NCBI GenBank assembly: GCA_002733215.1 | Contig: NVUY01000001.1 | Location: forward strand, 80,060-144,059 | Direction: 5' to 3' | DNA length: 64,000 bases | From: Sulfurovum sp. | GTDB taxonomy: Bacteria; Campylobacterota; Campylobacteria; Campylobacterales; Sulfurovaceae | Shown: positions 1 to 64,000 of the stretch, in pieces | Numbering within the stretch: the first letter of the stretch is position 1 | How the letters are laid out: every line of letters starts with the position of its first letter | Translations under genes and position numbers: made by a program | The notes under the pieces: generated by a model | Told to the model about the DNA's origin: nothing | The model's input: only the letters and a program-made list of their open reading frames with translations | Database searches by the model: none

Positions 1-1187
1 TTTTTATCTTCGATAGGAAGCGTAAAGATCAAACTTGTGCCTTCATTCTCACTCTCTTTGATCAAAAGTTCACCCTCCATCAGATAGGTTAACTCTTTTG
101 AGACATAAAGACCCAAACCTACATATCTCCTGGCTTCCTCATCATAATAAGAATCAAACAGTATCTCTTTGTCTTCTATCTTGACATCTGCATCGATCTT
201 AAATCTTAATTTTAATCCTTCTTTCAGACCTTGTTCAATGACCACTTCAAGTTTGACTTCTCTGTTCTTGGAGTTTTGGATAAAATATTCAAGCAGGTTA
301 ATTAATATTTGCCCCATATGTACTGAATCTGCAAACATCAGTCTTGGCACTTCTTTATCAATATCAAAGATCAATTCTATATCAATTTGCTTATACTTGG
401 TATTGAGAAGTCCGGCAACTTCATTCAATACATGATTAAAGTTAAATACTTCATTTTCTATCACTACTTTTTTAGATTTTAATCGTAAAAAGTTTACCAG
501 ATCTCCGGTCACATCAAGTAACTCATTTTCATTGTATATCACTTTTTCGACGTCTGCATAGAGTGCTGTCTCTTTCACCTTTTCTGCCAATTTATGGGTA
601 TGGGTCATCGCCTCTTTTGCAATGATCTGAATATTTTCACCCATACTGGAGAGTGCTTCATGTTGTTTTTCTTCCAGGTTTTGATGTTTGTTCTGTATAT
701 TTTCATATTCCCGCTTCATACGTTTCATCTGTTCAGAAGAGATAAACATAAAAAAGATACCGATAAAAGCCAAAGCAAAAACAGCTATCCATAATGCCTC
801 ATCCTCTTTTTCTACATAGACCTTTTTTTCAACAATCCGATCCACAGGTTTTGTGACAACTACGGGTTCTTCCTCTTCAAGTATAAATGCCTGAGGGAAA
901 GATTTTTTAAGTCCAAGATAAACCATTGCCAATACATCGTCAGGGTCAAACGGTCCCACTTTAAGCAGGTAAGATGTTTCAACTTTTTTGATCTCTGCAT
1001 GGAACTTCTCTTTGGCAGCTAAAGCCATGATCGTTTTGTCAGTTTTCAAAACAGCGTCATACTGGAGTTTTTTTTCGATGATATTCTCTTTACTGTTCTC
1101 ATCGGTCAAGACAATAAAATTCTCTGTCGCCAGCAACGAAGAGAGCATCGAGATCAGTACTATTAAGATCAAATATACTCTATACAC
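1..1187 (-). CDS. Histidine-kinase-like membrane protein, degenerate, 3' end outside window
   Basis: The reading frame is open through position 1. It starts at GTG 1187, overlapping the upstream stop by 8 bp; an in-frame ATG lies at 1148. A signal/anchor segment is followed by a periplasmic domain with a SPOR-like stretch (YLLKVGPFDPDDVLAM), a membrane segment, a coiled coil and a HATPase_c-like domain. The ATPase domain keeps the G2 motif (GLGLYVSKEL) and GTSLIF, but the N-box reads NLLEYFIQNS with Tyr where the Mg-binding Asn belongs, and the usual DxGxG is DADVKI. No SHELRTP-type H-box is visible. This suggests a pseudokinase or an ATP-independent signalling protein; a divergent active kinase is not excluded. 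Confidence 0.7.
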   Translation of the reverse strand, partial: MYRVYLILIVLISMLSSLLATENFIVLTDENSKENIIEKKLQYDAVLKTDKTIMALAAKEKFHAEIKKVETSYLLKVGPFDPDDVLAMVYLGLKKSFPQAFILEEEEPVVVTKPVDRIVEKKVYVEKEDEALWIAVFALAFIGIFFMFISSEQMKRMKREYENIQNKHQNLEEKQHEALSSMGENIQIIAKEAMTHTHKLAEKVKETALYADVEKVIYNENELLDVTGDLVNFLRLKSKKVVIENEVFNFNHVLNEVAGLLNTKYKQIDIELIFDIDKEVPRLMFADSVHMGQILINLLEYFIQNSKNREVKLEVVIEQGLKEGLKLRFKIDADVKIEDKEILFDSYYDEEARRYVGLGLYVSKELTYLMEGELLIKESENEGTSLIFTLPIEDK

Positions 1188-1746
1188 TGCCTACTCCTAA
1201 TTTCTTGATATCATCTTCTATTTGGTCTTGTTTTATACTAAGTTCTTTTTGTGTTTTTTCCAGGATAACAAGTTTTCTTCTGTTGTAGATGGACAAGGTC
1301 AGTCCTATCACAGCCAGCAGTAGCAGTGCCAGCCACTGTAAGCCTACCTCTTCTAGCAAAAATTCATAGGCTGCATTTCTAGCGACTTTTGCAGGTTCTA
1401 TGTCAGAATTTGAACTTTTCATTTCTGTTTTTTTCTCTGCAATAAAAAAGATATCATGGAACAGCGGTTTCAACAATGACAGTAATTCATGCTTTAACGC
1501 CGATGTCTCAACAGGTTTGATCGTCACAATGGCATAATCACCGAGTGCTTCCATCTCAAGTTTTAACTTGTATTTTTCCTGAAGTTCCATGAGTTTTGGA
1601 TTTTTAATAAAAGAGGTTTTCAGATTCATCAGATTCGCTTGCGTTTTCGATAGATCATTATCTCCACCGATGATCAACTTTCCATGAATACCTTCAGAAA
1701 ACAACATTGTTACAGAAAACAACATGATCATGATCATCTGCATCAT
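1180..1746 (-). CDS. Membrane protein with SPOR-like periplasmic domain, partner of kinase-like gene
   Basis: About 188 aa. I chose ATG 1746 because GGAAGG lies just ahead of it and a signal peptide (MIMIMLFSVTMLF) follows; an ATG at 1788 is also in frame. A periplasmic domain of about 100 residues contains DYAIVTIKPVETSALKHELL, which resembles the equivalent region of the kinase-like protein encoded next. One membrane helix follows at about residues 136-154, then a cytoplasmic coiled coil. The gene overlaps the kinase-like gene by 8 bp, so the two are probably co-translated and may act together. I know no named family; the function is unknown. Confidence 0.65.
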   Translation of the reverse strand: MMQMIMIMLFSVTMLFSEGIHGKLIIGGDNDLSKTQANLMNLKTSFIKNPKLMELQEKYKLKLEMEALGDYAIVTIKPVETSALKHELLSLLKPLFHDIFFIAEKKTEMKSSNSDIEPAKVARNAAYEFLLEEVGLQWLALLLLAVIGLTLSIYNRRKLVILEKTQKELSIKQDQIEDDIKKLGVGSV

Positions 1747-1917
1747 TTTACCTTCCATAGCTTGAATCCCTGTGTAAATATCCGGCATATTATATGTCCA
1801 TTTATTGTTTCATCATAATAGTGTAACATAAGCTTATATGCATATTCCTTCCAAAGCGATAAAATATTAATAGAATAATAGTTATAATAAGAAAATTAAA
1901 TGTTAGGAAGGTACATA

Positions 1918-2880
1918 ATGTCCGCAGCAATCCAATATCCAGATCTCTTTGATAAACTAAAAGCTCAGGTACGTTCAGCAGGTTTACTCAAACGTGTACC
2001 GATTCGTGGCAGTATAGAGATGATCGCTATTCTTGTTTTTGTCATCGTCACACTTGTGACAGCACCTCTATGGAACCCTATACTTTTAGGACTGTTTTTA
2101 ACCCTGCTTTTTACACGTTCCGTCTTTGTATCTCATGATATTTTACACAGGCAGTACTTTAAAAACAAAGCCCTCTCAAAAAAACTCTCTTACCCTTTTT
2201 CAGCGATCATCCTCTCGAACTCATCTTCATGGTGGGATCACAAACACAATGTCAATCACCACACCTACTGTAATATCATAGAAAAAGATGAAGACATCCG
2301 TGCACTCGACGGCGCTTTTACTCCAAATAAAGGGAACAGTCCTTTTATCAGAAAGCATAAACACCTTATCTTTTGGGGAGCGATGTTTTTTATGTTCCCG
2401 GCATTCATCGCACAGTCATACAGCTTTGTCATCAAACGAAAACTCTGGGGTGAGCTTGCACTGATGCTCCTGCACTGGCCGCTGATCTGGGGGACACTGA
2501 TTTACCAGATAGGTGCGTGGCATACACTTATCGTAGCCGTTACACTGGTTTTGGTACTCTCCCCCTGGCTTGCATTTGGGTTTATTACCAATCATCTGGG
2601 ATGTGAGACATTCACTGAAGAAGAAGCCAAAAACTTCTCCTGGATGGAACTGCAGATGAGAGGAAGCCGCTCTTTAAAAGGAGGCTTTTTGGTACATTGG
2701 TTCTATGGCGGGCTCAATACACAGATTGAGCATCACCTTTTTCCCAAAGCACCTCGTTTCAATCTATTGAAAGTACAAAAAATGACAAAAGATTTTGCAA
2801 AAAAATACAATATACCGTATTTTGAAACCACCCCTGTTAGAGCCTATATACAAATAAACAATGCAATAAAAGAATATTAA
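1918..2880 (+). CDS. Fatty acid desaturase
   Basis: A 320-aa inner-membrane di-iron desaturase that introduces a double bond into acyl chains, probably of membrane lipids. The three histidine boxes are present in order: HDILH, HNVNHH and QIEHH, separated by hydrophobic segments that would form the four-helix membrane core. ATG 1918 is chosen because AGGAAGG lies 6 nt upstream; the in-frame ATG at 1900 has no such site. The gene stands alone behind its own promoter region and is followed after 17 bp by the lysine-rich gene. Substrate position specificity cannot be read from the sequence. Confidence 0.9.
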   Translation: MSAAIQYPDLFDKLKAQVRSAGLLKRVPIRGSIEMIAILVFVIVTLVTAPLWNPILLGLFLTLLFTRSVFVSHDILHRQYFKNKALSKKLSYPFSAIILSNSSSWWDHKHNVNHHTYCNIIEKDEDIRALDGAFTPNKGNSPFIRKHKHLIFWGAMFFMFPAFIAQSYSFVIKRKLWGELALMLLHWPLIWGTLIYQIGAWHTLIVAVTLVLVLSPWLAFGFITNHLGCETFTEEEAKNFSWMELQMRGSRSLKGGFLVHWFYGGLNTQIEHHLFPKAPRFNLLKVQKMTKDFAKKYNIPYFETTPVRAYIQINNAIKEY

Positions 2881-2897
2881 TCAAAAAAGGAGAGATC

Positions 2898-3689
2898 ATG
2901 GAAATCATCAAGAGTATTGGAAAGTTGTTCAAAAAAGCAAAAGCAAAAATTTTAAGTGTAGGCGCGCCAGCGGAAGAAGAAGTGGACTACAATAGAGTAG
3001 TACAAAGAGAAGTTCCCAAGGAGAGTGCTGAAAAACCCACAGTTGTAGCTGCTATAGACAAAGTAGAACATGAAGAAGATATTGAGTTTGGCAAAGGCAC
3101 AGAAACCCCTCCTCCTAAAATGCCTGCCAAGGAAAAAGCTGTAAGTAAAAAAACTGCCGTGAAAAAAAGTGAAACAAAAACAACAAGTGCAAAAAAACCT
3201 TCTCCTAAAAAAACAACGGAAAAGAAAACTACCAGTGATAAAAAAACTGCTTCAAAAAAATCTACTCCAAAAAAAGCTTCTGCAAAGACAAGCACCGTAA
3301 AAACTGAAGCAAAGAAGAGTACAGAAAAAAAGACTTCAAAAAAAGCAGCTGGTACAAAAAAGTCGGAAAAGCTCGCACTGTATGCCAAAGATATTAAAAA
3401 ACACTATGGTAAAGTGGACAGTGACTTTTTAGAGATCATTGTTAAAAACCTGGGATCTTCCATCTACAAAAAAGATGCTGAACTTGTCTCCTGTTCCGAT
3501 CCCAAAGAACTTGACACGGTACGAAAAAACTTCCTCATGAAAAAACTCAGTATAGATGCAAGTCAGAAAGTACTTGATGCAGCCATACAGGATGTCTGCG
3601 AAGAGTTAAAAGAAACAAAGATAAAATACCGTGCTACCTTCTACTACAGCTTGGCTAAAAAGTTTAAAAAAGAGTCTGTGCTTAGTTAA
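2898..3689 (+). CDS. Histone-H1-like lysine-rich protein fused to DUF2853 domain
   Basis: 263 aa with a strong ribosome site (AAAGGAGAG). Residues 1-70 are mixed. Residues about 75-155 are a low-complexity Lys/Ala/Ser/Thr tract built from short KK-containing units such as KKTAVKKS and KKASAK, like histone H1 or bacterial Hc1-type tails. Residues about 158-263 match the DUF2853 family ([51 protein letters not shown]), which is usually a stand-alone protein of about 100 residues. The basic tail suggests DNA, RNA or polyphosphate binding, but that is inference. It may be co-transcribed with the desaturase. Confidence 0.75.
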
Positions 3690-3925
3690 GTATCCTGCTC
3701 TCGTTTACTTAACATTTGAAGATATAACTCTTCTACCTTGGCTCTGGCCCAGGGTGTCTTGCGTAAAAACTTCAAACATGATTTTATACTTGGATCATAT
3801 TGAAAACAGTTTATATTGATAAGTTAGGTCAGGAGTTCCCAACCATACCTTTCATGTAACTCTTCAAGTATCTGCTGAAGCTTTATACCGTGCATTGGGT
3901 TATTTTTATGTTCATCATTTGTCAT
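3686..3925 (-). pseudogene. VF530/DUF2132 family gene interrupted by an in-frame stop
   Basis: The reverse strand reads a complete VF530-type small protein: ATG 3925, [26 protein letters not shown], a TAA stop at about 3827-3829, then in the same frame [34 protein letters not shown] and a terminal TAA at 3686-3688. VF530 proteins are small DNA-binding-like proteins of about 75 residues with exactly this order of motifs, so one nonsense codon breaks an otherwise intact gene. The 3' end overlaps the convergent DUF2853 gene by 3-4 bp. A sequencing error is possible. This gene accounts for most of the space between 3690 and 4069. Confidence 0.75.
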
Positions 3926-4037
3926 ATGACATCATACCCTATTTTATCCCAAGAAAATAACTTAAAAAGTGTTTTAAACGTAGAACCATGTTGTCACGAA
4001 AAAGCTGTGAGTATATCTAATCGCCCCCTACATATGC

Positions 4038-4043
4038 TATAAT
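4038..4043 (+). promoter_or_regulatory. -10 box for smpB
   Basis: TATAAT lies in an AT-rich stretch about 26 bp upstream of the smpB start. A 12-base half-element, ATCGCCCCCTAC (about 4020-4031), also found at the ftsW stop codon, lies directly before it. Confidence 0.5.
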
Positions 4044-4069
4044 TCCTTAAATATATACAAAGGATGGAT

Positions 4070-4534
4070 GTGAGTATTAACATCGTTGCACAAAATAAAA
4101 AAGCCAGACATGACTATGAGATACTTGAAAAGTTTGAAGCAGGCATTGTGCTTGCCGGTGCGGAAGTCAAAGCACTGCGTGCCAAACGTGCGAACCTTGC
4201 TGATGCTTTCTGTCGTTTCATTCAGGGTGAGCTACATATCATGAATACACACATCGCACACTTGGAAACAACCAATAGAAACTATGTACCGGACACGAGA
4301 ACACCCAGAAAACTGCTTTTACATAAAAAACAGTTGGAAAAACTCTATGCAAAGGTTCATAAAGACGGATTGACAATTGTGCCACTCATGATATACTTTA
4401 ATGAACGAAATTTTGCCAAAGTCAGCATTGCCCTTGCAAAAGGGAAACAACTACATGATAAACGTGCCGATATGAAAGCAAAGACTCTTGACAGAGAAGC
4501 ACACTCTGCCATGAAAAACAGGAGTTATGAATGA
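4070..4534 (+). CDS. smpB: SsrA-binding protein SmpB
   Basis: 154 aa. SmpB binds tmRNA (SsrA) and brings it to stalled ribosomes for trans-translation. The family signature is intact: VAQNKKARHDYEI, an OB-fold core with GAEVKALRAKRANL and a basic C-terminus with KGKQLHDKRADMK. GTG 4070 is preferred because AAGGA lies 5 nt upstream and the family N-terminus is xSINIVAQNKKA; ATG 4064 overlaps the ribosome site. It overlaps the next gene by ATGA, so the two are translationally coupled. The tmRNA gene itself is not in the window. Confidence 0.95.
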   Translation: MSINIVAQNKKARHDYEILEKFEAGIVLAGAEVKALRAKRANLADAFCRFIQGELHIMNTHIAHLETTNRNYVPDTRTPRKLLLHKKQLEKLYAKVHKDGLTIVPLMIYFNERNFAKVSIALAKGKQLHDKRADMKAKTLDREAHSAMKNRSYE

Positions 4535-5010
4535 AATATTTAAATGAACTTTTAATACCTTTCCAGAGTACCGTACTTGGCACACTTGGTGATAATAGCT
4601 ACCCATTTAGCTCTTATGCCCCTTTTTACTATGATGGTGAAGTCGTCTATGTATTTATTTCCGATATTGCCACCCATGCTAAAAATATGCAAGCCAGACC
4701 TAAAGCCTCTGCATTTTTTATAGAAGATGAGCACATAACAGAAAATATTTTTAAACGTAAACGTATCTCTTTGCAATGTGATGTCTCAAAAGTTTCCAAA
4801 GATGATGCTTCTTTTGAACCTGTCATGGAAGCCTTTGTCTCCAAACAGGGAGAGACACTCACGATGCTTATGGGCATGGGAGATTTTAACCTCTATGTGC
4901 TCACTCCCATCTATGGAGAGGCGACCTTCGGCTTTGGTGAAGCCTACAACATAGGTGGAGAGAAGATGAATCAACTTGTCACAAGAACAGGTGACAGCGG
5001 TCACAAATAA
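4531..5010 (+). CDS. Pyridoxamine 5'-phosphate oxidase-fold protein, HugZ-like
   Basis: 159 aa, starting inside the smpB stop (ATGA). The fold is the split-barrel flavin/haem-binding type: FQSTVLGTLGDNSYPFSSYAPF at the N-terminus, then RISLQCDV, and a C-terminus of GEATFGFGEAYNI followed by GGxxMNQL and a final GHK. This C-terminal pattern resembles HugZ/ChuZ haem-degrading proteins of Helicobacter and Campylobacter, but the protein is shorter than HugZ (about 250 aa), so a general FMN- or haem-binding role is the safer call. Coupling to smpB appears positional. Confidence 0.7.
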   Translation: MKYLNELLIPFQSTVLGTLGDNSYPFSSYAPFYYDGEVVYVFISDIATHAKNMQARPKASAFFIEDEHITENIFKRKRISLQCDVSKVSKDDASFEPVMEAFVSKQGETLTMLMGMGDFNLYVLTPIYGEATFGFGEAYNIGGEKMNQLVTRTGDSGHK

Positions 5011-5013
5011 AGA

Positions 5014-5937
5014 CTATTTTGTAAACTTTCTCTTTTCTGCCAGCCTCTCATAAGAAGAAATATAGTTCGTCTCTTTTTTCTTTTTTACTCTCTCTTTGCG
5101 TTTATCAAGAAGTATGTTATGCCTATTGGGAGTGAGTAGTCTATTTTGTTTTACGCGTTTCCATCGTGATACTTTTTGATAGCCTATAAAACGATAGATA
5201 CTCCTTTGTATCTTTCTAACCAGCCATTTTAAAAATCTTTTTACCGGGATATGAAATACTCTTTCCAGAAAAAACTCCACCCATCGAAAGAATGTGACAA
5301 AAAAAACTGAGATTTTAGTAAGTCCTTTTGCTAAAAAAGGTACTTTTTCCATCCATGACAATAACCAGACGAAGATCAGCACTTCCACAATGGGAGCGAT
5401 CCAGCTTCCCCATAAATAATCGCTAAAGAAATAGACTACGACCGTACCCACTTTAAGAAAGAGGAGAAGCAGAAAACTCCAAAATTTTGCGAGAAATACT
5501 TTCATAGCAAGCATTCCACCCATGAACTTTCCTATAAAACCCAATGAGCCTAAAAACACAAAGCCCGCCATGATCTGTTTTACGATCGGGAAATTGTTAA
5601 AATTCTTTTTGACATACTCTATCAAACGTTTGATATCTTCTGCAATATGATCAAAAAAATGTATTTTGAAATTGTGTGTGATCACTTTTTCTATGACATA
5701 ACGTTTTCCCAAACCTGTCGCAGAGAGAAAGGCGATTTTTTTAAGGAAAAGTGTCAAGATAAACTTTCCTTTTACAAGGAAGAATGCTGCCAAAAGGGTT
5801 AAAAGATTTTCTTTTAAAAAATGATATATACTAAGCCCGGAGGTAAGGACATGCGTACGACTCTCTTCGATACTGAACACAACAATGACAGTAAGAAGGA
5901 CTGAGGGTAAGACCCATGTAAGAATTCTATTTTTCAT
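5014..5937 (-). CDS. Membrane protein of unknown function (membrane pair, second gene)
   Basis: 307 aa, not recognised. An N-terminal helix (about residues 8-24) and a second hydrophobic segment are followed by a basic loop, then three or four closely spaced helices (about 120-200). The C-terminal 60 residues are very basic (RKERVKKKKETNY) and probably cytoplasmic. It lies 7 bp after the stop of the gene at 5945-6520, which has a similar build, so the two form an operon and probably one complex. No enzyme motif is visible. It ends 3 bp from the convergent HugZ-like gene. Confidence 0.6.
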   Translation of the reverse strand: MKNRILTWVLPSVLLTVIVVFSIEESRTHVLTSGLSIYHFLKENLLTLLAAFFLVKGKFILTLFLKKIAFLSATGLGKRYVIEKVITHNFKIHFFDHIAEDIKRLIEYVKKNFNNFPIVKQIMAGFVFLGSLGFIGKFMGGMLAMKVFLAKFWSFLLLLFLKVGTVVVYFFSDYLWGSWIAPIVEVLIFVWLLSWMEKVPFLAKGLTKISVFFVTFFRWVEFFLERVFHIPVKRFLKWLVRKIQRSIYRFIGYQKVSRWKRVKQNRLLTPNRHNILLDKRKERVKKKKETNYISSYERLAEKRKFTK

Positions 5938-5944
5938 TGCAGAT

Positions 5945-6520
5945 TTATTTTCTTAAAGAACCCTTCACTGCAGCGTAAAGACCTTTGAGTTTTTCCATAA
6001 AGGGACTTTTACCCGAAAAATATTTTGCTTTAACCCCTAGCATATACGCTTTCACACTTGTCTTGATCTTTTTTAAACGCTCCATCGTCTTGATATACAT
6101 TTCCCGGGTCTTCAACCAGTCAATAGCTCGCATGATCCAATCATACACCCATTTAAACCAGCCAAACTGCATAAGTTTATCTTCTGTCACTCTAAATACC
6201 CAGAAAGTAAAAGCTGCTATAGGTATCTTAGATACGTAAAATAAAAAACCCAATAAGATTTGTCCACTCACAAAAAGAATACCTGCATACAATCCAAGTG
6301 TTTGAACCATAGCAAGTAAGACAATAAATACAATGAGTAGCACATACGCGTTCGTTTTATGAAGTTGTATTTCTACTTTTTGTAAAATTTTAAAAGAATG
6401 CACAAATTCATAAATAGGTTTAGCAATACCCTCCCAGATCAACTCTTCAAAGATGATATAAATGAGTACAAAGATGAGTTGTAAAAGTAAAATGAGTTTG
6501 TTTTTCATGGTTGAAAGCAT
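5945..6520 (-). CDS. Membrane protein of unknown function (membrane pair, first gene)
   Basis: 191 aa, not recognised. Helices lie at about residues 8-27 and 58-110, followed by an amphipathic, basic C-terminal half (WLKTREMYIKTMERLKKI). ATG 6520 is supported by AGGAT 8 nt upstream. The region just ahead (6530-6560) is AT-rich with TATAAT-like sequences and is the likely promoter of the two-gene operon. The alternating helices and basic amphipathic segments resemble the downstream partner. Confidence 0.6.
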   Translation of the reverse strand: MLSTMKNKLILLLQLIFVLIYIIFEELIWEGIAKPIYEFVHSFKILQKVEIQLHKTNAYVLLIVFIVLLAMVQTLGLYAGILFVSGQILLGFLFYVSKIPIAAFTFWVFRVTEDKLMQFGWFKWVYDWIMRAIDWLKTREMYIKTMERLKKIKTSVKAYMLGVKAKYFSGKSPFMEKLKGLYAAVKGSLRK

Positions 6521-6613
6521 GGAAATATCCTATAATATTTTAAGTGGATATTATAGCTTAAGTATTATTGAATCAGATAGAAATACTGTGCGAAATATCA
6601 TTTCAACACAAGG

Positions 6614-7387
6614 TTATTTATCTATTCTGTGAAAGTCATTTACATATCTCAATTCTACAGTTTCTTTCATGATATAGTGACCAATATAAAGAATATAGTA
6701 AGGGTAAAGCAAAATACCAACTATAGGGATAAGTGTCAATAAAAAACAAAAACCTGTCCTACTTTTTAGTTCTGACCAGTTAACACGTTTGAGTTTTCTA
6801 TACTCTTTTGATGTATTAATCTCACTTGAAACGTCAAAAACTATCGTTTTATGGAAGAAATAATAAATAGGTACAAATATCAAAATATTGATCGCAGGAA
6901 TGAAATATGTGGGGGACAGTACAAGAAACAATAAAAGAAATATTACAATAGTCTTCATATAAAAAATGATTGTATGCACTATGCCCATTCCCCTTAATTC
7001 AATGCCAGGATAATATTTTTTTTGTATATGCCTGATTAGAATTACATTAAAAAAACTTATCACAAAAGCATACACAGCAAAAAACAAATAATAGCTGATT
7101 ATTCCCAAGCCAAAATATATAAGAAAATGGAGTATTATCATCATTATTTTATGCTCTAATATAAATGACAGAAAGGGATAGGTTTCCATTTTTTGTAGTA
7201 TATCTTCTGCCATTGTAGTAAATACTGTTGGTATAGAATATTTCAATTCTCCAATATTATCAAAGAGTAAATATAAAGAGGAATATATAATTACTAGCGT
7301 AAAAAGAAGACTCATAAAACTAAGGAAGAGAACCTTTGGTGACATAAAATCATCAAAGGCTTGAAGCATATAATTTTGCCTAGGCAT
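6614..7387 (-). CDS. EI24/CysZ-like membrane protein
   Basis: 257 aa with about six hydrophobic segments in the pattern of EI24-domain proteins (the family that includes the sulfate transporter CysZ): a helical pair near the N-terminus, then FFAVYAFVISFFNVILIRHI, a mid-protein pair and a C-terminal FCFLLTLIPIVGILLYPYY segment. It overlaps the upstream OB-fold gene by 8 bp and is the last gene of a four-gene operon (9450 to 6614). The substrate is unknown. The sulfate link of CysZ should not be assumed, because no sulfur-assimilation gene is nearby. Confidence 0.65.
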   Translation of the reverse strand: MPRQNYMLQAFDDFMSPKVLFLSFMSLLFTLVIIYSSLYLLFDNIGELKYSIPTVFTTMAEDILQKMETYPFLSFILEHKIMMIILHFLIYFGLGIISYYLFFAVYAFVISFFNVILIRHIQKKYYPGIELRGMGIVHTIIFYMKTIVIFLLLFLVLSPTYFIPAINILIFVPIYYFFHKTIVFDVSSEINTSKEYRKLKRVNWSELKSRTGFCFLLTLIPIVGILLYPYYILYIGHYIMKETVELRYVNDFHRIDK

Positions 7388-7844
7388 ACTTATTTTTTAA
7401 TGCATATGAATCTGTCGTTACCAATATATAATTTTTATACATATAATACCCTGTACCAATAAGATAAATAATCCAACCCAGTATTGGTATAAGTGCTAGC
7501 ATAGTTATGACAAAATGTATTAATGTTGGAACAATAGTTTTTTCTATAGGCTGTTTTGCCAAAACAAGCCGTGAAACGAATGTACCAATAAAGCCAAAGA
7601 AAAAAGTAATCCCGATTGCTAGAAGTCCCATCAGTGCATCATTATTTTCCGCCACCTTATCGGTAATTTGGTAGATTTCTTTTGCTGTCCCATCTTCTCC
7701 CATATCAAAATCTACTTTAGTTTCTTTTTGTGGTGCAACACTTTCTTTCCAATCAACTTTTGAAAACTTGTATCTCTTACCATCATCTCCAGAAACTGTA
7801 CCCGTGTTATTTGTTATGTCAAAACCTAAAATTTTTCCTGTCAT
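7380..7844 (-). CDS. Membrane protein with N-terminal cold-shock-like OB domain
   Basis: 154 aa. Residues 1-60 read like a cold-shock/OB fold (GKILGFDITNNTGTVSGDDG, RYKFSKVDW, VDFDMGEDGTAKEIY). Residues about 70-140 hold two or three membrane helices (LMGLLAIGITFFFGFIGTF and FVITMLALIPILGWIIYLIG). Proteins pairing a nucleotide- or RNA-binding-like OB domain with a membrane domain are known but have no assigned role. The gene overlaps the EI24-like gene by 8 bp and follows the secreted protein gene after 14 bp, so an envelope function is likely by context. Confidence 0.6.
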   Translation of the reverse strand: MTGKILGFDITNNTGTVSGDDGKRYKFSKVDWKESVAPQKETKVDFDMGEDGTAKEIYQITDKVAENNDALMGLLAIGITFFFGFIGTFVSRLVLAKQPIEKTIVPTLIHFVITMLALIPILGWIIYLIGTGYYMYKNYILVTTDSYALKNKYA

Positions 7845-7858
7845 TTTTTCTCTCTTTA

Positions 7859-8602
7859 CTATTTGCTTGTATTATTCTCATCAGAGAGACTATCGCTGAT
7901 ATTCTCAAAATCCACTTTTTTCAAAATATGTTTTTGTTTCTTGTCCATAAATTCAACAGATTTCAATTTACCTGTGAATTTGATAGTCATATCCTGACCA
8001 TTAGGTTTAAACTCATTAACCTCTTTAAAGTTAGTTATCGTATAGATGTAATGTGCAATAAGCTTACGGTCTATATTCCCATATTTGTCTTTTCTAAGTT
8101 TTATAAATTTCTTAGCTTCATCTTTTGTCATAGCCAAAAAATTTACCTCATCCGTTGCATTTTCAAAAACAAGTTTTGAGTTACTATAATAATGTACCAA
8201 GTCACCTTTACCTGCATACTGCATAAATGTGCCCTCTGATAAAGCTTCTATAGGAAATGTTTTTGACTTAAAATCATACTTGCCAAACTTAGAACTCAAA
8301 AAAAGATGAAACTCTGTATCTTTTGTGAAAGGCTTTACTTTTTCTAATTTCTTTTTAAAGTTATTAAATGCCCACTCTTTGGCATCATTAAATTCAAATT
8401 CATCATTTTGTACTTTTCTATATTTACTTTGGTAATCTTTTTGAAGTACCCAAAGTCCAAATTCATCAGAGTCATAAAGATCAATTTTATCTTTTACGAT
8501 GAGTGCTCCAAAATGCTCTACTAACATTTTATCTTGAAGGTTTAATTCTTCACCTAATAGAGGGATTATCCCTACTAAAAGTATTAATAATATTTTTTTC
8601 AT
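7859..8602 (-). CDS. Secreted protein of unknown function, possibly DUF4852
   Basis: About 247 aa. ATG 8602 is chosen because AAGGAG lies 6 nt upstream; the in-frame GTG at 8620 lies inside the end of the upstream gene. An N-terminal signal peptide (KKILLILLVGIIPLLG) precedes a polar, Lys-rich periplasmic domain with EFGLWVLQKDY, AKEWAFNNFKKKL and a C-terminal beta-rich KSVEFMDKKQKHILKKVDF. The overall look recalls the DUF4852 family, but I hold that weakly. It is the second gene of the 9450-6614 operon. Confidence 0.55.
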   Translation of the reverse strand: MKKILLILLVGIIPLLGEELNLQDKMLVEHFGALIVKDKIDLYDSDEFGLWVLQKDYQSKYRKVQNDEFEFNDAKEWAFNNFKKKLEKVKPFTKDTEFHLFLSSKFGKYDFKSKTFPIEALSEGTFMQYAGKGDLVHYYSNSKLVFENATDEVNFLAMTKDEAKKFIKLRKDKYGNIDRKLIAHYIYTITNFKEVNEFKPNGQDMTIKFTGKLKSVEFMDKKQKHILKKVDFENISDSLSDENNTSK

Positions 8603-8613
8603 TCTATATCTCC

Positions 8614-9450
8614 TTACCACATATCAAGTGAAAGGCTTGATACTTTCCACTCATCTTTTATTTTCTCAACATCCACAGAAACTTTGCTTGACTTGTCTTT
8701 GTTATCTATCAGTTCAAGACGTACCACAGCTTCATCTGCAGATTCATTTTCAACTTCTATAAAATTTATACTATCAATAAAATCATATTGGGTATATTTT
8801 GCGACACACTCAGGTGTTACGTTTTTAAAGTTTTCAAAATTTCCATCTCTAACGATTTGAAGGATTACATCCCGTTTGCTCATAAATCTATTTCTTCTAC
8901 CCATAGATTCAGTCATTATAAATTTTGTCAATATATCTTTGACTTCATCTGGATGATCAAGCTCAATTTTCAATGTATCAACAATATCACCAATCACCGG
9001 CTTAATGTACTTAGCTGTAAACTTCTCCATCATTTCTACTCCAAGCTCTTTTTGTTTTTCTTTTGGAAGTTTTTTTACATCACCATATTGTTCAGTTAAT
9101 GACTTCATCATCTCTTCCATTTCTTTCTTCATATCGGGATCATTCATTATTTCATTCATTTTAGTTTCTATAACAAGCCTGCTAGATTCTTTACTGTTCA
9201 ATATATTGAATGCTTTTGCAGCTTCATCGGTAAGTTTACTATAGTAAGACTCATTACAAGCCCCTACTAATCTATCTATTTCCTTTTGTGTATTTTCAGT
9301 AGATACTTCTTTTGCTTCGTCAATATCTGCACTTGATAGTGCATTAGCAAATGTTTTAGCAACATCTTCTGGTGTATCTGCCCCACAACCTGTCAACAGT
9401 ATTCCACTCAGTAGTACAGTCGCTCCGATAACCAATCTTGTTTTTCCCAT
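8614..9450 (-). CDS. Lipoprotein, DUF4878-like
   Basis: 278 aa from ATG 9450, which has AGGAG 5 nt upstream. Lipobox LLTGC places the lipidated Cys near residue 22. The mature protein is helical and acidic; its N-terminus (TPEDVAKTFANALSSADIDEAKEVST) and C-terminus (DEAVVRLELID, VSVDVEKIKDEWKVSSLSL) match the layout of DUF4878/NTF2-like lipoproteins. It begins a four-gene operon whose other members are a secreted protein, an OB-fold membrane protein and an EI24-like protein. Function unknown. Confidence 0.65.
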   Translation of the reverse strand: MGKTRLVIGATVLLSGILLTGCGADTPEDVAKTFANALSSADIDEAKEVSTENTQKEIDRLVGACNESYYSKLTDEAAKAFNILNSKESSRLVIETKMNEIMNDPDMKKEMEEMMKSLTEQYGDVKKLPKEKQKELGVEMMEKFTAKYIKPVIGDIVDTLKIELDHPDEVKDILTKFIMTESMGRRNRFMSKRDVILQIVRDGNFENFKNVTPECVAKYTQYDFIDSINFIEVENESADEAVVRLELIDNKDKSSKVSVDVEKIKDEWKVSSLSLDMW

Positions 9451-9553
9451 TTTATCTCCTAGTAAATAATTTTGCATTATTATAATTGAATTGAAATATA
9501 TTTATACTGAATAAGAATCAACTTCTCTAAAATTCTAATCAAAAGGAATTTCT

Positions 9554-9991
9554 ATGGAAGTATTTGAAGTCATCAGCAATATATTGAAAGAAAGAAACAT
9601 GACAAAAAGAGAGTTTGCCCAAAAACTTATTGCTCTTGAACCAAAATCCAACCGTACAGGTGAGATAATTTCAGAAAATATTGTTTACTCGTATTTAAGC
9701 GGTCATACTGCAATCAAAACCTATCTGATCCCTTACATATCTGATATACTAGGAGTTCCTGAACAATTTTTGTTTGAAGAAAATCAAAAAGTTAGAAAAA
9801 GACTATTAAAATATCTTGCCAAAAATTTAACTGAAGAAGAATATAGCTACCTCAATAAAAACTTGCAATATAACCTACAACTACCCAGACATAATAAAAT
9901 ATTGGGATTGTTAAAATTTGCCCCAGAACCATTATTGGATAAGCTAGAAATATCACTTGAAAAAATTAAAAATATCACTCAAGAATCTTAA
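9554..9991 (+). CDS. XRE-type helix-turn-helix regulator
   Basis: 145 aa. Residues about 1-75 form a XRE/lambda-repressor-like helix-turn-helix (ISNILKERNMTKREFAQKL, then SENIVYSYLSGHTAIKTY and ISDILGVPEQFLF). The C-terminal half is Leu/Lys-rich and helical, probably for dimerisation. AAAAGGAAT lies upstream of ATG 9554. It is divergent from the 9450 lipoprotein operon, whose promoter it may control, and lies upstream of the RelB/YafQ pair. The target is inferred only from position. Confidence 0.75.
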   Translation: MEVFEVISNILKERNMTKREFAQKLIALEPKSNRTGEIISENIVYSYLSGHTAIKTYLIPYISDILGVPEQFLFEENQKVRKRLLKYLAKNLTEEEYSYLNKNLQYNLQLPRHNKILGLLKFAPEPLLDKLEISLEKIKNITQES

Positions 9992-10030
9992 AGCAAAATA
10001 CTGAGATTAAATCACTGACAATATCTAATC

Positions 10031-10059
10031 TTTACAAAACACAATCTTTGTGTTATAAT
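10031..10059 (+). promoter_or_regulatory. Promoter and operator of the RelB/YafQ-type operon
   Basis: TTTACA (10031-10036) and TATAAT (10054-10059) are 17 bp apart. A palindrome, AACACAA-TCT-TTGTGTT (10038-10054), fills the spacer and touches the -10 box. Antitoxin or toxin-antitoxin complex binding here would block RNA polymerase, the usual autoregulation of such modules. Confidence 0.65.
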
Positions 10060-10078
10060 GATTAAAAAAGGATTGCTC

Positions 10079-10327
10079 ATGATAGTTGAAAAGTCAAGAA
10101 CCAATGTTTATCTCGATACAAATCTCAAAAAGCAGGCTAAAGAGATATATAAACACTATGGGCTTAGTCTTAGTGAAGCAGTTAATATGTTTTTGGCACA
10201 GTCTGTTTTTAATAGGGGACTGCCATTTGAAGTAAAGATACCTAATGATATAACATTACAAACTATGAATGACATTGAAACTGGCAAGAATTATGAAGAT
10301 GTAACTTTAGAAGACTTGGCTAAATAA
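10079..10327 (+). CDS. RelB/DinJ family antitoxin
   Basis: 82 aa from ATG 10079 (AAAGGA 7 nt upstream; the ATG at 10058 overlaps the -10 box). The N-terminal ribbon-helix-helix (SRTNVYLDTNLKKQAKEIYKHYGLSLSEAVNMFL) is that of RelB/DinJ antitoxins, which bind DNA as dimers. The C-terminal tail (about 50-82) would wrap the toxin. It overlaps the toxin gene by one base (TAATG). The 17-bp palindrome in its promoter is the likely operator. Confidence 0.85.
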   Translation: MIVEKSRTNVYLDTNLKKQAKEIYKHYGLSLSEAVNMFLAQSVFNRGLPFEVKIPNDITLQTMNDIETGKNYEDVTLEDLAK

Positions 10328-10593
10328 TGACGCTAAGGCGACACAAGTTTTTTAAGAAAGATGAGTTAAAAGCAAAGCTCACAGATGAACAATATAGAAA
10401 AAGAATCCAATATCTATCTCTCATACTAAATGATAAGAATTTACCAAGTGAAGCAAGGGATCATGAGTTACTTGGCGAGTATAAAGGAATGAGAGAATTC
10501 CATTTAGGTGGGGATATGCTACTCATCTATACCGTAAAAGATGATGTGCTATATTTACAAAGAATAGGCACACATAGCCAACTCTTTAAATAA
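10327..10593 (+). CDS. YafQ/RelE family mRNA-interferase toxin
   Basis: 88 aa. It has the RelE-fold layout of YafQ: basic N-terminus, RDHELLGEYKGMREFHLGGDMLLIY, and the C-terminal VLYLQRIGTHSQLFK. The conserved His and Asp of the YafQ active site are visible (DHELLG, REFHLGGD, GTHSQLF). The family cleaves mRNA in the ribosomal A site. It starts in the antitoxin stop codon, so toxin synthesis depends on antitoxin translation. The motifs look intact, so the module could be active. Confidence 0.85.
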   Translation: MTLRRHKFFKKDELKAKLTDEQYRKRIQYLSLILNDKNLPSEARDHELLGEYKGMREFHLGGDMLLIYTVKDDVLYLQRIGTHSQLFK

Positions 10594-10662
10594 GAAGTGT
10601 TGTTCTAAAGGTTTAAACATAAGTTAGATTTTGCAAGAAATATTACGCTACAAAATAGATTA

Positions 10663-10785
10663 TTTCGTTTTAGTTTGCTTTAGATTTGGTTGAATGGGTT
10701 TTGTGGAGTAAAGAAGCTTACTGACAGTAAGTGACCGAACGGAACAAAGCCCATTCAGCCGAAGATGAAGTAAAATCGAACGAAA
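10663..10785. repeat. 123-bp imperfect palindromic element between toxin gene and rplS
   Basis: Nested inverted repeats fill the space between yafQ-like and rplS. The outer arms are TTTCGTT (10663) and AACGAAA (10779). Middle arms of 17 bp are at 10688-10704 and 10744-10760 and pair with G:T mismatches. The core is CTTACT-GAC-AGTAAG (10717-10731). No gene is seen. It could be a miniature mobile element or a long rplS-operon terminator; no T-tract is obvious. Confidence 0.6.
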
Positions 10786-10788
10786 GAA

Positions 10789-11148
10789 CTATTTTCTACG
10801 GAGTTCTTTGATACGCGCCGCTTTACCTTTGAGTTCTCTAAGGTAGAACAATTTAGCTCTTCTGATTCTACCTCTTCTAAGTACTTCAATACTTTCAATA
10901 GAGTCAGAGTAAAGTGGGAAAATTCTTTCAACACCAATAGAGTTAGCACCCATTTTTCTTACCATGAATGTTCTACCTGTTCCTTGACCTCTGATAGCAA
11001 TACAAAGACCTTCAAAGTTTTGTACTCTTGTTTTTTCACCTTCTTTAATTCTTACGGCTACTCTTAGTGTATCACCTGCTCTGAATACTGGAACGTTTCT
11101 GTTTTCTACTTGTGCTTGCTCGAAGCTTTCAATGTATTTATTTCTCAT
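10789..11148 (-). CDS. rplS: 50S ribosomal protein L19
   Basis: 119 aa, full length. L19 lies at the 30S-50S interface. The signature ([59 protein letters not shown]) is intact. It is the last gene of the rpsP-khpA-rimM-trmD-rplS operon, the standard bacterial order, and overlaps trmD by 11 bp. The palindromic element at 10663-10785 lies immediately after its stop. Confidence 0.97.
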
Positions 11149-11833
11149 GTGTTATACCTTTTTTGTATAAGTCTGGGCGAAAATACTTTGTTTTACACAA
11201 AGCCAGCCCTCTTTTTAAGTCCGTGATTTTACTATGATTACCCTTTAAGAACTCTGAAATAACTTCATTGTTTTCATAATTTTTGGGTTTCGTAAAAGAA
11301 GGGGCTTCCAACAGTGATTCTTCAAAGCTCTCAACCGATAAAGAATCACTGTTTCCCAGAACAGCACCTACATTACGGGAAATAGCATCACATACCACCA
11401 TGCTAGCCAGTTCTCCACCTGTCAAGATATAATCCCCTATAGAAAAAAGTTCATCTGCCTGAGCTTCTATCACACGTTCATCTATACCTTCATAACGACC
11501 GGAAACAAAGACTATATGTTCTTTTTTTGCCAAACGTTTTGCATCATTTTGAGTAAAAGGTTTCGCTACAGGTGAGAGAAAGATCACATGTGCATTTGGT
11601 GATTTTGAACGTATATCATTCAAACTGTCCATCAAAGGCTGCGGTGTCATTAACATACCTGCACCACCACCTATCATGCTTGCATCTACTCTATTGTGTT
11701 TATCTGTTGTAAAGTCACGGGGATTTACAAAATCGATAAAGATCTTCTCATCTTCAATGGCACGTTTTAAAATACTTTCAGAGAAATACCCTTTGATAAG
11801 ATTAGGGAAAAGTGTCACAAAAGAAAAACGCAT
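11138..11833 (-). CDS. trmD: tRNA (guanine-N1)-methyltransferase TrmD
   Basis: 231 aa. TrmD methylates G37 of tRNAs with S-adenosylmethionine and prevents +1 frameshifting. The SPOUT trefoil-knot motifs are present: [31 protein letters not shown] and [15 protein letters not shown]. It overlaps rplS downstream and follows rimM after 4 bp, so all three are co-translated. The length matches the family. Confidence 0.97.
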
Positions 11834-11837
11834 AAGC

Positions 11838-12365
11838 TTAGCTAGCCTCTAAAATATCTTTTGCATCTTTAACATAAACAACTTTTTCTTCTATATCTAC
11901 GTTAATCACATAACGATCGATATAAGGGATCAAAAAAGTTTTAGGCAGCTCTGCTTTCACCAAAATATCATCTGTTTTCAGGAGAAGATAATCTGTATCT
12001 CCCATTCGCTGAATATCTTCTATGATACCAAGGACTTCATCATCCTGCTTGACACTACAGCCTATGACATCAAACCAGAAATGTTGTCCCTCTTTGAGGT
12101 CACAGTTTTCTTTCGTTTGTTCTATGTTTGCATAGATCTTAGTATTCGTAAGCTTCTTTGCAGAATCAATACTCTCATAGCCTCTGAACTTTATAATACC
12201 ACGTGTAAAATTGATATCGGCAACAGTAAGATCACCGCGGCTACTTCTATAAGTGTTACCTACTTTAAACTGTTCCGGAAAATCTGTATGGATATGAAAC
12301 TTCAAGTCGCCCCAAAGTCCAATCGTTCGCCCTATTTGAGCGATAAGTGCATCATCATGTGACAT
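11838..12365 (-). CDS. rimM: 16S rRNA processing protein RimM
   Basis: 175 aa. RimM assists maturation of the 30S head and binds S19. The N-terminal RimM beta-barrel (IAQIGRTIGLWGDLKFHIHTDFPEQF) and the C-terminal PRC-barrel (VLGIIEDIQRMGDTDYLLLKT, FLIPYIDRYVINVDIEEK) are both visible. It lies 7 bp after khpA in the rpsP operon. Confidence 0.95.
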   Translation of the reverse strand: MSHDDALIAQIGRTIGLWGDLKFHIHTDFPEQFKVGNTYRSSRGDLTVADINFTRGIIKFRGYESIDSAKKLTNTKIYANIEQTKENCDLKEGQHFWFDVIGCSVKQDDEVLGIIEDIQRMGDTDYLLLKTDDILVKAELPKTFLIPYIDRYVINVDIEEKVVYVKDAKDILEAS

Positions 12366-12372
12366 AGAGTGT

Positions 12373-12615
12373 TTACTCGGAAGCTTTTATGTTAACACGG
12401 TAATTTTTACCGCCTTTTGCTTTACAGCCTGAGATGACTGTTTTGATCGAGTTGATCATTCTTCCTTCTTTACCGATGAGTTTACCGATATCTTCAGAGT
12501 TTGCAAAGATAACGATCTCATCAAAACTCTCATCTCCCTCCGTAATCTCTATGGAGATATCATCAGGATTGTTTACCAAAAGCTTGGTATAGGAGAGTAA
12601 GAATTCTTTTACCAT
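12373..12615 (-). CDS. khpA: KH-domain RNA-binding protein KhpA
   Basis: 80 aa, a single KH domain with the conserved GKLIGKEGRMINSIKTVI loop. KhpA proteins bind RNA, and in several bacteria they pair with KhpB. The gene overlaps the stop of rpsP by one base and precedes rimM, its usual location. Length and motif match the family fully. Confidence 0.9.
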   Translation of the reverse strand: MVKEFLLSYTKLLVNNPDDISIEITEGDESFDEIVIFANSEDIGKLIGKEGRMINSIKTVISGCKAKGGKNYRVNIKASE

Positions 12616-12851
12616 TAAGACTGTTGTTTGCCTGCTAGTCTTTTAACTGTCGGGCTCATTTGTGCACCAACACTTACCCAGTAGTTCAATCTTTCCATAT
12701 CAAGCGTAAGCTCTTTGTTTACAGATACCGGATTATAGTGACCGATCGCTTCGATCCAACCACCATCTCTTCTTTTTCTGCTGTCTGTTACTACGATTCT
12801 GTAAAATGGTTTCTTTTTTCTACCCATTCTTGTCATTCTGATCATTGTCAT
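12615..12851 (-). CDS. rpsP: 30S ribosomal protein S16
   Basis: 78 aa. S16 supports 30S assembly near the 5' domain of 16S rRNA. The signature ([38 protein letters not shown]) is intact. AAGGA lies 7 nt ahead of ATG 12851. It is the first gene of the five-gene ribosomal operon, and the promoter must lie in 12852-13000, where no other gene is seen. Confidence 0.97.
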
Positions 12852-13021
12852 ATTGTGTCCTTGTGTTTTTTCATTTATTGCAATGCTGACCCGAGGAAGA
12901 GTTATGCATTATGGAATAAAGTACTGACAACTGCTTTTTAATGACTAAAGCACTCATCAATACTGTATAAATTCTTTTTGGAACGAGATTTTACCATAAA
13001 AATTATAAAAATTTTATTAAA

Positions 13022-13348
13022 CTAGTATCTAAACATCTCCTGTAAGGTTTCTGATATCTCTTTTGATATCTGAGTATCTACTTTTCCTATCTTTTTTATT
13101 ATTCGTGTTTTATCTACTGCTCGTATTTGGTCAAGCAACACAAGTCCATCTTTATTTTCAAAAGATAGTTTTGGTCTAAATACAAAAGAGAATCCTTTAC
13201 TTGTCATAGGAGCTACTATAACAGTTCTGAGTGCTTTCATTTCATCTGGAGAAATTACTATGCAGGGTCTTGTTTTTTGTATCTCTGAACCTACAGTTGG
13301 ATTTAGCTTCACCAAGACGATATCAAACCTGCTTAGTTTTTTTACCAT
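13022..13348 (-). CDS. MazF/PemK family toxin
   Basis: 108 aa. The MazF/PemK endoribonuclease fold is visible: FDIVLVKLNPTVGSEIQKTRPCIVISPDE, TVIVAPMTSKG, and DGLVLLDQIRAVDKTRI. The conserved Arg-Pro after the first strands and the DQIR-VD block that forms the RNA-binding cleft are present, so the toxin looks intact. It overlaps the antitoxin gene by 7 bp. The family cleaves single-stranded mRNA at short motifs; the specificity cannot be read here. Confidence 0.88.
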   Translation of the reverse strand: MVKKLSRFDIVLVKLNPTVGSEIQKTRPCIVISPDEMKALRTVIVAPMTSKGFSFVFRPKLSFENKDGLVLLDQIRAVDKTRIIKKIGKVDTQISKEISETLQEMFRY

Positions 13349-13605
13349 GTATAGTCTTCCAAATCACTATCATCTAACATATCTTCCAATAAAGCGCTAT
13401 CTTTCTTATTGGCATGAGATGAATACACCTGTTCGATATCACTAACCCAGCTTCCTCTACTGGTTTTTTGCACAGGCTTAATAAGTAAACCTTCTTCTAC
13501 TATAATCAATTCTAATTCACTATCTTCTAAATGTGCTTGTTTTATGATAGGTTTTGGTATGCGTATGCCCTGTGAGTTCCCAATGGCTATAAGTGTTGAC
13601 ATCAT
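13342..13605 (-). CDS. MazE-like AbrB-fold antitoxin
   Basis: 87 aa. The N-terminal swapped-hairpin DNA-binding domain reads STLIAIGNSQGIRIPKPIIKQAHL followed by LELIIVEEGLLIKPV, typical of MazE. The C-terminal acidic tail (ALLEDMLDDSDLEDYTW) would occupy the toxin's RNA channel. Starts at 13605 and 13602 are both possible behind AAAGGATAA. A palindrome overlapping the -10 box lies 22 bp upstream. Confidence 0.85.
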   Translation of the reverse strand: MMSTLIAIGNSQGIRIPKPIIKQAHLEDSELELIIVEEGLLIKPVQKTSRGSWVSDIEQVYSSHANKKDSALLEDMLDDSDLEDYTW

Positions 13606-13626
13606 TTATCCTTTATTTTTGGATTT

Positions 13627-13649
13627 AAGTAATTATATTGTAATTACTT
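13627..13649 (-). promoter_or_regulatory. Operator palindrome at the mazEF promoter
   Basis: AAGTAATT-N7-AATTACTT is a perfect 8-bp dyad. On the minus strand a TATAAT box lies within it, so MazE or MazEF binding would repress transcription directly. It sits between mazE and ffh. Confidence 0.6.
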
Positions 13650-13671
13650 TTGGATGTCAAGAAGAGAGGAC

Positions 13672-15030
13672 TTAACGAGGTATATTCGGCATACCCCCGC
13701 CGCCTTGCATTTGTGCCATCATGTCCTGCATCTGTTTCATTCCGCCTTTGGTAGACATCTTTTTTGCCATCTTTGCAGCATTTTTAAACTGCTTGAGTAC
13801 ACGGTTTACATGCATAGGATCCAGCCCTGCTCCTGCTGCCAAGCGGCGTTTACGCATGTTGTTCAGCAGACCCGGATTTTCTCTCTCTTTGGGAGTCATA
13901 GAAGAGACAAGCGCCTTGATCTGTTTGATCTCATCAGAGTTTTCCAGATCCATATCACCTATCTGTTTTGCCATGTTGCCCATCCCAGGGATCATCCCCA
14001 TGATGGATTTCATAGATCCAAGTTTTTTCATCTGCTCCATTTGCCCAAGAAAGTCGTTGAAGTTGAACTGACCTTTCTTGATCTTTTGGGTCATTTTCTT
14101 TGCTTCTTTAGGGTCAATGGCTGCGGCAGCTTTTTCTGCAAGTGACTCCACATCTCCTGCTCCCATCAGACGGCCTACGATCCTGTCTGAAATGAACTGC
14201 TCAAGATCAGGCATTTTCTCGCCCGCACCGATGAAACGTAATGGCACACCGACCTGCTGTGTAAGTCCAAGTGCCACACCACCCTTGGAGTCACCGTCAA
14301 ACTTGGAAAGTACCACACCCGTGATACCGATCTTCTCTTTAAAGGTTTGTGCTGTTCTCACTGCATCCTGACCCGTCATGGCATCAGCCACGTAGAAGAG
14401 TTCATCCGGGTTGGCTACTTTTTTGATCTCTGCGAGTTCATCCATGAGTTCATCATCTATGGCCAAACGTCCGGCAGTATCTATAAGCACAACATCATAC
14501 AGTTCTTTCTCTGCTTTAGCCAAACCTTGTTTTACTATCTGCGTGGGTGTGGCATTCTCATCTGCCACAAGTTCTACTTCTATGCCTGCCGTGATCTGTC
14601 TAAGCTGCTCAACCGCTGCAAGTCTCTGGAGATCGGCTGCAATGACAAGTACTTTTTTCTTCTTTTGTTCTTTGAGGAAATAAGCAAGTTTACCCGTAGT
14701 CGTTGTCTTACCTGACCCCTGCAGACCGATCATCAGTACAACAGTCGGTGGTTTTGAGGCGAAAGTAAAACCTTTAGGTGCACCTTCTATCGTCAGAATA
14801 TCTGTAAGTTTCTCTTGAAGTGCTTTAAGAAAGTTATCTTTACCCACACCATGTTTTTTAGTCTCTGCCTCAACTGTAGCGATGAGATCTTTAACTACTT
14901 TATGGTGTACATCTGCTTTAAGCAATGATTTTTTAAGTTCATTGGTTGCTTTTTTGAGTGCTTTTTCATCATCATGAAAACGGATCTTGCCTATGGCATT
15001 TTTAAAACTGTCGGTTAACGTATCTAACAT
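13672..15030 (-). CDS. ffh: Signal recognition particle GTPase Ffh
   Basis: 452 aa. Ffh binds SRP RNA and signal sequences and delivers inner-membrane proteins to FtsY. The N-domain helical bundle is followed by the GTPase motifs GLQGSGKTTTTGKLA, DTAGR and SKFDGDSKGG, and then the Met-rich M domain (GSMKSIMGMIPGMGNM, MKQMQDMMAQMQGGGGMP), whose GMG loops bind signal peptides. Full length and intact. It precedes the rpsP operon, as often in bacteria, with the mazEF pair inserted between. Confidence 0.97.
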   Translation of the reverse strand: MLDTLTDSFKNAIGKIRFHDDEKALKKATNELKKSLLKADVHHKVVKDLIATVEAETKKHGVGKDNFLKALQEKLTDILTIEGAPKGFTFASKPPTVVLMIGLQGSGKTTTTGKLAYFLKEQKKKKVLVIAADLQRLAAVEQLRQITAGIEVELVADENATPTQIVKQGLAKAEKELYDVVLIDTAGRLAIDDELMDELAEIKKVANPDELFYVADAMTGQDAVRTAQTFKEKIGITGVVLSKFDGDSKGGVALGLTQQVGVPLRFIGAGEKMPDLEQFISDRIVGRLMGAGDVESLAEKAAAAIDPKEAKKMTQKIKKGQFNFNDFLGQMEQMKKLGSMKSIMGMIPGMGNMAKQIGDMDLENSDEIKQIKALVSSMTPKERENPGLLNNMRKRRLAAGAGLDPMHVNRVLKQFKNAAKMAKKMSTKGGMKQMQDMMAQMQGGGGMPNIPR

Positions 15031-15136
15031 TTATTACCCTGTATTGTCAAATTTAAATTAAAGCATTTTACCTAACTTGGGGTTAATCTTTGCTACATGT
15101 AAATTGATATTAAGAAGGGAGGGAAAATCGGGATAT

Positions 15137-15171
15137 GATTTCTGTGCACCATAACAAGCAACACAGAAATC
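15137..15171. terminator. Hairpin between the small-lipoprotein operon and ffh
   Basis: GATTTCTGTG (15137-15146) and CACAGAAATC (15162-15171) form a perfect 10-bp stem with a 15-nt loop, 8 bp beyond the stop of the 15179 lipoprotein gene. There is no strong T-tract, so it may be a processing or Rho-type barrier rather than a classical terminator. Confidence 0.45.
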
Positions 15172-15178
15172 AGAATGA

Positions 15179-15373
15179 CTATTTTTTTAACTCATCTACT
15201 TTTTTTTCAATGGCATCACTCACTTTGTCTGCTTTCTCGGAAACAGATTTTTTAATGAGTTCTGCCTCTTTCGCTGTAGCGTCTTTAAGTTTTTCATCCG
15301 TAGATTTCTCTTGACAAGCAGTTGCCATTAGCCCAAAACCTATCACACATAGTGCTGTAAATATTTTTTTCAT
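15179..15373 (-). CDS. Small helical lipoprotein
   Basis: 64 aa from ATG 15373, with GGGAG 7 nt upstream. The signal peptide ends in lipobox ATAC, giving a lipidated Cys near residue 20. The mature part is a Lys/Glu-rich single helix (DATAKEAELIKKSVSEKADKV), like an entericidin- or Lpp-sized peptide. Its start shares one base with the stop of a 25-residue membrane peptide, so it is the last member of the 16427-15179 operon. Function unknown. Confidence 0.7.
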   Translation of the reverse strand: MKKIFTALCVIGFGLMATACQEKSTDEKLKDATAKEAELIKKSVSEKADKVSDAIEKKVDELKK

Positions 15374-15450
15374 TATAGAACTCCCATCCATCTAAGTACT
15401 ACCACGATAACCACAACAGTAAGTGCTGTATATATAAGATTCATTATCAT
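15373..15450 (-). CDS. 25-residue membrane peptide
   Basis: ATG 15450 is preceded by AAGGAG at 5 nt, and the stop overlaps the next start as TAATG. The peptide is almost entirely one hydrophobic helix (LIYTALTVVVIVVVL) with Arg-Trp near the end. The good ribosome site, the exact coupling at the 3' end and the 16-bp spacing from the upstream gene all argue that it is translated. The role is unknown; it may modulate the neighbouring membrane or envelope proteins. Confidence 0.55.
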   Translation of the reverse strand: MIMNLIYTALTVVVIVVVLRWMGVL

Positions 15451-15466
15451 CTCTTCTCCTTTTTAG

Positions 15467-15664
15467 TTAATTTGTTTTACCTTTTCTCTGACGCATCCAA
15501 CCACCTATAGCACCACCAACTGCACCGGAAATGGCAGCAACGGGGTAGTTCATGGCAACATTCATACCTAGCTGACTGGCTATAAAGTTACCAATAAGCA
15601 CAGATATCGCACCAATGATCGCATACTTAGCGACCAAGCCCAATGGGTTTAAAAAATCTAACAT
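15467..15664 (-). CDS. Small glycine-zipper-like membrane protein
   Basis: 65 aa with two hydrophobic segments (VAKYAIIGAISVLIGNFIA and YPVAAISGAVGGAIGGWM) and a basic C-terminus (RQRKGKTN). The Gly-rich second helix resembles GlsB/YeaQ or glycine-zipper proteins, but the match is not strong enough to name it. GGAGG lies 7 nt upstream, and its ATG shares one base with the stop of the PliG-like gene (TAATG), giving tight coupling. Confidence 0.65.
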   Translation of the reverse strand: MLDFLNPLGLVAKYAIIGAISVLIGNFIASQLGMNVAMNYPVAAISGAVGGAIGGWMRQRKGKTN

Positions 15665-16071
15665 TAATCTACCTCCATGTGTAGTGTATAAGGCACAGAT
15701 GTGCCTCTTCTTGCTTCGTTTCGCATAAGAAATACTTGTATAGTGTAGGTACCGCTTTTAGGCAATACACCTGTATACTTTCCCCCCCCCTCAGTTGATC
15801 CGCCGAACATGGCACCGTCACCGGCACCTTTACCTGGTTCAAAAATGTTCATAAAAGCTTTTTTTGACTCTAAAGATACACGCATAGACTGTCCTGCTTT
15901 TGCACCCAGTTTATAGTATACTGTGTCATAGCCTTTAACATGTCCTTTTACCGTAGTACCGCTTGTTCCTTTGTCAAAGTGCACCTGGTGTGTTGTCACT
16001 TTATCTTTTGCCATAGCAGGCACAAAAAGAAGTGCTGCTGTTGCCATAATTGTCATTAATTGTTTTGTCAC
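15664..16071 (-). CDS. Periplasmic PliG-like lysozyme-inhibitor family protein
   Basis: 135 aa with a clear signal peptide cut after AMA. The mature protein follows the PliG (E. coli YcgK) layout: VHFDKGTSGTTVKGHVKGYD, then YYKLGAKAGQSMRVSL, LPKSGTYTIQVFLMRNEARR and a final YTLHMEV. PliG binds goose-type lysozyme. Database entries of this type are often labelled DNA breaking-rejoining protein, which does not suit a secreted beta-sandwich. The start is GTG 16071 with AAGG 7 nt upstream. The location beside other inhibitor and cell-wall genes supports the call; specificity is inferred. Confidence 0.6.
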   Translation of the reverse strand: MTKQLMTIMATAALLFVPAMAKDKVTTHQVHFDKGTSGTTVKGHVKGYDTVYYKLGAKAGQSMRVSLESKKAFMNIFEPGKGAGDGAMFGGSTEGGGKYTGVLPKSGTYTIQVFLMRNEARRGTSVPYTLHMEVD

Positions 16072-16084
16072 TATTCTACCTTAC

Positions 16085-16427
16085 TTAGTATGCCACGTGA
16101 ACATCAAAGAATTTACCTTCAGTATCAAACTCACAAGTATACTTTTTACCAAAGGCAGTTCCTGATGCTTTTGATGCAGGTTTTGCTCCCTGTTCAACGA
16201 CTAGACTACCCATCTGTACATTCATTGGTTTTGTGCCAGCTTTCTCTGCGATCATACCTTTACAATAGTTAATCATCTGACCCTGATTTTGAAATTGTGT
16301 TGGAGCAGGGTTTGCCGCTACTTTGTTATATTTTGATTTTGCAGGTGCATTATACTCTGGTACCTGTACATCCTGTAAAACCGATCAGTGCAAGTCCCAT
16401 AAACGGGAGCATTATTTTTTTAGTCAT
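16085..16427 (-). pseudogene. Lipoprotein gene with a frameshift near the signal peptide
   Basis: ATG 16427 (AAAAGGAAA upstream) opens a lipoprotein signal with lipobox FTGC, but this frame stops after 25 codons (about 16350). One base shift in the TGTACAGGTACC stretch (about 16360-16370) leads into a long open frame VPEYNAPAKSKYNKVAANP, then INYCKGMIAEKAGTKPMNV and KKYTCEFDTEGKFFDVHVAY, ending at 16085. Joined, it is a lipoprotein of about 114 residues. It could be a real frameshift, a phase-variable switch or a sequencing error. It is the first gene of the operon led by the 16470 dyad. Confidence 0.7.
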
Positions 16428-16469
16428 TTTTTTCCTTTTTTATATAAAATGTAACATAGTCTACCTCTA

Positions 16470-16493
16470 AAATGTCTTTGGAATGTGACATTT
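16470..16493. promoter_or_regulatory. 24-bp envelope dyad, copy 1
   Basis: AAATGTC-N10-GACATTT. The dyad lies 43 bp upstream of the lipoprotein start at 16427. An AT-rich box TTTATATAAAA (16439-16449) stands 21 bp away on the gene side, the same spacing as at copy 2. It is likely an activator or repressor site for the 16427-15179 operon. The space 16494-16645 shows only a weak ATGTGG/CCACAT stem. Confidence 0.6.
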
Positions 16494-16645
16494 TCAGACC
16501 TTTGATCTATGTGGTTGGAACTGGCAGTTTATTAGATCTCCTCAACTGTTTATTCTTCAGCCACATTGTGCTCCTTCTACATAGATATTACATCCAGAGA
16601 GAAGCAGAACAAACATCCACAAAGGCAGAAAAAGGTTCAAACTTC

Positions 16646-16972
16646 TTATCTCTGCTGACAATCAAATGCCGGTGAATTTACGATAGAGGCATAACGACCC
16701 TCCGATGTTCTCACAGTAATACACTGTCCGCTTCTACTATGTTTCCAATAGGTATATGAATCTGTATCAGATTTTTCTGTTTTCACATAGACAAAGCCTC
16801 TCTCTTCAAGACTTATTTCGCCATCACGACCTTTGGCACCTACCAAGTCTTTCACATACGGTGTAACCGATGGGGCATTTCCATTTGAAGAAGGATATGC
16901 CCCTCCATCTGTACATCCAACCAAAGCCAAAACTGCCACTCCTGCGAGTGACATTACAATACTATTTTTCAT
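16646..16972 (-). CDS. Small lipoprotein with C-terminal conserved domain
   Basis: 108 aa. The signal peptide ends in lipobox LVGC. The mature region carries an ordered domain (LEERGFVYVKTEKSDTDSY, YWKHSRSGQCITVRTSEGRY, SIVNSPAFDCQ) with two Cys that could form a disulfide. I recall similar sequences in other proteobacteria but know no assigned function. AAAGGAG precedes the ATG. It follows the SurA-like gene after 35 bp and may end the 21915-16646 operon. Confidence 0.65.
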   Translation of the reverse strand: MKNSIVMSLAGVAVLALVGCTDGGAYPSSNGNAPSVTPYVKDLVGAKGRDGEISLEERGFVYVKTEKSDTDSYTYWKHSRSGQCITVRTSEGRYASIVNSPAFDCQQR

Positions 16973-17007
16973 CTTTTCTCCTTTTTATATATAAATGTTG
17001 GGCACTT

Positions 17008-17727
17008 CTAATAAGTTTTATTAAAAGCCTCTTTTGCTTCTTTGCTGCCTTCTTTGTAGAAAGAGTGTTTACTCTCATCAGTAAAATATTCCCAAAATGG
17101 TGCTTCAAAACTTTTATCGATGATCTTAAATGATCCGTTCTTCTCTTGTTCTTTCAGAAATTTATGCAGTGCATCATAAGGTTCCGGTCCCATCTGTTGG
17201 GCAATGATACGCCCGCCATATTGTTCATAGAGTGCTTTATTGATCATGTTTTGTTTTATGAATGTTTTAGCTACAGTTTGCTTGTCTTTGAGAAGCCCTT
17301 TGGGATCCTTTGCTTTTTCTTTATCTTCCTGAATCTCCATGTTATGAAGACTTTTCAGAACATTGAGACTTGACTGAAGATTTTCTCTTTCTTCAGCAGA
17401 AAGCGATCCTGCCTTGAGTTTTTCTTCTGTCTCTAGCATTTTTACATCTCTTTCTTTACGGTCTTTAGCCATAAAGGTATCTAAGTTGGCAATATAAAGA
17501 TCAACATCTTTCTGGCTCACTTCTATCTTATGCTCTTTTGCATACTTTTCCAAAAGTTTTTGACCGATCACAGCCTGCATGAGATTCGCATCTTTGGTTC
17601 TGATCTCCATACCCAATACTTCTGCCACAAGTGGATCTTCTGCTGCACCATAACTCTCTGCGGCAGAAAGTTGCCCTGTTGAGAAAGTAAATATCGTCAA
17701 GATACACCATTTCATTAATTTTTTCAT
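17008..17727 (-). CDS. Periplasmic SurA-N-like chaperone domain protein
   Basis: 239 aa with a signal peptide (cleaved near LSA-AES). The N-terminal part (VAEVLGMEIRTKDANLMQAVIGQKLLEKYAKEHKIEVSQKDVDLYI) resembles the SurA/PrsA N-terminal chaperone domain. No parvulin isomerase domain follows; the rest is a charged helical segment (ERENLQSSLNVLKSLHNME) and a mixed C-terminus. It is likely a periplasmic holdase for envelope proteins. AAGGAT lies 8 nt ahead of the ATG, and it belongs to the cell-wall gene cluster. Confidence 0.6.
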   Translation of the reverse strand: MKKLMKWCILTIFTFSTGQLSAAESYGAAEDPLVAEVLGMEIRTKDANLMQAVIGQKLLEKYAKEHKIEVSQKDVDLYIANLDTFMAKDRKERDVKMLETEEKLKAGSLSAEERENLQSSLNVLKSLHNMEIQEDKEKAKDPKGLLKDKQTVAKTFIKQNMINKALYEQYGGRIIAQQMGPEPYDALHKFLKEQEKNGSFKIIDKSFEAPFWEYFTDESKHSFYKEGSKEAKEAFNKTY

Positions 17728-17741
17728 GTTTATTATCCTTA

Positions 17742-17993
17742 TTATTTAGAGTCAGAAGAGGCAACACTCTTGTCAACACTTGCAATATCAATTTTCTTCT
17801 CATAATCTTTAGAAACTAAAGAGATATGACTTGCATTGTGATCCATAATAATTTCACAGTTTTTATCATGTTTTAACACCAATGTATAAGTATCTGAGTT
17901 GTTTTTAACACTTTCTATGCGAATGTCACAAGGGGCAGCAGCATTTGCATACACTGCGCAAACTGTTGCAAGTAAAAAAGAAAAATATTTCAT
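17742..17993 (-). CDS. Small secreted protein
   Basis: 83 aa. A signal peptide (FLLATVCAVYANA-AAP) precedes a beta-rich 60-residue domain with two Cys (PCDIRIESVKNNSDTYTLVL, KHDKNCEIIMDH), probably disulfide-linked in the periplasm. It starts 3 bp after the LprI-PliI stop, so it is coupled to it. No family recognised. The size and disulfide fit a small inhibitor or binding protein, which is only a guess from context. Confidence 0.6.
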   Translation of the reverse strand: MKYFSFLLATVCAVYANAAAPCDIRIESVKNNSDTYTLVLKHDKNCEIIMDHNASHISLVSKDYEKKIDIASVDKSVASSDSK

Positions 17994-17996
17994 CTC

Positions 17997-18863
17997 TTAT
18001 TTGAAGTCTGTGCTTTTCACAAGTTTAAGTACCCAGCCTGCTTCACCAGCTTTTAACTTATACTCCAACTGACGTGTACCGCCTGTAGCCTTTGCATTAC
18101 TGTCATCCTTTTTATAGATAGGGAAACGTCTAGCCAAAGTATGTTCAACAAGAGAAAACATATCATGTCCCATGTAGCCTTGACTACGTTCTTTATCTTC
18201 TTCTAAAGGAGGTAAATAGATGGCTGTCATAGATTTATTACGATTAGAAGCATACGCTACCAAAGAGCCATAAGAACCTGACCCCGCAGAGGCGATATAG
18301 ACATAGACTTCAGGAAAACCATCTTTATTTAGGTCTTCTATTTCTGCATCTACTACACGTCCGTCAATCTCTTTGCTAACGGTTTCATTTACTATAGTGA
18401 GTCCATGAGGTTTTATGTAGAGTTGACGCAATGAACCTTCTCCTGTTGTCACAATATCAAAAGTAATACCCTGTAAAGATAACGTTTTTTGGAAAGTATA
18501 TTTTTCAACTGCTGTCTTCTTAGCACCCAAAGCATATTTTCCTTTCAACTCATCTATACGAAGATGATACGCATCTTCCATACACTGTGCTTCATTCTCT
18601 GCTTTCCAGCAGTCATTACGTCCTTTGATCCAGCCTCTTTGATGTGTTTTAAGCATATCTTCTTTAGAAGCTTTTTTTAAAGCTTGATGATACACTTTGG
18701 ACAGTTCTCTATCGAGATCCATCAATGCATCAGAGCTACAGATGATTCCCTCTGCACTGTCTTTCTTTACCTTGGAGCAGTCAAAACTGGGTTGATTGGC
18801 ACACAGAGGTACCAGTGCTAATGAGAGAACAAAAAATATATTTTGTATCTGTGTGATCTTCAT
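17997..18863 (-). CDS. Two-domain lysozyme inhibitor: LprI/DUF1311 plus PliI
   Basis: 288 aa with a signal peptide. Residues about 25-110 are the LprI/DUF1311 domain (FDCSKVKKDSAEGIICSSD, ALMDLDRELSKVYHQAL, QRGWIKGRNDCW). Residues about 120-285 match PliI, the periplasmic inhibitor of invertebrate-type lysozyme (LSLQGITFDIVT, AEIEDLNKDGFPEVYVYI, SAGSGSYGSLVAYASN, IYLPPL, GYMGHDMFSLVEHTLARRFP); the SGSY stretch corresponds to the inhibitory loop. The fusion would give one secreted protein with two inhibitor modules. Adjacent L,D-transpeptidases place it in a cell-wall protection cluster. Confidence 0.8.
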   Translation of the reverse strand: MKITQIQNIFFVLSLALVPLCANQPSFDCSKVKKDSAEGIICSSDALMDLDRELSKVYHQALKKASKEDMLKTHQRGWIKGRNDCWKAENEAQCMEDAYHLRIDELKGKYALGAKKTAVEKYTFQKTLSLQGITFDIVTTGEGSLRQLYIKPHGLTIVNETVSKEIDGRVVDAEIEDLNKDGFPEVYVYIASAGSGSYGSLVAYASNRNKSMTAIYLPPLEEDKERSQGYMGHDMFSLVEHTLARRFPIYKKDDSNAKATGGTRQLEYKLKAGEAGWVLKLVKSTDFK

Positions 18864-18874
18864 GCTACGATCCT

Positions 18875-19486
18875 TTAGTATGATTTAACATCTTGTTTAA
18901 ACTGTTCTAACTCTTGCTTTAAAAACTGTCCGTAATGCCCTCTCATGATCACCACTTTCGTATGTGTATCAACCCACTTGAACATGGCCTCAACATCTTT
19001 TCTCCCTACATGGATACAACCGTGAGAAAGTGCTCTTGTATTACCCAGGTGTAATGCATGCCCCTGATTGGTAAACAGCATTTCAAAATCCATATTATTC
19101 ACCCCGTTCGCTGAAGGATGTGCTCCTGACATGTGGTAACGTCTTTTTAAGATAATAGGAAAAATGCCGTTTGGTGTTTCATGTCCGCCATACGCACCCG
19201 ATGATATCTTGTCTACCCACCAGATCGTTCCGTCTTCATCTACCGCGTACGATTTACCTTCACTTCCCGGTTCACTTACAGAAACAACAACAAACTTTTT
19301 GCCTTTCAGGTTTACTATTTTTGTATTACCGTGTTTGTCTTTTACTTCAAATTCTGTGGCACTTAATGGGGTAATAGTTTTTGCCTGATGTTTAAATTTG
19401 GAAACAACCACTTCTCTTTTCTCATTTGCCTGTGCTACATTTACAAATACAAAAGCAGCCAGTACCATTGTCAATATTTTTGTCAT
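18875..19486 (-). CDS. L,D-transpeptidase (YkuD family), short
   Basis: 203 aa from ATG 19486, preceded by GGAAGAG; ATG 19504 is also possible. A signal peptide is followed by a YkuD domain with the catalytic motif SHGCIHVGRKD (Cys near residue 157) and the upstream His (GHALHLGNT). It acts in the periplasm on murein tetrapeptides, forming 3-3 crosslinks or anchoring proteins. It comes directly after the larger Ldt gene. Two Ldts in tandem with lysozyme inhibitors suggest response to cell-wall attack. Confidence 0.88.
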   Translation of the reverse strand: MTKILTMVLAAFVFVNVAQANEKREVVVSKFKHQAKTITPLSATEFEVKDKHGNTKIVNLKGKKFVVVSVSEPGSEGKSYAVDEDGTIWWVDKISSGAYGGHETPNGIFPIILKRRYHMSGAHPSANGVNNMDFEMLFTNQGHALHLGNTRALSHGCIHVGRKDVEAMFKWVDTHTKVVIMRGHYGQFLKQELEQFKQDVKSY

Positions 19487-19503
19487 TTCTCTTCCTTTTT
19501 TCA

Positions 19504-21612
19504 TTAATATTTACTCCCGGTCAACTGCATTTTGTCATATCCGTAAATATCGTCTCTAAAGTTTACAGTGCCATCACTTGCGACCCATGTCGTTAAGTAT
19601 ATCATATCAACGGGGATCGAATGAGAGAGTCTCAATGGTGTTTTTTTATTGTGCTCCAATGTTTTTTGCGCTTTTTCAAAATCTATTTTAGGATCCATCT
19701 TTGAAAATGTTTCAAGTAATTGAACGGGTTGGTGTAACCTAACACAACCATGACTTAAAGATCTCTTATCTTTAGAAAAGAGATTTTTTTGATTGGTATC
19801 ATGCATATAGACAGAATACTTGTTCGGAAAAAGATATTTGATCTTACCTAAAGCATTATGCACTCCCGGAGACTGCATAAATTTATACGGAGGCAGTTTA
19901 CGTCCATACTTGTGCCAGTTGACATTATGCGGGTTGACCAAAGGAGAATGTTCAGAGTATCCGGTATGGATCTCTATTTTCTTGCTCTTGGTATAGTTTC
20001 TGTTCTTTTTTAGTTTGGGGATCATCTCACCTCGTATGATACTCGCAGGTATTCTCCAGTACGGGTTAAGAACGATCGTACGTACCCTGTTGTAAAATAT
20101 CGGTGTATTGTGCCCTTTTCTCCCCACGATCACACGCATCGTTTCGATAAGCTCTTCTTTATCATAAACATACATCGTATATCCCGGGATATTGACCCAG
20201 ATCTGATAGCGGTCATGGCTGCGTTTGACCCATTTCATACGATCGAGGTTCAGTTTGATACGGGCGACTTTTTCTTCAGCACTTTCCATAAGAGCCTTAC
20301 GTGTCATCGGCCCGATATATCCTTCTGCTGTCAAACCGTGTCTGGTCTGAAACTTTTTGACCGCCTCCAAAAGACAGCTGTCATAACGTGTTGTAGTGTT
20401 TTTGTCAGAACAAGGCTGATAGTCGTCTTCCATGGTCAGTCTTTCCCGTATGAGAGGGATCACAGCATTTTTCATACCCGGTTCCATGTCTCTAAACTCA
20501 GGAAGAACCTGCCAACCTCCCGCAGCTGCCATGCCCTGATATTTTTCCAGTGCCGCAAGCAATTTGTCATAAAGAGGAAAAAGAGGTTTCGCCTCTTTAA
20601 AAGCATGATCCAGTGAGCCGTGGCTGATCGCTTCTATCAGCAGGGATTCGGGAGAAGAGAGTATGTTGTGTACCACCCAGTCAGCATTTCTCTTCTTTCT
20701 CAACTTCGCCTGAAATGCCTTCCAGTCTATATTTCCATATAGCGCATGAGACATATAGTCCTGGTAGAGTTGGGCGATTTCAAATTCATAAGCAACGATC
20801 TTTTGCTTCTCTTCAGGTATCTCGATGGCTTTTAGTTTTTGGTAACCTTGGTACGCAGAAGAGTTTCTGTCCAGTGTAATGTCACTCTCTATGTGTTTGA
20901 AAAGATCTTTGGTATAAGAAGAAAAACCTGCCTGAGTGATCCAGACCGGCTGAAAATTAAGCAATTCATACATGGCTTTGAGTCTCTCTTTACCATCCTT
21001 GCTGGTCAGCATGGTAATGCTCTCCATATCCATCTTCTCACTCTCTTTGATGATGGTCATATTCGCATCCATCATCGGGGTACGATAAATGATCCTCTCT
21101 TCAGAAATGGCATTAAGGGCATCGATCAAAGACTTCTCTTTGAGTGCATGCTGCAACAAAGAAAGGGCTGTATATTTACTCTTTCTCTCTTTAAGGATAT
21201 CGCCGATGTGCTTGACATAAAGCTTCATCAGACCAAGCTCTATTTCTACTTTATCTGCCAAGGCATCAGAGTTAAAGATCTTCTCCTCATTAGGCACAAG
21301 TTTTTTGTATGTTGTAACAAGCTCTTTATGCAGTCCTTTTTTAAAGTCTGCTTTGAGCTCATGCACCAGCAGTTCGGCATACTGTGACAGATAATCTTTA
21401 TCTACCCATACCGGCTGATAATCGATCGCCCGGTAAAGCTCCTGTACTTTTTTAGAAGAAGAGGTGACGGACTTTTCGATCTCTGCAGACATCTGTGCAT
21501 TGAACTCTTGCTGTTCCTCCTGATAGATCTCCTGATAATCCAATACGGATGCATGCACTGCACCCATACTCAGACAGATCGACAATACAATACTTTTAAA
21601 TTTTAATTTCAT
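19504..21612 (-). CDS. LdtD/YcbB-like L,D-transpeptidase
   Basis: 702 aa with a signal peptide. The N-terminal half holds scaffold helices, including two related segments (ELYRAIDYQPVWVDKDYLSQY and AMYELLNFQPVWITQAGFSSY). A peptidoglycan-binding motif (CLLEAVKKFQTRHGLTAEGYIG) precedes the YkuD domain, whose catalytic motif is SHGCVRL with Cys623. This is the layout of E. coli LdtD (YcbB), which forms 3-3 crosslinks under envelope stress. It lies 6 bp after the small lipoprotein at 21619-21915, so it is in the operon led by dyad copy 2. Confidence 0.9.
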   Translation of the reverse strand: MKLKFKSIVLSICLSMGAVHASVLDYQEIYQEEQQEFNAQMSAEIEKSVTSSSKKVQELYRAIDYQPVWVDKDYLSQYAELLVHELKADFKKGLHKELVTTYKKLVPNEEKIFNSDALADKVEIELGLMKLYVKHIGDILKERKSKYTALSLLQHALKEKSLIDALNAISEERIIYRTPMMDANMTIIKESEKMDMESITMLTSKDGKERLKAMYELLNFQPVWITQAGFSSYTKDLFKHIESDITLDRNSSAYQGYQKLKAIEIPEEKQKIVAYEFEIAQLYQDYMSHALYGNIDWKAFQAKLRKKRNADWVVHNILSSPESLLIEAISHGSLDHAFKEAKPLFPLYDKLLAALEKYQGMAAAGGWQVLPEFRDMEPGMKNAVIPLIRERLTMEDDYQPCSDKNTTTRYDSCLLEAVKKFQTRHGLTAEGYIGPMTRKALMESAEEKVARIKLNLDRMKWVKRSHDRYQIWVNIPGYTMYVYDKEELIETMRVIVGRKGHNTPIFYNRVRTIVLNPYWRIPASIIRGEMIPKLKKNRNYTKSKKIEIHTGYSEHSPLVNPHNVNWHKYGRKLPPYKFMQSPGVHNALGKIKYLFPNKYSVYMHDTNQKNLFSKDKRSLSHGCVRLHQPVQLLETFSKMDPKIDFEKAQKTLEHNKKTPLRLSHSIPVDMIYLTTWVASDGTVNFRDDIYGYDKMQLTGSKY

Positions 21613-21618
21613 ACTATT

Positions 21619-21915
21619 CTATCTCCCTTTACACTGAAGTCGGCCGTCTTCCCAGCCGATCTTATAACTTTGATTGTTATTGAATTTATTATGATTTTTA
21701 GTATAGTCGCCATCTGCTGTTCGACAGGCATCTCTCACACCCTGTTTAAAATCAGCATTTCTGTCAGAACCAAAATTAACACCATTATAGATGTAGGCAT
21801 CTCCGCCTGATGGCATGGAGGGGGAAGAGGTAGATAGAGCAGAGGGAGTACAGGCAGAGAGTAAAAATCCTGTAACTATGGCTGTAGTTGCGATAAGTGT
21901 TTTTGTTTGTTTCAT
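21619..21915 (-). CDS. Small lipoprotein heading the Ldt operon
   Basis: 98 aa with lipobox LLSAC. The mature part is Ser/Pro-rich, then YIYNGVNFGSDRNADFKQGV, RDACRTADGDY and SYKIGWEDGRLQCKGR, with two Cys likely bridged. This C-terminal pattern occurs in small lipoproteins of other proteobacteria without known function. AAAAGG lies 8 nt upstream within a tandem 13-bp repeat. It is the first gene after dyad copy 2. Confidence 0.65.
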   Translation of the reverse strand: MKQTKTLIATTAIVTGFLLSACTPSALSTSSPSMPSGGDAYIYNGVNFGSDRNADFKQGVRDACRTADGDYTKNHNKFNNNQSYKIGWEDGRLQCKGR

Positions 21916-21916
21916 T

Positions 21917-21955
21917 AAATGTCCTTTTAAAATGTCCTTTTAAAATGTCTTTAAA
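21917..21955. repeat. Tandem 13-bp repeat in the ribosome-site region
   Basis: Units beginning AAATGTC stand at 21917, 21930 and 21943 (two full AAATGTCCTTTTA units and a partial third). Read on the gene strand each full unit carries an AAAAGGACATTT ribosome-site-like segment. AAATGTC is also the half-site of the 24-bp dyads, so the repeat may have a regulatory as well as a translational role. Confidence 0.55.
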
Positions 21956-22041
21956 TTATATCAAATATTCTTCTCTCAAAACTAAAAACAGTATAGTTTT
22001 TTTCATCTTTTTTATATAAAACATGACAAAGTATAGCTATG

Positions 22042-22065
22042 AAATGTCTGCAAAATGCGACATTT
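22042..22065. promoter_or_regulatory. 24-bp envelope dyad, copy 2
   Basis: AAATGTC-N10-GACATTT, 127 bp upstream of the 21915 start. TTTATATAAAA (22011-22021) lies 21 bp away on the gene side, as at copy 1. It probably controls the 21915-16646 operon with both L,D-transpeptidases and the lysozyme inhibitor. Confidence 0.6.
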
Positions 22066-22140
22066 ACAGAATTGATTTTGTCATAATGAAGAAGAAAGGG
22101 GTTGATGCTGAAAAATCAGAGCATTCAATAAACAGGCAGA

Positions 22141-22213
22141 GGAACCTCAAACTTGTTTGAGGACATGTGAGAGTTTGATATTTTGTTTTTTGCCTAAACA
22201 AGTTTAGGGTTCC
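22141..22213. repeat. REP-like inverted pair of palindromes
   Basis: Left unit 22141-22162 contains CCTCAAAC-TT-GTTTGAGG; right unit 22193-22213 contains CCTAAAC-AA-GTTTAGG. The right unit is a near copy of the left in reverse orientation, so the pair forms a cruciform like a bacterial interspersed mosaic element. It occupies the gene-free stretch 21956-22335. The rest of that stretch holds dyad copy 2 and a TCATCG-AGA-CGATGA stem near 22270 downstream of the 22336 gene. Confidence 0.55.
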
Positions 22214-22335
22214 AAAGAGTGTCTTCCTAACTAGATTTAAATCCAAAAAGAAAGTGCTGAGGCAGACATTTCATCGAGACGATGAGAACGAGAAAAAAAA
22301 TTACTTTCTTAAAAGTGTGATACTCAGAGCTGCTC

Positions 22336-22596
22336 TTACTCTTCTGTTTCTTTTTGCGATGAGACATAAAGTACCAGACCCAATATGATCATAACAACAA
22401 GAGAACGCTCAAGATGCATATCCATGGTTGATACAGAGGTATCATTGCCTGCCATTACAGCATTAAGTGCTTGCATTTTATACTCTCCTAAAACAATGCT
22501 GTCAAGTATCGCAGAAACAGAATGTGTCAGTCCGTTCACTGCAAACAGAAGCAGTGAACCCACAATGAAGAAGATTCCAATGGTTCTTCTATACAT
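22336..22596 (-). CDS. Small two-helix membrane protein
   Basis: 86 aa. Helices lie at about residues 5-22 (IGIFFIVGSLLLFAVNGL) and 66-82 (LVVMIILGLVLYVSS), with a short loop between that would face the periplasm. No clear ribosome site precedes ATG 22596, so the start is uncertain. Dyad copy 3 lies 110 bp upstream, which links it to the envelope cluster. No family recognised. Confidence 0.55.
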   Translation of the reverse strand: MYRRTIGIFFIVGSLLLFAVNGLTHSVSAILDSIVLGEYKMQALNAVMAGNDTSVSTMDMHLERSLVVMIILGLVLYVSSQKETEE

Positions 22597-22705
22597 ACAA
22601 ACTGTCTTTGGATGGGCTATTAAGCCCTCTTAAGATTTGAACCATCTTTATTCTCCCCTGCCTATCTGTCACGAAGAAACATAGCAATATTAAACTATAT
22701 CTCTA

Positions 22706-22729
22706 AAATGTCTTCAAAATGCGACATTT
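22706..22729. promoter_or_regulatory. 24-bp envelope dyad, copy 3
   Basis: AAATGTC-N10-GACATTT, upstream of the small membrane protein gene 22596-22336. The spacer (TTCAAAATGC) is nearly that of copy 2. The TTTATATAAAA box of copies 1 and 2 is not conserved here, but an adjacent ACTATATCTC segment resembles theirs. Confidence 0.55.
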
Positions 22730-22769
22730 CAAAGATTATGGTTGTTTTGAAGAAGTGGTTTTTCCATTT

Positions 22770-23969
22770 TTAATATAAAAATCCAAATAGCCACAAGGGG
22801 ATTTTGTTCCCATAACCTACTTCAATTTCATCTTGCACTACAAAACTATTTGTTTCATCTTTTATCTGTTTAAAACTTTTATTTTTCCCACCAATCTCAA
22901 ATAAATACTTTTTATCAACTAAAAAATCACCGTTCTTTACTACATTTAGCTTGTATTTTAAAGAGACTTGATTTGCAAAAAAAGTCTCTCTGATACTTCC
23001 TTTTTCAGCACTGTCACAGTAAGCATACAGCAAATTTGTATTGTTTAAATATATTTTTGCCGGTTTAGATATTTTTTTAACACCACTCACATTTTCATCT
23101 ACCAACAGTAACATTTGACCATCATGAAGGTAGGAGATATAGTCATATAATTTCACCCTGCTAATCTCTGCTGATGCTGCAATTTTTGTGTAGTTTACTT
23201 CAAATGGTTTTGATTCACAAACTACTTCGAGTAGTTTTTTTAACTTATATGTATATTTCTGCTCTATTAAACCCAAGGAAGTTAAATCTAAATCTATCGT
23301 TAAGTTGATAGTATTTAAAAGACTTTGATAATAAGATGTCTGTTTATCAAAATAGAAAGGATAATACCCTGTTTTAAGGTACTCTTTAAACTCAGAGAGT
23401 ATATTGATTTTTTCTGTTTCTGCTGTAAGGTTTGTGATGATTTTAGTATGCTCACTCAGTAAACTATCAATAGAATGACTTTGTAATTTTAATGCAAACT
23501 TTAGTTCCACATACTCTCTAAACGAAAATCCATTCAAATTATAAAGCGTCACTCTTCTACTCAAATCACTTTTAGCATTGAGTATAGATGTTGCGCTGCT
23601 GCCTGTAAAAAGAACATTTATATCATATAAATCGTAGATTGATTTAAGATAGGAACTAAAATCATTATAGCGATGAACTTCATCAAGAAGAAGATACTCT
23701 CCTCCATCATTGACAAACTCTTCTACTACCTCAAGTAAGTCAACCCCTGTTAAAAATGGATAATCAAGTGAAATATAAAGTGCTTTTTTATTCGCTTCTT
23801 CCAGCTCTTTTAAGTACTGAAACAAAAGTGTCGTTTTTCCAACACCTCTAGCACCAAAAATTGCTACCATTTTATCAGAATAATCTATCTCCTCATAAAG
23901 ATATCTTCTATACTCTATCAACTGTAATTTTTTTAATCGTTCCTGGTATTTGTAAAGTTTCTCTAACAT
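22770..23969 (-). CDS. AAA-family ATPase with DUF4143-type C-terminal domain
   Basis: 399 aa. Walker A GARGVGKTT (about residue 39) and Walker B EYLLLDEVHR (about 92) lie in the N-terminal AAA domain, with sensor-1 FTGSSAT. The C-terminal half contains a winged-helix-like region (YTKIAASAEISRVKLYDYISYL) and a PD-(D/E)XK-like beta segment (YLFEIGGKNKS). Such ATPases are common accessory genes in bacteria and archaea with unclear roles. It is the first gene after two palindromic operators and lies between the envelope cluster and decayed two-component genes, so recent transfer is plausible. Confidence 0.8.
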   Translation of the reverse strand: MLEKLYKYQERLKKLQLIEYRRYLYEEIDYSDKMVAIFGARGVGKTTLLFQYLKELEEANKKALYISLDYPFLTGVDLLEVVEEFVNDGGEYLLLDEVHRYNDFSSYLKSIYDLYDINVLFTGSSATSILNAKSDLSRRVTLYNLNGFSFREYVELKFALKLQSHSIDSLLSEHTKIITNLTAETEKINILSEFKEYLKTGYYPFYFDKQTSYYQSLLNTINLTIDLDLTSLGLIEQKYTYKLKKLLEVVCESKPFEVNYTKIAASAEISRVKLYDYISYLHDGQMLLLVDENVSGVKKISKPAKIYLNNTNLLYAYCDSAEKGSIRETFFANQVSLKYKLNVVKNGDFLVDKKYLFEIGGKNKSFKQIKDETNSFVVQDEIEVGYGNKIPLWLFGFLY

Positions 23970-23982
23970 TTTTTACCTCTAG

Positions 23983-24050
23983 TGTAAATGTATATGATCG
24001 TTTACAATTATACTCTTTAGGGCTTTGTAAATGCTTATATACATTTACAA
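23983..24050 (-). promoter_or_regulatory. Twin palindromic operators around the ATPase promoter
   Basis: TGTAAA-N12-TTTACA lies at 23983-24006 and TTGTAAATG-N8-CATTTACAA at 24025-24050. On the minus strand a TATAAT box (24012-24007) sits between them. The second palindrome also encodes the last residues and stop of the truncated response regulator. The arrangement suggests strong repression of the ATPase gene. Confidence 0.55.
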
Positions 24051-24685
24051 AATTGGCATTTAATTTGATCGTTTTCTCTCAGTGCTGTGGCAGAGTCAGT
24101 TTCATGCATGATCTTCCTGTTAAATCGGGAAGCAAGTTTTGTCAGTTTCTTGTCATGGGAGGCATCCGGCATTTCATCATGCCATACATGGTAGATCAAA
24201 GTATTGCGTATAAAGTACTCTCCGGGCTTCCTGCAGAGAAGCTGTAGAAGTAATGTCTCTTTTATGGTAAGTTTGACCTGTTCCTGTCTGTACTGCAGAC
24301 TCTCATTCATCGCATTCCAAAACAGTTCTTCTTTGAGTTGCATCATACCCTTTTCCTCTATGCGCTGTATAAACTTCAGCATGGTATTTTGTAAAAGCCT
24401 GGTGTTGACGGGCTTAAGAAGATATGCTTCAAGTTTAAGCGGTACAGCACGTAACAGTTTTTCGACTTCTGAGTGGGCGGTCAGCATGATGATGGGGATC
24501 TCTGCATCCTCTTTCCGTACAGCCCCGGCAACCTCCAGTCCATCCATCTTCGGCATAGTAACATCCAGAAGCAACACATCAGGTTTTTTCTCATAATACA
24601 GGTCTAATGCTTCCCTGCCGTCTTTTGCAGTATAGACTTCATCAAAATAATTTTTGAGCACAAAAGCATAATGAGACCACTGCAC
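24035..24685 (-). pseudogene. Response regulator lacking its N-terminus
   Basis: Up to 216 aa. The receiver domain keeps the phospho-acceptor block PDVLLLDVTMPKMDGLEV, the TAH and LLKPV motifs, and a C-terminal winged helix (LTIKETLLLQLLCRKPGEY, LTKLASRFNRKI). The first strand and the paired acidic residues that bind Mg are missing: the frame enters at HYAFVLKNYF, normally the first helix. The C-terminus ends in an atypical QIKCQFCKCI encoded by a palindromic operator. It overlaps the truncated sensor gene by 82 bp in another frame. A deletion that fused the two genes explains this best; it is probably inactive. Confidence 0.65.
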
Positions 24686-25935
24686 AATAATCCGGACTGT
24701 ATACTGTCAGACTCTATGAATTTTATATCAGGATACTTCTTGAAAATATCGGCTGTATACCCATAATCCTTTACCAAAGCTATCTTTTTTTCTTTGATAT
24801 GGTTTAGATCCTCTATATAGTGATGATCTTTTCTTGTCACTATCACAAGGGGGTTTTGAAGATAGGTATCAATAGGTTTATAATTTTCTCTCAACAGCAC
24901 ATCTGCTGCATCACCTGAGATAATATCAACTTGTTGTCTCTTTGAAAGTTCCAAAGTTTCCGGCCAGTTTTTTGTGATCAGTTTTTCGAACCTGACATTG
25001 AGTCTGTTTTCAATGATCTCAATATGTTCAGCGATGATGCCTATATATTTACCACTCTTGTCAAAAGCTTCAAAAGGCAGCCAGTTTGGATCACCTGTAT
25101 AGCTCACAGCATTCTCTTTCAAATACGCTTTTTCCTCTACTGATAAATCAATATCCACTCTTTCTGTATGCGTCAAAAACCACTTATTTTGAAGTTCCAA
25201 CAATTTATTTTTGCCTATGTGTTTTAAAGCTTTATTTATAATACTGACGGCTAAAGGAAACTTTTTATTGACTGCAAATACCAGATCAAGTGTAGCATCC
25301 AAAGGCACAGCCAGTTTAAGATATGGCGCACCCAATACACCACTTGTATACAAAAGTGAGCTTCTGGCGAACATTGCATCCGCTTCACCAATGACTACAC
25401 TGTGTATGACATCTTTCACATTATCGTATTCTAAAATAATTGAATTCTTAAATGCTCTTGCAGCTTTTTTATTGCTTACGATATGTTTGGCGATGGCTAT
25501 CTTCTTTCCATCCAGGTCTTGAAGTGTTTTTATAGAGTTATTATCGATATGTGTCATCACCATGATCGGTACAGAAGTATACACATTGGAAAAGTTAAGA
25601 TATTTACCTCTCTCTTTTGTAACTATGCTTGTACTGAGCCCATCGATGACACTCCTTTTTGCCTCATCTTGCATCTGTTTCCAATTTCCGACTTTTAAGC
25701 TAAACTTCATCCCTGTTAAATGATTGATCTCATGGAGAACATCAGCATCCAGTCCTACAACCTCTCCATCGTTGTCAACGATCACATAAGGGCCAAACTC
25801 ATCACTGGTACCCAAGACGATATTTGGATGATCCCCGATAAAAGCCAACTCCTCTTGCGTCAGATCAAGATCTACTGTTTTTGCCTGAACAAGTGCAAAG
25901 TATAACAATACGGTAATCAATAGTTTTTTATGCAT
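24604..25935 (-). pseudogene. Sensor with two periplasmic binding-protein domains, truncated
   Basis: 443 aa from ATG 25935 (GGAAG upstream). A signal peptide is followed by two SBP_bac_3-like domains: about 25-255 (TQEELAFIGDHPNIVLG, DNDGEVVGLDADVLHEI) and about 270-415 (LSVEEKAYLKENAVSYTGDPNWLPF). BvgS-type sensors carry such pairs before a membrane helix and a histidine kinase. Here the second domain stops at IESDSIQSG and runs out of frame into response-regulator sequence, so the membrane and kinase parts are lost. The remaining protein could at most be secreted. Confidence 0.65.
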
Positions 25936-26079
25936 TATGATCTTCCATGTTTTATTATGACATGGTTTTCTTACAAGCTCACTAAATAATTGAAGTCTAC
26001 GCATCAGGGAAATCGATGTACGACGCTATACACAACCCTAAGTACTTAATGGCAGCACTTAAAGCAATAAGCAGATAAA

Positions 26080-27009
26080 ATGAAGATAGAAAAATTAAAA
26101 ATACGCTCAACCCTGCTGGGCATGACAATGTCAGTCGCTATTTCGGTACTGGGACTTACATCGACAGCGTCGGCACAAATGAAAGATGTTGCCAAAGCAG
26201 ACCAATTACCGACTAAAAATGAAATGATAGTTGCTTACTATGGTCGTCCAGGGGTTAAATCTATGGGTGTACTTGGTCAACATAGCATTGAATCGCTCAT
26301 CCCCATCGTTAAAGCCAAAGTGGATGCATATAAAAAAGCAAGTGGAAATCAAAACATAGTCCCTGGCTTTGACATCATTTACGGTATGGCATCTGCTTCT
26401 CCGGGACGTGATAAAGATTATATCATTAATATTTCACACGATAAATTGATGACATACATCAATGCAGGGCAAAACATGGCTTTGTGGTCTTTATCGATAC
26501 GCAACTCGGGAAAATGACTCCCCTTGAAGCCATCAAACCGCTACTGAAGTATCTTAAGTATGACAATGTGCATTTAGCCATAGACCCGGAATTTGAAGTA
26601 CGCGGTTTGAATGTACGTCCAGGAAAGAAAATTGGTCACATATCGGGAAATCAGGTCAACCAAGTACAACAAGCAATGACAAGTTATATGAAAAAACACA
26701 ATATTATAGGAAAGAAGATGCTCCTCATACATATGTTCAGACATACCATGCTTTCAAATAAAAGTGACCTCAAAACCTATGATAATATCAATATGATATT
26801 TAATCTTGACGGACATGGATCACCAAAACTGAAAGTTGACATCTACAATGCTATCTACACACAGAAGAGCACATCAGATAGCTGTCGGATTTAAACTCTT
26901 TTTTCAGGAAGACAAACCACGTTTAATGACACCGAGAGAAGTACTGGGATTGGACTCTGTGCCTGGTGCCAAAATGAAAGAAATGCCTAAACTTATTAAT
27001 TATCAATAA
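26080..27009 (+). pseudogene. Secreted protein gene split by two frameshifts
   Basis: Three consecutive frames encode one protein. Frame A (26080-about 26474) has a signal peptide (SVAISVLGLTSTASA) and VAYYGRPGVKSMGVLGQHSI. One A is missing from the run at 26471-26474. Frame B continues HGFVVFIDTQLGKMTP, VHLAIDPEFEVRGLNVRPG, INMIFNLDGHGSPKLKVD to about 26864. Frame C gives AVGFKLFFQEDKPRLMTPREV and stops at 27009. Joined it is about 309 aa, like a family of uncharacterised secreted, glycosidase-like proteins with LAxDPEF. True decay and sequencing error are both possible. Confidence 0.7.
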
Positions 27010-27056
27010 TATAGATAGTCAACCCTGAGGGGAGCCTAATCTCCTCTCCCCCGTGC

Positions 27057-27794
27057 TTACTTGTATTTCGCAATATCTTTCGGCTCTTTGGCATTAAATT
27101 CATAATCAAGTATTTTCATCTTTGCAGAGTGCAATAAAACACGTTTTACCTGTGTACGGCTTCCGTACTGTTCATCACCTAAAACAGGATGTCCTATATG
27201 TGCAAGGTGTACACGTATCTGGTGGGTTCTTCCTGTGGTGATCTCTATATGTACTTTGGACTTTTTTCCCTGTAACTCTTCAGGTTTTACAATGGTATGT
27301 GCTTTTTTACCGCGTAGCGGATCTATAAGAGAAAATGCTTTCCCTTTTTTGATGGTAAAGATAGGTTCATCTATCTCCACTTTTTCATACAATACACCTT
27401 CTATCCATGCCACATAGTGTTTTTCTACCCTGCGTGCTTTAAACTCTTTGATGGCACGTTCTACAAAGGCTTCATTTTTCCCTAACAACAATACACCCGA
27501 GGTATCTCTGTCAAGTCTGTGCAGCAGCACTGCACCGTCTATGGCATCCTGGATCTCATAAGAGTCCACCTGTGCCGGTTTGTTAATGGCGATGATATCT
27601 TCATCCTGATAAAGTATCTCTATCTTTTCGGGATACTCTATACGGAAGATCGTATCAGTGTGTATCTCCGCTCTTGCTATCTTTACTTTTTTATCATCCA
27701 CAAAAACAATCCCTCTGTCTATGAGCTCTTTTGCTTTCTTATTTGAGATTCCCTGCTGTAGTGCCAGTACTTTATATGCTTTATCTGTAGCCAT
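27057..27794 (-). CDS. RluA-family pseudouridine synthase
   Basis: 245 aa. The N-terminal S4 RNA-binding domain (NKKAKELIDRGIVFVDDKKV) is followed by the RluA catalytic domain with HRLDRDTSGVLLL, in which the Asp of RLD is the catalytic nucleophile, then TGRTHQIRVHLAHIGHPVLGD. It isomerises uridine in rRNA or tRNA; the exact target cannot be read. It follows waaA on the same strand with a 56-bp gap. Confidence 0.92.
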   Translation of the reverse strand: MATDKAYKVLALQQGISNKKAKELIDRGIVFVDDKKVKIARAEIHTDTIFRIEYPEKIEILYQDEDIIAINKPAQVDSYEIQDAIDGAVLLHRLDRDTSGVLLLGKNEAFVERAIKEFKARRVEKHYVAWIEGVLYEKVEIDEPIFTIKKGKAFSLIDPLRGKKAHTIVKPEELQGKKSKVHIEITTGRTHQIRVHLAHIGHPVLGDEQYGSRTQVKRVLLHSAKMKILDYEFNAKEPKDIAKYK

Positions 27795-27850
27795 TTTTCA
27801 TTATTCCTTATATTATCTCTCAACGTATGCTTACGCTATCATTTTCTATA

Positions 27851-29020
27851 TTATAAAACATCTTTCAAACTCTTCACTATAGGTGAAATATCGGTACGAT
27901 GTTTGATCTTCGTTTCTTTCAGCAAGTCATACTGCAACAACCTTCTTGAAAGATTTGACGCTTCTACTACGGCTATGCCTTCTATGGCATCAAAAATATC
28001 TTTTTGATTAAAGTAATGCTTCCCGGAGATGATCTTGCATCCAAATTGCGCTGCCTCTGCTGCATTGTGTCCCCCTATGGGCTCAAACGCACCCCCCAAG
28101 ATGACAATGTCACTGATGGTATACATATTGACCAGTTCACCCAAAGTATCTACCAAAACCATATCACTCTCCAAAACTTCATTATGAGAGTAACGTTGCA
28201 TGGTATACTTCTTCTCGTTGGCAACATCTTCCATCATCCGAGCCACTTTGTCAAAACGTTCCGGATGACGAGGTACTAAAAGTAAAACCGCTTCAGGATG
28301 CTCTTTCTTCAATGCAGCAAAAGCCTGAAGGATAATTTCTTCTTCTCCCTCATGCGTACTTGCCCCACAGACAACCAAGCGTGATGGTTTCTGCAATGCT
28401 TTGGTAGCCTCAGGCAGTTTTGAAAGTTTAATATTCCCTGTTACCATGACATTTTTAGCCCCTAAAGACTCTAAACGTTCTTTGTCCAACACTGTTTGTG
28501 CATACACTTCATCTATCTGTTTAAAGATCTGTCTGTAAAGCCATCCTATCTTCTGATACTTGGGAAAAGAACGGTCAGACATACGGGCATTGATAAGCAG
28601 GGTCTTCGCACCTCTTCTTTTTGCCAATGCGAAAAGCAGATACCAAAATTCAGCCTCCATTACCACCAATACTTTTTGTGGCTTTAACCAGGGAAAAAGC
28701 AAAGGTTCAAAAGGAAGATACCTACTCTCTTTCGTATAGGCATTGATGGCATCAAATCCTGTATGTGTTGTACTGCTCATACGTAATGTCTCTTGAGGTA
28801 ATAGATCTACCAAAGGTTTGATGGCTTTTGCTTCTCCAAAACTACAAGAGTGAAACCAGATACCATACGGTTTTAAAGATCTGTTTTTCCATAAGAAAAA
28901 ACGTGCAGGTATAGACTCTCTATATTTTTTTTTAAATGAAAAAAGGATTAAAAAAGGAAAGGCTATCAGATAAATGATAAAAGAACACAAAGTGTATAAA
29001 GAGAAAAACAAATAATTCAC
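27851..29020 (-). CDS. waaA: 3-deoxy-D-manno-octulosonic acid transferase (KDO transferase)
   Basis: 389 aa. WaaA transfers KDO from CMP-KDO to lipid A precursors at the inner membrane. An N-terminal hydrophobic anchor is followed by the GT30 motif IWFHSCSFGEAKAIKPLV and the C-terminal GT-B donor motif VILGGAFEPIGGHNAAEAAQFG. The start is GTG 29020 with GGAG 5 nt upstream. A palindromic GTAGGG repeat lies 16 bp ahead, separating it from the zinc-ribbon gene. LPS with a KDO core is implied. Confidence 0.93.
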   Translation of the reverse strand: MNYLFFSLYTLCSFIIYLIAFPFLILFSFKKKYRESIPARFFLWKNRSLKPYGIWFHSCSFGEAKAIKPLVDLLPQETLRMSSTTHTGFDAINAYTKESRYLPFEPLLFPWLKPQKVLVVMEAEFWYLLFALAKRRGAKTLLINARMSDRSFPKYQKIGWLYRQIFKQIDEVYAQTVLDKERLESLGAKNVMVTGNIKLSKLPEATKALQKPSRLVVCGASTHEGEEEIILQAFAALKKEHPEAVLLLVPRHPERFDKVARMMEDVANEKKYTMQRYSHNEVLESDMVLVDTLGELVNMYTISDIVILGGAFEPIGGHNAAEAAQFGCKIISGKHYFNQKDIFDAIEGIAVVEASNLSRRLLQYDLLKETKIKHRTDISPIVKSLKDVL

Positions 29021-29035
29021 TTTGACTCCATTCGC

Positions 29036-29059
29036 GTAGGGTCGGTGTACCGACCCTAC
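29036..29059. repeat. GTAGG palindromic repeat, perfect copy
   Basis: GTAGGGTCGGT-GT-ACCGACCCTAC, a perfect 11-bp dyad between the zinc-ribbon gene and waaA. It shares its arms with the larger element at 52509-52565. Confidence 0.75.
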
Positions 29060-29064
29060 AAAAC

Positions 29065-29784
29065 TTATGCTTCTGCCGTGACAGGTTCGATGTATAAGAT
29101 ACGTCCACAGTGAGGACAGTTACAGATCTCATCGGCTTTAATGACTTCTGAGTATGTTTTATCATTCAGTTTCATATAACAACCGTAACATGCCTGTTTT
29201 TTAACAGGAACAACAGCTGAATTACCAGCCCAGATGCGGATCTTTTCATAAAATGCAAGCACTTTTTGTTCGATATTTCTGCTAAGTTCTTCTCTTTTTA
29301 CAAAAAGTGCACCTTTACTTTTTTCGATCCCTGCTTTTTCTGCTGAAACTTCTTTATTGATTGCATTAAAATCTACTGTAAGTGTACTTACTTTTTCACT
29401 TGCTTCTTCAAGAAGAGATGTTTTTGTTTCATTGATACCTTGAAGTCTTTCTATCTCTTCATTTGCAAAAGTCATTTTCTCTTTGGCGATATCTTCTTCC
29501 AAAGAGAGTGCTTTCATCTCTTTTTCTGTCGTGATATCTTTAAACTTTTTGGCATTTGAAGTCAATTGCTCATTCAGTAGAGTCAATTGCTCTTCAAAAG
29601 TCTTTACTTTTGCATCATTATCAGTAATAGCTGCATTCAACGTATCAAGTTCACCCTGTGCTGCATTGATCTTCTTTTCTACTTTTGCCAGTTTTTTATC
29701 TGCTGCTTCCAGTTGTGGTGTATAACTGTCAATAGCTTGGTCATTTTTTGAAAGCTCGATGAGCTCATTTAAGTGTTTGTTCAA
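29065..29784 (-). CDS. Coiled-coil protein with C4 zinc ribbon
   Basis: 239 aa. Residues about 1-180 are a long antiparallel coiled coil (many KLAKVEKKINAAQGELDTL-like heptads). The C-terminus is a four-Cys zinc ribbon: CYGCYMKLND and CNCPHCGRIL. This family is conserved in Campylobacterota and Helicobacter, where its fold is known and a nucleic-acid-binding role has been suggested. It sits between Nif3 and waaA, a usual neighbourhood for the group. Confidence 0.85.
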   Translation of the reverse strand: MNKHLNELIELSKNDQAIDSYTPQLEAADKKLAKVEKKINAAQGELDTLNAAITDNDAKVKTFEEQLTLLNEQLTSNAKKFKDITTEKEMKALSLEEDIAKEKMTFANEEIERLQGINETKTSLLEEASEKVSTLTVDFNAINKEVSAEKAGIEKSKGALFVKREELSRNIEQKVLAFYEKIRIWAGNSAVVPVKKQACYGCYMKLNDKTYSEVIKADEICNCPHCGRILYIEPVTAEA

Positions 29785-29860
29785 TCTCTGTCCTTTTGGA
29801 GTTTAAGCGTGTTCCCATAGTACACTCTATCGTGTTTCTACAAGACTTTATGAACCTATT

Positions 29861-30589
29861 TTAGTACGTTTCAGTATGAAATGGGTTTTTAGAATTCGCA
29901 ATTATAGCTAAAATAGGTAAAACTTTCAATTCACTCAGTATGATCTCTGCGAAAAACTTCTCAGATTCATAGTGTCCAATGTCCACCATCATCAAATTTT
30001 CACTCATCGCTTTCATTGCATCATGGTACTTGATATCACCTGTTAAAAAACAATCCGCTTCCACCTCATCCATCAGTGACGCTCCTGCACCTGTTGTTAA
30101 AGCTATGGAAGTGATGATCTCTTTTTTGCCTACTACTTTTAGTGTAGGTAGATTTAATTTTTCTTTTATAAGATTCAAAAGTTCTTTATATTTCCACTCA
30201 CCTTTGGCTGTACAAATAAAAGGATCTTGTGACTCAAGTTTAAAACCTAAAACTTTTTCAAACACATATTGATTCAGATGTGTTTGATCAAAGTTTGTAT
30301 GAAGTGCTACAAGTGACTGTTTTTTGAGTATCATTTTTTCTATCAGGTTTGAAGGGTATTTCGCAAAATCAAGCTGTGTGAGTTTTCCAAAAATAAGCGG
30401 ATGATGTACAATAAAAAGCGTTCCCTCTTCTGCTTCAAAGATCATCTCTTCATCCACATCCAAAGAGACTACGATCTGTGATACTTCACGTCTCATGTCA
30501 CCCACGATCAATCCGGAATTATCCCACTTTTCCTGTAATTCAAAAGGACTGACTTGATCTAAATGATTATAAACTTCTTGTAATTTCAT
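29861..30589 (-). CDS. Nif3-like dinuclear metal centre protein
   Basis: 242 aa, NIF3/YbgI family, which forms hexameric toroids with two metals per subunit. Visible motifs: FELQEKWDNSGLIVGD at the N-terminus, FIVHHPLIFG (metal-binding His), LVALHTNFDQT, then LTTGAGASLMDE, FLTGDIKYHDA and MVDIGHYESE in the C-terminal half. It has been proposed to act in metal insertion or as GTP cyclohydrolase-like, but the role is open. It is 10 bp downstream of purE. Confidence 0.9.
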   Translation of the reverse strand: MKLQEVYNHLDQVSPFELQEKWDNSGLIVGDMRREVSQIVVSLDVDEEMIFEAEEGTLFIVHHPLIFGKLTQLDFAKYPSNLIEKMILKKQSLVALHTNFDQTHLNQYVFEKVLGFKLESQDPFICTAKGEWKYKELLNLIKEKLNLPTLKVVGKKEIITSIALTTGAGASLMDEVEADCFLTGDIKYHDAMKAMSENLMMVDIGHYESEKFFAEIILSELKVLPILAIIANSKNPFHTETY

Positions 30590-30599
30590 ACTGATACGC

Positions 30600-31091
30600 T
30601 TACTTTTTAACCCGTGCTGACTTTTCCATCACTTGTGTATTGAGATTTTCTTTATAGGCGATGATCTCTTCACGTGTTTTTCCATCACCTACCGAAACAA
30701 TTTGTGCCGCCAAAATACCTGCATTTTTAGCACCATTAAGTGCCACAGTAGCCACAGGTACGCCCCCTGGCATTTGAAGTATGGAAAGTATGGAGTCCCA
30801 ACCATCTATAGAGTTACTTGACTTGATAGGTACTCCGATGATAGGTAATGGAGACATGGAAGCCACCATACCAGGTAAATGTGCCGCACCACCAGCTCCA
30901 GCGATGATGACTTGGATACCTCTTTTGTGGGCATTTTTTGAAAACTCAAAAAGTTTTTCCGGTGTTCTGTGTGCTGAGACAACATCAAGCTCATAACTAA
31001 CCCCAAACTGTTCCAACATATCTGCTGCTGCTTGCATCACTGGAAGGTCAGAGTCTGAACCCATCACAATACTTACTACTACTTTTGACAT
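30600..31091 (-). CDS. purE: N5-carboxyaminoimidazole ribonucleotide mutase PurE
   Basis: 163 aa. PurE moves the carboxyl group of N5-CAIR to give CAIR in purine synthesis. Class I motifs are intact: VMGSDSDLPVM, VSAHRTPEKL, IAGAGGAAHLPGMVAS and GWDSILSILQMPGGVPVATVAL. It overlaps purK by 13 bp, the classical PurK-PurE pair. A second PurE paralogue lies at 33160-33654. Confidence 0.93.
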   Translation of the reverse strand: MSKVVVSIVMGSDSDLPVMQAAADMLEQFGVSYELDVVSAHRTPEKLFEFSKNAHKRGIQVIIAGAGGAAHLPGMVASMSPLPIIGVPIKSSNSIDGWDSILSILQMPGGVPVATVALNGAKNAGILAAQIVSVGDGKTREEIIAYKENLNTQVMEKSARVKK

Positions 31092-32239
31092 GATTTTACC
31101 TTTAGTATACTTTTTATTATCTCTGCTTTTTTAAACGCTTCCTCTAAGGTCTCAGACAGCACTGTTACATGTCCCATCTTTCTAGAAGGTCTTGTCTGTT
31201 GCTTTCCGTAAAGATGTACTTTGACACCCTCTATAGTCAAAGCTTCACTAAGCCCTTCATAGTGCACTGCTCCCTCATGCCCTGCTTCACCTAAAAGGTT
31301 CAGCATCACCGATGGCATAATGAGCTGTGTACTACCAAGCGGAAGTCCAAGTATGGCACGAAGCATCTGTTCGAGTTGAGAGGTCATCACCGACTCGATG
31401 GTATGATGTCCACTGTTGTGTGGTCTTGGGGCTACTTCATTGACCAGAATCTCACCATGGGTGTCTATGAAAAATTCTACTGCCAAAAGTCCAACCATCT
31501 CAAGTTTTTCAATGACCTTTATTGCCAAATTTTCAGCTATATGCACATCTTCTTGGCTTATGTTTGCAGGACAAAACAGATCTTCCACTAAATTAGTTTG
31601 TGCATCAAAGGTCATTTCCACAGCAGGAAAACAACGCACTTCACCCAAATCATTTCTTGCTACGATGATTGCAATTTCTTTTTCTATCTCTATCTTTTTC
31701 TCAAGCAGTGAAGGCCCCTCAAGCAGGGTCTCTTCAGCAGAGTGTATGACTGCGACACCATGACCGTCATAGCCGCCTGTTCTCAATTTTTGAACAAAAG
31801 GGTAACTTACATCTTTTTCTTTTATGGCGTTATGAATCTCATCACTACTTTCATAACAGCTAAAAGGTGATGTTGGGATATTGTGCTTAAGATAAAACTC
31901 TTTTTGCAAACCTTTGTCTTGTATAAGTGCAAGTACCTCAGGGTCAGGTACTACCTTGTAACCATCAACTTTAAGTTTTATTAGTGCCTCTATATTGATA
32001 TTTTCCATCTCATAGGTTAAAATATCTACCTCTTTACCAAAGGCATACACCGTATCAAAATCAAGAAAGTCACCTTGCACATGTACCGTTGCTATGCGTT
32101 TCGCTGGACAATCCGGGTCAGGGTCAAGTACATAAGTAGCAACCGCCCACTTACTTGCCTCCTGAATGAGCATTTTACCTAACTGCCCTCCTGAGATGAT
32201 ACCTAGCTTTAAACTTGAAGTGGATAATTTTTCTATCAA
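31079..32239 (-). CDS. purK: N5-carboxyaminoimidazole ribonucleotide synthase PurK
   Basis: 386 aa, ATP-grasp enzyme that makes N5-CAIR from AIR, ATP and bicarbonate. Motifs: LGIISGGQLGKMLIQEA at the N-terminus, PFVQKLRTGGYDGHGV in the ATP-grasp region and EVAPRPHNSGHHTIES at the substrate site. It starts 3 bp after glyQ ends and overlaps purE, so glyQ-purK-purE form one transcription unit. Confidence 0.95.
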   Translation of the reverse strand: MIEKLSTSSLKLGIISGGQLGKMLIQEASKWAVATYVLDPDPDCPAKRIATVHVQGDFLDFDTVYAFGKEVDILTYEMENINIEALIKLKVDGYKVVPDPEVLALIQDKGLQKEFYLKHNIPTSPFSCYESSDEIHNAIKEKDVSYPFVQKLRTGGYDGHGVAVIHSAEETLLEGPSLLEKKIEIEKEIAIIVARNDLGEVRCFPAVEMTFDAQTNLVEDLFCPANISQEDVHIAENLAIKVIEKLEMVGLLAVEFFIDTHGEILVNEVAPRPHNSGHHTIESVMTSQLEQMLRAILGLPLGSTQLIMPSVMLNLLGEAGHEGAVHYEGLSEALTIEGVKVHLYGKQQTRPSRKMGHVTVLSETLEEAFKKAEIIKSILKVKSCQK

Positions 32240-32242
32240 GAC

Positions 32243-33136
32243 CTAACCTCTTACTCTTTTGTTACGCTCTTCTTCTTGTGCTTTATACAGCTTCGCACAC
32301 CCTATGGAAAGTTCTCTGATCTTCAGTATATAATTTTGTCTCTGAGCCTGAGAAATAGCCTTTCTCGCATCAAGCACATTAAACGCATGAGAAGCCACCA
32401 TACACTGGTCATACGCTGGAAGTGGTAATCCTGCTTCCAAACAGACTTTACATTCATTGGAAGCATCTTCAAAATGTTGGAACAAGTTCTCTACATTGGC
32501 TACTTCAAAATGGTACTTTGAAAACTCATACTCTGTCTCTTTATGTACATCACCATAAGTAGTAACCTCATCACCGTGTGTATTCCAGACAAGATCATAA
32601 ACTGACTCTACACCCTGCAGATACATAGCCAAACGCTCAGTACCATACGTGATCTCAACAGCCACAGGATCGCAGGCGATGCCTCCTACCTGCTGAAAGT
32701 ACGTAAATTGTGTCACTTCCATACCATCAAGCCATACTTCCCAGCCAAGACCCCAGGCACCCAACGTCGGTGACTCCCAGTTGTCTTCGACAAAACGGAT
32801 GTCATGTTGCGTCAGATCAAGTCCTAAATACTCTAAAGATTTAAGGTAAAGCTCTTGAATATTGTCAGGACTCGGCTTAATAAGTGCCTGAAACTGATAA
32901 TAGGCTCCCAATCTGTTTGGGTTCTCACCATAACGTCCGTCAGTAGGACGGCGTGACGGTGCTACAAAGGCTGCAGACCAGGGTTTAGAATCTAAACTTC
33001 TAAGCAGTGTTGCAGGATGAAATGTCCCTGCCCCTGAAGGTATATCATAAGGCTGTACAATGTTACAACCCTGCTCTGCCCAATATTGTTGGAGTTTTAG
33101 TAGCATATCACTAAAGGTAATTGCATTTTTATTCAT
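32243..33136 (-). CDS. glyQ: Glycyl-tRNA synthetase alpha subunit
   Basis: 297 aa, the catalytic class II alpha subunit of the bacterial alpha2beta2 GlyRS. Motifs include [39 protein letters not shown] and [19 protein letters not shown]. The beta subunit gene (glyS) is not in the window, so the two are encoded apart. It lies between the second purE and purK on the same strand. Confidence 0.97.
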
Positions 33137-33159
33137 CTGTTTTATCTCTTATTTGTTTA

Positions 33160-33654
33160 TTAAAGTATCGTTTCAATCTCAGCAGAATCAAGCTCTACTT
33201 TTTTCGCTTTGGAAATTCTGTCTTCTTGAAGTTTTACTCTGAGTTCATCATCTTGAAGTGCCATGATTTGGATAGCCAAATACGCAGCATTGACTGCTCC
33301 GGCTTTACCGATGGCCAGTGTCCCTACAGGCATACCCTCTGACATCATCACTGTACTTAAAAGTGCATCTTCCCCATTAAGTGAGCCCGACTCCATAGGT
33401 ACACCAAGTATAGGTTTGGTCGTATGTGCTGCGAAGGTACCTGCCAGATGTGCTGCCATACCTGCTGCGGCTATGAATACCTGTGCACCTTTTGCTTCCG
33501 CTTCTTTGATGTAGTTTTTAGTTCGCTCAGGACTTCTATGTGCAGAAGAGACAATAAGCTCATACTGCACGCCAAATTTCTTAAGTGTTTCTGCACACTC
33601 CTGCATAATAGTGTAATCACTTTTAGAGGCTATGACAATAGATATAAATTTCAT
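33160..33654 (-). CDS. Second PurE paralogue
   Basis: 164 aa, clearly PurE fold ([55 protein letters not shown]), but the first loop reads IASKSD rather than MGSxSD and the product differs widely from the PurE at 30600. It overlaps the U32 gene upstream by ATGA and precedes glyQ. Either it is the ancestral Campylobacterota PurE working without PurK, or it acts on a related substrate. The exact reaction is inferred. Confidence 0.8.
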
Positions 33655-34994
33655 TGTTGATCCTTTGATTCTAGCTTCATTGGCGTTGACAGATCTGTCA
33701 AGCCTTTTTTCTCCAATGCCTCAGCGATCTCACGTCTTAAGATGGTATATCCCGGTAATTTAGTTGGCAATTGAATGTCATTGAGGTCACCAGAGTGAAT
33801 ACACTCAAACTCTTTACCTGTGGTCGATACCATTTTTTTAAAAGTCAACCAGTACTGCCCGTTGATCTCCTCGATCACACCAATATCATTATCTACCAGA
33901 TCTACTGTTGCACCCACAGGCAGAACGATCTCTACCCTATCCCCTACACAGGTTTTGTCTTTACACTTCCATGTGAGACCATCTTCCAACACAAGTCCCG
34001 CAACCTGATGTGTGCCATACTGTATAGAAAATTCATTGGACTCCGTATCGTTTCTGTCAAAAGGGCGGGAAAGTAGATAGGCATCGGTAAACCCACGGTT
34101 TTGTGTGGTGCCAAGTTCACGTTGGTAACGTTCCGCGTCAAAATCATTGGCATAATAATCATCTATGGCGTGACGATAGGCTTTAGTGACCACCCCTGCA
34201 TAATAAGGTGACTTCGTACGGCCTTCTATCTTGAGCGAGTCAATGACACCTGACTTGAGTATCTCATCTACATGTGATGCCATATTCATATCTTTGGCAT
34301 TCATAATATAGGTTCCTATACCTTCTTCTTCATCAAGCCTGAATGTCGTACCCGATTCTGGGTTATGTGCATAGATCTCATAAGGAAAACGACAGTCATT
34401 GGCACAGGAACCTCGATTAGGTACACGTCCTGTTTGTAAAGAAGAGATAAGACAACGTCCCGAGTAGGCGAAACACATAGAACCGTGTACAAATATCTCC
34501 AACTCCAAGTCTGGAATATGATTTTTGATCGCTTCACAATCTTTCAAACTTATCTCACGTGCCACTATGATACGTTTAACACCTAAGTCATAATACACTT
34601 CTGCATCCATCGCATTCATGACATTGGCTTGGGTGGAAAGGTGTATAGGTATGTTTGGCGCTATCTTACGTGCTATCTTCACGACACCTGGACTTGAAAC
34701 TATCAATGCATCTGGCTTTAGCTCTGCTATTTTTGCGATGTGGTTTTCATAAAGTTTCAACTGCGAATTAAAAGGAAATGAGTTGACTGTAGAGTAAACT
34801 TTTTTTCCTCTTGCATGGGCATAAGCAATACCTTCGGCATACGCCTCGATATCAAACTCTTTACCCGAACGTATGCGCAGTGAAAAGGTACTTGTCCCGC
34901 CATATACGGCATCAGCACCATAGTTTAGAGCAATCTTCATTTTCTCTAAATTTCCTGCCGGTGCTAAAAGTTCTACTTTGCTTATGTTGTCCAT
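33651..34994 (-). CDS. Peptidase U32 family protein, TrhP-like
   Basis: 447 aa from ATG 34994 (AGGA upstream). The longer frame to 35054 reads through a palindromic repeat and is unlikely. The U32 signature LEIFVHGSMCFAYSGRCLIS is present, with further Cys (SCANDCRFPY) that fit an iron-sulfur site. An N-terminal TIM-barrel (VELLAPAGNLEKMKIALNYGADAVYGG) leads, and a C-terminal beta-barrel ends the protein. E. coli TrhP of this family takes part in prephenate-dependent 5-hydroxyuridine formation in tRNA, the likeliest role. It is coupled to purE-2. Confidence 0.88.
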   Translation of the reverse strand: MDNISKVELLAPAGNLEKMKIALNYGADAVYGGTSTFSLRIRSGKEFDIEAYAEGIAYAHARGKKVYSTVNSFPFNSQLKLYENHIAKIAELKPDALIVSSPGVVKIARKIAPNIPIHLSTQANVMNAMDAEVYYDLGVKRIIVAREISLKDCEAIKNHIPDLELEIFVHGSMCFAYSGRCLISSLQTGRVPNRGSCANDCRFPYEIYAHNPESGTTFRLDEEEGIGTYIMNAKDMNMASHVDEILKSGVIDSLKIEGRTKSPYYAGVVTKAYRHAIDDYYANDFDAERYQRELGTTQNRGFTDAYLLSRPFDRNDTESNEFSIQYGTHQVAGLVLEDGLTWKCKDKTCVGDRVEIVLPVGATVDLVDNDIGVIEEINGQYWLTFKKMVSTTGKEFECIHSGDLNDIQLPTKLPGYTILRREIAEALEKKGLTDLSTPMKLESKDQQ

Positions 34995-35009
34995 TTTTTT
35001 CCTAAAATA

Positions 35010-35080
35010 CCTACACTTTGGTGGATAAATCCACCTTACAATTAAATCTTGCATTACGTAGGATGGATTTATCCACCTAC
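35010..35080. repeat. GTAGG palindromic repeat, paired copy
   Basis: Left arm GGTGGATAAATCCACCTTAC (35020-35039) and right arm 35058-35080 (GTAGGATGGATTTATCC and onward) are near inverse copies, each itself palindromic around GGATAAATCC. They lie upstream of the U32 gene and before the PHP gene. Same outer GTAGG as the other elements, different core. Confidence 0.65.
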
Positions 35081-35142
35081 AAGTATTAAAGCTATTTTAT
35101 CCTATTAGTGGTAAAAAACAGTTTTTATGCTAGAATCACCTT

Positions 35143-35934
35143 ATGAATAAAACAACACGAATCGATTTACATAACCACACAACACGCTGTAATCACGCTG
35201 AAGGTACTGTTAATGAGTACATCCAAAGAGCCATAGAACTCGGTATCGATATTTATGGCTTTTCCGAACATGCACCTATGGATTTCGACCCTGATTACCG
35301 TTTGACATTTGAGGAAATGGCTGCGTATACCAATGATGTTTTAACAGCCAAGGAGCAGTATAAGAATGATATCAATATACTCTTGGGTTATGAAGTAGAC
35401 TATCTACCCGGACATATGGATGAGAGGGTTTTAAAAGCTGATGTTGATTATCTTATAGGTTCTGTACACTTCATAGACAAATGGAGTTTTGACAACCCTG
35501 AGTTCATTGCAGGATGGAAGAACAAAGATATCGATGAGATATGGAAAGCTTATTTTGAAACCACAGAGGCCATGGCAAAGTCCGGAAAATTTGACATTGT
35601 AGGCCACCTTGATCTCATTAAAGTATTTAAATTCATGCCAAAACAGGACACAAGGATACTCGCTAAAAATGCACTGCAAGCCATCAAAAGATCCAATATG
35701 GTTCTGGAAGTCAATACTGCCGGCCTTCGCAAACCCGTTGCTGAGCTCTATCCTTCCCGTGCTCTACTCGAAGAGGCGTATACACTTGACATCCCCATAA
35801 CCTTCTCATCGGACGCCCATGCCGTAGATCAGATAGGGTTGGGATATGATCTGGCAACCACCCTCGCAAAAGACATAGGATACACCCAAGCTGTTACTTT
35901 TCAAGGACGAGATAAGCAATTGGTTACTTTTTAG
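35143..35934 (+). CDS. PHP-family histidinol-phosphatase
   Basis: 263 aa. The metal-binding motifs of the PHP superfamily are visible: DLHNHTTRCNHAEGT, GFSEHAPM, GYEVDYLPGH, IGSVHFID, IVGHLDLIK and SSDAHAVD. The arrangement fits HisJ/HisK-type histidinol-phosphatases that act late in histidine synthesis. A TAGAAT -10-like box lies about 12 bp before the start. It precedes glnA on the same strand. Confidence 0.88.
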   Translation: MNKTTRIDLHNHTTRCNHAEGTVNEYIQRAIELGIDIYGFSEHAPMDFDPDYRLTFEEMAAYTNDVLTAKEQYKNDINILLGYEVDYLPGHMDERVLKADVDYLIGSVHFIDKWSFDNPEFIAGWKNKDIDEIWKAYFETTEAMAKSGKFDIVGHLDLIKVFKFMPKQDTRILAKNALQAIKRSNMVLEVNTAGLRKPVAELYPSRALLEEAYTLDIPITFSSDAHAVDQIGLGYDLATTLAKDIGYTQAVTFQGRDKQLVTF

Positions 35935-35968
35935 GCAGAAAGTCTGATGCACCTAATTTTTTAATGGT

Positions 35969-35974
35969 TATAAT
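35969..35974 (+). promoter_or_regulatory. -10 box for glnA
   Basis: TATAAT, about 35 bp upstream of the glnA start and just after the PHP gene; AGGAG precedes the ATG. No sigma-54 motif was noticed. Confidence 0.45.
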
Positions 35975-36008
35975 ATATGGATAAAAATTAATTTTAGGAG
36001 CGTTACAC

Positions 36009-37436
36009 ATGGGTAAATTCGTTAATAATATTGCAGAGTTCAACAAATACTGTGAAGAAAATGAAGTAGAGTTCATTGACTTTAGATTTACAGACATTAA
36101 AGGTGCATGGCACCATATCTCATACAGAGCATCTGCGGTAGATGAAGGTATGTTGAATGCGGGTATTCCATTTGATGGTTCATCTATTGAGAACTGGCAG
36201 CCGATTGAAAAATCAGATATGCTGCTGAAGCCAGATGTTCCAACTGCATTTATGGATCCGTTCACTGCTGACAGTACTGTCATCCTTATTTGTGATGTTT
36301 ATGATATCTATAAAAACGACCTTTATGAGAGATGTCCTAGATCTATCGCTAAAAAAACACTTAAATATATGGAAGCGAGCGGTGTAGGTGATGATGCATA
36401 CTTTGGTCCTGAAAATGAATTCTTTATCTTTGATGATGTGAAGATCTGGTCAGGTATCAACCAAACAGGTTACAGAGTTGAATCTGAAGAGGGTGAATGG
36501 AGTGCCGATACTACTTATGAGTATGGGAACATGGGTCACAGACCAGGTACAAAAGGTGGTTACTTCCCGACAATGCCAACAGACTCAATGGTAGACTTAA
36601 GAGCAGAAATGATGTTACTTCTTGAAGAAGTAGGTTTGACAGTCATGCTTGGTCACCACGAAGTTGCTCAGGCACAAGGTGAGATCGGTATCAAATTTGG
36701 AAACATGATCGAAGCAGCAGACAATGTACAAAAATACAAGTATGTTGTAAAAATGGTAGCACACCTTAATGGTAAATCTGCAACATTTATGCCTAAACCA
36801 CTTTATGGTGACAACGGTAACGGTATGCACGTACACCAGTCTATCTGGAAAGACGGTAAAAACACTTTCTATGAAGAAGGTTCTTATGCAAACCTTAGCC
36901 AGACAGCCATTCACTACCTTGGTGGTGTATTTAAACACTCTGGTGCAGTTGCATCATTTACAAACCCAAGTACAAACTCATACAAAAGACTGGTTCCAGG
37001 GTATGAAGCACCATCTATCTTGACTTACTCAAGCCAAAACAGATCAGCTGCTTGTCGTATCCCTTACGGTGCAGGTGAGCTGGCTACAAGAATTGAAACT
37101 AGATTCCCAGATTCAACTGCTTGCCCTTACCTCTGTTTTGCAGTACTTATGCTAGCAGGTCTTGACGGTATCAAAAATTCTGATATTCCTGTTGGTCCTA
37201 TGGATATTGACCTATTTGAGTTATCACTTGATGAGATCAAAGAGAAAAACATTCCTCAGATGCCTCGTACGCTAAGAGAATCACTTGAAGGTCTTCGTGA
37301 AGACTATGAATTCCTTACACCGGTTATGTCTCATGAGTTTATCGATACTTACAGACAATATATGTTTTCAAGTCAAGTACATGAAGATGAAGCTAGACCT
37401 ACAGGATTTGAGTTTAAGACTACTTATTCTTGTTAG
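36009..37436 (+). CDS. glnA: Glutamine synthetase type I
   Basis: 475 aa. GlnA makes glutamine from glutamate, ammonia and ATP. Motifs: [66 protein letters not shown], and [19 protein letters not shown]. The last segment before the C-terminus includes the adenylylation-loop region (NIPQMPRTL near LFELSLDEI), so covalent control is possible. Full length and intact. Promoter TATAAT lies 35 bp ahead and a GC hairpin follows. Confidence 0.96.
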
Positions 37437-37445
37437 GCACTATCT

Positions 37446-37458
37446 CGGGCTTTGCCCG
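37446..37458 (+). terminator. GC hairpin after glnA
   Basis: CGGGC-TTT-GCCCG, starting 9 bp after the glnA stop; no long T-run follows, so efficiency is uncertain. Confidence 0.5.
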
Positions 37459-37558
37459 GGAATCACTCTCTCCTCTCTATATTTCATATTCACTTATCAT
37501 TTATTTGTTAGTTTTACTAAGCCATAGATACTATACTTCTGCATGTGAAAATTTATGG

Positions 37559-37578
37559 GTGTTGTCTCCCGACAACAC
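37559..37578. repeat. Palindrome in the glnA-PBP1A gap
   Basis: GTGTTGTC-TCCC-GACAACAC, a perfect 8-bp stem with a 4-nt loop. The same TGTTGT/ACAACA core forms the element at 41503-41619. Nothing else is seen in 37460-37641. Confidence 0.55.
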
Positions 37579-37641
37579 ATTTAAGCTAACAAGAAAATCA
37601 CAACTAAACTCTTAAAAAAGGCACCGCTTATTTTTGTTTCT

Positions 37642-39810
37642 TTAAAACAGTGTACCACTATCGTTGGAAACAGGTTTTTTCGGTACTTTTCTTCTGGGAT
37701 GTAAAGGATCATCATCCCCCTCATCCTCATTTGTGCCCTCTTCATTATTGTCAAAGATGGATGGCCCGTCATCAATATTGATCGTAGGCGCCAGCCCTAT
37801 CTCTCCATCATCGGGATCAATATCTTCTCTGATGTCAGTCTCTTCTACCAGCATTTCATCTTCTTCTATTTGATCATAAGGATGTACTTCTTTTTTATCG
37901 CCGTCAGGCAGTGGAGAATTTTCTGTATAAAGCTCTGACTTCCCCTCATACTCACCCTTAAATACCCCCTCTGGTATGTCAAAGGAACGTTTGGTATCGG
38001 GGTATAACTCTAATAATTTTTTATAGTAAAAAGCAAATGCCGGTGCCGCCAGTGCCCCACCTGTCGCTCCTCGTCCTATGCGCTTATTGTCATCTCTGCC
38101 GAACCATACGATGGTCTCGATGGTGGGAGAATATCCACAGAACCATGCATCTACGTTATTGTTCGTGGTGCCTGTTTTACCTGCAAGTTCAATGCCCTCT
38201 ACACGTGCATTTTTACCTGTACCTCTTTTGATCACATCTTTCAAAATATCTGTCATCAGATATGCCTGTTCAGGTGTGGTAAAACCTTCTATCTCTTTGG
38301 GACGTGTTTCATAGATCACTGCCCCCTCTTTGGAAACGATCTTAGAGACCAGGCGTGGCGCTATCATATGCCCTTTATTGGCAAATACGGAAAAGATCTG
38401 TGCCATTTTAAGCGGACTAAGTCCAAGGTTACCCAGGGCAATGGACATATCTCTTGGTATATGCGGCACATCTAGAAATGCAAGCCTTTTACGGATCGTA
38501 CTGACACCTAAGTCTGCCACCAGGTTGATCGTCGCAAGGTTACGCGAGTGCACCAGTGCTTCCCGAAGCGAGATAAAGCCTTTAAAATCATGTTCATAAT
38601 TTTTAGGTGCCCAGATCTTTGGTTTACCCTTATAATAATACTGGAATGTTCTTGCCAGATCCGTCAAAGGACTGGCAGGGTTATAGCCCATATCCAAAGC
38701 CGTTTGATAAATAAACGGTTTAAAAGCAGATCCCGGCTGACGCTTTGACTGTGTGACACGGTTAAAAGCAGATTTTTTATAATCCGTTCCGCCAACCATC
38801 GCCAGGATGTCACCTGTTTTACTCTCCACTGCCACAAAGGCTACACTCAAAGTAGAAGTTTTTGCTTTTTCATTGTATTTTTTAAGTGCTTTTTTATAGG
38901 AAAAATCAACTGCTTCCTTGGCAATGGCCTGCTGCTTCATATCTATCGTTGTGTAAATTTGATACCCACCCGTACGTATATCACCCAGTTTACCCTTGAA
39001 TCGTCTCAGTACTTCATCTACGATACCGGGCGCTATATTTTGTGTGAGAGATGTTCTATAGACTTTAGGAGACTCTTTCACGGCTTTGAGATAATCACTT
39101 TGTGTGATCCACCCTATACTTTTCATACGGTAGAGTACATTGTTCGCACGATCCAGTGCACGTTTGTAATGTTTTAAAGGATTATAAAAACTTGGGGCGT
39201 TGGGTAAACCTATCAAGATAGCCGCTTCTTTAAGTGTGATCTCATGAAGCTCTTTATGAAAATAACCGTTTGCTGCTGTTTTCACACCAAAATAGTTATT
39301 ACCATACGATATCTCATTGAGATAACGCTCAATGATATCTTCTTTAGAGAGTTCATGCTCTATTTTCAGTGCCAGGATGGCTTCTTTGAGCTTACGTGCA
39401 AGTTTCTTTTCATTGGAGAGAAGTTTATTTTTAATAAGCTGCTGCGTCAGTGTACTTCCACCTTCTACAAAGGCACCTGCCTGAATATCTTTAATGATGG
39501 CTCTTAAAATAGCATCGGGATTCACACCGTTATGCTCAAAGAACTTTGTATCCTCCATCGCTATAAGTCCCTCAACAAGGAAACTCGGCAGTTCATCATA
39601 TCGGGCATAAAGGCGGTGTTGTTTTTTGAAAACATAAGCAAGTTTCTCACCATTTCTGTCATAAATGATCGAAGAGGTTTCAGGCTTATAGTTGATGAGT
39701 TTGTCCGCATCCAAAGAGATCTCTTCATAGGCATAAATAAATGCTGCGGTGAGTGCTATACCGAACACCATTGCTAAAATGATGGAACCTTTGACTAAAC
39801 TATTGAACAC
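37642..39810 (-). CDS. mrcA: Penicillin-binding protein 1A (class A)
   Basis: 722 aa from GTG 39810 (AAGGG upstream). An N-terminal membrane anchor is followed by the glycosyltransferase domain (EDTKFFEHNGVNPDAI, GGSTLTQQLIKN, RKLKEAILALKIE) and the transpeptidase domain with SAFK (Ser361), the SRN motif in LREALVHSRNLATIN and KTGTT (Lys545). It polymerises and crosslinks murein in the periplasm. The C-terminal 90 residues are strongly acidic (IEEDEMLVEETDIREDIDPDD, NNEEGTNEDEGDDD), which is unusual and would be periplasmic. Confidence 0.93.
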   Translation of the reverse strand: MFNSLVKGSIILAMVFGIALTAAFIYAYEEISLDADKLINYKPETSSIIYDRNGEKLAYVFKKQHRLYARYDELPSFLVEGLIAMEDTKFFEHNGVNPDAILRAIIKDIQAGAFVEGGSTLTQQLIKNKLLSNEKKLARKLKEAILALKIEHELSKEDIIERYLNEISYGNNYFGVKTAANGYFHKELHEITLKEAAILIGLPNAPSFYNPLKHYKRALDRANNVLYRMKSIGWITQSDYLKAVKESPKVYRTSLTQNIAPGIVDEVLRRFKGKLGDIRTGGYQIYTTIDMKQQAIAKEAVDFSYKKALKKYNEKAKTSTLSVAFVAVESKTGDILAMVGGTDYKKSAFNRVTQSKRQPGSAFKPFIYQTALDMGYNPASPLTDLARTFQYYYKGKPKIWAPKNYEHDFKGFISLREALVHSRNLATINLVADLGVSTIRKRLAFLDVPHIPRDMSIALGNLGLSPLKMAQIFSVFANKGHMIAPRLVSKIVSKEGAVIYETRPKEIEGFTTPEQAYLMTDILKDVIKRGTGKNARVEGIELAGKTGTTNNNVDAWFCGYSPTIETIVWFGRDDNKRIGRGATGGALAAPAFAFYYKKLLELYPDTKRSFDIPEGVFKGEYEGKSELYTENSPLPDGDKKEVHPYDQIEEDEMLVEETDIREDIDPDDGEIGLAPTINIDDGPSIFDNNEEGTNEDEGDDDPLHPRRKVPKKPVSNDSGTLF

Positions 39811-39841
39811 GCAGACCCTTTATATACATCTTTTTTAAATG

Positions 39842-40936
39842 TTATTGTACCTTGTTATGACTAATGAGTGCCAATACATGCCGTATTTTCTTCGTAGAGA
39901 CAGATAAATTCAGTATCACCCTCATCATAGGTTTCGCTACCGTAGGCTGCCGTATGGCCCCCACAAGATATCCCTGTGCCATCAATCCTTTTTGCATATA
40001 CTGTGTATATTCATTGTCCGGCATCTCTATGGGAACTATGAGAGAGTGACAGGTAACACCCAACTGTTTACGCACAGACATTTGACGCTCCAGTATCTGC
40101 TGGGTTAATTTTGCAGCATTTTTACGAATATATTTCATGTTCACCAATGCCAAAGCAGTATCAAAAACAGAGGGTGCAGTAGAATAGATGATCGGTTTTG
40201 CACGATTGACCAAAAAGCTTATAATATGAGACGAGGCTAAGATATATGCTCCGTAAGAGCCATATGCTTTCCCCAAAGTACCCATCTTTATATGTCTTTC
40301 GTTGATCCTGATCCCATAATATTCGAAAATACCCAAAAGTGTTAATCCCAAGACCCCTGCGGAGTGAGCTTCATCGACGATCAGTATGGCTTTCTTCTCA
40401 TCGGAGAGTGTAAAGATCTCTTTTTTACAAAGATCACCCCCCATAGAATAGACACCCTCCACAGCGATAATTTGTCTTTTGGCAGGATGTGCTTCCAGCT
40501 TTTCTTTTAAGTCATTGACATCATTATGTACAAAAGTCACTACCCTGTCACCTAAAAGTTCTGAAGCCATCACCCCTGAAGCATGATACTCTTCATCCAT
40601 AAAAAGCATATCACCTTTGCGCACCAGTGATTCTATGAGTGCCATGTTCGCAAGAAACCCGGATCCCACAACAAGCCCTTCCTCAAATCCGTTCTGTTCC
40701 GCCATCTCAAGTTCAAAGATCCGGTGTATAGGATGATAACCATTAACCAGCATGGAGGCTTTTGAACTTTGTATAGTGTACTCATTGACCAATTTCACAG
40801 CTTTTTTGAACTGTTTTTTATTGGTTGACAATCCCAAATAATCATTTGAAGCCAAATCATTTAAAGTAACATCGAAGATCTTCCGTTCTCTAAAACGCCC
40901 TGCTTTTTTGAGAGCTTTTAATTCGTTTTCATACAT
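39842..40936 (-). CDS. PLP-dependent alpha-oxoamine synthase, BioF-like
   Basis: 364 aa from ATG 40936 (AAAGGA upstream). Fold-type I PLP enzyme of the BioF/KBL group: NDLASNDYLGLSTNKKQF, VDEAHSAGVLGLTLLG and the PLP-lysine motif GTLGKAYGSYGAY. These enzymes condense an amino acid with an acyl-CoA; BioF makes 7-keto-8-aminopelargonate for biotin. No other biotin gene is nearby, so the symbol is withheld. The gene starts 2 bp after maf, so the pair is an operon. Confidence 0.82.
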   Translation of the reverse strand: MYENELKALKKAGRFRERKIFDVTLNDLASNDYLGLSTNKKQFKKAVKLVNEYTIQSSKASMLVNGYHPIHRIFELEMAEQNGFEEGLVVGSGFLANMALIESLVRKGDMLFMDEEYHASGVMASELLGDRVVTFVHNDVNDLKEKLEAHPAKRQIIAVEGVYSMGGDLCKKEIFTLSDEKKAILIVDEAHSAGVLGLTLLGIFEYYGIRINERHIKMGTLGKAYGSYGAYILASSHIISFLVNRAKPIIYSTAPSVFDTALALVNMKYIRKNAAKLTQQILERQMSVRKQLGVTCHSLIVPIEMPDNEYTQYMQKGLMAQGYLVGAIRQPTVAKPMMRVILNLSVSTKKIRHVLALISHNKVQ

Positions 40937-40938
40937 CT

Positions 40939-41490
40939 TTAATCCTTTATCCAAGGCAACAAACACTCCACTTGAAGTCCCATCGCTGTACTCTCATATC
41001 CGTCAACAGAGATGATGTATTTCTTGCAAAAACCTTCGACCATACAGCCTCCTGCTTTTCCCTGCCATAATCCACTTTTAAGATAATCTTCCAGATCCTC
41101 TTCTTCAAACTTTGAAAAATGATAATGTGTGGCTGATATATCTGAGAAGGCAAGTCTATTTGACTTGTAATGAAGCGATGAAATAATGGAGATGGTAGAG
41201 CCAGACTGTATGTTTAAAATACGTCGTGCATCTTCTACATCTTTGGCTTTACGTAAAATAGTGCCATCTGCTGCGGCTATGACCGTATCTGCACAAAGAA
41301 GCGGTATATCCAAACCAAACTCACGGACGGCAGCACCTAACTTGCCTTTACTGGCTGTGTAGACAAAGTCTTTTGCTACCGTTGTAGTGATTTGTTCTTC
41401 ATTATACTTTGGTGATTTCTGAATGAAATCGATCCCAAGTCTACTGAGTAATAAGGCACGAGATGGAGAATTTGATGCAAGATGAATCAT
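40939..41490 (-). CDS. maf: Maf-family nucleotide pyrophosphatase
   Basis: 183 aa from ATG 41490. Maf enzymes hydrolyse non-canonical or modified nucleoside triphosphates. Motifs: IHLASNSPSRALLLSRLG, the second block DIPLLCADTVIAA with its catalytic Asp, and YLKSGLWQGKAGGCMVEG. The longer frame (to 41529) reads through a palindromic repeat and is unlikely. No clear ribosome site is visible. Confidence 0.88.
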   Translation of the reverse strand: MIHLASNSPSRALLLSRLGIDFIQKSPKYNEEQITTTVAKDFVYTASKGKLGAAVREFGLDIPLLCADTVIAAADGTILRKAKDVEDARRILNIQSGSTISIISSLHYKSNRLAFSDISATHYHFSKFEEEDLEDYLKSGLWQGKAGGCMVEGFCKKYIISVDGYESTAMGLQVECLLPWIKD

Positions 41491-41502
41491 ATCAATATTT
41501 CG

Positions 41503-41619
41503 TAGGGTGTTGTGTCTCCACAACAGCAAATAGCCGTAATATTAAAGGTGTTGTAAGGATACAAGCAACTACATTGCAGTACAAGTGAGGCACTAAATGC
41601 CGAATCGTACAACACCCTA
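41503..41619. repeat. GTAGG palindromic repeat, long copy
   Basis: Perfect 11-bp outer arms TAGGGTGTTGT (41503) and ACAACACCCTA (41609) enclose 95 bp. The left arm also forms TGTTGTG-TCTC-CACAACA (41508-41525). The right arm supplies the stop codon of the CopD-like gene. No gene is inside. Confidence 0.65.
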
Positions 41620-42144
41620 TAGTCCTCTCAACGATACACCCATCCAAAGTGCCACAAGTCCTAACACGATGTTCAGTGGCAAAAGTACATTTGCCATCCA
41701 TTTCATTTTGGCTTTTGCAAGGGCTACTTCACCTTTTTCAAAAAGCTTCCATGCTTTTGCACGTCGTACATACATATAGCCGTAGTTCACTGCCATAATA
41801 GTCCAGATGATCTCTTTAGAAAGGAAAAGTGTTTTTAATGTACCTTTATGTCCACCCGTGGCTATAGCCATGATGAGCCCTGTTACAAACAATAATAGTA
41901 TAAAAGGCATCACCAAATTAAAAAGTCTTCCCATTGCCTGTAATGTAATGCCCAGTCTTTGTTGAGGCGTTAACATAAAGTCCATCACGTCACTTTGTAA
42001 CATCTGTTTTGCTGTGACACCTCCTCTGCTTACAACAGGATGCACAGCCACTCGCATAGCGATCATGCCCCCTACCCAGATAAAGGCAGACAGTACATGT
42101 AAAAAAACGATCAAATGTCCATAGTTGTTAAATAGTGCTGTCAT
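41617..42144 (-). CDS. CopD-like membrane protein
   Basis: 175 aa from ATG 42144 with a strong GGAGG 8 nt upstream. Four helices with a copper-resistance-D-like pattern: LIVFLHVLSAFIWVGGMIAMRV, VMPFILLLFVTGLIMAIATGG, IIWTIMAVNYGYMYV and NVLLPLNIVLGLVALWMGV. His residues in the first helix could bind copper or haem. It lies immediately after alaS (one base apart). The stop falls in a palindromic repeat. Confidence 0.72.
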   Translation of the reverse strand: MTALFNNYGHLIVFLHVLSAFIWVGGMIAMRVAVHPVVSRGGVTAKQMLQSDVMDFMLTPQQRLGITLQAMGRLFNLVMPFILLLFVTGLIMAIATGGHKGTLKTLFLSKEIIWTIMAVNYGYMYVRRAKAWKLFEKGEVALAKAKMKWMANVLLPLNIVLGLVALWMGVSLRGL

Positions 42145-42145
42145 A

Positions 42146-44722
42146 TTAATTTCCTCCTTCAAGGATTTCACTTAAATACACTTTTGCTTCTTCAAGTGCT
42201 GTTGTGATCTTGGAGGCATCTTTTCCACCGGCTTGTGCAAAATCAGGACGACCGCCACCACCGCCACCCACGATAGGTGCGATGGATTTGATCCAGTCTC
42301 CTGCTTTGATCGCTGTGTTTTTAGAGCCGGCAGCAAGCATTACTTTGTCACCTTTTTTCATGAAGAGCATGATGGCGATGTTGTCATATTTGTTCTTCAT
42401 TTCATCGATCATAGCTTTAATGTCACCGTTGTCAACTTCCTCGACAATGACATTGACACCATTCACGTCAACGGCTGTCAACTCTTTTTGACTGGAACTC
42501 AAAGCTGAAGCAAGTTCACCTTTAAGTGTTTTAACCTGCTCTTTGAGTTTAGCGATCCCGGCGAGTGGATTTACATTTTTAAGTTCTGTTTTGATCTCAT
42601 TGATCTCAGTTCTCAAAGTATTGACTGCTGCCACTGAAGCATTTCCACAAACTGCTTCTATACGTCTAACCCCTGCAGAAACTCCAGACTCTTTGGTAAT
42701 CATAAAGAGCCCTATCTGAGCAACATTGGAGACGTGTGTACCCCCACAAAGTTCCGTAGAAGCATCACCCATACTTACCACTCTTACCTCATCACCATAC
42801 TTCTCACCAAACAGTGCCATTGCCCCGGAGTTCTTCGCTTCTTCTATGCTCATCACTTCTGTTTTTGCCGGGATCGCTCTGCTTATTTTGTCATTGACCC
42901 ATGCTTCAACTTTGTCTACTTCATCAGCAGTCATCGCTTGTGGATGAGAGAAATCAAAACGCAGTCTTTTGTCATCATTAAGTGACCCTGCCTGTGAAAT
43001 ATGATCCCCTAAAATATCTCGCAGTGCTGCATGAAGCAAGTGCGTAGCAGAGTGGTGTTTTTCTATCTCTGCACGAGAGTTATCCACTACAGCTTCCACC
43101 TCATCCCCCACAGAGAGTTTCCCTTTTACTTCAGAAAGGTTCATCTCTAAAAACTTTTTAGTATCTAAGACATTAATTGTCGGAGTAAGGGTACCCCGAC
43201 CTACAGTTAATTTGCCAGAGTCACCTGTCTGTCCACCTGCTTCAGCGTAAAATGGTGTTTGGTCAAGTAGTGCCCAACCTTTACCATCAATACTCTCTGC
43301 CTGCTTAAAATCCTCATCAAGCAGTGCTAACACTTTAGCTTCTACTGTTGTGCTATTATAGCCCACAAACTCATTGACACCGAACGTCTCTTTAAGTGCT
43401 TTAAAGTCACCGGTCGTTGCCGCGTCACCCGTACCTTTCCAGTTTGCTTTAGACTGCGCTTTCTGTGCTTGCATCTTGGAGTCAAAAGCATCATTGTCAA
43501 GCTTAATGTTCTTCTCACGCAGCATATCTTCCGTAAGGTCAAGCGGAAAACCATAGGTGTCATAGAGTTTAAAGGCTACTTCACCGTCAAATACTTCTTT
43601 TGTATTTTTCAACTCTTCATTAAAAAGTTTGATCCCTGCTTCGATCGTCATAAAGAAACGCTCTTCTTCCAGCTTCATAGAGGTTTTAATCGCTTCTGCT
43701 TTGGAAGTAAGGTAGTCATACTGTCCACCCATCAAATCAACTAAAGTATCTACAAGTTTATACATAAAAGGTTCACGTAACCCTAGTAAGTAACCATGAC
43801 GAATAGCACGACGCATGATACGACGAAGTACATATCCACGTCCTTCTTTGTCAAAGTTCACCCCTTGTGCAAGCAGGAAAGAACAAGAACGCAAGTGGTC
43901 TGCGATCACACGGTAAGATGCAGAATTAGCTGCATCAAAGTCATACGGCGTGCCTACAAGCTCACCTATCTTGTCCAAAAACGGCATAAAAAGTGAAGAG
44001 TGGTAATTGTTCAGCTTGCCCTCTTTAATGGCAACCACACGTTCAAGTCCCATACCTGTATCAATGCTCGGTTTTGGAAGCGGATCAAGCCTACCACTTT
44101 CATCTCTGAAGTACTGCATGAATACAAGATTCCAGATCTCTAAAAATCTATCGCCTTCTCCACCCATTTTGTCTTCGGGACCATTGAAGTTTTCTTCACC
44201 CTGATCATAGAAAATTTCAGAACAGGGACCACAAGGACCTGTATCACCCATCTGCCAGAAGTTATCTGCATCACCAAAGTAGACAATGCGGTCTTCTGCA
44301 ATGTGCTCTTTCCACATCTCAAATGCTTCCTGATCACTGTCATGTACTGTCACCCAAATTTTATCTGCAGGAAGGTTCAAGTACTTCGCAGACGTAATAA
44401 ACTCCCAAGCATAGGCAATCGCTTCCTTTTTAAAGTAGTCTGCAAAAGAGAAGTTCCCCAACATTTCAAACAAGGTATGATGACGTGCCGTGTAACCGAC
44501 ATTGTCAAGATCATTGTGTTTCCCCCCTGCTCTTAAACAGGTTTGAGAAGAAGTAGCTCTCGGTATTGCAGGGATAGGTGCATCACCGGTAAAAATGTTT
44601 TTGAACTGTACCATACCTGCGTTGGTAAACATCAGTGTTGCGTCGTCTGGTACAAGCGGAGAACTTGCTACGAGCTGGTGCCCTCTTTCTTGAAAAAAGT
44701 CTAAATATGCTTTTCTAATATC
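42146..44722 (-). CDS. alaS: Alanyl-tRNA synthetase
   Basis: 858 aa from ATG 44722 ([16 protein letters not shown], the family N-terminus). The aminoacylation domain has [29 protein letters not shown] and [15 protein letters not shown]; the editing domain has [12 protein letters not shown] and [11 protein letters not shown]; the C-terminal domain ends with [16 protein letters not shown]. Full length. It charges tRNA-Ala and clears mischarged Ser and Gly. Confidence 0.97.
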
Positions 44723-44873
44723 CATTGAAAAATATCCTAAAGTAAAAGGGCTTTGCCCCATGAATTAATTGAAGATATTTTATCCAAAATGTGGTTATTG
44801 GGAGGTAAAGCAGAAAATATAGCGATATAATCATGCCCAAAAGGAACCTGATTGTATCGAATAGGAAAAAAAT

Positions 44874-45335
44874 TTAGAGATAAAAAGTACAGATGTCATC
44901 TATATCATAGTCAAAGCTGCCGTCTCCATACGTTGTGCCTACTCCAAAAGAAGCACATTCATACGCGATGCCCCCTTTTCCATAATCAAGATCGTCAACA
45001 ATGTACACAATATCATCCACATAGGGATCATCGTCATAATTGCCTTCCAGTCCAACAAAATCAAACTCACAATCTTCACCGGGATAAAACGAAAATTCTC
45101 CATTAGGTGCTGTTGCACTCCAGTCAAGCATAGAGTCACAGATATAAGGAACACCTGCATAGGCAAATCCATCCTGATCGATCAGAAAAAGCGTTGTTAA
45201 GCCGTCATTCACAGGAGGAAGAGGCTCCGGATAATAACCATCACCATAATAGTCACCTCCGCCTCCCCCGCCACAACCACTTAATGCCAATACTGCTACA
45301 CCTGCCACCAATATTCCAACTATTTTTTTCTTCAT
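44874..45335 (-). CDS. Glycine- and tyrosine/aspartate-rich lipoprotein
   Basis: 153 aa. Lipobox LSGC is followed by seven Gly and YYGDGYYPEPLPP. The rest is acidic and has several Cys (YICDSM, GEDCEFDF, YECASF, DDICTFYL), so it may be disulfide-braced on the cell surface. There is no basic region. I do not recognise the family. It stands alone between alaS and a toxin-antitoxin pair; no gene lies in 45336-45412. Confidence 0.6.
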   Translation of the reverse strand: MKKKIVGILVAGVAVLALSGCGGGGGGDYYGDGYYPEPLPPVNDGLTTLFLIDQDGFAYAGVPYICDSMLDWSATAPNGEFSFYPGEDCEFDFVGLEGNYDDDPYVDDIVYIVDDLDYGKGGIAYECASFGVGTTYGDGSFDYDIDDICTFYL

Positions 45336-45412
45336 TTTACACCCTTTGTTCTTTTATATTTACCACTTTATTGTAAAATAGTGTGCACTTTGTGATAAAC
45401 ATAACATAAGTC

Positions 45413-45715
45413 CTATATCTTTATCTGTCTAGTAGCTACTTGATGAATGATGGAAGCTAAAAGTGTTTGGTAAGGCAAACCCTTTTCAAGTGCCAACGCC
45501 TTAATACTTGGTATATCACTTTCATAAATTCTTAAATTTAACGACTTCTTTTTAGTCATTTTCTTAATAGTATTGTCTGCTATTTTTTGATAATAACTTT
45601 TTGCCTTTTCGAGTTCATGCTTTGGCATAGGTTCATACTTTCCATTATCTACATCTTTTTCAAGTTCCTCAAAAAGTGCTAACTCTTCTTTTGAATATAA
45701 TGCTGTTTTTTTCAT
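45413..45715 (-). CDS. BrnA/CopG-like antitoxin
   Basis: 100 aa. The N-terminal half is charged (ALFEELEKDVDNGKYEPM). The C-terminal half is a ribbon-helix-helix of the BrnA/CopG type (SLNLRIYESDIPSIKALALEKGLPYQTLLASIIHQV). It follows the BrnT-like gene after 3 bp, the toxin-first order usual for brnTA. It would bind the toxin and repress the operon. Confidence 0.78.
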   Translation of the reverse strand: MKKTALYSKEELALFEELEKDVDNGKYEPMPKHELEKAKSYYQKIADNTIKKMTKKKSLNLRIYESDIPSIKALALEKGLPYQTLLASIIHQVATRQIKI

Positions 45716-45718
45716 AAT

Positions 45719-46021
45719 CTAACCTTTCAAATAATATTTTGTATGTTTTCTGCTTGGGTAAATTGTTTTAAGAAAGATGGTATGATTATCTTCTTCAACA
45801 AAAGGAACAATATACACATAATTATCTACATTTACTACAAAACACAATTTGTCTTTATGTGTGGGGCTTGGACTTGAAATAACATCAAGTAGTTCTTTGC
45901 TACTGATAGCGAACACAATCTTTTCAAATGATATTTTTCTATCACTCTCTTTAAGTAGTGTATTCTTTTCTTCATTCCAATTATAATTTTTATCTTGCAA
46001 GGCAAACCTTTTCAAAAACAT
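45719..46021 (-). CDS. BrnT-like toxin
   Basis: 100 aa with the RelE-like layout of BrnT: YNWNEEKNTLLKESDRKISFEKIV, then KLCFVVNVDNYVYIVPFV and a C-terminal FLKTIYPSRKHTKYYLKG. BrnT proteins are ribonucleases that stop translation. It begins the pair; a TACAAT -10-like box lies about 20 bp upstream near a small TACAATGTA dyad. Assignment rests on family pattern and pairing. Confidence 0.7.
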   Translation of the reverse strand: MFLKRFALQDKNYNWNEEKNTLLKESDRKISFEKIVFAISSKELLDVISSPSPTHKDKLCFVVNVDNYVYIVPFVEEDNHTIFLKTIYPSRKHTKYYLKG

Positions 46022-46100
46022 ACACTTTTTTGTATCTACATTGTAGCCTAATTTTTAAATAATGTAAATGCGCATAGAAGCAGTGGAAACATTTTTATGT

Positions 46101-47114
46101 TTACTTCACTGTATTCTTCAAAAGATTTGCTATTTTTTTGCTTCCCTCTTTCTCTACAATTTCCATAAGACCTTTGCTTTTTGTTTCCATATTTTCATCT
46201 AACATTGCTAAAATTTTGTCTACATCAATGTTACCTTCTCTCATAAGCCATGCCAACTCTTTTTTAACCAAAAACTGTGCATTGTAGTACTGGTGATCAC
46301 TCGCTGCGTAAGGGTAAGGGATGTAAAGTGTGGGGCAGGCAGTGGCAGAGAGTTCCCATAATGTTGAAGCACCTGCACGTGCTATGGCAAAGTCTGCTTC
46401 ATTCATGTAGTCTGCTAATTTTGTGGTAAAGCCAAATACTTCTGCTTCTATGCCTAAGTCATCATAGGCTTTTTTCACTTCATCTATATTTTTCTGCCCT
46501 GCCTGATGGATGATCCTGATCCCTCTTTCTTTTAATTCCGGAGCGATTTCCAAGGCTAAAGCATTGATAGCCTTTGCGCCTTGGGAGCCACCAAGAAAGA
46601 TGATCGTTTTGACACGGTCACGCACACGGGCGTTATCAAAAAATATCTGTTTAATGGGATATGCTTTGATGGGACTCTCTTCCATATAGGAAGAGATAAA
46701 TTGTGCAGCATAAGGTTTAAGCAGTTTATTGAGTGAACCCAGCGCTGCATTTTGTTCATGTATCACCAAGGGAATACCTGAAAGCTTCGCAGCTATAGCA
46801 GCCGGTGCTGCAGAGAAACCTCCCACAGAAAAAACGACACTTGCCTTATGTTCTTTTAAAATTTTACGTACTTCAAATGCAGAAGTAACTATTTTAAAAA
46901 GGGATTTGAATTTCCCGGCCAACCCTTGATTGACGACACCTCTTGTTTCTAAAAAATAGGTTTTTGAAAAATCACTGTCCCCCTCAAACCACTGCTTGTC
47001 CTGTCCTTTGGTTGAACCTACATAAATGAGTTCTTCTTCTTTTAAATGTTCTTTCACTGCTTTGATAATAGCAAGATGCCCACCCGTACCACCACCTGTC
47101 ATGATTATACTCAT
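46101..47114 (-). CDS. murG: Lipid II synthase MurG
   Basis: 337 aa. MurG adds GlcNAc to lipid I on the inner face of the membrane. GT-B motifs: IIMTGGGTGGHLAIIKAV at the N-terminus, IFLGGSQGAKAINAL, and the donor-site AIARAGASTLWELSATACPTLYIPYPYAASDHQYYNA. It follows ftsW after 42 bp, so both act in the same lipid II pathway. Confidence 0.96.
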   Translation of the reverse strand: MSIIMTGGGTGGHLAIIKAVKEHLKEEELIYVGSTKGQDKQWFEGDSDFSKTYFLETRGVVNQGLAGKFKSLFKIVTSAFEVRKILKEHKASVVFSVGGFSAAPAAIAAKLSGIPLVIHEQNAALGSLNKLLKPYAAQFISSYMEESPIKAYPIKQIFFDNARVRDRVKTIIFLGGSQGAKAINALALEIAPELKERGIRIIHQAGQKNIDEVKKAYDDLGIEAEVFGFTTKLADYMNEADFAIARAGASTLWELSATACPTLYIPYPYAASDHQYYNAQFLVKKELAWLMREGNIDVDKILAMLDENMETKSKGLMEIVEKEGSKKIANLLKNTVK

Positions 47115-47139
47115 GTTGTTTCCCTTATTTGAATTTGCT

Positions 47140-47160
47140 GCGATGGAAATCGCCCCCTAC
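47140..47160. repeat. GTAGG half-element at the ftsW stop
   Basis: GCGAT-GGAA-ATCGC followed by CCCCTAC. The terminal CTA on the plus strand is the TAG stop of ftsW. The 12-mer ATCGCCCCCTAC recurs at about 4020-4031. Confidence 0.5.
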
Positions 47161-48341
47161 AGTATGTTTCCATGCATATCTCTGGGTACTTTCTTTGAGA
47201 CCATCAGTACCATTCCTATGGCAATACATGATGCCAGGATGTGTGAGCCTCCGTAACTTAAAAATGGTACGGCTATCCCCTTGATCGGCGTAATCCCGGA
47301 GATACCGTAAGAGTTCAGTATGAATGCAAATGCGATAAGCAGTCCGACTCCTATGGAAAAAAGGTAATACATCGGATTTTTGACTTTAGAGGCGATCTTA
47401 AAGATCCGGAACAGTATAAAAAGCATGATAATTGTCACCAAAAAAAGACCAAAAAATCCTAACTCTTCCGTAATACCAGCCAAAATAAAATCTGTATGCA
47501 CTTCAGACAAATAGCCTAATTTAAACTGACCGTTTCCCAAACCCTGCCCCCAAAAACCGCCATTATGAATGGCATTCAATGAGTTTGAGATCTGCCAGGG
47601 TTCTTTCACCGCCAGTACACGCAGGTTTTCTGATGCGAAGTCAAACGGTAAAAGAGCAAGTATGTCATTTTGTACCGTACCCCACCAGCTTTTGATCCTT
47701 ACCATACGGTGCGGGGCTACAAAAATAAGTGTCAATATGGCCATAAATGCACCGGACAGAAGCATAAAGAAAAATTTCATGGAAGAGCCGATGAACAAAA
47801 ACAGCACCATCAGCGTGGCACCTAAAACCACGACCTGGCCAAGATCTTTTTGGAACACAGCAATAATAATCACTGCCAGGAGAAAAAGTATCAGATAAGG
47901 GGAAAATGCCCGGATCTCTTCGAGGAAACCCATTTTTTGTATATCCTTGAATTTACGTGCAAAACTCCAAGCCAGAAAAAAGACAAATCCTACTTTAAAA
48001 AACTCAACAGGGGCTATGGACATAGAACCAACACGGATCCATCTTTTTGCTCCACCCACTGCATTTACAAGAGAAGAAGGCAAGAACTGCATCACGATCA
48101 TCAGGAGGAAAAATAGAATAAAAAGTGTCAACCCTACTCGGGAAAACCACTTGTCAGGATCCATTTTACTCAATATGATCATAGCCAAAAAACCTATAAA
48201 AACAGCCCCTGTCTGCCTGATGAAAAAATGAAGATCCGAATAGTTAAAATGTGAGACTGCATAAACAGAAAGAGAATAATCCATCACCAACGACAGTGTA
48301 AGAAGTGCCATCACTGCTGCTAAAAGTGGTTTATCGATCAT
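47157..48341 (-). CDS. ftsW: Septal peptidoglycan polymerase FtsW
   Basis: 394 aa with about ten membrane helices, FtsW/RodA/SpoVE family. Typical motifs: GGAKRWIRVGSMSIAPVEFFKVGFVFFLAWSF, NGGFWGQGLGNGQFKLGYL, HTDFILAGITEELGFFGLF and GIAVPFLSYGGSHILAS. It polymerises glycan strands at the septum with an FtsI-type transpeptidase, which is encoded divergently at 48441. Its stop codon lies in a GTAGGGGG half-element. Confidence 0.94.
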   Translation of the reverse strand: MIDKPLLAAVMALLTLSLVMDYSLSVYAVSHFNYSDLHFFIRQTGAVFIGFLAMIILSKMDPDKWFSRVGLTLFILFFLLMIVMQFLPSSLVNAVGGAKRWIRVGSMSIAPVEFFKVGFVFFLAWSFARKFKDIQKMGFLEEIRAFSPYLILFLLAVIIIAVFQKDLGQVVVLGATLMVLFLFIGSSMKFFFMLLSGAFMAILTLIFVAPHRMVRIKSWWGTVQNDILALLPFDFASENLRVLAVKEPWQISNSLNAIHNGGFWGQGLGNGQFKLGYLSEVHTDFILAGITEELGFFGLFLVTIIMLFILFRIFKIASKVKNPMYYLFSIGVGLLIAFAFILNSYGISGITPIKGIAVPFLSYGGSHILASCIAIGMVLMVSKKVPRDMHGNIL

Positions 48342-48440
48342 CGCTAATTCTCTTTTATTGAAGTATAGTCCATATTCATTAGTATTTTATCAGATTTAAT
48401 AGATATCTTTGATAAAATTCTATAGTTGAATGAGGGATAT

Positions 48441-50492
48441 ATGGATAAAAAACAAAAAAACGGAGCAATACACCAAAGAAAATACAAGATCACAGGTCTG
48501 TTTTTTATCTTAACCATTGCCATACTGATATTTTTATTTTCTGTTTTAAAAACCATCTCTTCAGAAAGGGATATGCCAAGTCACAACTCCATCATACATG
48601 ACAGGTCTTTTCGCGGGAGCATTATTTCCGCAGATAACTACACCCTCAGTTCTTCCGAGAAAACCTATGTGGCATCTATTCGCGGGGCGAGTATCGTTCC
48701 GGAGAAAAAAGAAGTTTTCATTAAACTCTTCAGTATCTACAGCGGTATTCCTACAGCAGAAGTTCGCAAAGCGTTTAAAAACCGTAAAGGAAAAGAGATT
48801 CAGGGATATATCGCCCTCTCCCGCACTATAAATTCAAGACATGCAATGCAGTTGAAATCCCTGGCATATAAACTCAGGAAACTGGATGTATTCCAGTCCA
48901 TTAAACTAAAGTCCGGTGTAGAAGTTCTCTATGGACTCGATATTATTGAAAACGGAGAGAGTCGAAGGTTTCCTTTAAAAGATGTTTTAAGTCCGGTACT
49001 TGGCTATGTTGGTAAAAAAATGGAAGAGGGATATAGAAGACCGGCAGGTAAAAAAGGTCTTGAGCGAAACTATGAAAAATACATCACTTCCAAAAAAGAC
49101 GGCTACTTCAAGGGGAAAAGAGATGTAAATTCCAGAGTGATACACGATAAGAACAGTATTAAAATGCTGCGAGTTGACGGACTTGACCTTCATTTGAATA
49201 TCCCTCTTGCACTGCAAAGAAGGGTTGAGATGATGCTCGACTCCATGAAAACGAAACTTGATGCCGATGAGATCATTGTAGGTGTCATGGAAAGCAATAC
49301 AGGAAAAGTACTCTCTCTTGCAAGCTCTGAACGTTATGATCCTTCACATATCACCCAAAAAGATATCGCTGCACTTAATCCGAAATTTTCAGAATACCCC
49401 TATGAATCAGGTTCAGTAATGAAACCACTCTCCATCTCTATTGCTTTGGAACATGGTCTGGTCACCCCGGATAAATGGTTCAATACCTTTAACGGCAGAC
49501 TTCAGATCGGCAAACGGCACTGGATCTCCGATGATGATAAGTTTGATGCGCTGACGGTGACAGATATCATTGTACACTCTTCCAACGTCGGGACTTCGCA
49601 GATCGCATGGAGATTGAGCGGTCAGGAGTTTAGAGAAGGCTTGCTTAAATTCGGTGTTGCAAAACCTTCAGGACTGGACCTTTCCCGTGATCTTCCCGGA
49701 CAACTCAAAAAAGTGCGAAAACTTGACCATAAACTGCATAAAGCAAGTACTTCATACGGTTACGGTATGTTGATCACCTTTGCCCAACTCTTTAAAGCCT
49801 ACTCTGCCTTTAACAATGACGGTCTTGCCATGAGCCCCAGACTGGTAAATTACCTCGAAGATGCTCAAGGGAGGCACTATAAGCTTGAGCCCAAAGTACC
49901 TGATATTCAAGCTATAAGTAAAAAAACTGCAAATCAGATGCATGACATTCTTCTAGAAGTGGTCAAACGGGGAACAGGAGTAGCAGCACAATACCCTGGT
50001 CTGGAGATAGGCGGAAAAACAGGAACAGCACACATTGCAAAAAATGGACGTTACGTTCGCGAATATCATAGTAGCTTTTACGGCTTTGCAAACGACAAAT
50101 TCGGACATAAATATACCATTGGTGTCCTGGTGATACGTGCAAAGAAAAGATACAAATACTTTGCATCCCAATCCGCCGTACCGACATTTAAAAATATCGT
50201 AAAGATCCTGGTAGAACAGGAAAAACTCATACCTGACCCTGAAGTCATCAAAAAGATGGAAGAGGATGATATGTACAAGTTAGAAGAAGTGCTTCAAAAG
50301 ACGACACAACCTTCTGTCAAAATACCAAAGATCAAAAAGAAAAAAGAACTTGTAAAAAAGAAAACGAAGAAAAAAGTCAAAAAGGTCAAAAAACCTCAGA
50401 TCAAGAAAGTATTGAAAGAACCTTCCTTGCCTACCACTCAACCTGCTCCCGAGCAGATACAGAAGTTTGAGAACATAGAAGATCTGTTTTAA
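48441..50492 (+). CDS. Class B penicillin-binding protein, FtsI type, with lysine-rich tail
   Basis: 683 aa from ATG 48441 (GAGGGAT upstream). A short cytoplasmic basic N-terminus, one membrane helix and a dimerisation domain precede the transpeptidase with SVMK (Ser325), SSN (380-382) and KTGTA (Lys526). It crosslinks murein, probably at the septum, as it is divergent from ftsW. The last 60 residues carry a lysine-rich stretch (KIPKIKKKKELVKKKTKKK, then VKKVKK) before TTQPAPEQIQKFENIEDLF. This basic tail would lie in the periplasm and is unusual. Confidence 0.88.
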   Translation: MDKKQKNGAIHQRKYKITGLFFILTIAILIFLFSVLKTISSERDMPSHNSIIHDRSFRGSIISADNYTLSSSEKTYVASIRGASIVPEKKEVFIKLFSIYSGIPTAEVRKAFKNRKGKEIQGYIALSRTINSRHAMQLKSLAYKLRKLDVFQSIKLKSGVEVLYGLDIIENGESRRFPLKDVLSPVLGYVGKKMEEGYRRPAGKKGLERNYEKYITSKKDGYFKGKRDVNSRVIHDKNSIKMLRVDGLDLHLNIPLALQRRVEMMLDSMKTKLDADEIIVGVMESNTGKVLSLASSERYDPSHITQKDIAALNPKFSEYPYESGSVMKPLSISIALEHGLVTPDKWFNTFNGRLQIGKRHWISDDDKFDALTVTDIIVHSSNVGTSQIAWRLSGQEFREGLLKFGVAKPSGLDLSRDLPGQLKKVRKLDHKLHKASTSYGYGMLITFAQLFKAYSAFNNDGLAMSPRLVNYLEDAQGRHYKLEPKVPDIQAISKKTANQMHDILLEVVKRGTGVAAQYPGLEIGGKTGTAHIAKNGRYVREYHSSFYGFANDKFGHKYTIGVLVIRAKKRYKYFASQSAVPTFKNIVKILVEQEKLIPDPEVIKKMEEDDMYKLEEVLQKTTQPSVKIPKIKKKKELVKKKTKKKVKKVKKPQIKKVLKEPSLPTTQPAPEQIQKFENIEDLF

Positions 50493-50519
50493 CCCAAACC
50501 AAGCAATGAGATTAGGGGT

Positions 50520-51344
50520 TTAGATCCAGAGGTTGTCTATCAGTCTTGGCTTTCCTACCCAGGCAGCGACCAAAATGATCGTATTGCCGATCTCCACTCT
50601 CTCAAGTGCATTGAATTCTCTGTCAACTATGGCTACGTATTCTACTTCATCCGTTTCTTCCAGTACTCTCAGCATTTCTTTTCTGATCACCTCGACATTT
50701 TCTTCACCTGCCATAACAAGTTTGGTCGCTCTTTTGAGTGAACGTGCCAGAGAGAGTGCTCTTTGTTTTTCTTCCCCCTGTAAATAGACATTACGGGAAC
50801 TCAATGCAAGCCCATTTTCATCCCGAATGATATCACAGGGAATGATCTGCACATCCATAAAATAATTTTTGACCATCTGAGAGATCAATACCAGCTGCTG
50901 TGCATCTTTTTTACCAAAATAAGCCCTGTTTGCGGAGGAGAGATTCAGGAGTTTCATCACAACCTGCAACATGCCGTCAAAGTGACCGGGACGTTTCTCT
51001 CCTTCAAGTACATAAGCACGAAGTGCAGGTGCACCGATGCAAAGTTCATCTTTTTCATACATTGTCTCAACAGCGGGCATAAATAAAATATCTACTCCCG
51101 CAAGCTTACAGATCTTTATATCTGCTGCCTCTTTACGAGGGTAGGCATTGAGGTCTTCACCTTCCAGGAACTGTGTCGGATTGACAAAAATAGAAACGAT
51201 CAAATGATCATTCTCTTTTCTGGCCTGTTGAATAAGTGAGAGATGCCCCTGGTGTAAAGCACCCATGGTCGGTACAAAACCAATAGTGCCTCTTAATGTT
51301 TTTTTTGCTTCTTGCAGCGCTTCAATATTTCCGGTAATGATCAT
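50520..51344 (-). CDS. panC: Pantothenate synthetase
   Basis: 274 aa. PanC joins pantoate and beta-alanine with ATP for coenzyme A synthesis. Signature motifs: [54 protein letters not shown] and [15 protein letters not shown]. Length is normal. It is divergent from prfB, with a 10-bp dyad between. Confidence 0.96.
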
Positions 51345-51356
51345 CGCTAACCCTCT

Positions 51357-51390
51357 ATTTTGCTATATTTTGGTAAAATCATAGCAAAAT
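51357..51390. promoter_or_regulatory. Dyad in the panC-prfB divergent promoter
   Basis: ATTTTGCTAT (51357-51366) and ATAGCAAAAT (51381-51390) form a perfect 10-bp dyad. A TAAAAT -10 for prfB lies in its spacer. It could be an operator, or simply mirrored promoter elements for the two genes. Confidence 0.45.
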
Positions 51391-51412
51391 AATTAGAAAA
51401 AGGCACTTTTGT

Positions 51413-52507
51413 ATGGACGGTTATGAATACGGTGAACTTTTAAAAGACCTCTCCCAAAAAATGGAAAATATATCTGGTATTGTAAAACCGGAAAGTTTAG
51501 ACAAAAGACTGGAAGAAATTGAAAAGATGCAAGAAGATCAGGATTTCTGGATAGATTCTGACAATGCAGGGAAGATCTCTCAGGAGAAAACCAAAACAGA
51601 ACGTATCTTGGAGAAATACAACCTTGCCAATGATGCCGTGCATGATGCATTGGAGTATTTTGAAATGGCTAAGTCTGAAAAAGATGAAGAGACCCTTGAA
51701 ATGCTTTACGAAGATGCTGATTCTCTTCAGGAAAACACGAATGCACTTGAAGTACAGATGATGCTCTCCGGTGAACATGACGGAAACAATGCCATTGTCT
51801 CCATTCACCCCGGTGCAGGTGGTACGGAGTCACAGGACTGGGCATCTATGTTGTACCGTATGTACTTGCGCTGGGCAGAGCGTCATGACTTTAAAGTGGA
51901 AGTACTGGATTATCAGCCTGCGGAAGAAGCAGGCATAAAAGATGTCTCTTTTATGATCAAAGGCGAAAATGCCTATGGTTATCTCAAAGTAGAGAACGGA
52001 ATACATCGACTTGTACGTATTTCTCCTTTTGATTCCAATGCCAAACGTCATACCTCATTTTCATCCGTCATGGTCTCACCCGAGATAGATGATGACATCG
52101 ATATCGTGATCGAAGACAAAGATATACGTGTTGACACTTACCGTGCCTCAGGTGCCGGTGGACAGCATGTCAATAAAACGGAATCTGCCATCCGTCTGAC
52201 ACACATAGAAACCAATATCATCGTACAGTGTCAAAATGACCGTTCACAACATAAAAACAAGGCTGCTGCCATGAAGATGTTAAAGTCCCGTCTTTATGAG
52301 TATGAAATGGCAAAAAAGCAGGCTGCGCTGGATGGTGTAGAGAAATCAGAAATAGGCTGGGGGCACCAGATACGCTCTTACGTGATGCAGCCCTACCAAC
52401 AGGTCAAAGACACACGCTCTAACATTCCATATACCAATGTAGATGCCATACTTGATGGTGACATAGATAAAATGTTAGAGGGTGTGTTGATCGCACAGGC
52501 AAAATAG
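51413..52507 (+). CDS. prfB: Peptide chain release factor 2
   Basis: 364 aa. RF2 reads UGA and UAA. The codon-recognition motif SPF ([16 protein letters not shown]) and the catalytic GGQ ([17 protein letters not shown]) are both present. The coding sequence is a single frame from ATG 51413; the in-frame UGA and +1 shift used by many bacteria are absent. The stop falls 2 bp before a palindromic repeat. Confidence 0.95.
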
Positions 52508-52508
52508 T

Positions 52509-52565
52509 CGTAGGGTCGGTTTACCGACCACCCAAAAACACGTTGGTCGGTAAATCGACCCTACG
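52509..52565. repeat. GTAGG palindromic repeat, double copy overlapping lolD
   Basis: Left arm 52509-52530 (CGTAGGGTCGGTTTACC and onward) and right arm 52544-52565 match as inverted copies at 21 of 22 positions. Each arm itself contains GGTCGGT/ACCGACC. The element lies between convergent prfB and lolD-like, and the lolD-like 3' end (52521 onward) is inside it. Confidence 0.75.
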
Positions 52566-53201
52566 CAACACTTGATCTTCCAGTTTATAGACAGAGTCAC
52601 ACATGGCAGCCATACCCTCATCATGGGTCACCAGCAGTAGTGCAGAATCAGTCTCTTTTACATAATCCAAGAGTACGTTCATTACAAGTTCTGCCGTCTC
52701 TTTGTCAAGGTTCCCTGTTGGCTCATCCGCAAAGATGATACGAGGTTTTTTACTCAGTACCCTTGCGATGGAGACACGCTGCTGCTGTCCTCCTGAGAGT
52801 TCACCTATCTTTTGCGCCATCAGTTCTTTGATCTCCAGTTTTTCGAGTATGGCATCATCTATTTTTTCTGCACTGAGCATGCTAGCCACTTCAATGTTCT
52901 CCAGGGCACTCATGCCTTTAAACAAATAATGAAACTGAAAAATGATACCTATGTCATAACGGCGTAAAGCTTCTATACTATGCTCATCAAGCGTATAGAG
53001 ATCATGTTCCAAAAGGGTAACAGTACCTTGGTCAGGTTGTATGAACGTTGAAAATATATGTAAAAGGGTAGACTTACCACAGCCGCTGCGCCCTACAATA
53101 GCCGCAGAACTTGAAGGGAGTAATGACAGATCTACATCTGAGAAAAGAAGTGTATCAAAGCTATGAGAAATACCTGTAGCTTCCAAAAGAGGTTCTGACA
53201 T
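52521..53201 (-). CDS. ABC transporter ATPase, LolD-like
   Basis: 226 aa. Walker [15 protein letters not shown], signature [15 protein letters not shown] and Walker [14 protein letters not shown] are intact. The pattern with [15 protein letters not shown] and the small size fit LolD/MacB-type ATPases, which extract lipoproteins for outer-membrane delivery with LolC/E partners; none are in the window. The last residues ([14 protein letters not shown]) are encoded by a palindromic repeat, so the natural C-terminus has been replaced or extended. Confidence 0.85.
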
Positions 53202-53330
53202 TAAATAATACCTTTAAAATATTTTGCATATTCTAACATAAAAAAGTAAGGGAAGCTCTAATTTATTGCGAAGAGTTTTATCCTTTAGCTCATAAAATCT
53301 GAAATTTAGGAGAGAGGGGTTAAAGAGTGT

Positions 53331-53357
53331 GATACTTAGGGGCAAGCCCTAAATATC
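53331..53357 (-). terminator. Hairpin after tsf
   Basis: TTAGGG-GCAAG-CCCTAA with partly matching GATA/TATC flanks, 19 bp beyond the tsf stop. Probable end of the rpsB-tsf transcript; no T-run is visible. Confidence 0.5.
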
Positions 53358-53375
53358 ATAATGAAGGGAATAAAC

Positions 53376-54440
53376 TTATTTTCCCATTTGTGCAGCAACT
53401 TCAGCAGCAAAGTCTTCTTCTGCTACTTCGATGCCTTCACCTACTTCAAGTCTTGTGAAGCTGGTGATCTCTGCTGTACCGCCAGCAGCTTTTGCTTTAT
53501 CTGTAATGTATTCAGCAACTGTTTTGCTGTCGTCCATTACAAATTTTTGATCAAGAAGACACTGCTCTTGATCCAATGTTGTATTGTCTGAGATAAATCT
53601 TGCGATCTTACCCGGAAGTATTCTGTCCCAGATCTTTTCAGGTTTACCTTCAGCTTTAAGCTCTTCTTTGAGTGCTGCTTCCGCCTTTGCCATCACTTCT
53701 TCTGTCAGTTGAGCCATAGAAATGTACTGAGGTACGTTTTTAAGTGTTTTACCTAAACGTGAAAGCTCTTCATTCTCTTTTTCAATAGCAACGATCCTGC
53801 CTTTAGTCTCTTCTGCTACATAGCTTGCATCAAAGTCTTTAAAAGAAAGTGTTGTTGGACTCATAGCTGCTGCATGCATCGCAACATCTTTCAGTGCTGA
53901 AGTCATGGCTTCAGCAGTTGCAGCTGAGTCACATTTAGCTTCGATGATCACAGCATTTTGACCGTTAGAGTGAAGATAACCGTTTACCGCTGTATTCTCA
54001 TCACCAGAGATAAGTGCAGCTCTTCTTACAACAAGTTTTTCACCGATCGTTGCAACTTGCTGAGAAAGATATTCAGCAAAAGGCTCACCATTGATCGTTG
54101 AAGCGTTAATAGCTTCAGCATCAGCAATGTTATTATCAAATGTATGATTTACCACATCTGACATGACTGCCAAAAATTTATCATTTTGTGCAACAAAGTC
54201 AGTTTGCGAGTTAACCTCAACGATCACTGCTTTTAAGCCCTCAACTTTAATACCAATAGCACCTTCAGCAGCTACTTTTCCTGCTTTTCTGGCAGCAGCT
54301 CCCATACCTTGGTCACGTAACCATGCAACTGCACCGTCCATGTCTCCATCAGCAGCAGTAAGTGCTTTCTTACAGTCCATCATTCCTGCCTCAGTCATCT
54401 CTCTGAGTTTTTTGATGTCTTTAGGTCCAAAGTTTGCCAT
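53376..54440 (-). CDS. tsf: Elongation factor Ts
   Basis: 354 aa. EF-Ts exchanges nucleotide on EF-Tu. The N-terminal UBA-like domain (IKKLREMTEAGMMDCKKAL) and the TDFVAQNDKF loop that contacts EF-Tu are present, followed by a long dimerisation region (AALKEELKAEGKPEKIWDRI). It follows rpsB after 2 bp, the standard order. Confidence 0.96.
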   Translation of the reverse strand: MANFGPKDIKKLREMTEAGMMDCKKALTAADGDMDGAVAWLRDQGMGAAARKAGKVAAEGAIGIKVEGLKAVIVEVNSQTDFVAQNDKFLAVMSDVVNHTFDNNIADAEAINASTINGEPFAEYLSQQVATIGEKLVVRRAALISGDENTAVNGYLHSNGQNAVIIEAKCDSAATAEAMTSALKDVAMHAAAMSPTTLSFKDFDASYVAEETKGRIVAIEKENEELSRLGKTLKNVPQYISMAQLTEEVMAKAEAALKEELKAEGKPEKIWDRILPGKIARFISDNTTLDQEQCLLDQKFVMDDSKTVAEYITDKAKAAGGTAEITSFTRLEVGEGIEVAEEDFAAEVAAQMGK

Positions 54441-54442
54441 GC

Positions 54443-55498
54443 TTACGCTCCTGCCAATTCTTTAGCAGATGCTACAGCGTCTTTAAAGTCACCTTTGAAG
54501 CTATATTTGTCTTCCATCACTTTGATTTGCTCAGTTGTCATGTTTGCTACATCATTAAATGTGTAGAAACCTTCATCATTGAGTTTACCCTGGTATACTT
54601 TACCAACACCAGCGATTTTCGTAAGATCATCACCCTTTGTATCTGATGAAGTTTCTTTGTCAGCTTTTGCTTCTGGAGCAGGTGCTGCTTTTTCTTTTAC
54701 GAGTTTTTCAACTTCTGCTTCAGTTGCAGGTGCCGCTGCTTCTTCCTTTGCTGATTCAGCCATCACTGATTCCATTTCAGTTGCAGATACTTCTTCAGCA
54801 TCTCCGCCGTTAGCTTCTGCATAGATCGCTTTACCTTCGATGATCGCTTCTGCCATCTCTTTACAGAAAAGGTTGATCGAACGGATAGCATCATCATTTC
54901 CCGGGATCGGGTAATCGATCACATCCGGGTCACAGTTAGTATCAAGTGGTGCAATTACTTTCATACCCATTCTTTTTGCTTCTTTGACAGCAATGTGCTC
55001 TTTCACAGCATCAATAACAAACACCATGTCCGGAAGTTTCTTCATGTGTCTGAAACCTTCGAGGTATGAGCTTAGTTTCTCTTTTTTTCTTAAAAGCATC
55101 AATGCTTCTTTTTTAGTCAACATTTCAAGTTGACCATTCTCTTCCATTTGCTCGATAATTTCGAGTTTTCTGATAGATTTTTTCATTGTTGGGTAGTTTG
55201 TTAACATTCCACCTAGCCATCTAGTAGCAACATAAGGCATACCACATCTCTCAGCGTGCTCTTTTACTGCTTGTCTGGCTTGTTTTTTAGTCCCTACGAA
55301 AAGTACTGTTTGCCCTTCAGCAGCTGCATCTCTTACTACGTTGTAAGTGTATTTGAAGTATCTAAGTGTTTTTTGAAGGTCGATGATATAGATGTTCTTT
55401 CTTGCACCAAAAATGAATTTTTTCATTTTTGGATTCCATCTTCTTGTTTGGTGTCCGAAGTGTACACCACATTCGAGTAAGTCTTTCATTGTTACCAT
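54443..55498 (-). CDS. rpsB: 30S ribosomal protein S2 with C-terminal helix-hairpin-helix extension
   Basis: 351 aa, about 90-100 longer than typical S2. Residues 1-226 are standard S2 ([64 protein letters not shown]). An Ala/Glu-rich linker of about 60 residues leads to a C-terminal module from about residue 290 ([39 protein letters not shown]) with the look of a helix-hairpin-helix nucleic-acid-binding fold. AAGGAG precedes the start at 55498. Confidence 0.93.
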
Positions 55499-55793
55499 AA
55501 GTTTCTCCTTGGTATATAATCATAATAGAATTTTTACATTGTAAAAACTCAGTTAAAAGCATAGCTTCATCACTAGGTTTAAGAGTTGGATTGATAATCA
55601 TCCAAATCGTCCGCTGTAGTCATCAACGCACAATGCGCAACCAGTCAAGGAATAACTACATGAGTATTTCCGTTATTCAAGATGTTTTCACATCCTCTTA
55701 GAGAATAAGGAACGCGATTATACCGAAATGATGTTTAAAAATAGTTAAGGGGATCTCCTTATGAGGAAGGAGATTAAAGGTTTGAGAGGTGCC
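55499..55793. other. rpsB leader and gene-free stretch
   Basis: No gene is supported here. The segment nearest rpsB holds its ribosome site and an AT-rich leader. Farther out, a TTGACT-like box near 55640-55655 on the minus strand may be part of the rpsB promoter. No hairpin typical of S2 autoregulation was recognised by eye. Confidence 0.35.
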
Positions 55794-56030
55794 CTAATTA
55801 TACTGAGAGTACTTTTGACGCTTTATTACCTTGTTGTATCGTGGTAGAGAAGAGCTCATAAAAAAATACACTACTCCAAGAGAAGCAAGTGCGGTAATAA
55901 ATAAAACACCAAATAGCGAAACAAACCAGCATGCCATTAACAGTGCAGAGATCTCCATTATAAGAAATATAAATGGTTGCAATTTACCTGATGACATTCT
56001 TCTGTCAGCCCACTTATCATAGTATCTCAT
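55794..56030 (-). CDS. Small two-helix membrane protein
   Basis: 78 aa. Two hydrophobic segments at about 20-40 and 42-60 (FIFLIMEISALLMACWFVSLFGVLFITALASLGVVYFF, with a short break) are flanked by basic ends (RYYDKWADRR and RYNKVIKRQK). The N-terminus faces the cytoplasm by the positive-inside rule. It stands alone between rpsB and bcp. No family recognised. Confidence 0.6.
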   Translation of the reverse strand: MRYYDKWADRRMSSGKLQPFIFLIMEISALLMACWFVSLFGVLFITALASLGVVYFFMSSSLPRYNKVIKRQKYSQYN

Positions 56031-56105
56031 AGAGTCCCTTTTAAAATTAAATTGAGTCTATGATACTTTAAACATGTCAAAAAATTGTCAAATGATCCTA
56101 TATAT

Positions 56106-56576
56106 TTAATGACTTTGTAACGATTCCAACTTAGCTTTCACCTCATCCACATGGTTCTTCACTCTGACTTTCGTCCACGTTGCAGCGACTTTTCCATCGG
56201 GGTCTATGATGAAAGTTGAACGCACGACACCCATGTACTCTTTACCCATAAACTTTTTAAGCTGCCAAATACCAAACAAGTTACAAAGTTCTTTCTCTTC
56301 ATCTGCAAGTAATGTGATTTTTAAGTCTTTCTTTTCTATGAAGTTTCTATGTTTTTTGGGACTGTCAGGACTCACACCTAAAATAATGGCATCCAACTTA
56401 GAAAAATCTGGTTCTGCTGCTGTAAAATCACAAGCTTCTGTCGTACATCCGGGGGTATTGTCTTTGGGGTAAAAGTAAAGTACGATCCATCTGCCTTTAA
56501 TGTCTCTTAGACATATCTCTTCTTCATCCTGGTTTGCTAAACAAAAATCTGGTACTTCTGTTCCTACTTCTAACAT
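56106..56576 (-). CDS. bcp: Thioredoxin-dependent peroxiredoxin Bcp
   Basis: 156 aa. Bcp reduces hydroperoxides using thioredoxin. The active-site motif YFYPKDNTPGCTTEACDF has the peroxidatic Cys and a second Cys five residues on, the atypical 2-Cys pattern. Other motifs: ILGVSPDSPKKHRNFIEK and RSTFIIDPDGKV. Length is normal. Confidence 0.93.
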   Translation of the reverse strand: MLEVGTEVPDFCLANQDEEEICLRDIKGRWIVLYFYPKDNTPGCTTEACDFTAAEPDFSKLDAIILGVSPDSPKKHRNFIEKKDLKITLLADEEKELCNLFGIWQLKKFMGKEYMGVVRSTFIIDPDGKVAATWTKVRVKNHVDEVKAKLESLQSH

Positions 56577-56627
56577 ACTTTATCCTTTGTGATGTAATTG
56601 TTTATTTATTTTCGATAGTATAACAGA

Positions 56628-56843
56628 ATGAATGAAGAAAATACACAAACCAAAGAAGAATTACTCGCAGAGATAGAAGAACTCATCTCTTACGGAAGAG
56701 AAGAGCCGACCATCAACCCTGCCCTTTTGGCTTATCTTGAGATAGATGACCTCATCGCAACAAAGAAAAAACTGCTTGAAAGAGTGGGGAAATTAAGTGA
56801 GGAGGACAAAGCGTGGCTGGAGCAGTTTAAAAAGTACGAATAG
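56628..56843 (+). CDS. Small acidic helical protein
   Basis: 71 aa. Predicted all-helical and Glu/Lys-rich (NEENTQTKEELLAEIEELI, LIATKKKLLERVGKLSEED). No Cys, no signal peptide. It is divergent from bcp with 51 bp between. No clear ribosome site precedes ATG 56628. No family recognised, though the codon pattern and clean end at a Lys-Tyr-Glu tail favour a real gene. Confidence 0.5.
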   Translation: MNEENTQTKEELLAEIEELISYGREEPTINPALLAYLEIDDLIATKKKLLERVGKLSEEDKAWLEQFKKYE

Positions 56844-56884
56844 CCTGTAAAAGAGACCGCTATTCATACATTATTAGATCAAGC

Positions 56885-57562
56885 CTACTTCTTGATCTTC
56901 TTTTTCATCTCATTCAAACGTTCATTCACGCGCTTGGCTATTTTATCAAGAGCTGGTTTTAAAAGATCTAAAGTAAGTTTTTTCTCTTGATCAATGGCAA
57001 CCTGTTCTCCTTTTTGAGAGCTAACTGCTCTTCCTAAAACCTTGGCACTGTTTGCATCAGTGATCCGTACTTCCACTACTATTCTGGCATTCTTGTCACT
57101 TGCGCCGCTTGCACGTGCAGCTTCCGTAATAACAAATGCCACAGGGATATACTGATAGACTTCTCTATCATCATGACTCACTGTGACTGCAGTAAGAGCA
57201 AACTCAACCTTTGCAGTGTTCGCTTGAGGTTTTGTCACTAGTTTGAAATTAGGATTTTGACGGATGCTGTTTCTTACCTTTTGGGTCATATACTCTGACA
57301 TCTCTTTAAGCAGTCCTTTATTTGCTTTGATCTGTTCATTGTTGGCAATGATCTTCACAGGTTCAACCATCACATTGTCATAAGAGGCGAAGTCTGCATC
57401 CTGTGCAATATATAAAAGTGTTGTAGGGTCATAAGGACTCTGCTTGAGTGAAGAGTACTCATTTAAAAAACCTGATTGTTGAGAAGTCAGACTCTTATTA
57501 CTTGCACATCCTCCCATAAAGAGGCTAAGGGTCACTGCCGTTGGTAAAAAAAACTTTGTCAT
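56885..57562 (-). CDS. Lipoprotein, DUF3313 family
   Basis: 225 aa with lipobox MGGC. The mature sequence follows DUF3313: QSGFLNEYSSLKQSPYDPTT, LLYIAQDADFASYDNVMVEPV, then a helical region with SIRQNPNFKLVTKPQANT and a C-terminal RIVVEVRITDANSAKVLGR. Proteins of this family are outer-membrane-associated lipoproteins of unknown role. The gene lies alone after a 41-bp gap behind the small protein at 56843 (convergent). Confidence 0.75.
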   Translation of the reverse strand: MTKFFLPTAVTLSLFMGGCASNKSLTSQQSGFLNEYSSLKQSPYDPTTLLYIAQDADFASYDNVMVEPVKIIANNEQIKANKGLLKEMSEYMTQKVRNSIRQNPNFKLVTKPQANTAKVEFALTAVTVSHDDREVYQYIPVAFVITEAARASGASDKNARIVVEVRITDANSAKVLGRAVSSQKGEQVAIDQEKKLTLDLLKPALDKIAKRVNERLNEMKKKIKK

Positions 57563-57646
57563 CTTAGATCCTATTTTTGAATTTGTTTTGCATATCTAAT
57601 GTAAGATATTATACTTAAAAAACTGAAGAGGTCCCCTAAAAAAATT

Positions 57647-59086
57647 TCATTCCCTCAGATCGATCGACTTGCCAAACTCAATATTATATTTTTTAAGTAT
57701 CTCATCCTGTTTGGCCTGTGCTTCTTTTTTATCGATGATCACTTGAACCCCATGTTTGTCTTCCAGTACAATATACGGAGCTGTCACTGCTTCCATTTTC
57801 TGGTAAAACTCTTCAAAATCTTTAAATGTTTCTCCATTGACCATATCTATGGGCCACATACCAAAATTATTATCCCCCCGACTGATGTCAGACGCCAATA
57901 CTTTAAGCAGTACGACCACTTCATCTTTATCTGATTCCTGCCATTGTGAAGCTAATGCAGACAATTTTACACGATTACGTTTTGTAGAAACGATAAGGTT
58001 TCTGGTCAACGGAGAAAAGACATACCCGCCATAGATAAAATAGCTTGGCATCGTATCGTAACGTGTTGTCTTCACCAAAAACATATCATCAGAAGTATGT
58101 TTAAGCAGAGCATCCACTTTCATAGGTATGCGGTCTCTTAGTATTTCCAGTTCTACCGTATCACCCATCTGATAGAGATCTACAAAATGATGAAAATAGG
58201 TATATTCATGTTTTCGAAATTCTACAGTTCCGTCGTCTTCTATGTTGTGACCATCTACGGAGGTTAAAATATCCCCTACTTCGAGTATGCCTGCCAGTGT
58301 TGAATTGTGTACTACTTTATTGATCAGTTTTCCACTGCTGTTGTCATCAAGCCCGTAATAACGTCTAATGGCAGGGTTTTCAAGTTTTTGCGTGCCCAGT
58401 CCCAGGTCTGCAAAACCGTCATAATTGTTATCTTTCATATCCTCTATGAAATGTTTAACCAGATTCACAGGTACCAGGTACCCAATGTTCTGAGACTTAC
58501 TGATCACCTGCATTACCACCCCTACTATCTTCCCATCAGAGAGTGCCGGTCCGCCGGAATTTCCAGGGTTCACTGCTGCATCTACCTGGACCGCCAAAAA
58601 AGTTTCTCCGCTGTGTGCATAGGTATGATGTTCTACCCGTGAGACCACACCGATCGTTGCTGAAAGTGTACTCCCTCCCATAGGGTAACCGTAAACCACT
58701 ATTCTTTGTTCCACATTGGGAAGTTCACCAAAAGTAAGCGGCTTTACCCCTTCAAAAAATGCTTTTTCTTCCACTTTCAAAAGTGCCAGATCTGCCTGGT
58801 GAGAGACTGCATACACCTTGGCAATGTAGCGCTTACGCTGTCCGTAACGCTGCACTTCCATAAAAGCCTGGTTTGCTACAACATGTGCATTGGTAAGGAT
58901 ATACCCTCCTTCTATGATGGCACCTGAACCTGTACTGCTGCGCATAGAACTGCTCCACGGTGCCTGATAGTTAGGTATTTTCGCCGTGGTGTAAATTTTG
59001 ACGATGGCCTGCTTGGTCACATCTTCTGTATGTGAACTTGCAAATAAAAAAAGTGTGCTCATTAAAAGTGTTATGAATAGTTTCAT
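57647..59086 (-). CDS. HtrA-like trypsin-type serine protease with PDZ domain
   Basis: 479 aa with a signal peptide. The catalytic triad is visible: His in GGYILTNAHVVANQ, Asp in HQADLALLKVEE and Ser in VNPGNSGGPALSDG. A PDZ domain follows (GKLINKVVHNSTLAGILEVGDI), and a C-terminal region of about 150 residues is typical of longer DegQ/DegP relatives. It would degrade misfolded proteins in the periplasm. It is downstream of the tudS-like operon by a palindromic repeat and read on the same strand. Confidence 0.88.
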   Translation of the reverse strand: MKLFITLLMSTLFLFASSHTEDVTKQAIVKIYTTAKIPNYQAPWSSSMRSSTGSGAIIEGGYILTNAHVVANQAFMEVQRYGQRKRYIAKVYAVSHQADLALLKVEEKAFFEGVKPLTFGELPNVEQRIVVYGYPMGGSTLSATIGVVSRVEHHTYAHSGETFLAVQVDAAVNPGNSGGPALSDGKIVGVVMQVISKSQNIGYLVPVNLVKHFIEDMKDNNYDGFADLGLGTQKLENPAIRRYYGLDDNSSGKLINKVVHNSTLAGILEVGDILTSVDGHNIEDDGTVEFRKHEYTYFHHFVDLYQMGDTVELEILRDRIPMKVDALLKHTSDDMFLVKTTRYDTMPSYFIYGGYVFSPLTRNLIVSTKRNRVKLSALASQWQESDKDEVVVLLKVLASDISRGDNNFGMWPIDMVNGETFKDFEEFYQKMEAVTAPYIVLEDKHGVQVIIDKKEAQAKQDEILKKYNIEFGKSIDLRE

Positions 59087-59099
59087 ATTTTATCCTTTT

Positions 59100-59128
59100 G
59101 TAGGGTGTTCATAAATGCACCGCCCTAC
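59100..59128. repeat. GTAGG palindromic repeat, short copy
   Basis: GTAGGGTG and CACcgCCCTAC flank TTCATAAATG. It lies between the HtrA-like start and the stop of the TudS-like gene. Confidence 0.6.
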
Positions 59129-59132
59129 GATA

Positions 59133-59564
59133 TTAAAATTTCTCTGCATCAAAACATTCAATGCCTCGTTTAATGGCTTCTTTTGCCATAAGTCCGGCCT
59201 CTTGGGATGAAAGTAGATTCTTCTCTTCATTATAAAGTCTTGCAGAACAGACTCCACAGCTTGGGCTTCTGTCTTTGCCTATGAAGAGGTCAATATCTGT
59301 ATGTCTCTCAAAAAATGCAGCAGCATACTCAATGACAGGTGAAGAAAGATCTTCTCCTGAGCTATTGGATATCGCTTTATGCCCTTCTTTTGTTTCTATC
59401 AGATCCATCGTAGGGCGTGGTGTGCCAAAGGCATCATCTTCGGGACAAAAAGAGATGAGTTCTGCGCCTCTCAGCAGAGATAAAAGTTTTTCATCTCTGT
59501 TATCAGAAGCATCGTAGCGACACTTTTCGCCCAAAAGACATGCAGATATAGCGACTTTTTTCAT
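59133..59564 (-). CDS. DUF523 family protein, TudS-like
   Basis: 143 aa. The family cysteines are present: SACLLGEKCRYDAS, SFCPEDDAFGTPRP and SPSCGVCSARL. DUF523 includes TudS, a [4Fe-4S] thiouracil desulfidase; three conserved Cys would hold the cluster. Whether this one desulfurates nucleosides is not shown. It follows the DUF420 gene after 3 bp. Confidence 0.82.
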   Translation of the reverse strand: MKKVAISACLLGEKCRYDASDNRDEKLLSLLRGAELISFCPEDDAFGTPRPTMDLIETKEGHKAISNSSGEDLSSPVIEYAAAFFERHTDIDLFIGKDRSPSCGVCSARLYNEEKNLLSSQEAGLMAKEAIKRGIECFDAEKF

Positions 59565-59567
59565 ACC

Positions 59568-60047
59568 TTAATAGACAAAAAGTAACGCATAGACCCACCC
59601 GCCAGTCAAAGTAGTCAATATAATGCCAATAAAGGTACGTTGTCCTGCTTTTTTGTGTGCTTTTGAGTAAGCCCCGGGGAGTGTTTTTTGATTTCTATAA
59701 CGTCTAGCATAATAAAGTGTCATACTCCATAAAACAAGTGTAACCACAGAAATCAGAATATGGAAAATCAAGACATAAATAAAATAATTATGCCCGACAG
59801 AGCTACCTTCCATTAAATTTTTATAGCCTCCTGCAACACGCACACCAAACTCAAAAAATGAAACCACTATGACTGTCACTATGAAAAGTAACTTCTGCAC
59901 TCTTTCATGAGCTTCATAATTTTTTTTCTTTGCCAGCAAAATTGCTCCAAAAATTAAAAATGGCAAAAATGCTACAATCACCGATACGATATCCATAAAC
60001 AATGGAGCACGTGTGCCTAAAAAACCAGGTTGAAATATATAATCCAT
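59568..60047 (-). CDS. DUF420-family membrane protein
   Basis: 159 aa with four helices (FMDIVSVIVAFLPFLIFGAILLAKK, LLFIVTVIVVSFFEFGV, YFIYVLIFHILISVVTLVLW and IGIILTTLTGGWVYALLF). His residues in helices (HERVQKLLF, FHILIS, KAHKKAGQ) could bind haem or copper. DUF420 proteins are often near cytochrome oxidase genes; none are in this window. It is in a tight operon with the TudS-like gene. Confidence 0.78.
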   Translation of the reverse strand: MDYIFQPGFLGTRAPLFMDIVSVIVAFLPFLIFGAILLAKKKNYEAHERVQKLLFIVTVIVVSFFEFGVRVAGGYKNLMEGSSVGHNYFIYVLIFHILISVVTLVLWSMTLYYARRYRNQKTLPGAYSKAHKKAGQRTFIGIILTTLTGGWVYALLFVY

Positions 60048-60096
60048 AAAAATTCCTACTACTATTATTATTTATGTGTAGAGTATCACGTTTACC

Positions 60097-61524
60097 TTAA
60101 CAAATCACAACTGACTTCACCTCTGTAAACTCTTCAAGTGCCCACTTTGGACCTTCACGTCCTACTCCTGAAAGTTTGGAACCGCCATAAGGCTGCACAT
60201 CAAAACGAAGTGTAGGGATGTCATTGATAACCACACCGCCACACTCTGCATCTTCTATGAATGCCTGTGTCATTTTCAAGTCATTGGTAAAGATGGAGAA
60301 CTGAAGACCGTACGGAGAGTCATTCATTTTCGCTACTGCTGTTTCATAGTCAGGCACTGCTACTAAAGAAACAATAGGTGCAAATACTTCTTCACAAATG
60401 ATCTTCATATCATCTGTCACATCTGCCATGACGGTAGGAGGGAAGATACCATCAAGATCCTCTCCTCCTGCTATGGCTTTTGCCCCTTCAGAGATCGCTG
60501 AACGTATCCAATCATTGGCTCTCTCTCTTGACTCCTGATCTATCAGCGGTCCCATAAAAGTATCTTCTTCATAAGGTGACCCGACTTTAAGCTTACTGGT
60601 CTCTGTTGCGATAAGTGCTGAAAATTCATTATAGACTTCTGCATTCACATAAATACGCTGAAGCGAGATACACACTTGTCCGGAGTTATAAAAAGCACCA
60701 AAAGCACAACGTTTCGCTGCAAGCTCCAAGTCTGCACTTTTATCGATATAGGTTGCGGCATTGCCACCGAGTTCAAGGCTTACTTTTTTAATGCCTGCCT
60801 GTTTGGTGATGATATTCCCTACAGGGACAGAGCCGGTAAAAGAGATGACCCTTGGAATGTCACTTTGTACCAGAGTAGAACCCACTTCTGCATCTCCATA
60901 GACCACAGACAATGCATCTTTAACAGCATACTGAGAATCTACAAAAAGTTTTGCGAACATATAAGCTGTCATCGGTGCTTCAGGCGTTGGTTTAAGCACG
61001 ACTGCATTTCCTGCAGCAAGGGCCGGGGCTACCTTGTGTGCTACAAGATTGAGAGGGAAGTTAAACGGAGTGATACATGCTACCACCCCCACTGGTTCAC
61101 GTCTGAAATACGCCAATGTTTTCTTGCCGCTTGGCATAATATCTGTAGGAAGTGTTTCTCCCGAAAGATGAGCAAGTTCCATGACTGTGATCTTGATCGT
61201 TTCCACACAACGCTCTACTTCTATACGAGAAAAAGCGATAGGTTTAGCGACTTCTTTAGCCAGCATCAAAGCAAATGCTTCTTTTTCTTCTGTCAGTCTT
61301 TGCGCTACATCTTCCAACCATAAAACACGTTGGGATAAAGGTGATCTTGCAGCCGCTTTACTTGCCCTTTTAGCTATTTTGAGTGCTTTCACTGTATCAG
61401 CAGCATCACACACAGGCGTAGAACTCACTACCATACCGTCAAAAGGACTCTTGCGTTCTTCTTGTCTTTCTTTACTTTCTTCGCTTGAACCAAAAAATAT
61501 TTTGGCTTGTGCTATTTTTGACAT
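60097..61524 (-). CDS. Aldehyde dehydrogenase family protein
   Basis: 475 aa, NAD(P)-dependent, oxidising an aldehyde to an acid. Motifs: ITPFNFPLNLVAHKVAPALAAG, FTGSVPVGNIITKQAG, VSLELGGNAA with the catalytic Glu and GQVCISLQRIYV with the nucleophile Cys. The sequence is closest in style to lactaldehyde or non-phosphorylating glyceraldehyde-3-phosphate dehydrogenases. The substrate is not determined. It stands alone 50 bp upstream of the DUF420 gene. Confidence 0.88.
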   Translation of the reverse strand: MSKIAQAKIFFGSSEESKERQEERKSPFDGMVVSSTPVCDAADTVKALKIAKRASKAAARSPLSQRVLWLEDVAQRLTEEKEAFALMLAKEVAKPIAFSRIEVERCVETIKITVMELAHLSGETLPTDIMPSGKKTLAYFRREPVGVVACITPFNFPLNLVAHKVAPALAAGNAVVLKPTPEAPMTAYMFAKLFVDSQYAVKDALSVVYGDAEVGSTLVQSDIPRVISFTGSVPVGNIITKQAGIKKVSLELGGNAATYIDKSADLELAAKRCAFGAFYNSGQVCISLQRIYVNAEVYNEFSALIATETSKLKVGSPYEEDTFMGPLIDQESRERANDWIRSAISEGAKAIAGGEDLDGIFPPTVMADVTDDMKIICEEVFAPIVSLVAVPDYETAVAKMNDSPYGLQFSIFTNDLKMTQAFIEDAECGGVVINDIPTLRFDVQPYGGSKLSGVGREGPKWALEEFTEVKSVVIC

Positions 61525-61630
61525 ATCATGACCTTATTGGATGAAATTAATAAATTATTTGATTATAGCAAATTGAGGATATAACTCTTATGAAGTGGGT
61601 TGGAACTGGATAAAATTAAGGAGGTAGAAA

Positions 61631-61656
61631 AAAGCAACTCCAGGTAGAGTTGCTTT
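61631..61656 (-). terminator. Rho-independent terminator of the repeat-protein gene
   Basis: AAAGCAACTC-N6-GAGTTGCTTT, a perfect 10-bp stem, followed on the minus strand by six T. It is 10 bp beyond the stop codon at 61667. A run of eight C precedes the stem on that strand. Confidence 0.85.
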
Positions 61657-61666
61657 GGGGGGGGTT

Positions 61667-62449
61667 TTAGATATCTTTTGAGATAGTCTTTGTAGAATCG
61701 TTTACGTTATCTGAAACATTTTTCACAGAATCTCTTGAGTCATTAGAAATTGTTTTAGCTGTTGAAGATGCATTGTCATTTACTGATTGTACAGATGCTC
61801 TTGAATCATTTGAAACTGTTTTCACAGAATCATTTGTATTGTCAGAAACAGTTTTTACAGAAGATGCAGAATCATTAGATACAGTTTTTACAGAATCTCT
61901 AGAGTCATGAGAAATTGTTTTGATCGAATCTGAAGAATCGTTAGAAATAGCTTTTGTTGATGAGTTCATATCATTAGAAACAGTTTTCACAGCATCTCTT
62001 GAGTCATTAGAAATTGTTTTAATAGAATCTGTAGAATCTTTAGAAACAGCGATCATAGAATCTTTCATCTCTTTAGACGCTACCGTAGAAGAATCTTTAA
62101 GATCTTTTGTTGTATTTGTAATAGAATCTTTAGTATCTGTAGAAACAGAAACCATAGTATCTCTAGTATCTTTAGAAGTAGAAACTTCAGCTATTTTAAG
62201 ATCATCAGAAACTTTAACAGTCACTTCTTTAGAATCTTTACTTACGTTAGATATTGTTCTTTCACCACTTTGTGTTGTTTCAACAGCACCGTCTTTCATA
62301 GCAGTAACGCTATCTTTAGCATCTTTACTCATGCTAACCATTGCATCTTTCATATCTTTAACCATTGAATTCATATCAAAGTCAGATTCAGCTTGTACGC
62401 TTGTCAATAATGCAGCTACTGCTACAGAAGTTGTAATAAATTTTTTCAT
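61667..62449 (-). CDS. Periplasmic protein of 11-residue repeats
   Basis: 260 aa with a signal peptide (AALLTSVQA). Residues about 70-256 consist of 17 consecutive units of 11 residues, such as SNDSRDSVKTV and SHDSRDSVKTV; positions 8 and 11 are mostly Val, Ile or Thr and the rest Ser, Asn, Asp, Lys. Eleven-residue periodicity is seen in LEA-type and right-handed coiled-coil helices; a beta-rich fold is also possible. No Cys. A strong terminator follows, so expression may be high. The function is unknown; a structural or stress-protective surface role is a guess. Confidence 0.75.
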   Translation of the reverse strand: MKKFITTSVAVAALLTSVQAESDFDMNSMVKDMKDAMVSMSKDAKDSVTAMKDGAVETTQSGERTISNVSKDSKEVTVKVSDDLKIAEVSTSKDTRDTMVSVSTDTKDSITNTTKDLKDSSTVASKEMKDSMIAVSKDSTDSIKTISNDSRDAVKTVSNDMNSSTKAISNDSSDSIKTISHDSRDSVKTVSNDSASSVKTVSDNTNDSVKTVSNDSRASVQSVNDNASSTAKTISNDSRDSVKNVSDNVNDSTKTISKDI

Positions 62450-62537
62450 TGTGTATCCCTTTTTATTTTTTGTTATGCCGTATGATAGTAAAATTTATAT
62501 TAATAATAACTTAAAATTATGATAAACATAAGAAAAA

Positions 62538-62729
62538 TTAATCATATTTTTTAATAAAAAAATCTTTTAACATTAAAAGTAAACAAAAACCCCATAAAAT
62601 ATCCATAATTATATTGGGTTTGTATTCAAGACCGAAGTAAAGGAAAGGCCATCCGAAGAGGATGATATATTTCATATAATAAAAAAAGAGTATTCCTACC
62701 CCGTAGATCTCTTTTATTATCTTAGGCAT
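62538..62729 (-). CDS. Small membrane protein next to nap genes
   Basis: 63 aa with two helices (YGVGILFFYYMKYIILFGWPFLYF and IMDILWGFCLLLMLKDFF) and a basic C-terminus. It begins 3 bp after the gene at 62733, so it is probably part of the nap transcript. No family recognised. A role in the nitrate-reductase complex is suggested only by position. Confidence 0.55.
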   Translation of the reverse strand: MPKIIKEIYGVGILFFYYMKYIILFGWPFLYFGLEYKPNIIMDILWGFCLLLMLKDFFIKKYD

Positions 62730-62732
62730 TAT

Positions 62733-63038
62733 TTATACTGAAAAGTTGGGTGTTCCGTCCGGCATATGTGTTGCTTCTTGCTTTTTTGCTTCTATCTCTG
62801 CTTCGTATGCCATGATCTGTTGACGCACTTCATTGATCTGCTCTACTGTTACACCATCATCACTTGACCATGCTACTTCAATCTCACCACCATACTCTTC
62901 TCCCATCATCTCAACCTTTTGGGCGTATTCATTGATATCGAGGCATATTTCCATACTCTCCTCTTTGAGGGTGTCTGAAAGTTCTATATACCAACGCCCC
63001 AAAGGATTGGTTTTAATCATGGATTCTATGACTACCAT
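62733..63038 (-). CDS. Acidic cytoplasmic protein at the end of the nap operon
   Basis: 101 aa, directly following napD (TAA-ATG, adjacent). The sequence is acidic and helical (LKEESMEICLDINEYAQKVE, EEYGGEIEVAWSSDDGVT). No signal peptide or Cys cluster. An internal ATG at 63020 (MIKTNPLGRWYIEL) is an alternative start. Not recognised. Adjacency suggests a role in Nap maturation. Confidence 0.55.
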   Translation of the reverse strand: MVVIESMIKTNPLGRWYIELSDTLKEESMEICLDINEYAQKVEMMGEEYGGEIEVAWSSDDGVTVEQINEVRQQIMAYEAEIEAKKQEATHMPDGTPNFSV

Positions 63039-63401
63039 TTAGTGGCCACCTTGAAAATCTTTCTTTTTTAAGTCGCCATTATAGATGATGTCACGTATAT
63101 CAACACTATCCATATTGAGCATATCCGGCACTACATCAGCCTCTTCCAACTCTTTTATGGCAGTTTCCAGTTCTTCTTGGTAGGTCTGCATCATATCTGC
63201 GGCTATCACACCCTTTGTTTTTTGAATAACTACAAGTTTTTTTATCTCTTCTCCTACATCTTCACCTTCTATAGTAACTATCATCTTGCCTCGTTCCTTA
63301 TCACCAAAATGATAATCACAGACACCTGAAGCTTCTAACTCTTCTTTTAGCGCATCATAATTTTTAGGTAGCACTTGTACTACTATACTCGAAATATTCA
63401 T
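63039..63401 (-). CDS. napD: NapD, chaperone of periplasmic nitrate reductase
   Basis: 120 aa. NapD binds the twin-arginine signal of NapA and holds it until the molybdenum cofactor is inserted. The N-terminal ferredoxin-like fold is visible: NISSIVVQVLPKNYDALKEELE, CDYHFGDKERGKMIVTIEGE and VIQKTKGVIAADMMQTY. Residues about 88-120 extend beyond the roughly 87-aa E. coli protein. It follows napL by 9 bp. Confidence 0.85.
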   Translation of the reverse strand: MNISSIVVQVLPKNYDALKEELEASGVCDYHFGDKERGKMIVTIEGEDVGEEIKKLVVIQKTKGVIAADMMQTYQEELETAIKELEEADVVPDMLNMDSVDIRDIIYNGDLKKKDFQGGH

Positions 63402-63410
63402 CTTATTCTC

Positions 63411-64000
63411 CTAGTTTAATTTCCACATCATCACCGTACTGTCATCACTCGATGAGAAAAGTGTATTTTCATCTTTAAAAAGTATCGTGTTGAGTGTACT
63501 CTTTTGTCCTTTAAGTTCCAGTAATTTTGACTTTGTTGTTCTATCGTAAATCGTAATGTTATTGTGTTCATCCATAGCAAAAGCTACTTTTTTTGCAGAA
63601 GGGCTAAGTCCTGTTGCATAGATAAGAAAAGAACCTTTTATATACTCTCCTTTTCCACTAGCAACATCATACAGTGCACCTCTTCTGTCTTGTCCCGCAG
63701 CTGAGACTATGCCTTGTTTAAAATCCACTTTAAACACATTATCTACATTTTGACCTTTAAGAATTTTAAGTATTTTTCCAGTCTTGGTATCTATCATATT
63801 CAGCACACCGCTCTCACAGCTATAAACAGCTTGTGATTTGTCTTCATTTAAAGCAAAGTCAGAAAACTTAGAGGGACTTAGCTGTACGCGAAAAACTTCT
63901 TTTTTGTTCTGCACATCAAACAATACTGCTTCATTACTCAATAGTCCCAGTAACACATGGTACTTGTCTATAAATCTTGCTTTTATTGCTGCAATTTTAT
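63411..64000 (-). CDS. napL: NapL, WD-like repeat protein of the nap operon, 5' end outside window
   Basis: At least 196 aa; the frame is open to the window edge (KIAAIKARFIDKYHVLLGLL). It contains beta-propeller repeats (DFALNEDKSQAVYSCESGVL, TGLSPSAKKVAFAMDEH, LFSSSDDSTVMMWKL). NapL is the propeller protein of Campylobacterota nap operons, periplasmic and of uncertain role. The order napL-napD fits the known napAGHBFLD layout, so napA and the redox subunits should lie beyond 64 kb. Confidence 0.82.
   Translation of the reverse strand, partial: KIAAIKARFIDKYHVLLGLLSNEAVLFDVQNKKEVFRVQLSPSKFSDFALNEDKSQAVYSCESGVLNMIDTKTGKILKILKGQNVDNVFKVDFKQGIVSAAGQDRRGALYDVASGKGEYIKGSFLIYATGLSPSAKKVAFAMDEHNNITIYDRTTKSKLLELKGQKSTLNTILFKDENTLFSSSDDSTVMMWKLN

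Follow-up and report, generated by a model that had tools for sequence, protein, structure and literature searches.

BvgS/EvgS-type sensor kinases carry a tandem pair of periplasmic SBP_bac_3 domains in front of their kinase domains, and the binding motif of DccR is wTTCACN6TTCACw. The OmpR-type regulator RR2 of Sulfurospirillum binds a direct repeat CTATW-N17-CTATW overlapping the -35 region, and at one RR2 promoter the CTATA units stand six bases apart, in 11-bp steps (PMC7755780). In E. coli, the Rcs phosphorelay raises the lysozyme inhibitors Ivy and MliC upon peptidoglycan damage (PMC10139938), and pliG is controlled by Zur, a zinc-responsive repressor with an inverted-repeat site (PMC4219657).

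We analyzed a stretch of 64,000 nucleotides from Sulfurovum sp. (the window), in which a block of genes with wall-defence content carries the dyad AAATGTC-N10-GACATTT. The original prediction had placed exact copies at 16470, 22042, and 22706 and had named genome-wide scatter as one outcome that would speak against it. In the own assembly (G000; other genomes are numbered likewise), a draft of 2,647,264 bases in 47 contigs that is 85% complete, no exact copy occurs besides these three, which span 6.3 kb at most, with 0.04 copies expected genome-wide under a first-order Markov model (P(≥3) ~1e-5). Allowing two mismatches gave 26 places (including the three exact ones) vs. 39 for the reversed-pattern control, and mismatched dyads in this genome are thus background. 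Ten dyad-like loci (seven own, three from relatives) were inspected as sequence; the best own mismatch locus, on contig 6, lies just past the end of an ORF that is DNA glycosylase-like by eye, and was rejected. The features of the locus are as follows.

15179..15391, minus strand: lp70, small lipoprotein by sequence
15467..15664, minus strand: 65-aa membrane protein, BofA-like, match below cut-off
15664..16071, minus strand: PliG homologue (g-type lysozyme inhibitor), 135 aa, phmmer matches to 4dzg, 4dy5, and 4dy3
16085..16427, minus strand: lipoprotein gene after box 1, interrupted frame (signal peptide from 16427, stop at 16350)
16458..16493, minus strand: box 1, AAATGTC + ACATTCCAAAG + ACATTTTAGAG + G + TAGACT
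16646..16972, minus strand: lp108, lipoprotein by sequence
17008..17727, minus strand: SurA-like protein, 239 aa, weak match (SurA_N_3 23.2 vs. 27.2 bits)
17742..17993, minus strand: p83, short ORF matching the N-terminal portion of an NlpC/P60 protein (201 aa) from G010
17997..18863, minus strand: LprI-PliI fusion, 288 aa, LprI above the Pfam cut-off, PliI part below
18875..19504, minus strand: L,D-transpeptidase LDT209, 209 aa, YkuD, SHGC motif
19504..21612, minus strand: L,D-transpeptidase LDT702, 702 aa, Scaffold, PG_binding_1, and YkuD, SHGC motif
21619..21915, minus strand: lp98, small lipoprotein, also downstream of boxes in G060 and G072
22030..22065, minus strand: box 2, AAATGTC + GCATTTTGCAG + ACATTTCATAG + C + TATACT
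22336..22596, minus strand: mp86, 86 aa, membrane protein by eye, homologue downstream of a G060 box
22694..22729, minus strand: box 3, AAATGTC + GCATTTTGAAG + ACATTTTAGAG + A + TATAGT, upstream of mp86
22770..23969, minus strand: AAA_14 ATPase gene, between the regulator remnant and box 3
24035..24685, minus strand: truncated OmpR-family response regulator (Pfam Response_reg and partial Trans_reg_C; BLASTP)
24604..26004, minus strand: sensor kinase remnant with two SBP_bac_3 stretches

As predicted, the block genes all lie on the minus strand in three groups, presumably operons, each beginning downstream of one site. Box 1 is located upstream of the interrupted lipoprotein gene, the PliG gene, the 65-aa membrane protein gene, and lp70, and box 2 upstream of the group lp98-LDT702-LDT209-LprI/PliI-p83-SurA-lp108. 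Read on the gene strand, each site has AAATGTC followed by a pair of direct repeats of 11 bp and, after a single further base, a -10-like hexamer; by its sequence, this layout is that of an OmpR/PhoB-type response-regulator site. The sequence TTTATATAAAA (16439-16449 and 22011-22021) is indeed shared by two sites at constant spacing, which is 20 bases from the dyad and not 21 as first stated. As a -10 element it was rejected, being found at two of three sites and absent from the 12 bases downstream of the relatives' boxes. Terminator and sigma-70 scans gave matches about as frequent as in shuffles, and the window contains no Rfam family at gathering scores.

The predicted gene content stands for LprI, PliG, and the two L,D-transpeptidases, while PliI and SurA are weakly assigned. 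The PliG homologue matches the solved PliG 4dzg over residues 23-133 (phmmer, E 8e-25), with no convincing Pfam match. Both transpeptidases exceed the YkuD Pfam cut-off and have the SHGC catalytic motif, and a counterpart of LDT209 lies downstream of a box in G060 and G072 as well. The PliI part of the fusion scores 25.4 bits, below the Pfam cut-off of 27, and matches the solved PliI 3od9 weakly (E 0.0015); homology to PliI is likely, its place in the family tentative. The SurA-like protein is 75% identical to the product of a box-carrying gene ahead of the G010 kinase, and p83 lacks the hydrolase part of its G010 counterpart. Several lipoproteins had been announced, and a lipobox is found in three ORFs of the block; the fourth lipoprotein gene, after site 1, is interrupted, with its mature part (p63) in a different frame from the signal peptide.

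In relatives, the boxes adjoin one family of OmpR-type response regulators, and the layout precedes regulator, kinase, SurA-like, lipoprotein, and L,D-transpeptidase genes. A weight matrix from ten boxes of G000, G060, G032, and G072 was applied, on the same strand, to the 300-bp flanks on each side of 15 orthologous regulators in other genomes. Scores reached at least 16.5 at six and at least 6 at eleven of these regulators, which stem from related species and hence lack independence; the other four stayed below 3 in the tested flanks. The maximum over the flanks of nine other response regulators was 3.5 (0/9), a control set that is small because 24 of 33 candidate loci were dropped by the ORF finder and flank filter. 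A retrained matrix, circular for the boxes used to build it, recovers a box for the second G053 regulator and for G055, and finds 15 boxes in 10 of 18 stretches around regulators, with none in the same 267 kb reversed. Seven of these are located directly before the regulator, three before kinase or SurA-kinase genes, three directly after the regulator, and two elsewhere in G010. Among the eight stretches that are boxless with this matrix, three contain only the more distant paralogue. Since the retrained matrix also matches inside coding genes (20.3 and 17.2; G057, G010), its scores below ~20 are unsafe alone. Besides three G060 boxes, 591 kb of other stretches contained three matches of at least 14 (two coding, one on contig 13).

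The pattern AAATGTCRCATTTTRNAGAYNTTNNNNAGNTATA, derived from the G000 and G010 boxes, occurs at 11 places in four of ten genomes (G000 three, G010 four, G032 three, G066 one), and its reversed control at none. Two new places in G032 sit between SurA-like and MCRA genes, as in G010. The G066 place looks like chance: a start codon follows 11 bases later and leaves no space for the layout. G032 contains both half-site classes, with no regulator at E 1e-25, and in G235, from another genus of the same family, AAATGTC and a box are located ~60 bp upstream of the regulator. The pattern RATTTCACAGNNATTTCACAGNTA with up to three mismatches gave 26 places in 17 of 78 genomes vs. 18 reversed-control places (summed by hand). 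We judged six to be promoter sites (three in G060, two in G032, one in G072); the remaining 20 lie mostly in long open frames, with G061, G065, and G033 left without a verdict. G025, G017, and G008 have transpeptidase or PliI genes and no box of the AAATGTCRCATTTTRNAGAYNTTNNNNAGNTATA class, and in 36 first stretches, nearly all around these genes and many stopping at contig ends, the ten-box matrix found promoter boxes only in G060. Box control of these wall-defence genes is thus not universal.

The closest intact relative found is G010, where the kinase, which carries two solute-binding domains, and its regulator are situated amid four boxes. This regulator exceeds both Pfam cut-offs (Response_reg 92.4, Trans_reg_C 33.8 bits), and, among the nine candidates scored per genome, close relatives of it (E 1e-45) occur in at least three of 298 genomes of the order, including the own one. 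Truncated counterparts of the pair, 71% identical, occupy 24035-26004 of the window. The window regulator corresponds to residues 18-218 of the G010 protein (71% identity, BLASTP); the first 17 residues are missing, and so is the end of the wing (a LIENSYxxGYR-type tail), as judged against the tails of 17 other regulators. The kinase remnant, which lacks the PAS, HisKA, and HATPase parts, aligns at 71% identity with residues 1-417 of the G010 kinase (1029 aa). The AAA_14 ATPase gene between regulator remnant and box 3 has a DUF4143 match slightly below cut-off and no close counterpart in the relatives' stretches compared. We should note that the likely regulator, beside the boxes in relatives and truncated in the window, was missed by the original prediction.

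We consider it likely, judging by layout, neighbours, and recurrence, that the three sites are activator boxes of an OmpR-family response regulator partnered by an SBP-domain kinase, serving a wall-protecting regulon that has lost its regulator here. The regulator would occupy the pair of 11-bp half-sites, which fall in the -35 region, in a head-to-tail arrangement; AAATGTC would be a putative further contact upstream, in inverted orientation. So placed, the regulator would assist RNA polymerase at the -10 hexamer, which follows after a single base. The partner would be a sensor kinase whose periplasmic part holds two solute-binding domains. In relatives the boxes are found ahead of the system's own genes and of envelope genes (SurA-like, small lipoproteins, L,D-transpeptidase). 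In the own genome they precede the genes of lysozyme inhibitors (LprI-PliI, PliG), two L,D-transpeptidases, and lipoproteins, and the regulon therefore most likely protects the wall. The original proposal of one regulon holds for a small set of three promoters with wall-defence content; the unit kept in relatives is not the dyad but AAATGTC and the paired direct repeats immediately ahead of the -10-like hexamer. With the kinase core, the regulator N-terminus, and the wing gone, the boxes appear to be without their own regulator in this assembly.

The truncation is seen in one draft assembly, and a fault of assembly or binning, in a genome that has an intact kinase-regulator pair, is a possibility to be taken seriously, if the less probable one. 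The genome is 85% complete, and the codon-position pattern of the remnants resembles that of intact neighbours, without sign of relaxed constraint, so that the remnants could be of recent origin, still in use, or a product of faulty assembly. Against such a fault, the junction is placed within open frames on a contig of 203 kb, and the other end of the regulator, beside the ATPase gene, is altered as well. The best other kinase core of the own genome is 38% identical to the G060 core (the G010 core is 54% identical), and at 90% clustering the truncated-regulator protein cluster has two members on three contigs.

The dyad itself might instead be an operator at which a dimeric repressor (TetR- or MarR-like, for example), encoded at some other place, recognises the palindrome, with the direct repeat incidental. 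The arms are perfect at all three own sites, and arm complementarity exceeds permuted controls in all box groups. The original prediction had proposed a scan of related genomes: the exact dyad is present in four of 78 same-genus genomes, the own one and three others. In those three it falls within the same conserved coding gene, which is LysR-type by eye, and these copies were not considered further. Inverted repeats upstream of the relatives' lp98, mp86, transpeptidase, and LprI/PliI homologues share no common dyad by eye. The left arm is kept in all nine boxes of G000, G010, and G032 (contig 184), whereas the right arm GACATTT is exact just in the three G000 boxes, matching at 5-6 of 7 positions in same-class G010 and G032 boxes and at 3-6 of 7 in other groups; the two arms are thus not jointly conserved in related promoters. 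Where the right arm is not kept, the repeats of 11 bp and the register of the -10 hexamer are retained. In 22 non-G000 boxes, picked by matrices covering those same positions, the repeats agree at a mean of 7.27 of 11 positions vs. 3.38 in the permuted control, and they exceed permuted controls in each box group; this comparison omits the weaker boxes of G063, G055, G066, and G235. The hexamer one base past the repeats is TAnnnT in 25 of 25 boxes, a position included in the selection matrices and patterns. As the boxes moreover track the OmpR-type regulator gene, we regard a palindrome repressor as improbable.

Half-sites and regulators can also be compared. The stretch SHDKKLTKL, which we take to be in the wHTH recognition helix, is common to the window and G010 regulators, and both genomes have GCATTTT half-sites; in G060 and G072 the helix stretch is SHDNKLHQL and the half-site AGATTTC. 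The reading of helix and presumed wing covers 18 regulators, with only the tail read for G003, G023 (both), and the first of G053. After loss of its regulator, the block might have been captured by another response regulator with a GACATTT half-site, for instance that of contig 13, which is followed by TGACATTTTTC-TGACATTTTTA-TAT-TATACT. Capture would fit the right arm being exact in G000 boxes alone; the helix stretch of this regulator differs from that of the window regulator, however, three boxes make a small sample, drift might account for the pattern, and binding is putative, and we hold capture to be similarly unlikely. Downstream of the contig 13 regulator are a c-di-GMP riboswitch and the gene of a large surface protein. 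Recently duplicated promoter DNA without shared regulation is very improbable: boxes 2 and 3 are 73% alike over 64 nt, but the flanks of box 1 differ and the same box positions are kept in other species.

The best reading of these sequences is thus a lineage-specific two-component wall-defence regulon whose boxes seem to have outlasted their regulator in this assembly. More speculatively, and with doubt, a double-solute-binding-sensor system of the Sulfurovum lineage might sense wall damage or lysozyme and drive LprI, PliI, PliG, L,D-transpeptidases, and lipoproteins via the three-part box as a Campylobacterota counterpart of Rcs, with half-sites co-varying with the recognition helix; here it would be orphaned, with capture by another regulator possible. 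A previously unexplained dyad becomes a testable regulator-box-target set in Campylobacterota, a set that we did not find in the literature accessible to word search. Species with matched regulators and boxes form a natural series for the co-change of OmpR-type regulators and half-sites, and the window may show the fate of a regulon after truncation of its regulator. Should wall damage be the signal, the system would have arrived independently at the task that falls to Rcs in enterobacteria.

Tandem SBP_bac_3 domains ahead of the kinase domains make the G010-type kinase similar to BvgS/EvgS, whereas the regulator here is OmpR-type; no receiver or Hpt domain was found in the G010 and G060 kinases at E 0.01. 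The window boxes do not fit the DccR motif, which is fitted by one of four G060 boxes (TTTCACAGAGATTTCACA). DccRS of C. jejuni is alike in combining an OmpR-type regulator with a handful of periplasmic and membrane proteins (PMC9449129). The box layout is already a known kind: RR2 also has direct repeats overlapping the -35 region and is encoded beside its targets (PMC7755780), but with a period of 22 bp, whereas the window boxes have an 11-bp period, another half-site, other targets, another sensor, and the conserved upstream inverted arm AAATGTC. In E. coli, pliG is likewise under a known regulator, Zur (PMC4219657), which is a zinc-responsive repressor with an inverted-repeat site. Rcs ties an envelope signalling system to lysozyme inhibitors (PMC10139938); the kinase and regulator here differ in type (SBP_bac_3 sensor, OmpR-type regulator), and the putative targets belong to the inhibitor families LprI, PliI, and PliG.

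The dyad AAATGTC-N10-GACATTT is present as exact matches at positions 16470, 22042 and 22706 (boxes 1, 2 and 3), and this part of the original prediction is right. A scan of the organism's own assembly (85% complete, 47 contigs), which had been proposed as a check, returned these three as the only exact copies, where 0.03-0.04 are expected. With up to two mismatches, the dyad is found at 26 places compared to 39 for a reversed control, and since it is thus rarer than the control, there is no wider set of sites in this assembly. The gene block (15179-22729) lies on a single strand throughout, with -1 to 35 bases between the genes of its large group, while box 1 is situated in a gap of 218 bases and box 2 in a gap of 420 bases. 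Three further features were observed near the boxes. The lipoprotein gene following box 1 has its signal peptide in a different frame from the mature part (16350-16427), and 13-base tandem units (AAATGTCCTTTTA) cover the ribosome-binding site and start of the lipoprotein gene lp98 (21914-21955). The stretch separating box 2 from the gene mp86 contains an inverted repeat of 18 bp (89%; 22141-22213), which may act as terminator or attenuator for the mp86 unit.

Read in the direction of the genes, the boxes share sequence beyond the dyad: AAATGTC is followed by RCATTYYRNAG and ACATTTYADAG, two 11-mers that form a direct repeat, then one base and TAKAST. When a weight matrix built from these sites was run over 500,038 bases, comprising the window and 36 stretches (34 from relatives), three more strong matches emerged with scores of 21.5-23.6, the next best being 17.2. 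All three are located on one 5.4-kb contig of a related genome, G060, which encodes homologues of LprI, mp86, lp98 and the L,D-transpeptidase LDT209; one contains a perfect repeat (AGATTTCACAG twice), and the dyad is missing from all three. More sites were located in G060 and in two other relatives, G032 and G072. Among nine boxes of the own genome, the relative G010 and contig 184 of G032, the left arm AAATGTC is invariant; only the three own boxes have an exact right arm. The proposal that the dyad is the operator is only partly right. The arms are complementary above the level of permuted boxes (mean 4.55/7 versus 2.14 in the 22 boxes outside the own genome). Direct-repeat identity in the same 22 boxes averages 7.27/11 versus 3.38 after permutation. 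We read the box as three putative half-sites, of which one is inverted and the other two are direct.

In G060 and G072, such a site comes immediately after a gene for an OmpR-family regulator, the order in G072 being kinase pieces, regulator, box, lipoprotein, 220-aa protein, lp98 and LDT209. Regulators at least 49% identical to that of G072 form a group of 18 members in 16 of 78 genomes. The flanks of 15 of them, scored with a matrix blind to them, reached 20.7 to -4.3 (at least 16.5 in six), versus at most 3.5 for nine control regulators (Mann-Whitney P 0.001). A matrix retrained with the newer boxes located boxes in 10 of the 18 stretches, 15 in all: seven directly before the regulator, three directly after it, three before kinase or SurA-kinase genes and two elsewhere in G010. 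The order in G010 is box, SurA-like gene, kinase, regulator, box, a gene for a 216-aa protein (outer-membrane type, as judged by eye) and box; its kinase (1029 aa) contains two SBP_bac_3, two PAS, a HisKA and a HATPase_c domain. A divergent box precedes an MCRA (oleate-hydratase-type) gene, and this SurA/MCRA pair with two boxes recurs in G032:

L218 5771-7421 (G010) and L247 961-2611 (G032): MCRA-family gene preceded by a box and running divergently to the SurA-like gene; the Pfam assignment was tested for the G010 copy

G235 belongs to another genus of the family; there, about 60 bp ahead of the regulator, lies a box bearing AAATGTC. Of 298 genomes sampled from the order, three, the own genome included, carry a close relative of the regulator (E 1e-45), though only nine candidates were scored in each. 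One database name, Sulfurovum sp. CS9, assigns the family to Sulfurovum; the intact regulator of this strain shares 82% identity with the G010 one. The sensor varies: the G003 kinase carries a MASE1 domain instead of the double solute-binding sensor, so that the same regulator group is paired with a MASE1 sensor kinase (L220 10546-12288).

The helix stretch SHDKKLTKL pairs with GCATTTT half-sites (own genome and G010) and SHDNKLHQL with AGATTTC half-sites (G060 and G072), with the exception of one G060 box that starts with ATAATTC. Boxes of the ATATTT type have mixed helices (SHNNKLIQL in G056; RHNKKLTQL in G049, G047 and G022), and G032 has both half-site classes with no regulator found. Partial co-variation of half-sites and helix stretches is suggestive, and is confounded with descent.

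We consider it likely that the boxes serve an OmpR-type regulator of a wall-defence regulon, and the predicted regulon is probably correct. The retrained matrix also matches coding sequences, which makes the weaker boxes less secure and slightly lowers our confidence in this explanation. Wall protection is most likely the role of the block, given its gene content (homologues of LprI and PliG and a PliI-like one, two YkuD enzymes, an NlpC/P60 fragment and lipoproteins). A box also precedes a YcgJ-family gene in G060. ScwA, an LprI-domain protein of Salmonella, is reported not to inhibit lysozyme (PMC7933661), and an LprI domain therefore need not mean lysozyme inhibition. No box of the exact class was found in G025, G017 and G008, although they carry some of the same genes, and a matrix of ten boxes (own genome, G060, G032 and G072) detected promoter boxes in just a single stretch among the initial 36; both results count against box control of these wall genes as a general rule. 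Elsewhere in the own genome, contig 31 encodes a second full-length L,D-transpeptidase (L087 15441-17552; 703 aa, 54% identical to the 702-aa one) and has no box match scoring at least 14. On contig 13, TGACATTTTTC-TGACATTTTTA-TAT-TATACT comes after another OmpR-type regulator gene (L178 8016-8876) and ahead of a c-di-GMP-I-GGC riboswitch (RF03167), behind which lies a gene for a 1373-aa product, by eye a repeat-rich surface protein. The layout resembles that of the boxes but belongs to a different system.

The kinase-regulator pair of the window itself is truncated:

22770-23969: ATPase gene (AAA_14), between box 3 and the regulator remnant
24035-24685: regulator remnant, 71% identical to residues 18-218 of the G010 regulator
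24604-26004: kinase remnant, 71% identical to residues 1-417 of the G010 kinase

The kinase core is gone, and the regulator is without its first 17 residues, acidic pair included, and without the wing end kept in all 17 other regulators of the group. An imperfect 25-bp inverted repeat (23983-24049), between the regulator remnant and the ATPase gene, coincides with the point where the wing is replaced. An assembly fault may lie behind the apparent truncation. Substitution by codon position in the remnants resembles that of intact neighbours. Compared with the G060 kinase core, the best other core of the own assembly shows 38% identity and the core of G010 shows 54%. The closest of the remaining regulators shares 42% identity with the G072 one and has a different helix. 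With the pair truncated and no closer kinase core or regulator in the assembly, the boxes appear to be left there without an intact cognate regulator. The truncated regulator is an unusual twist on an otherwise known kind of regulon.
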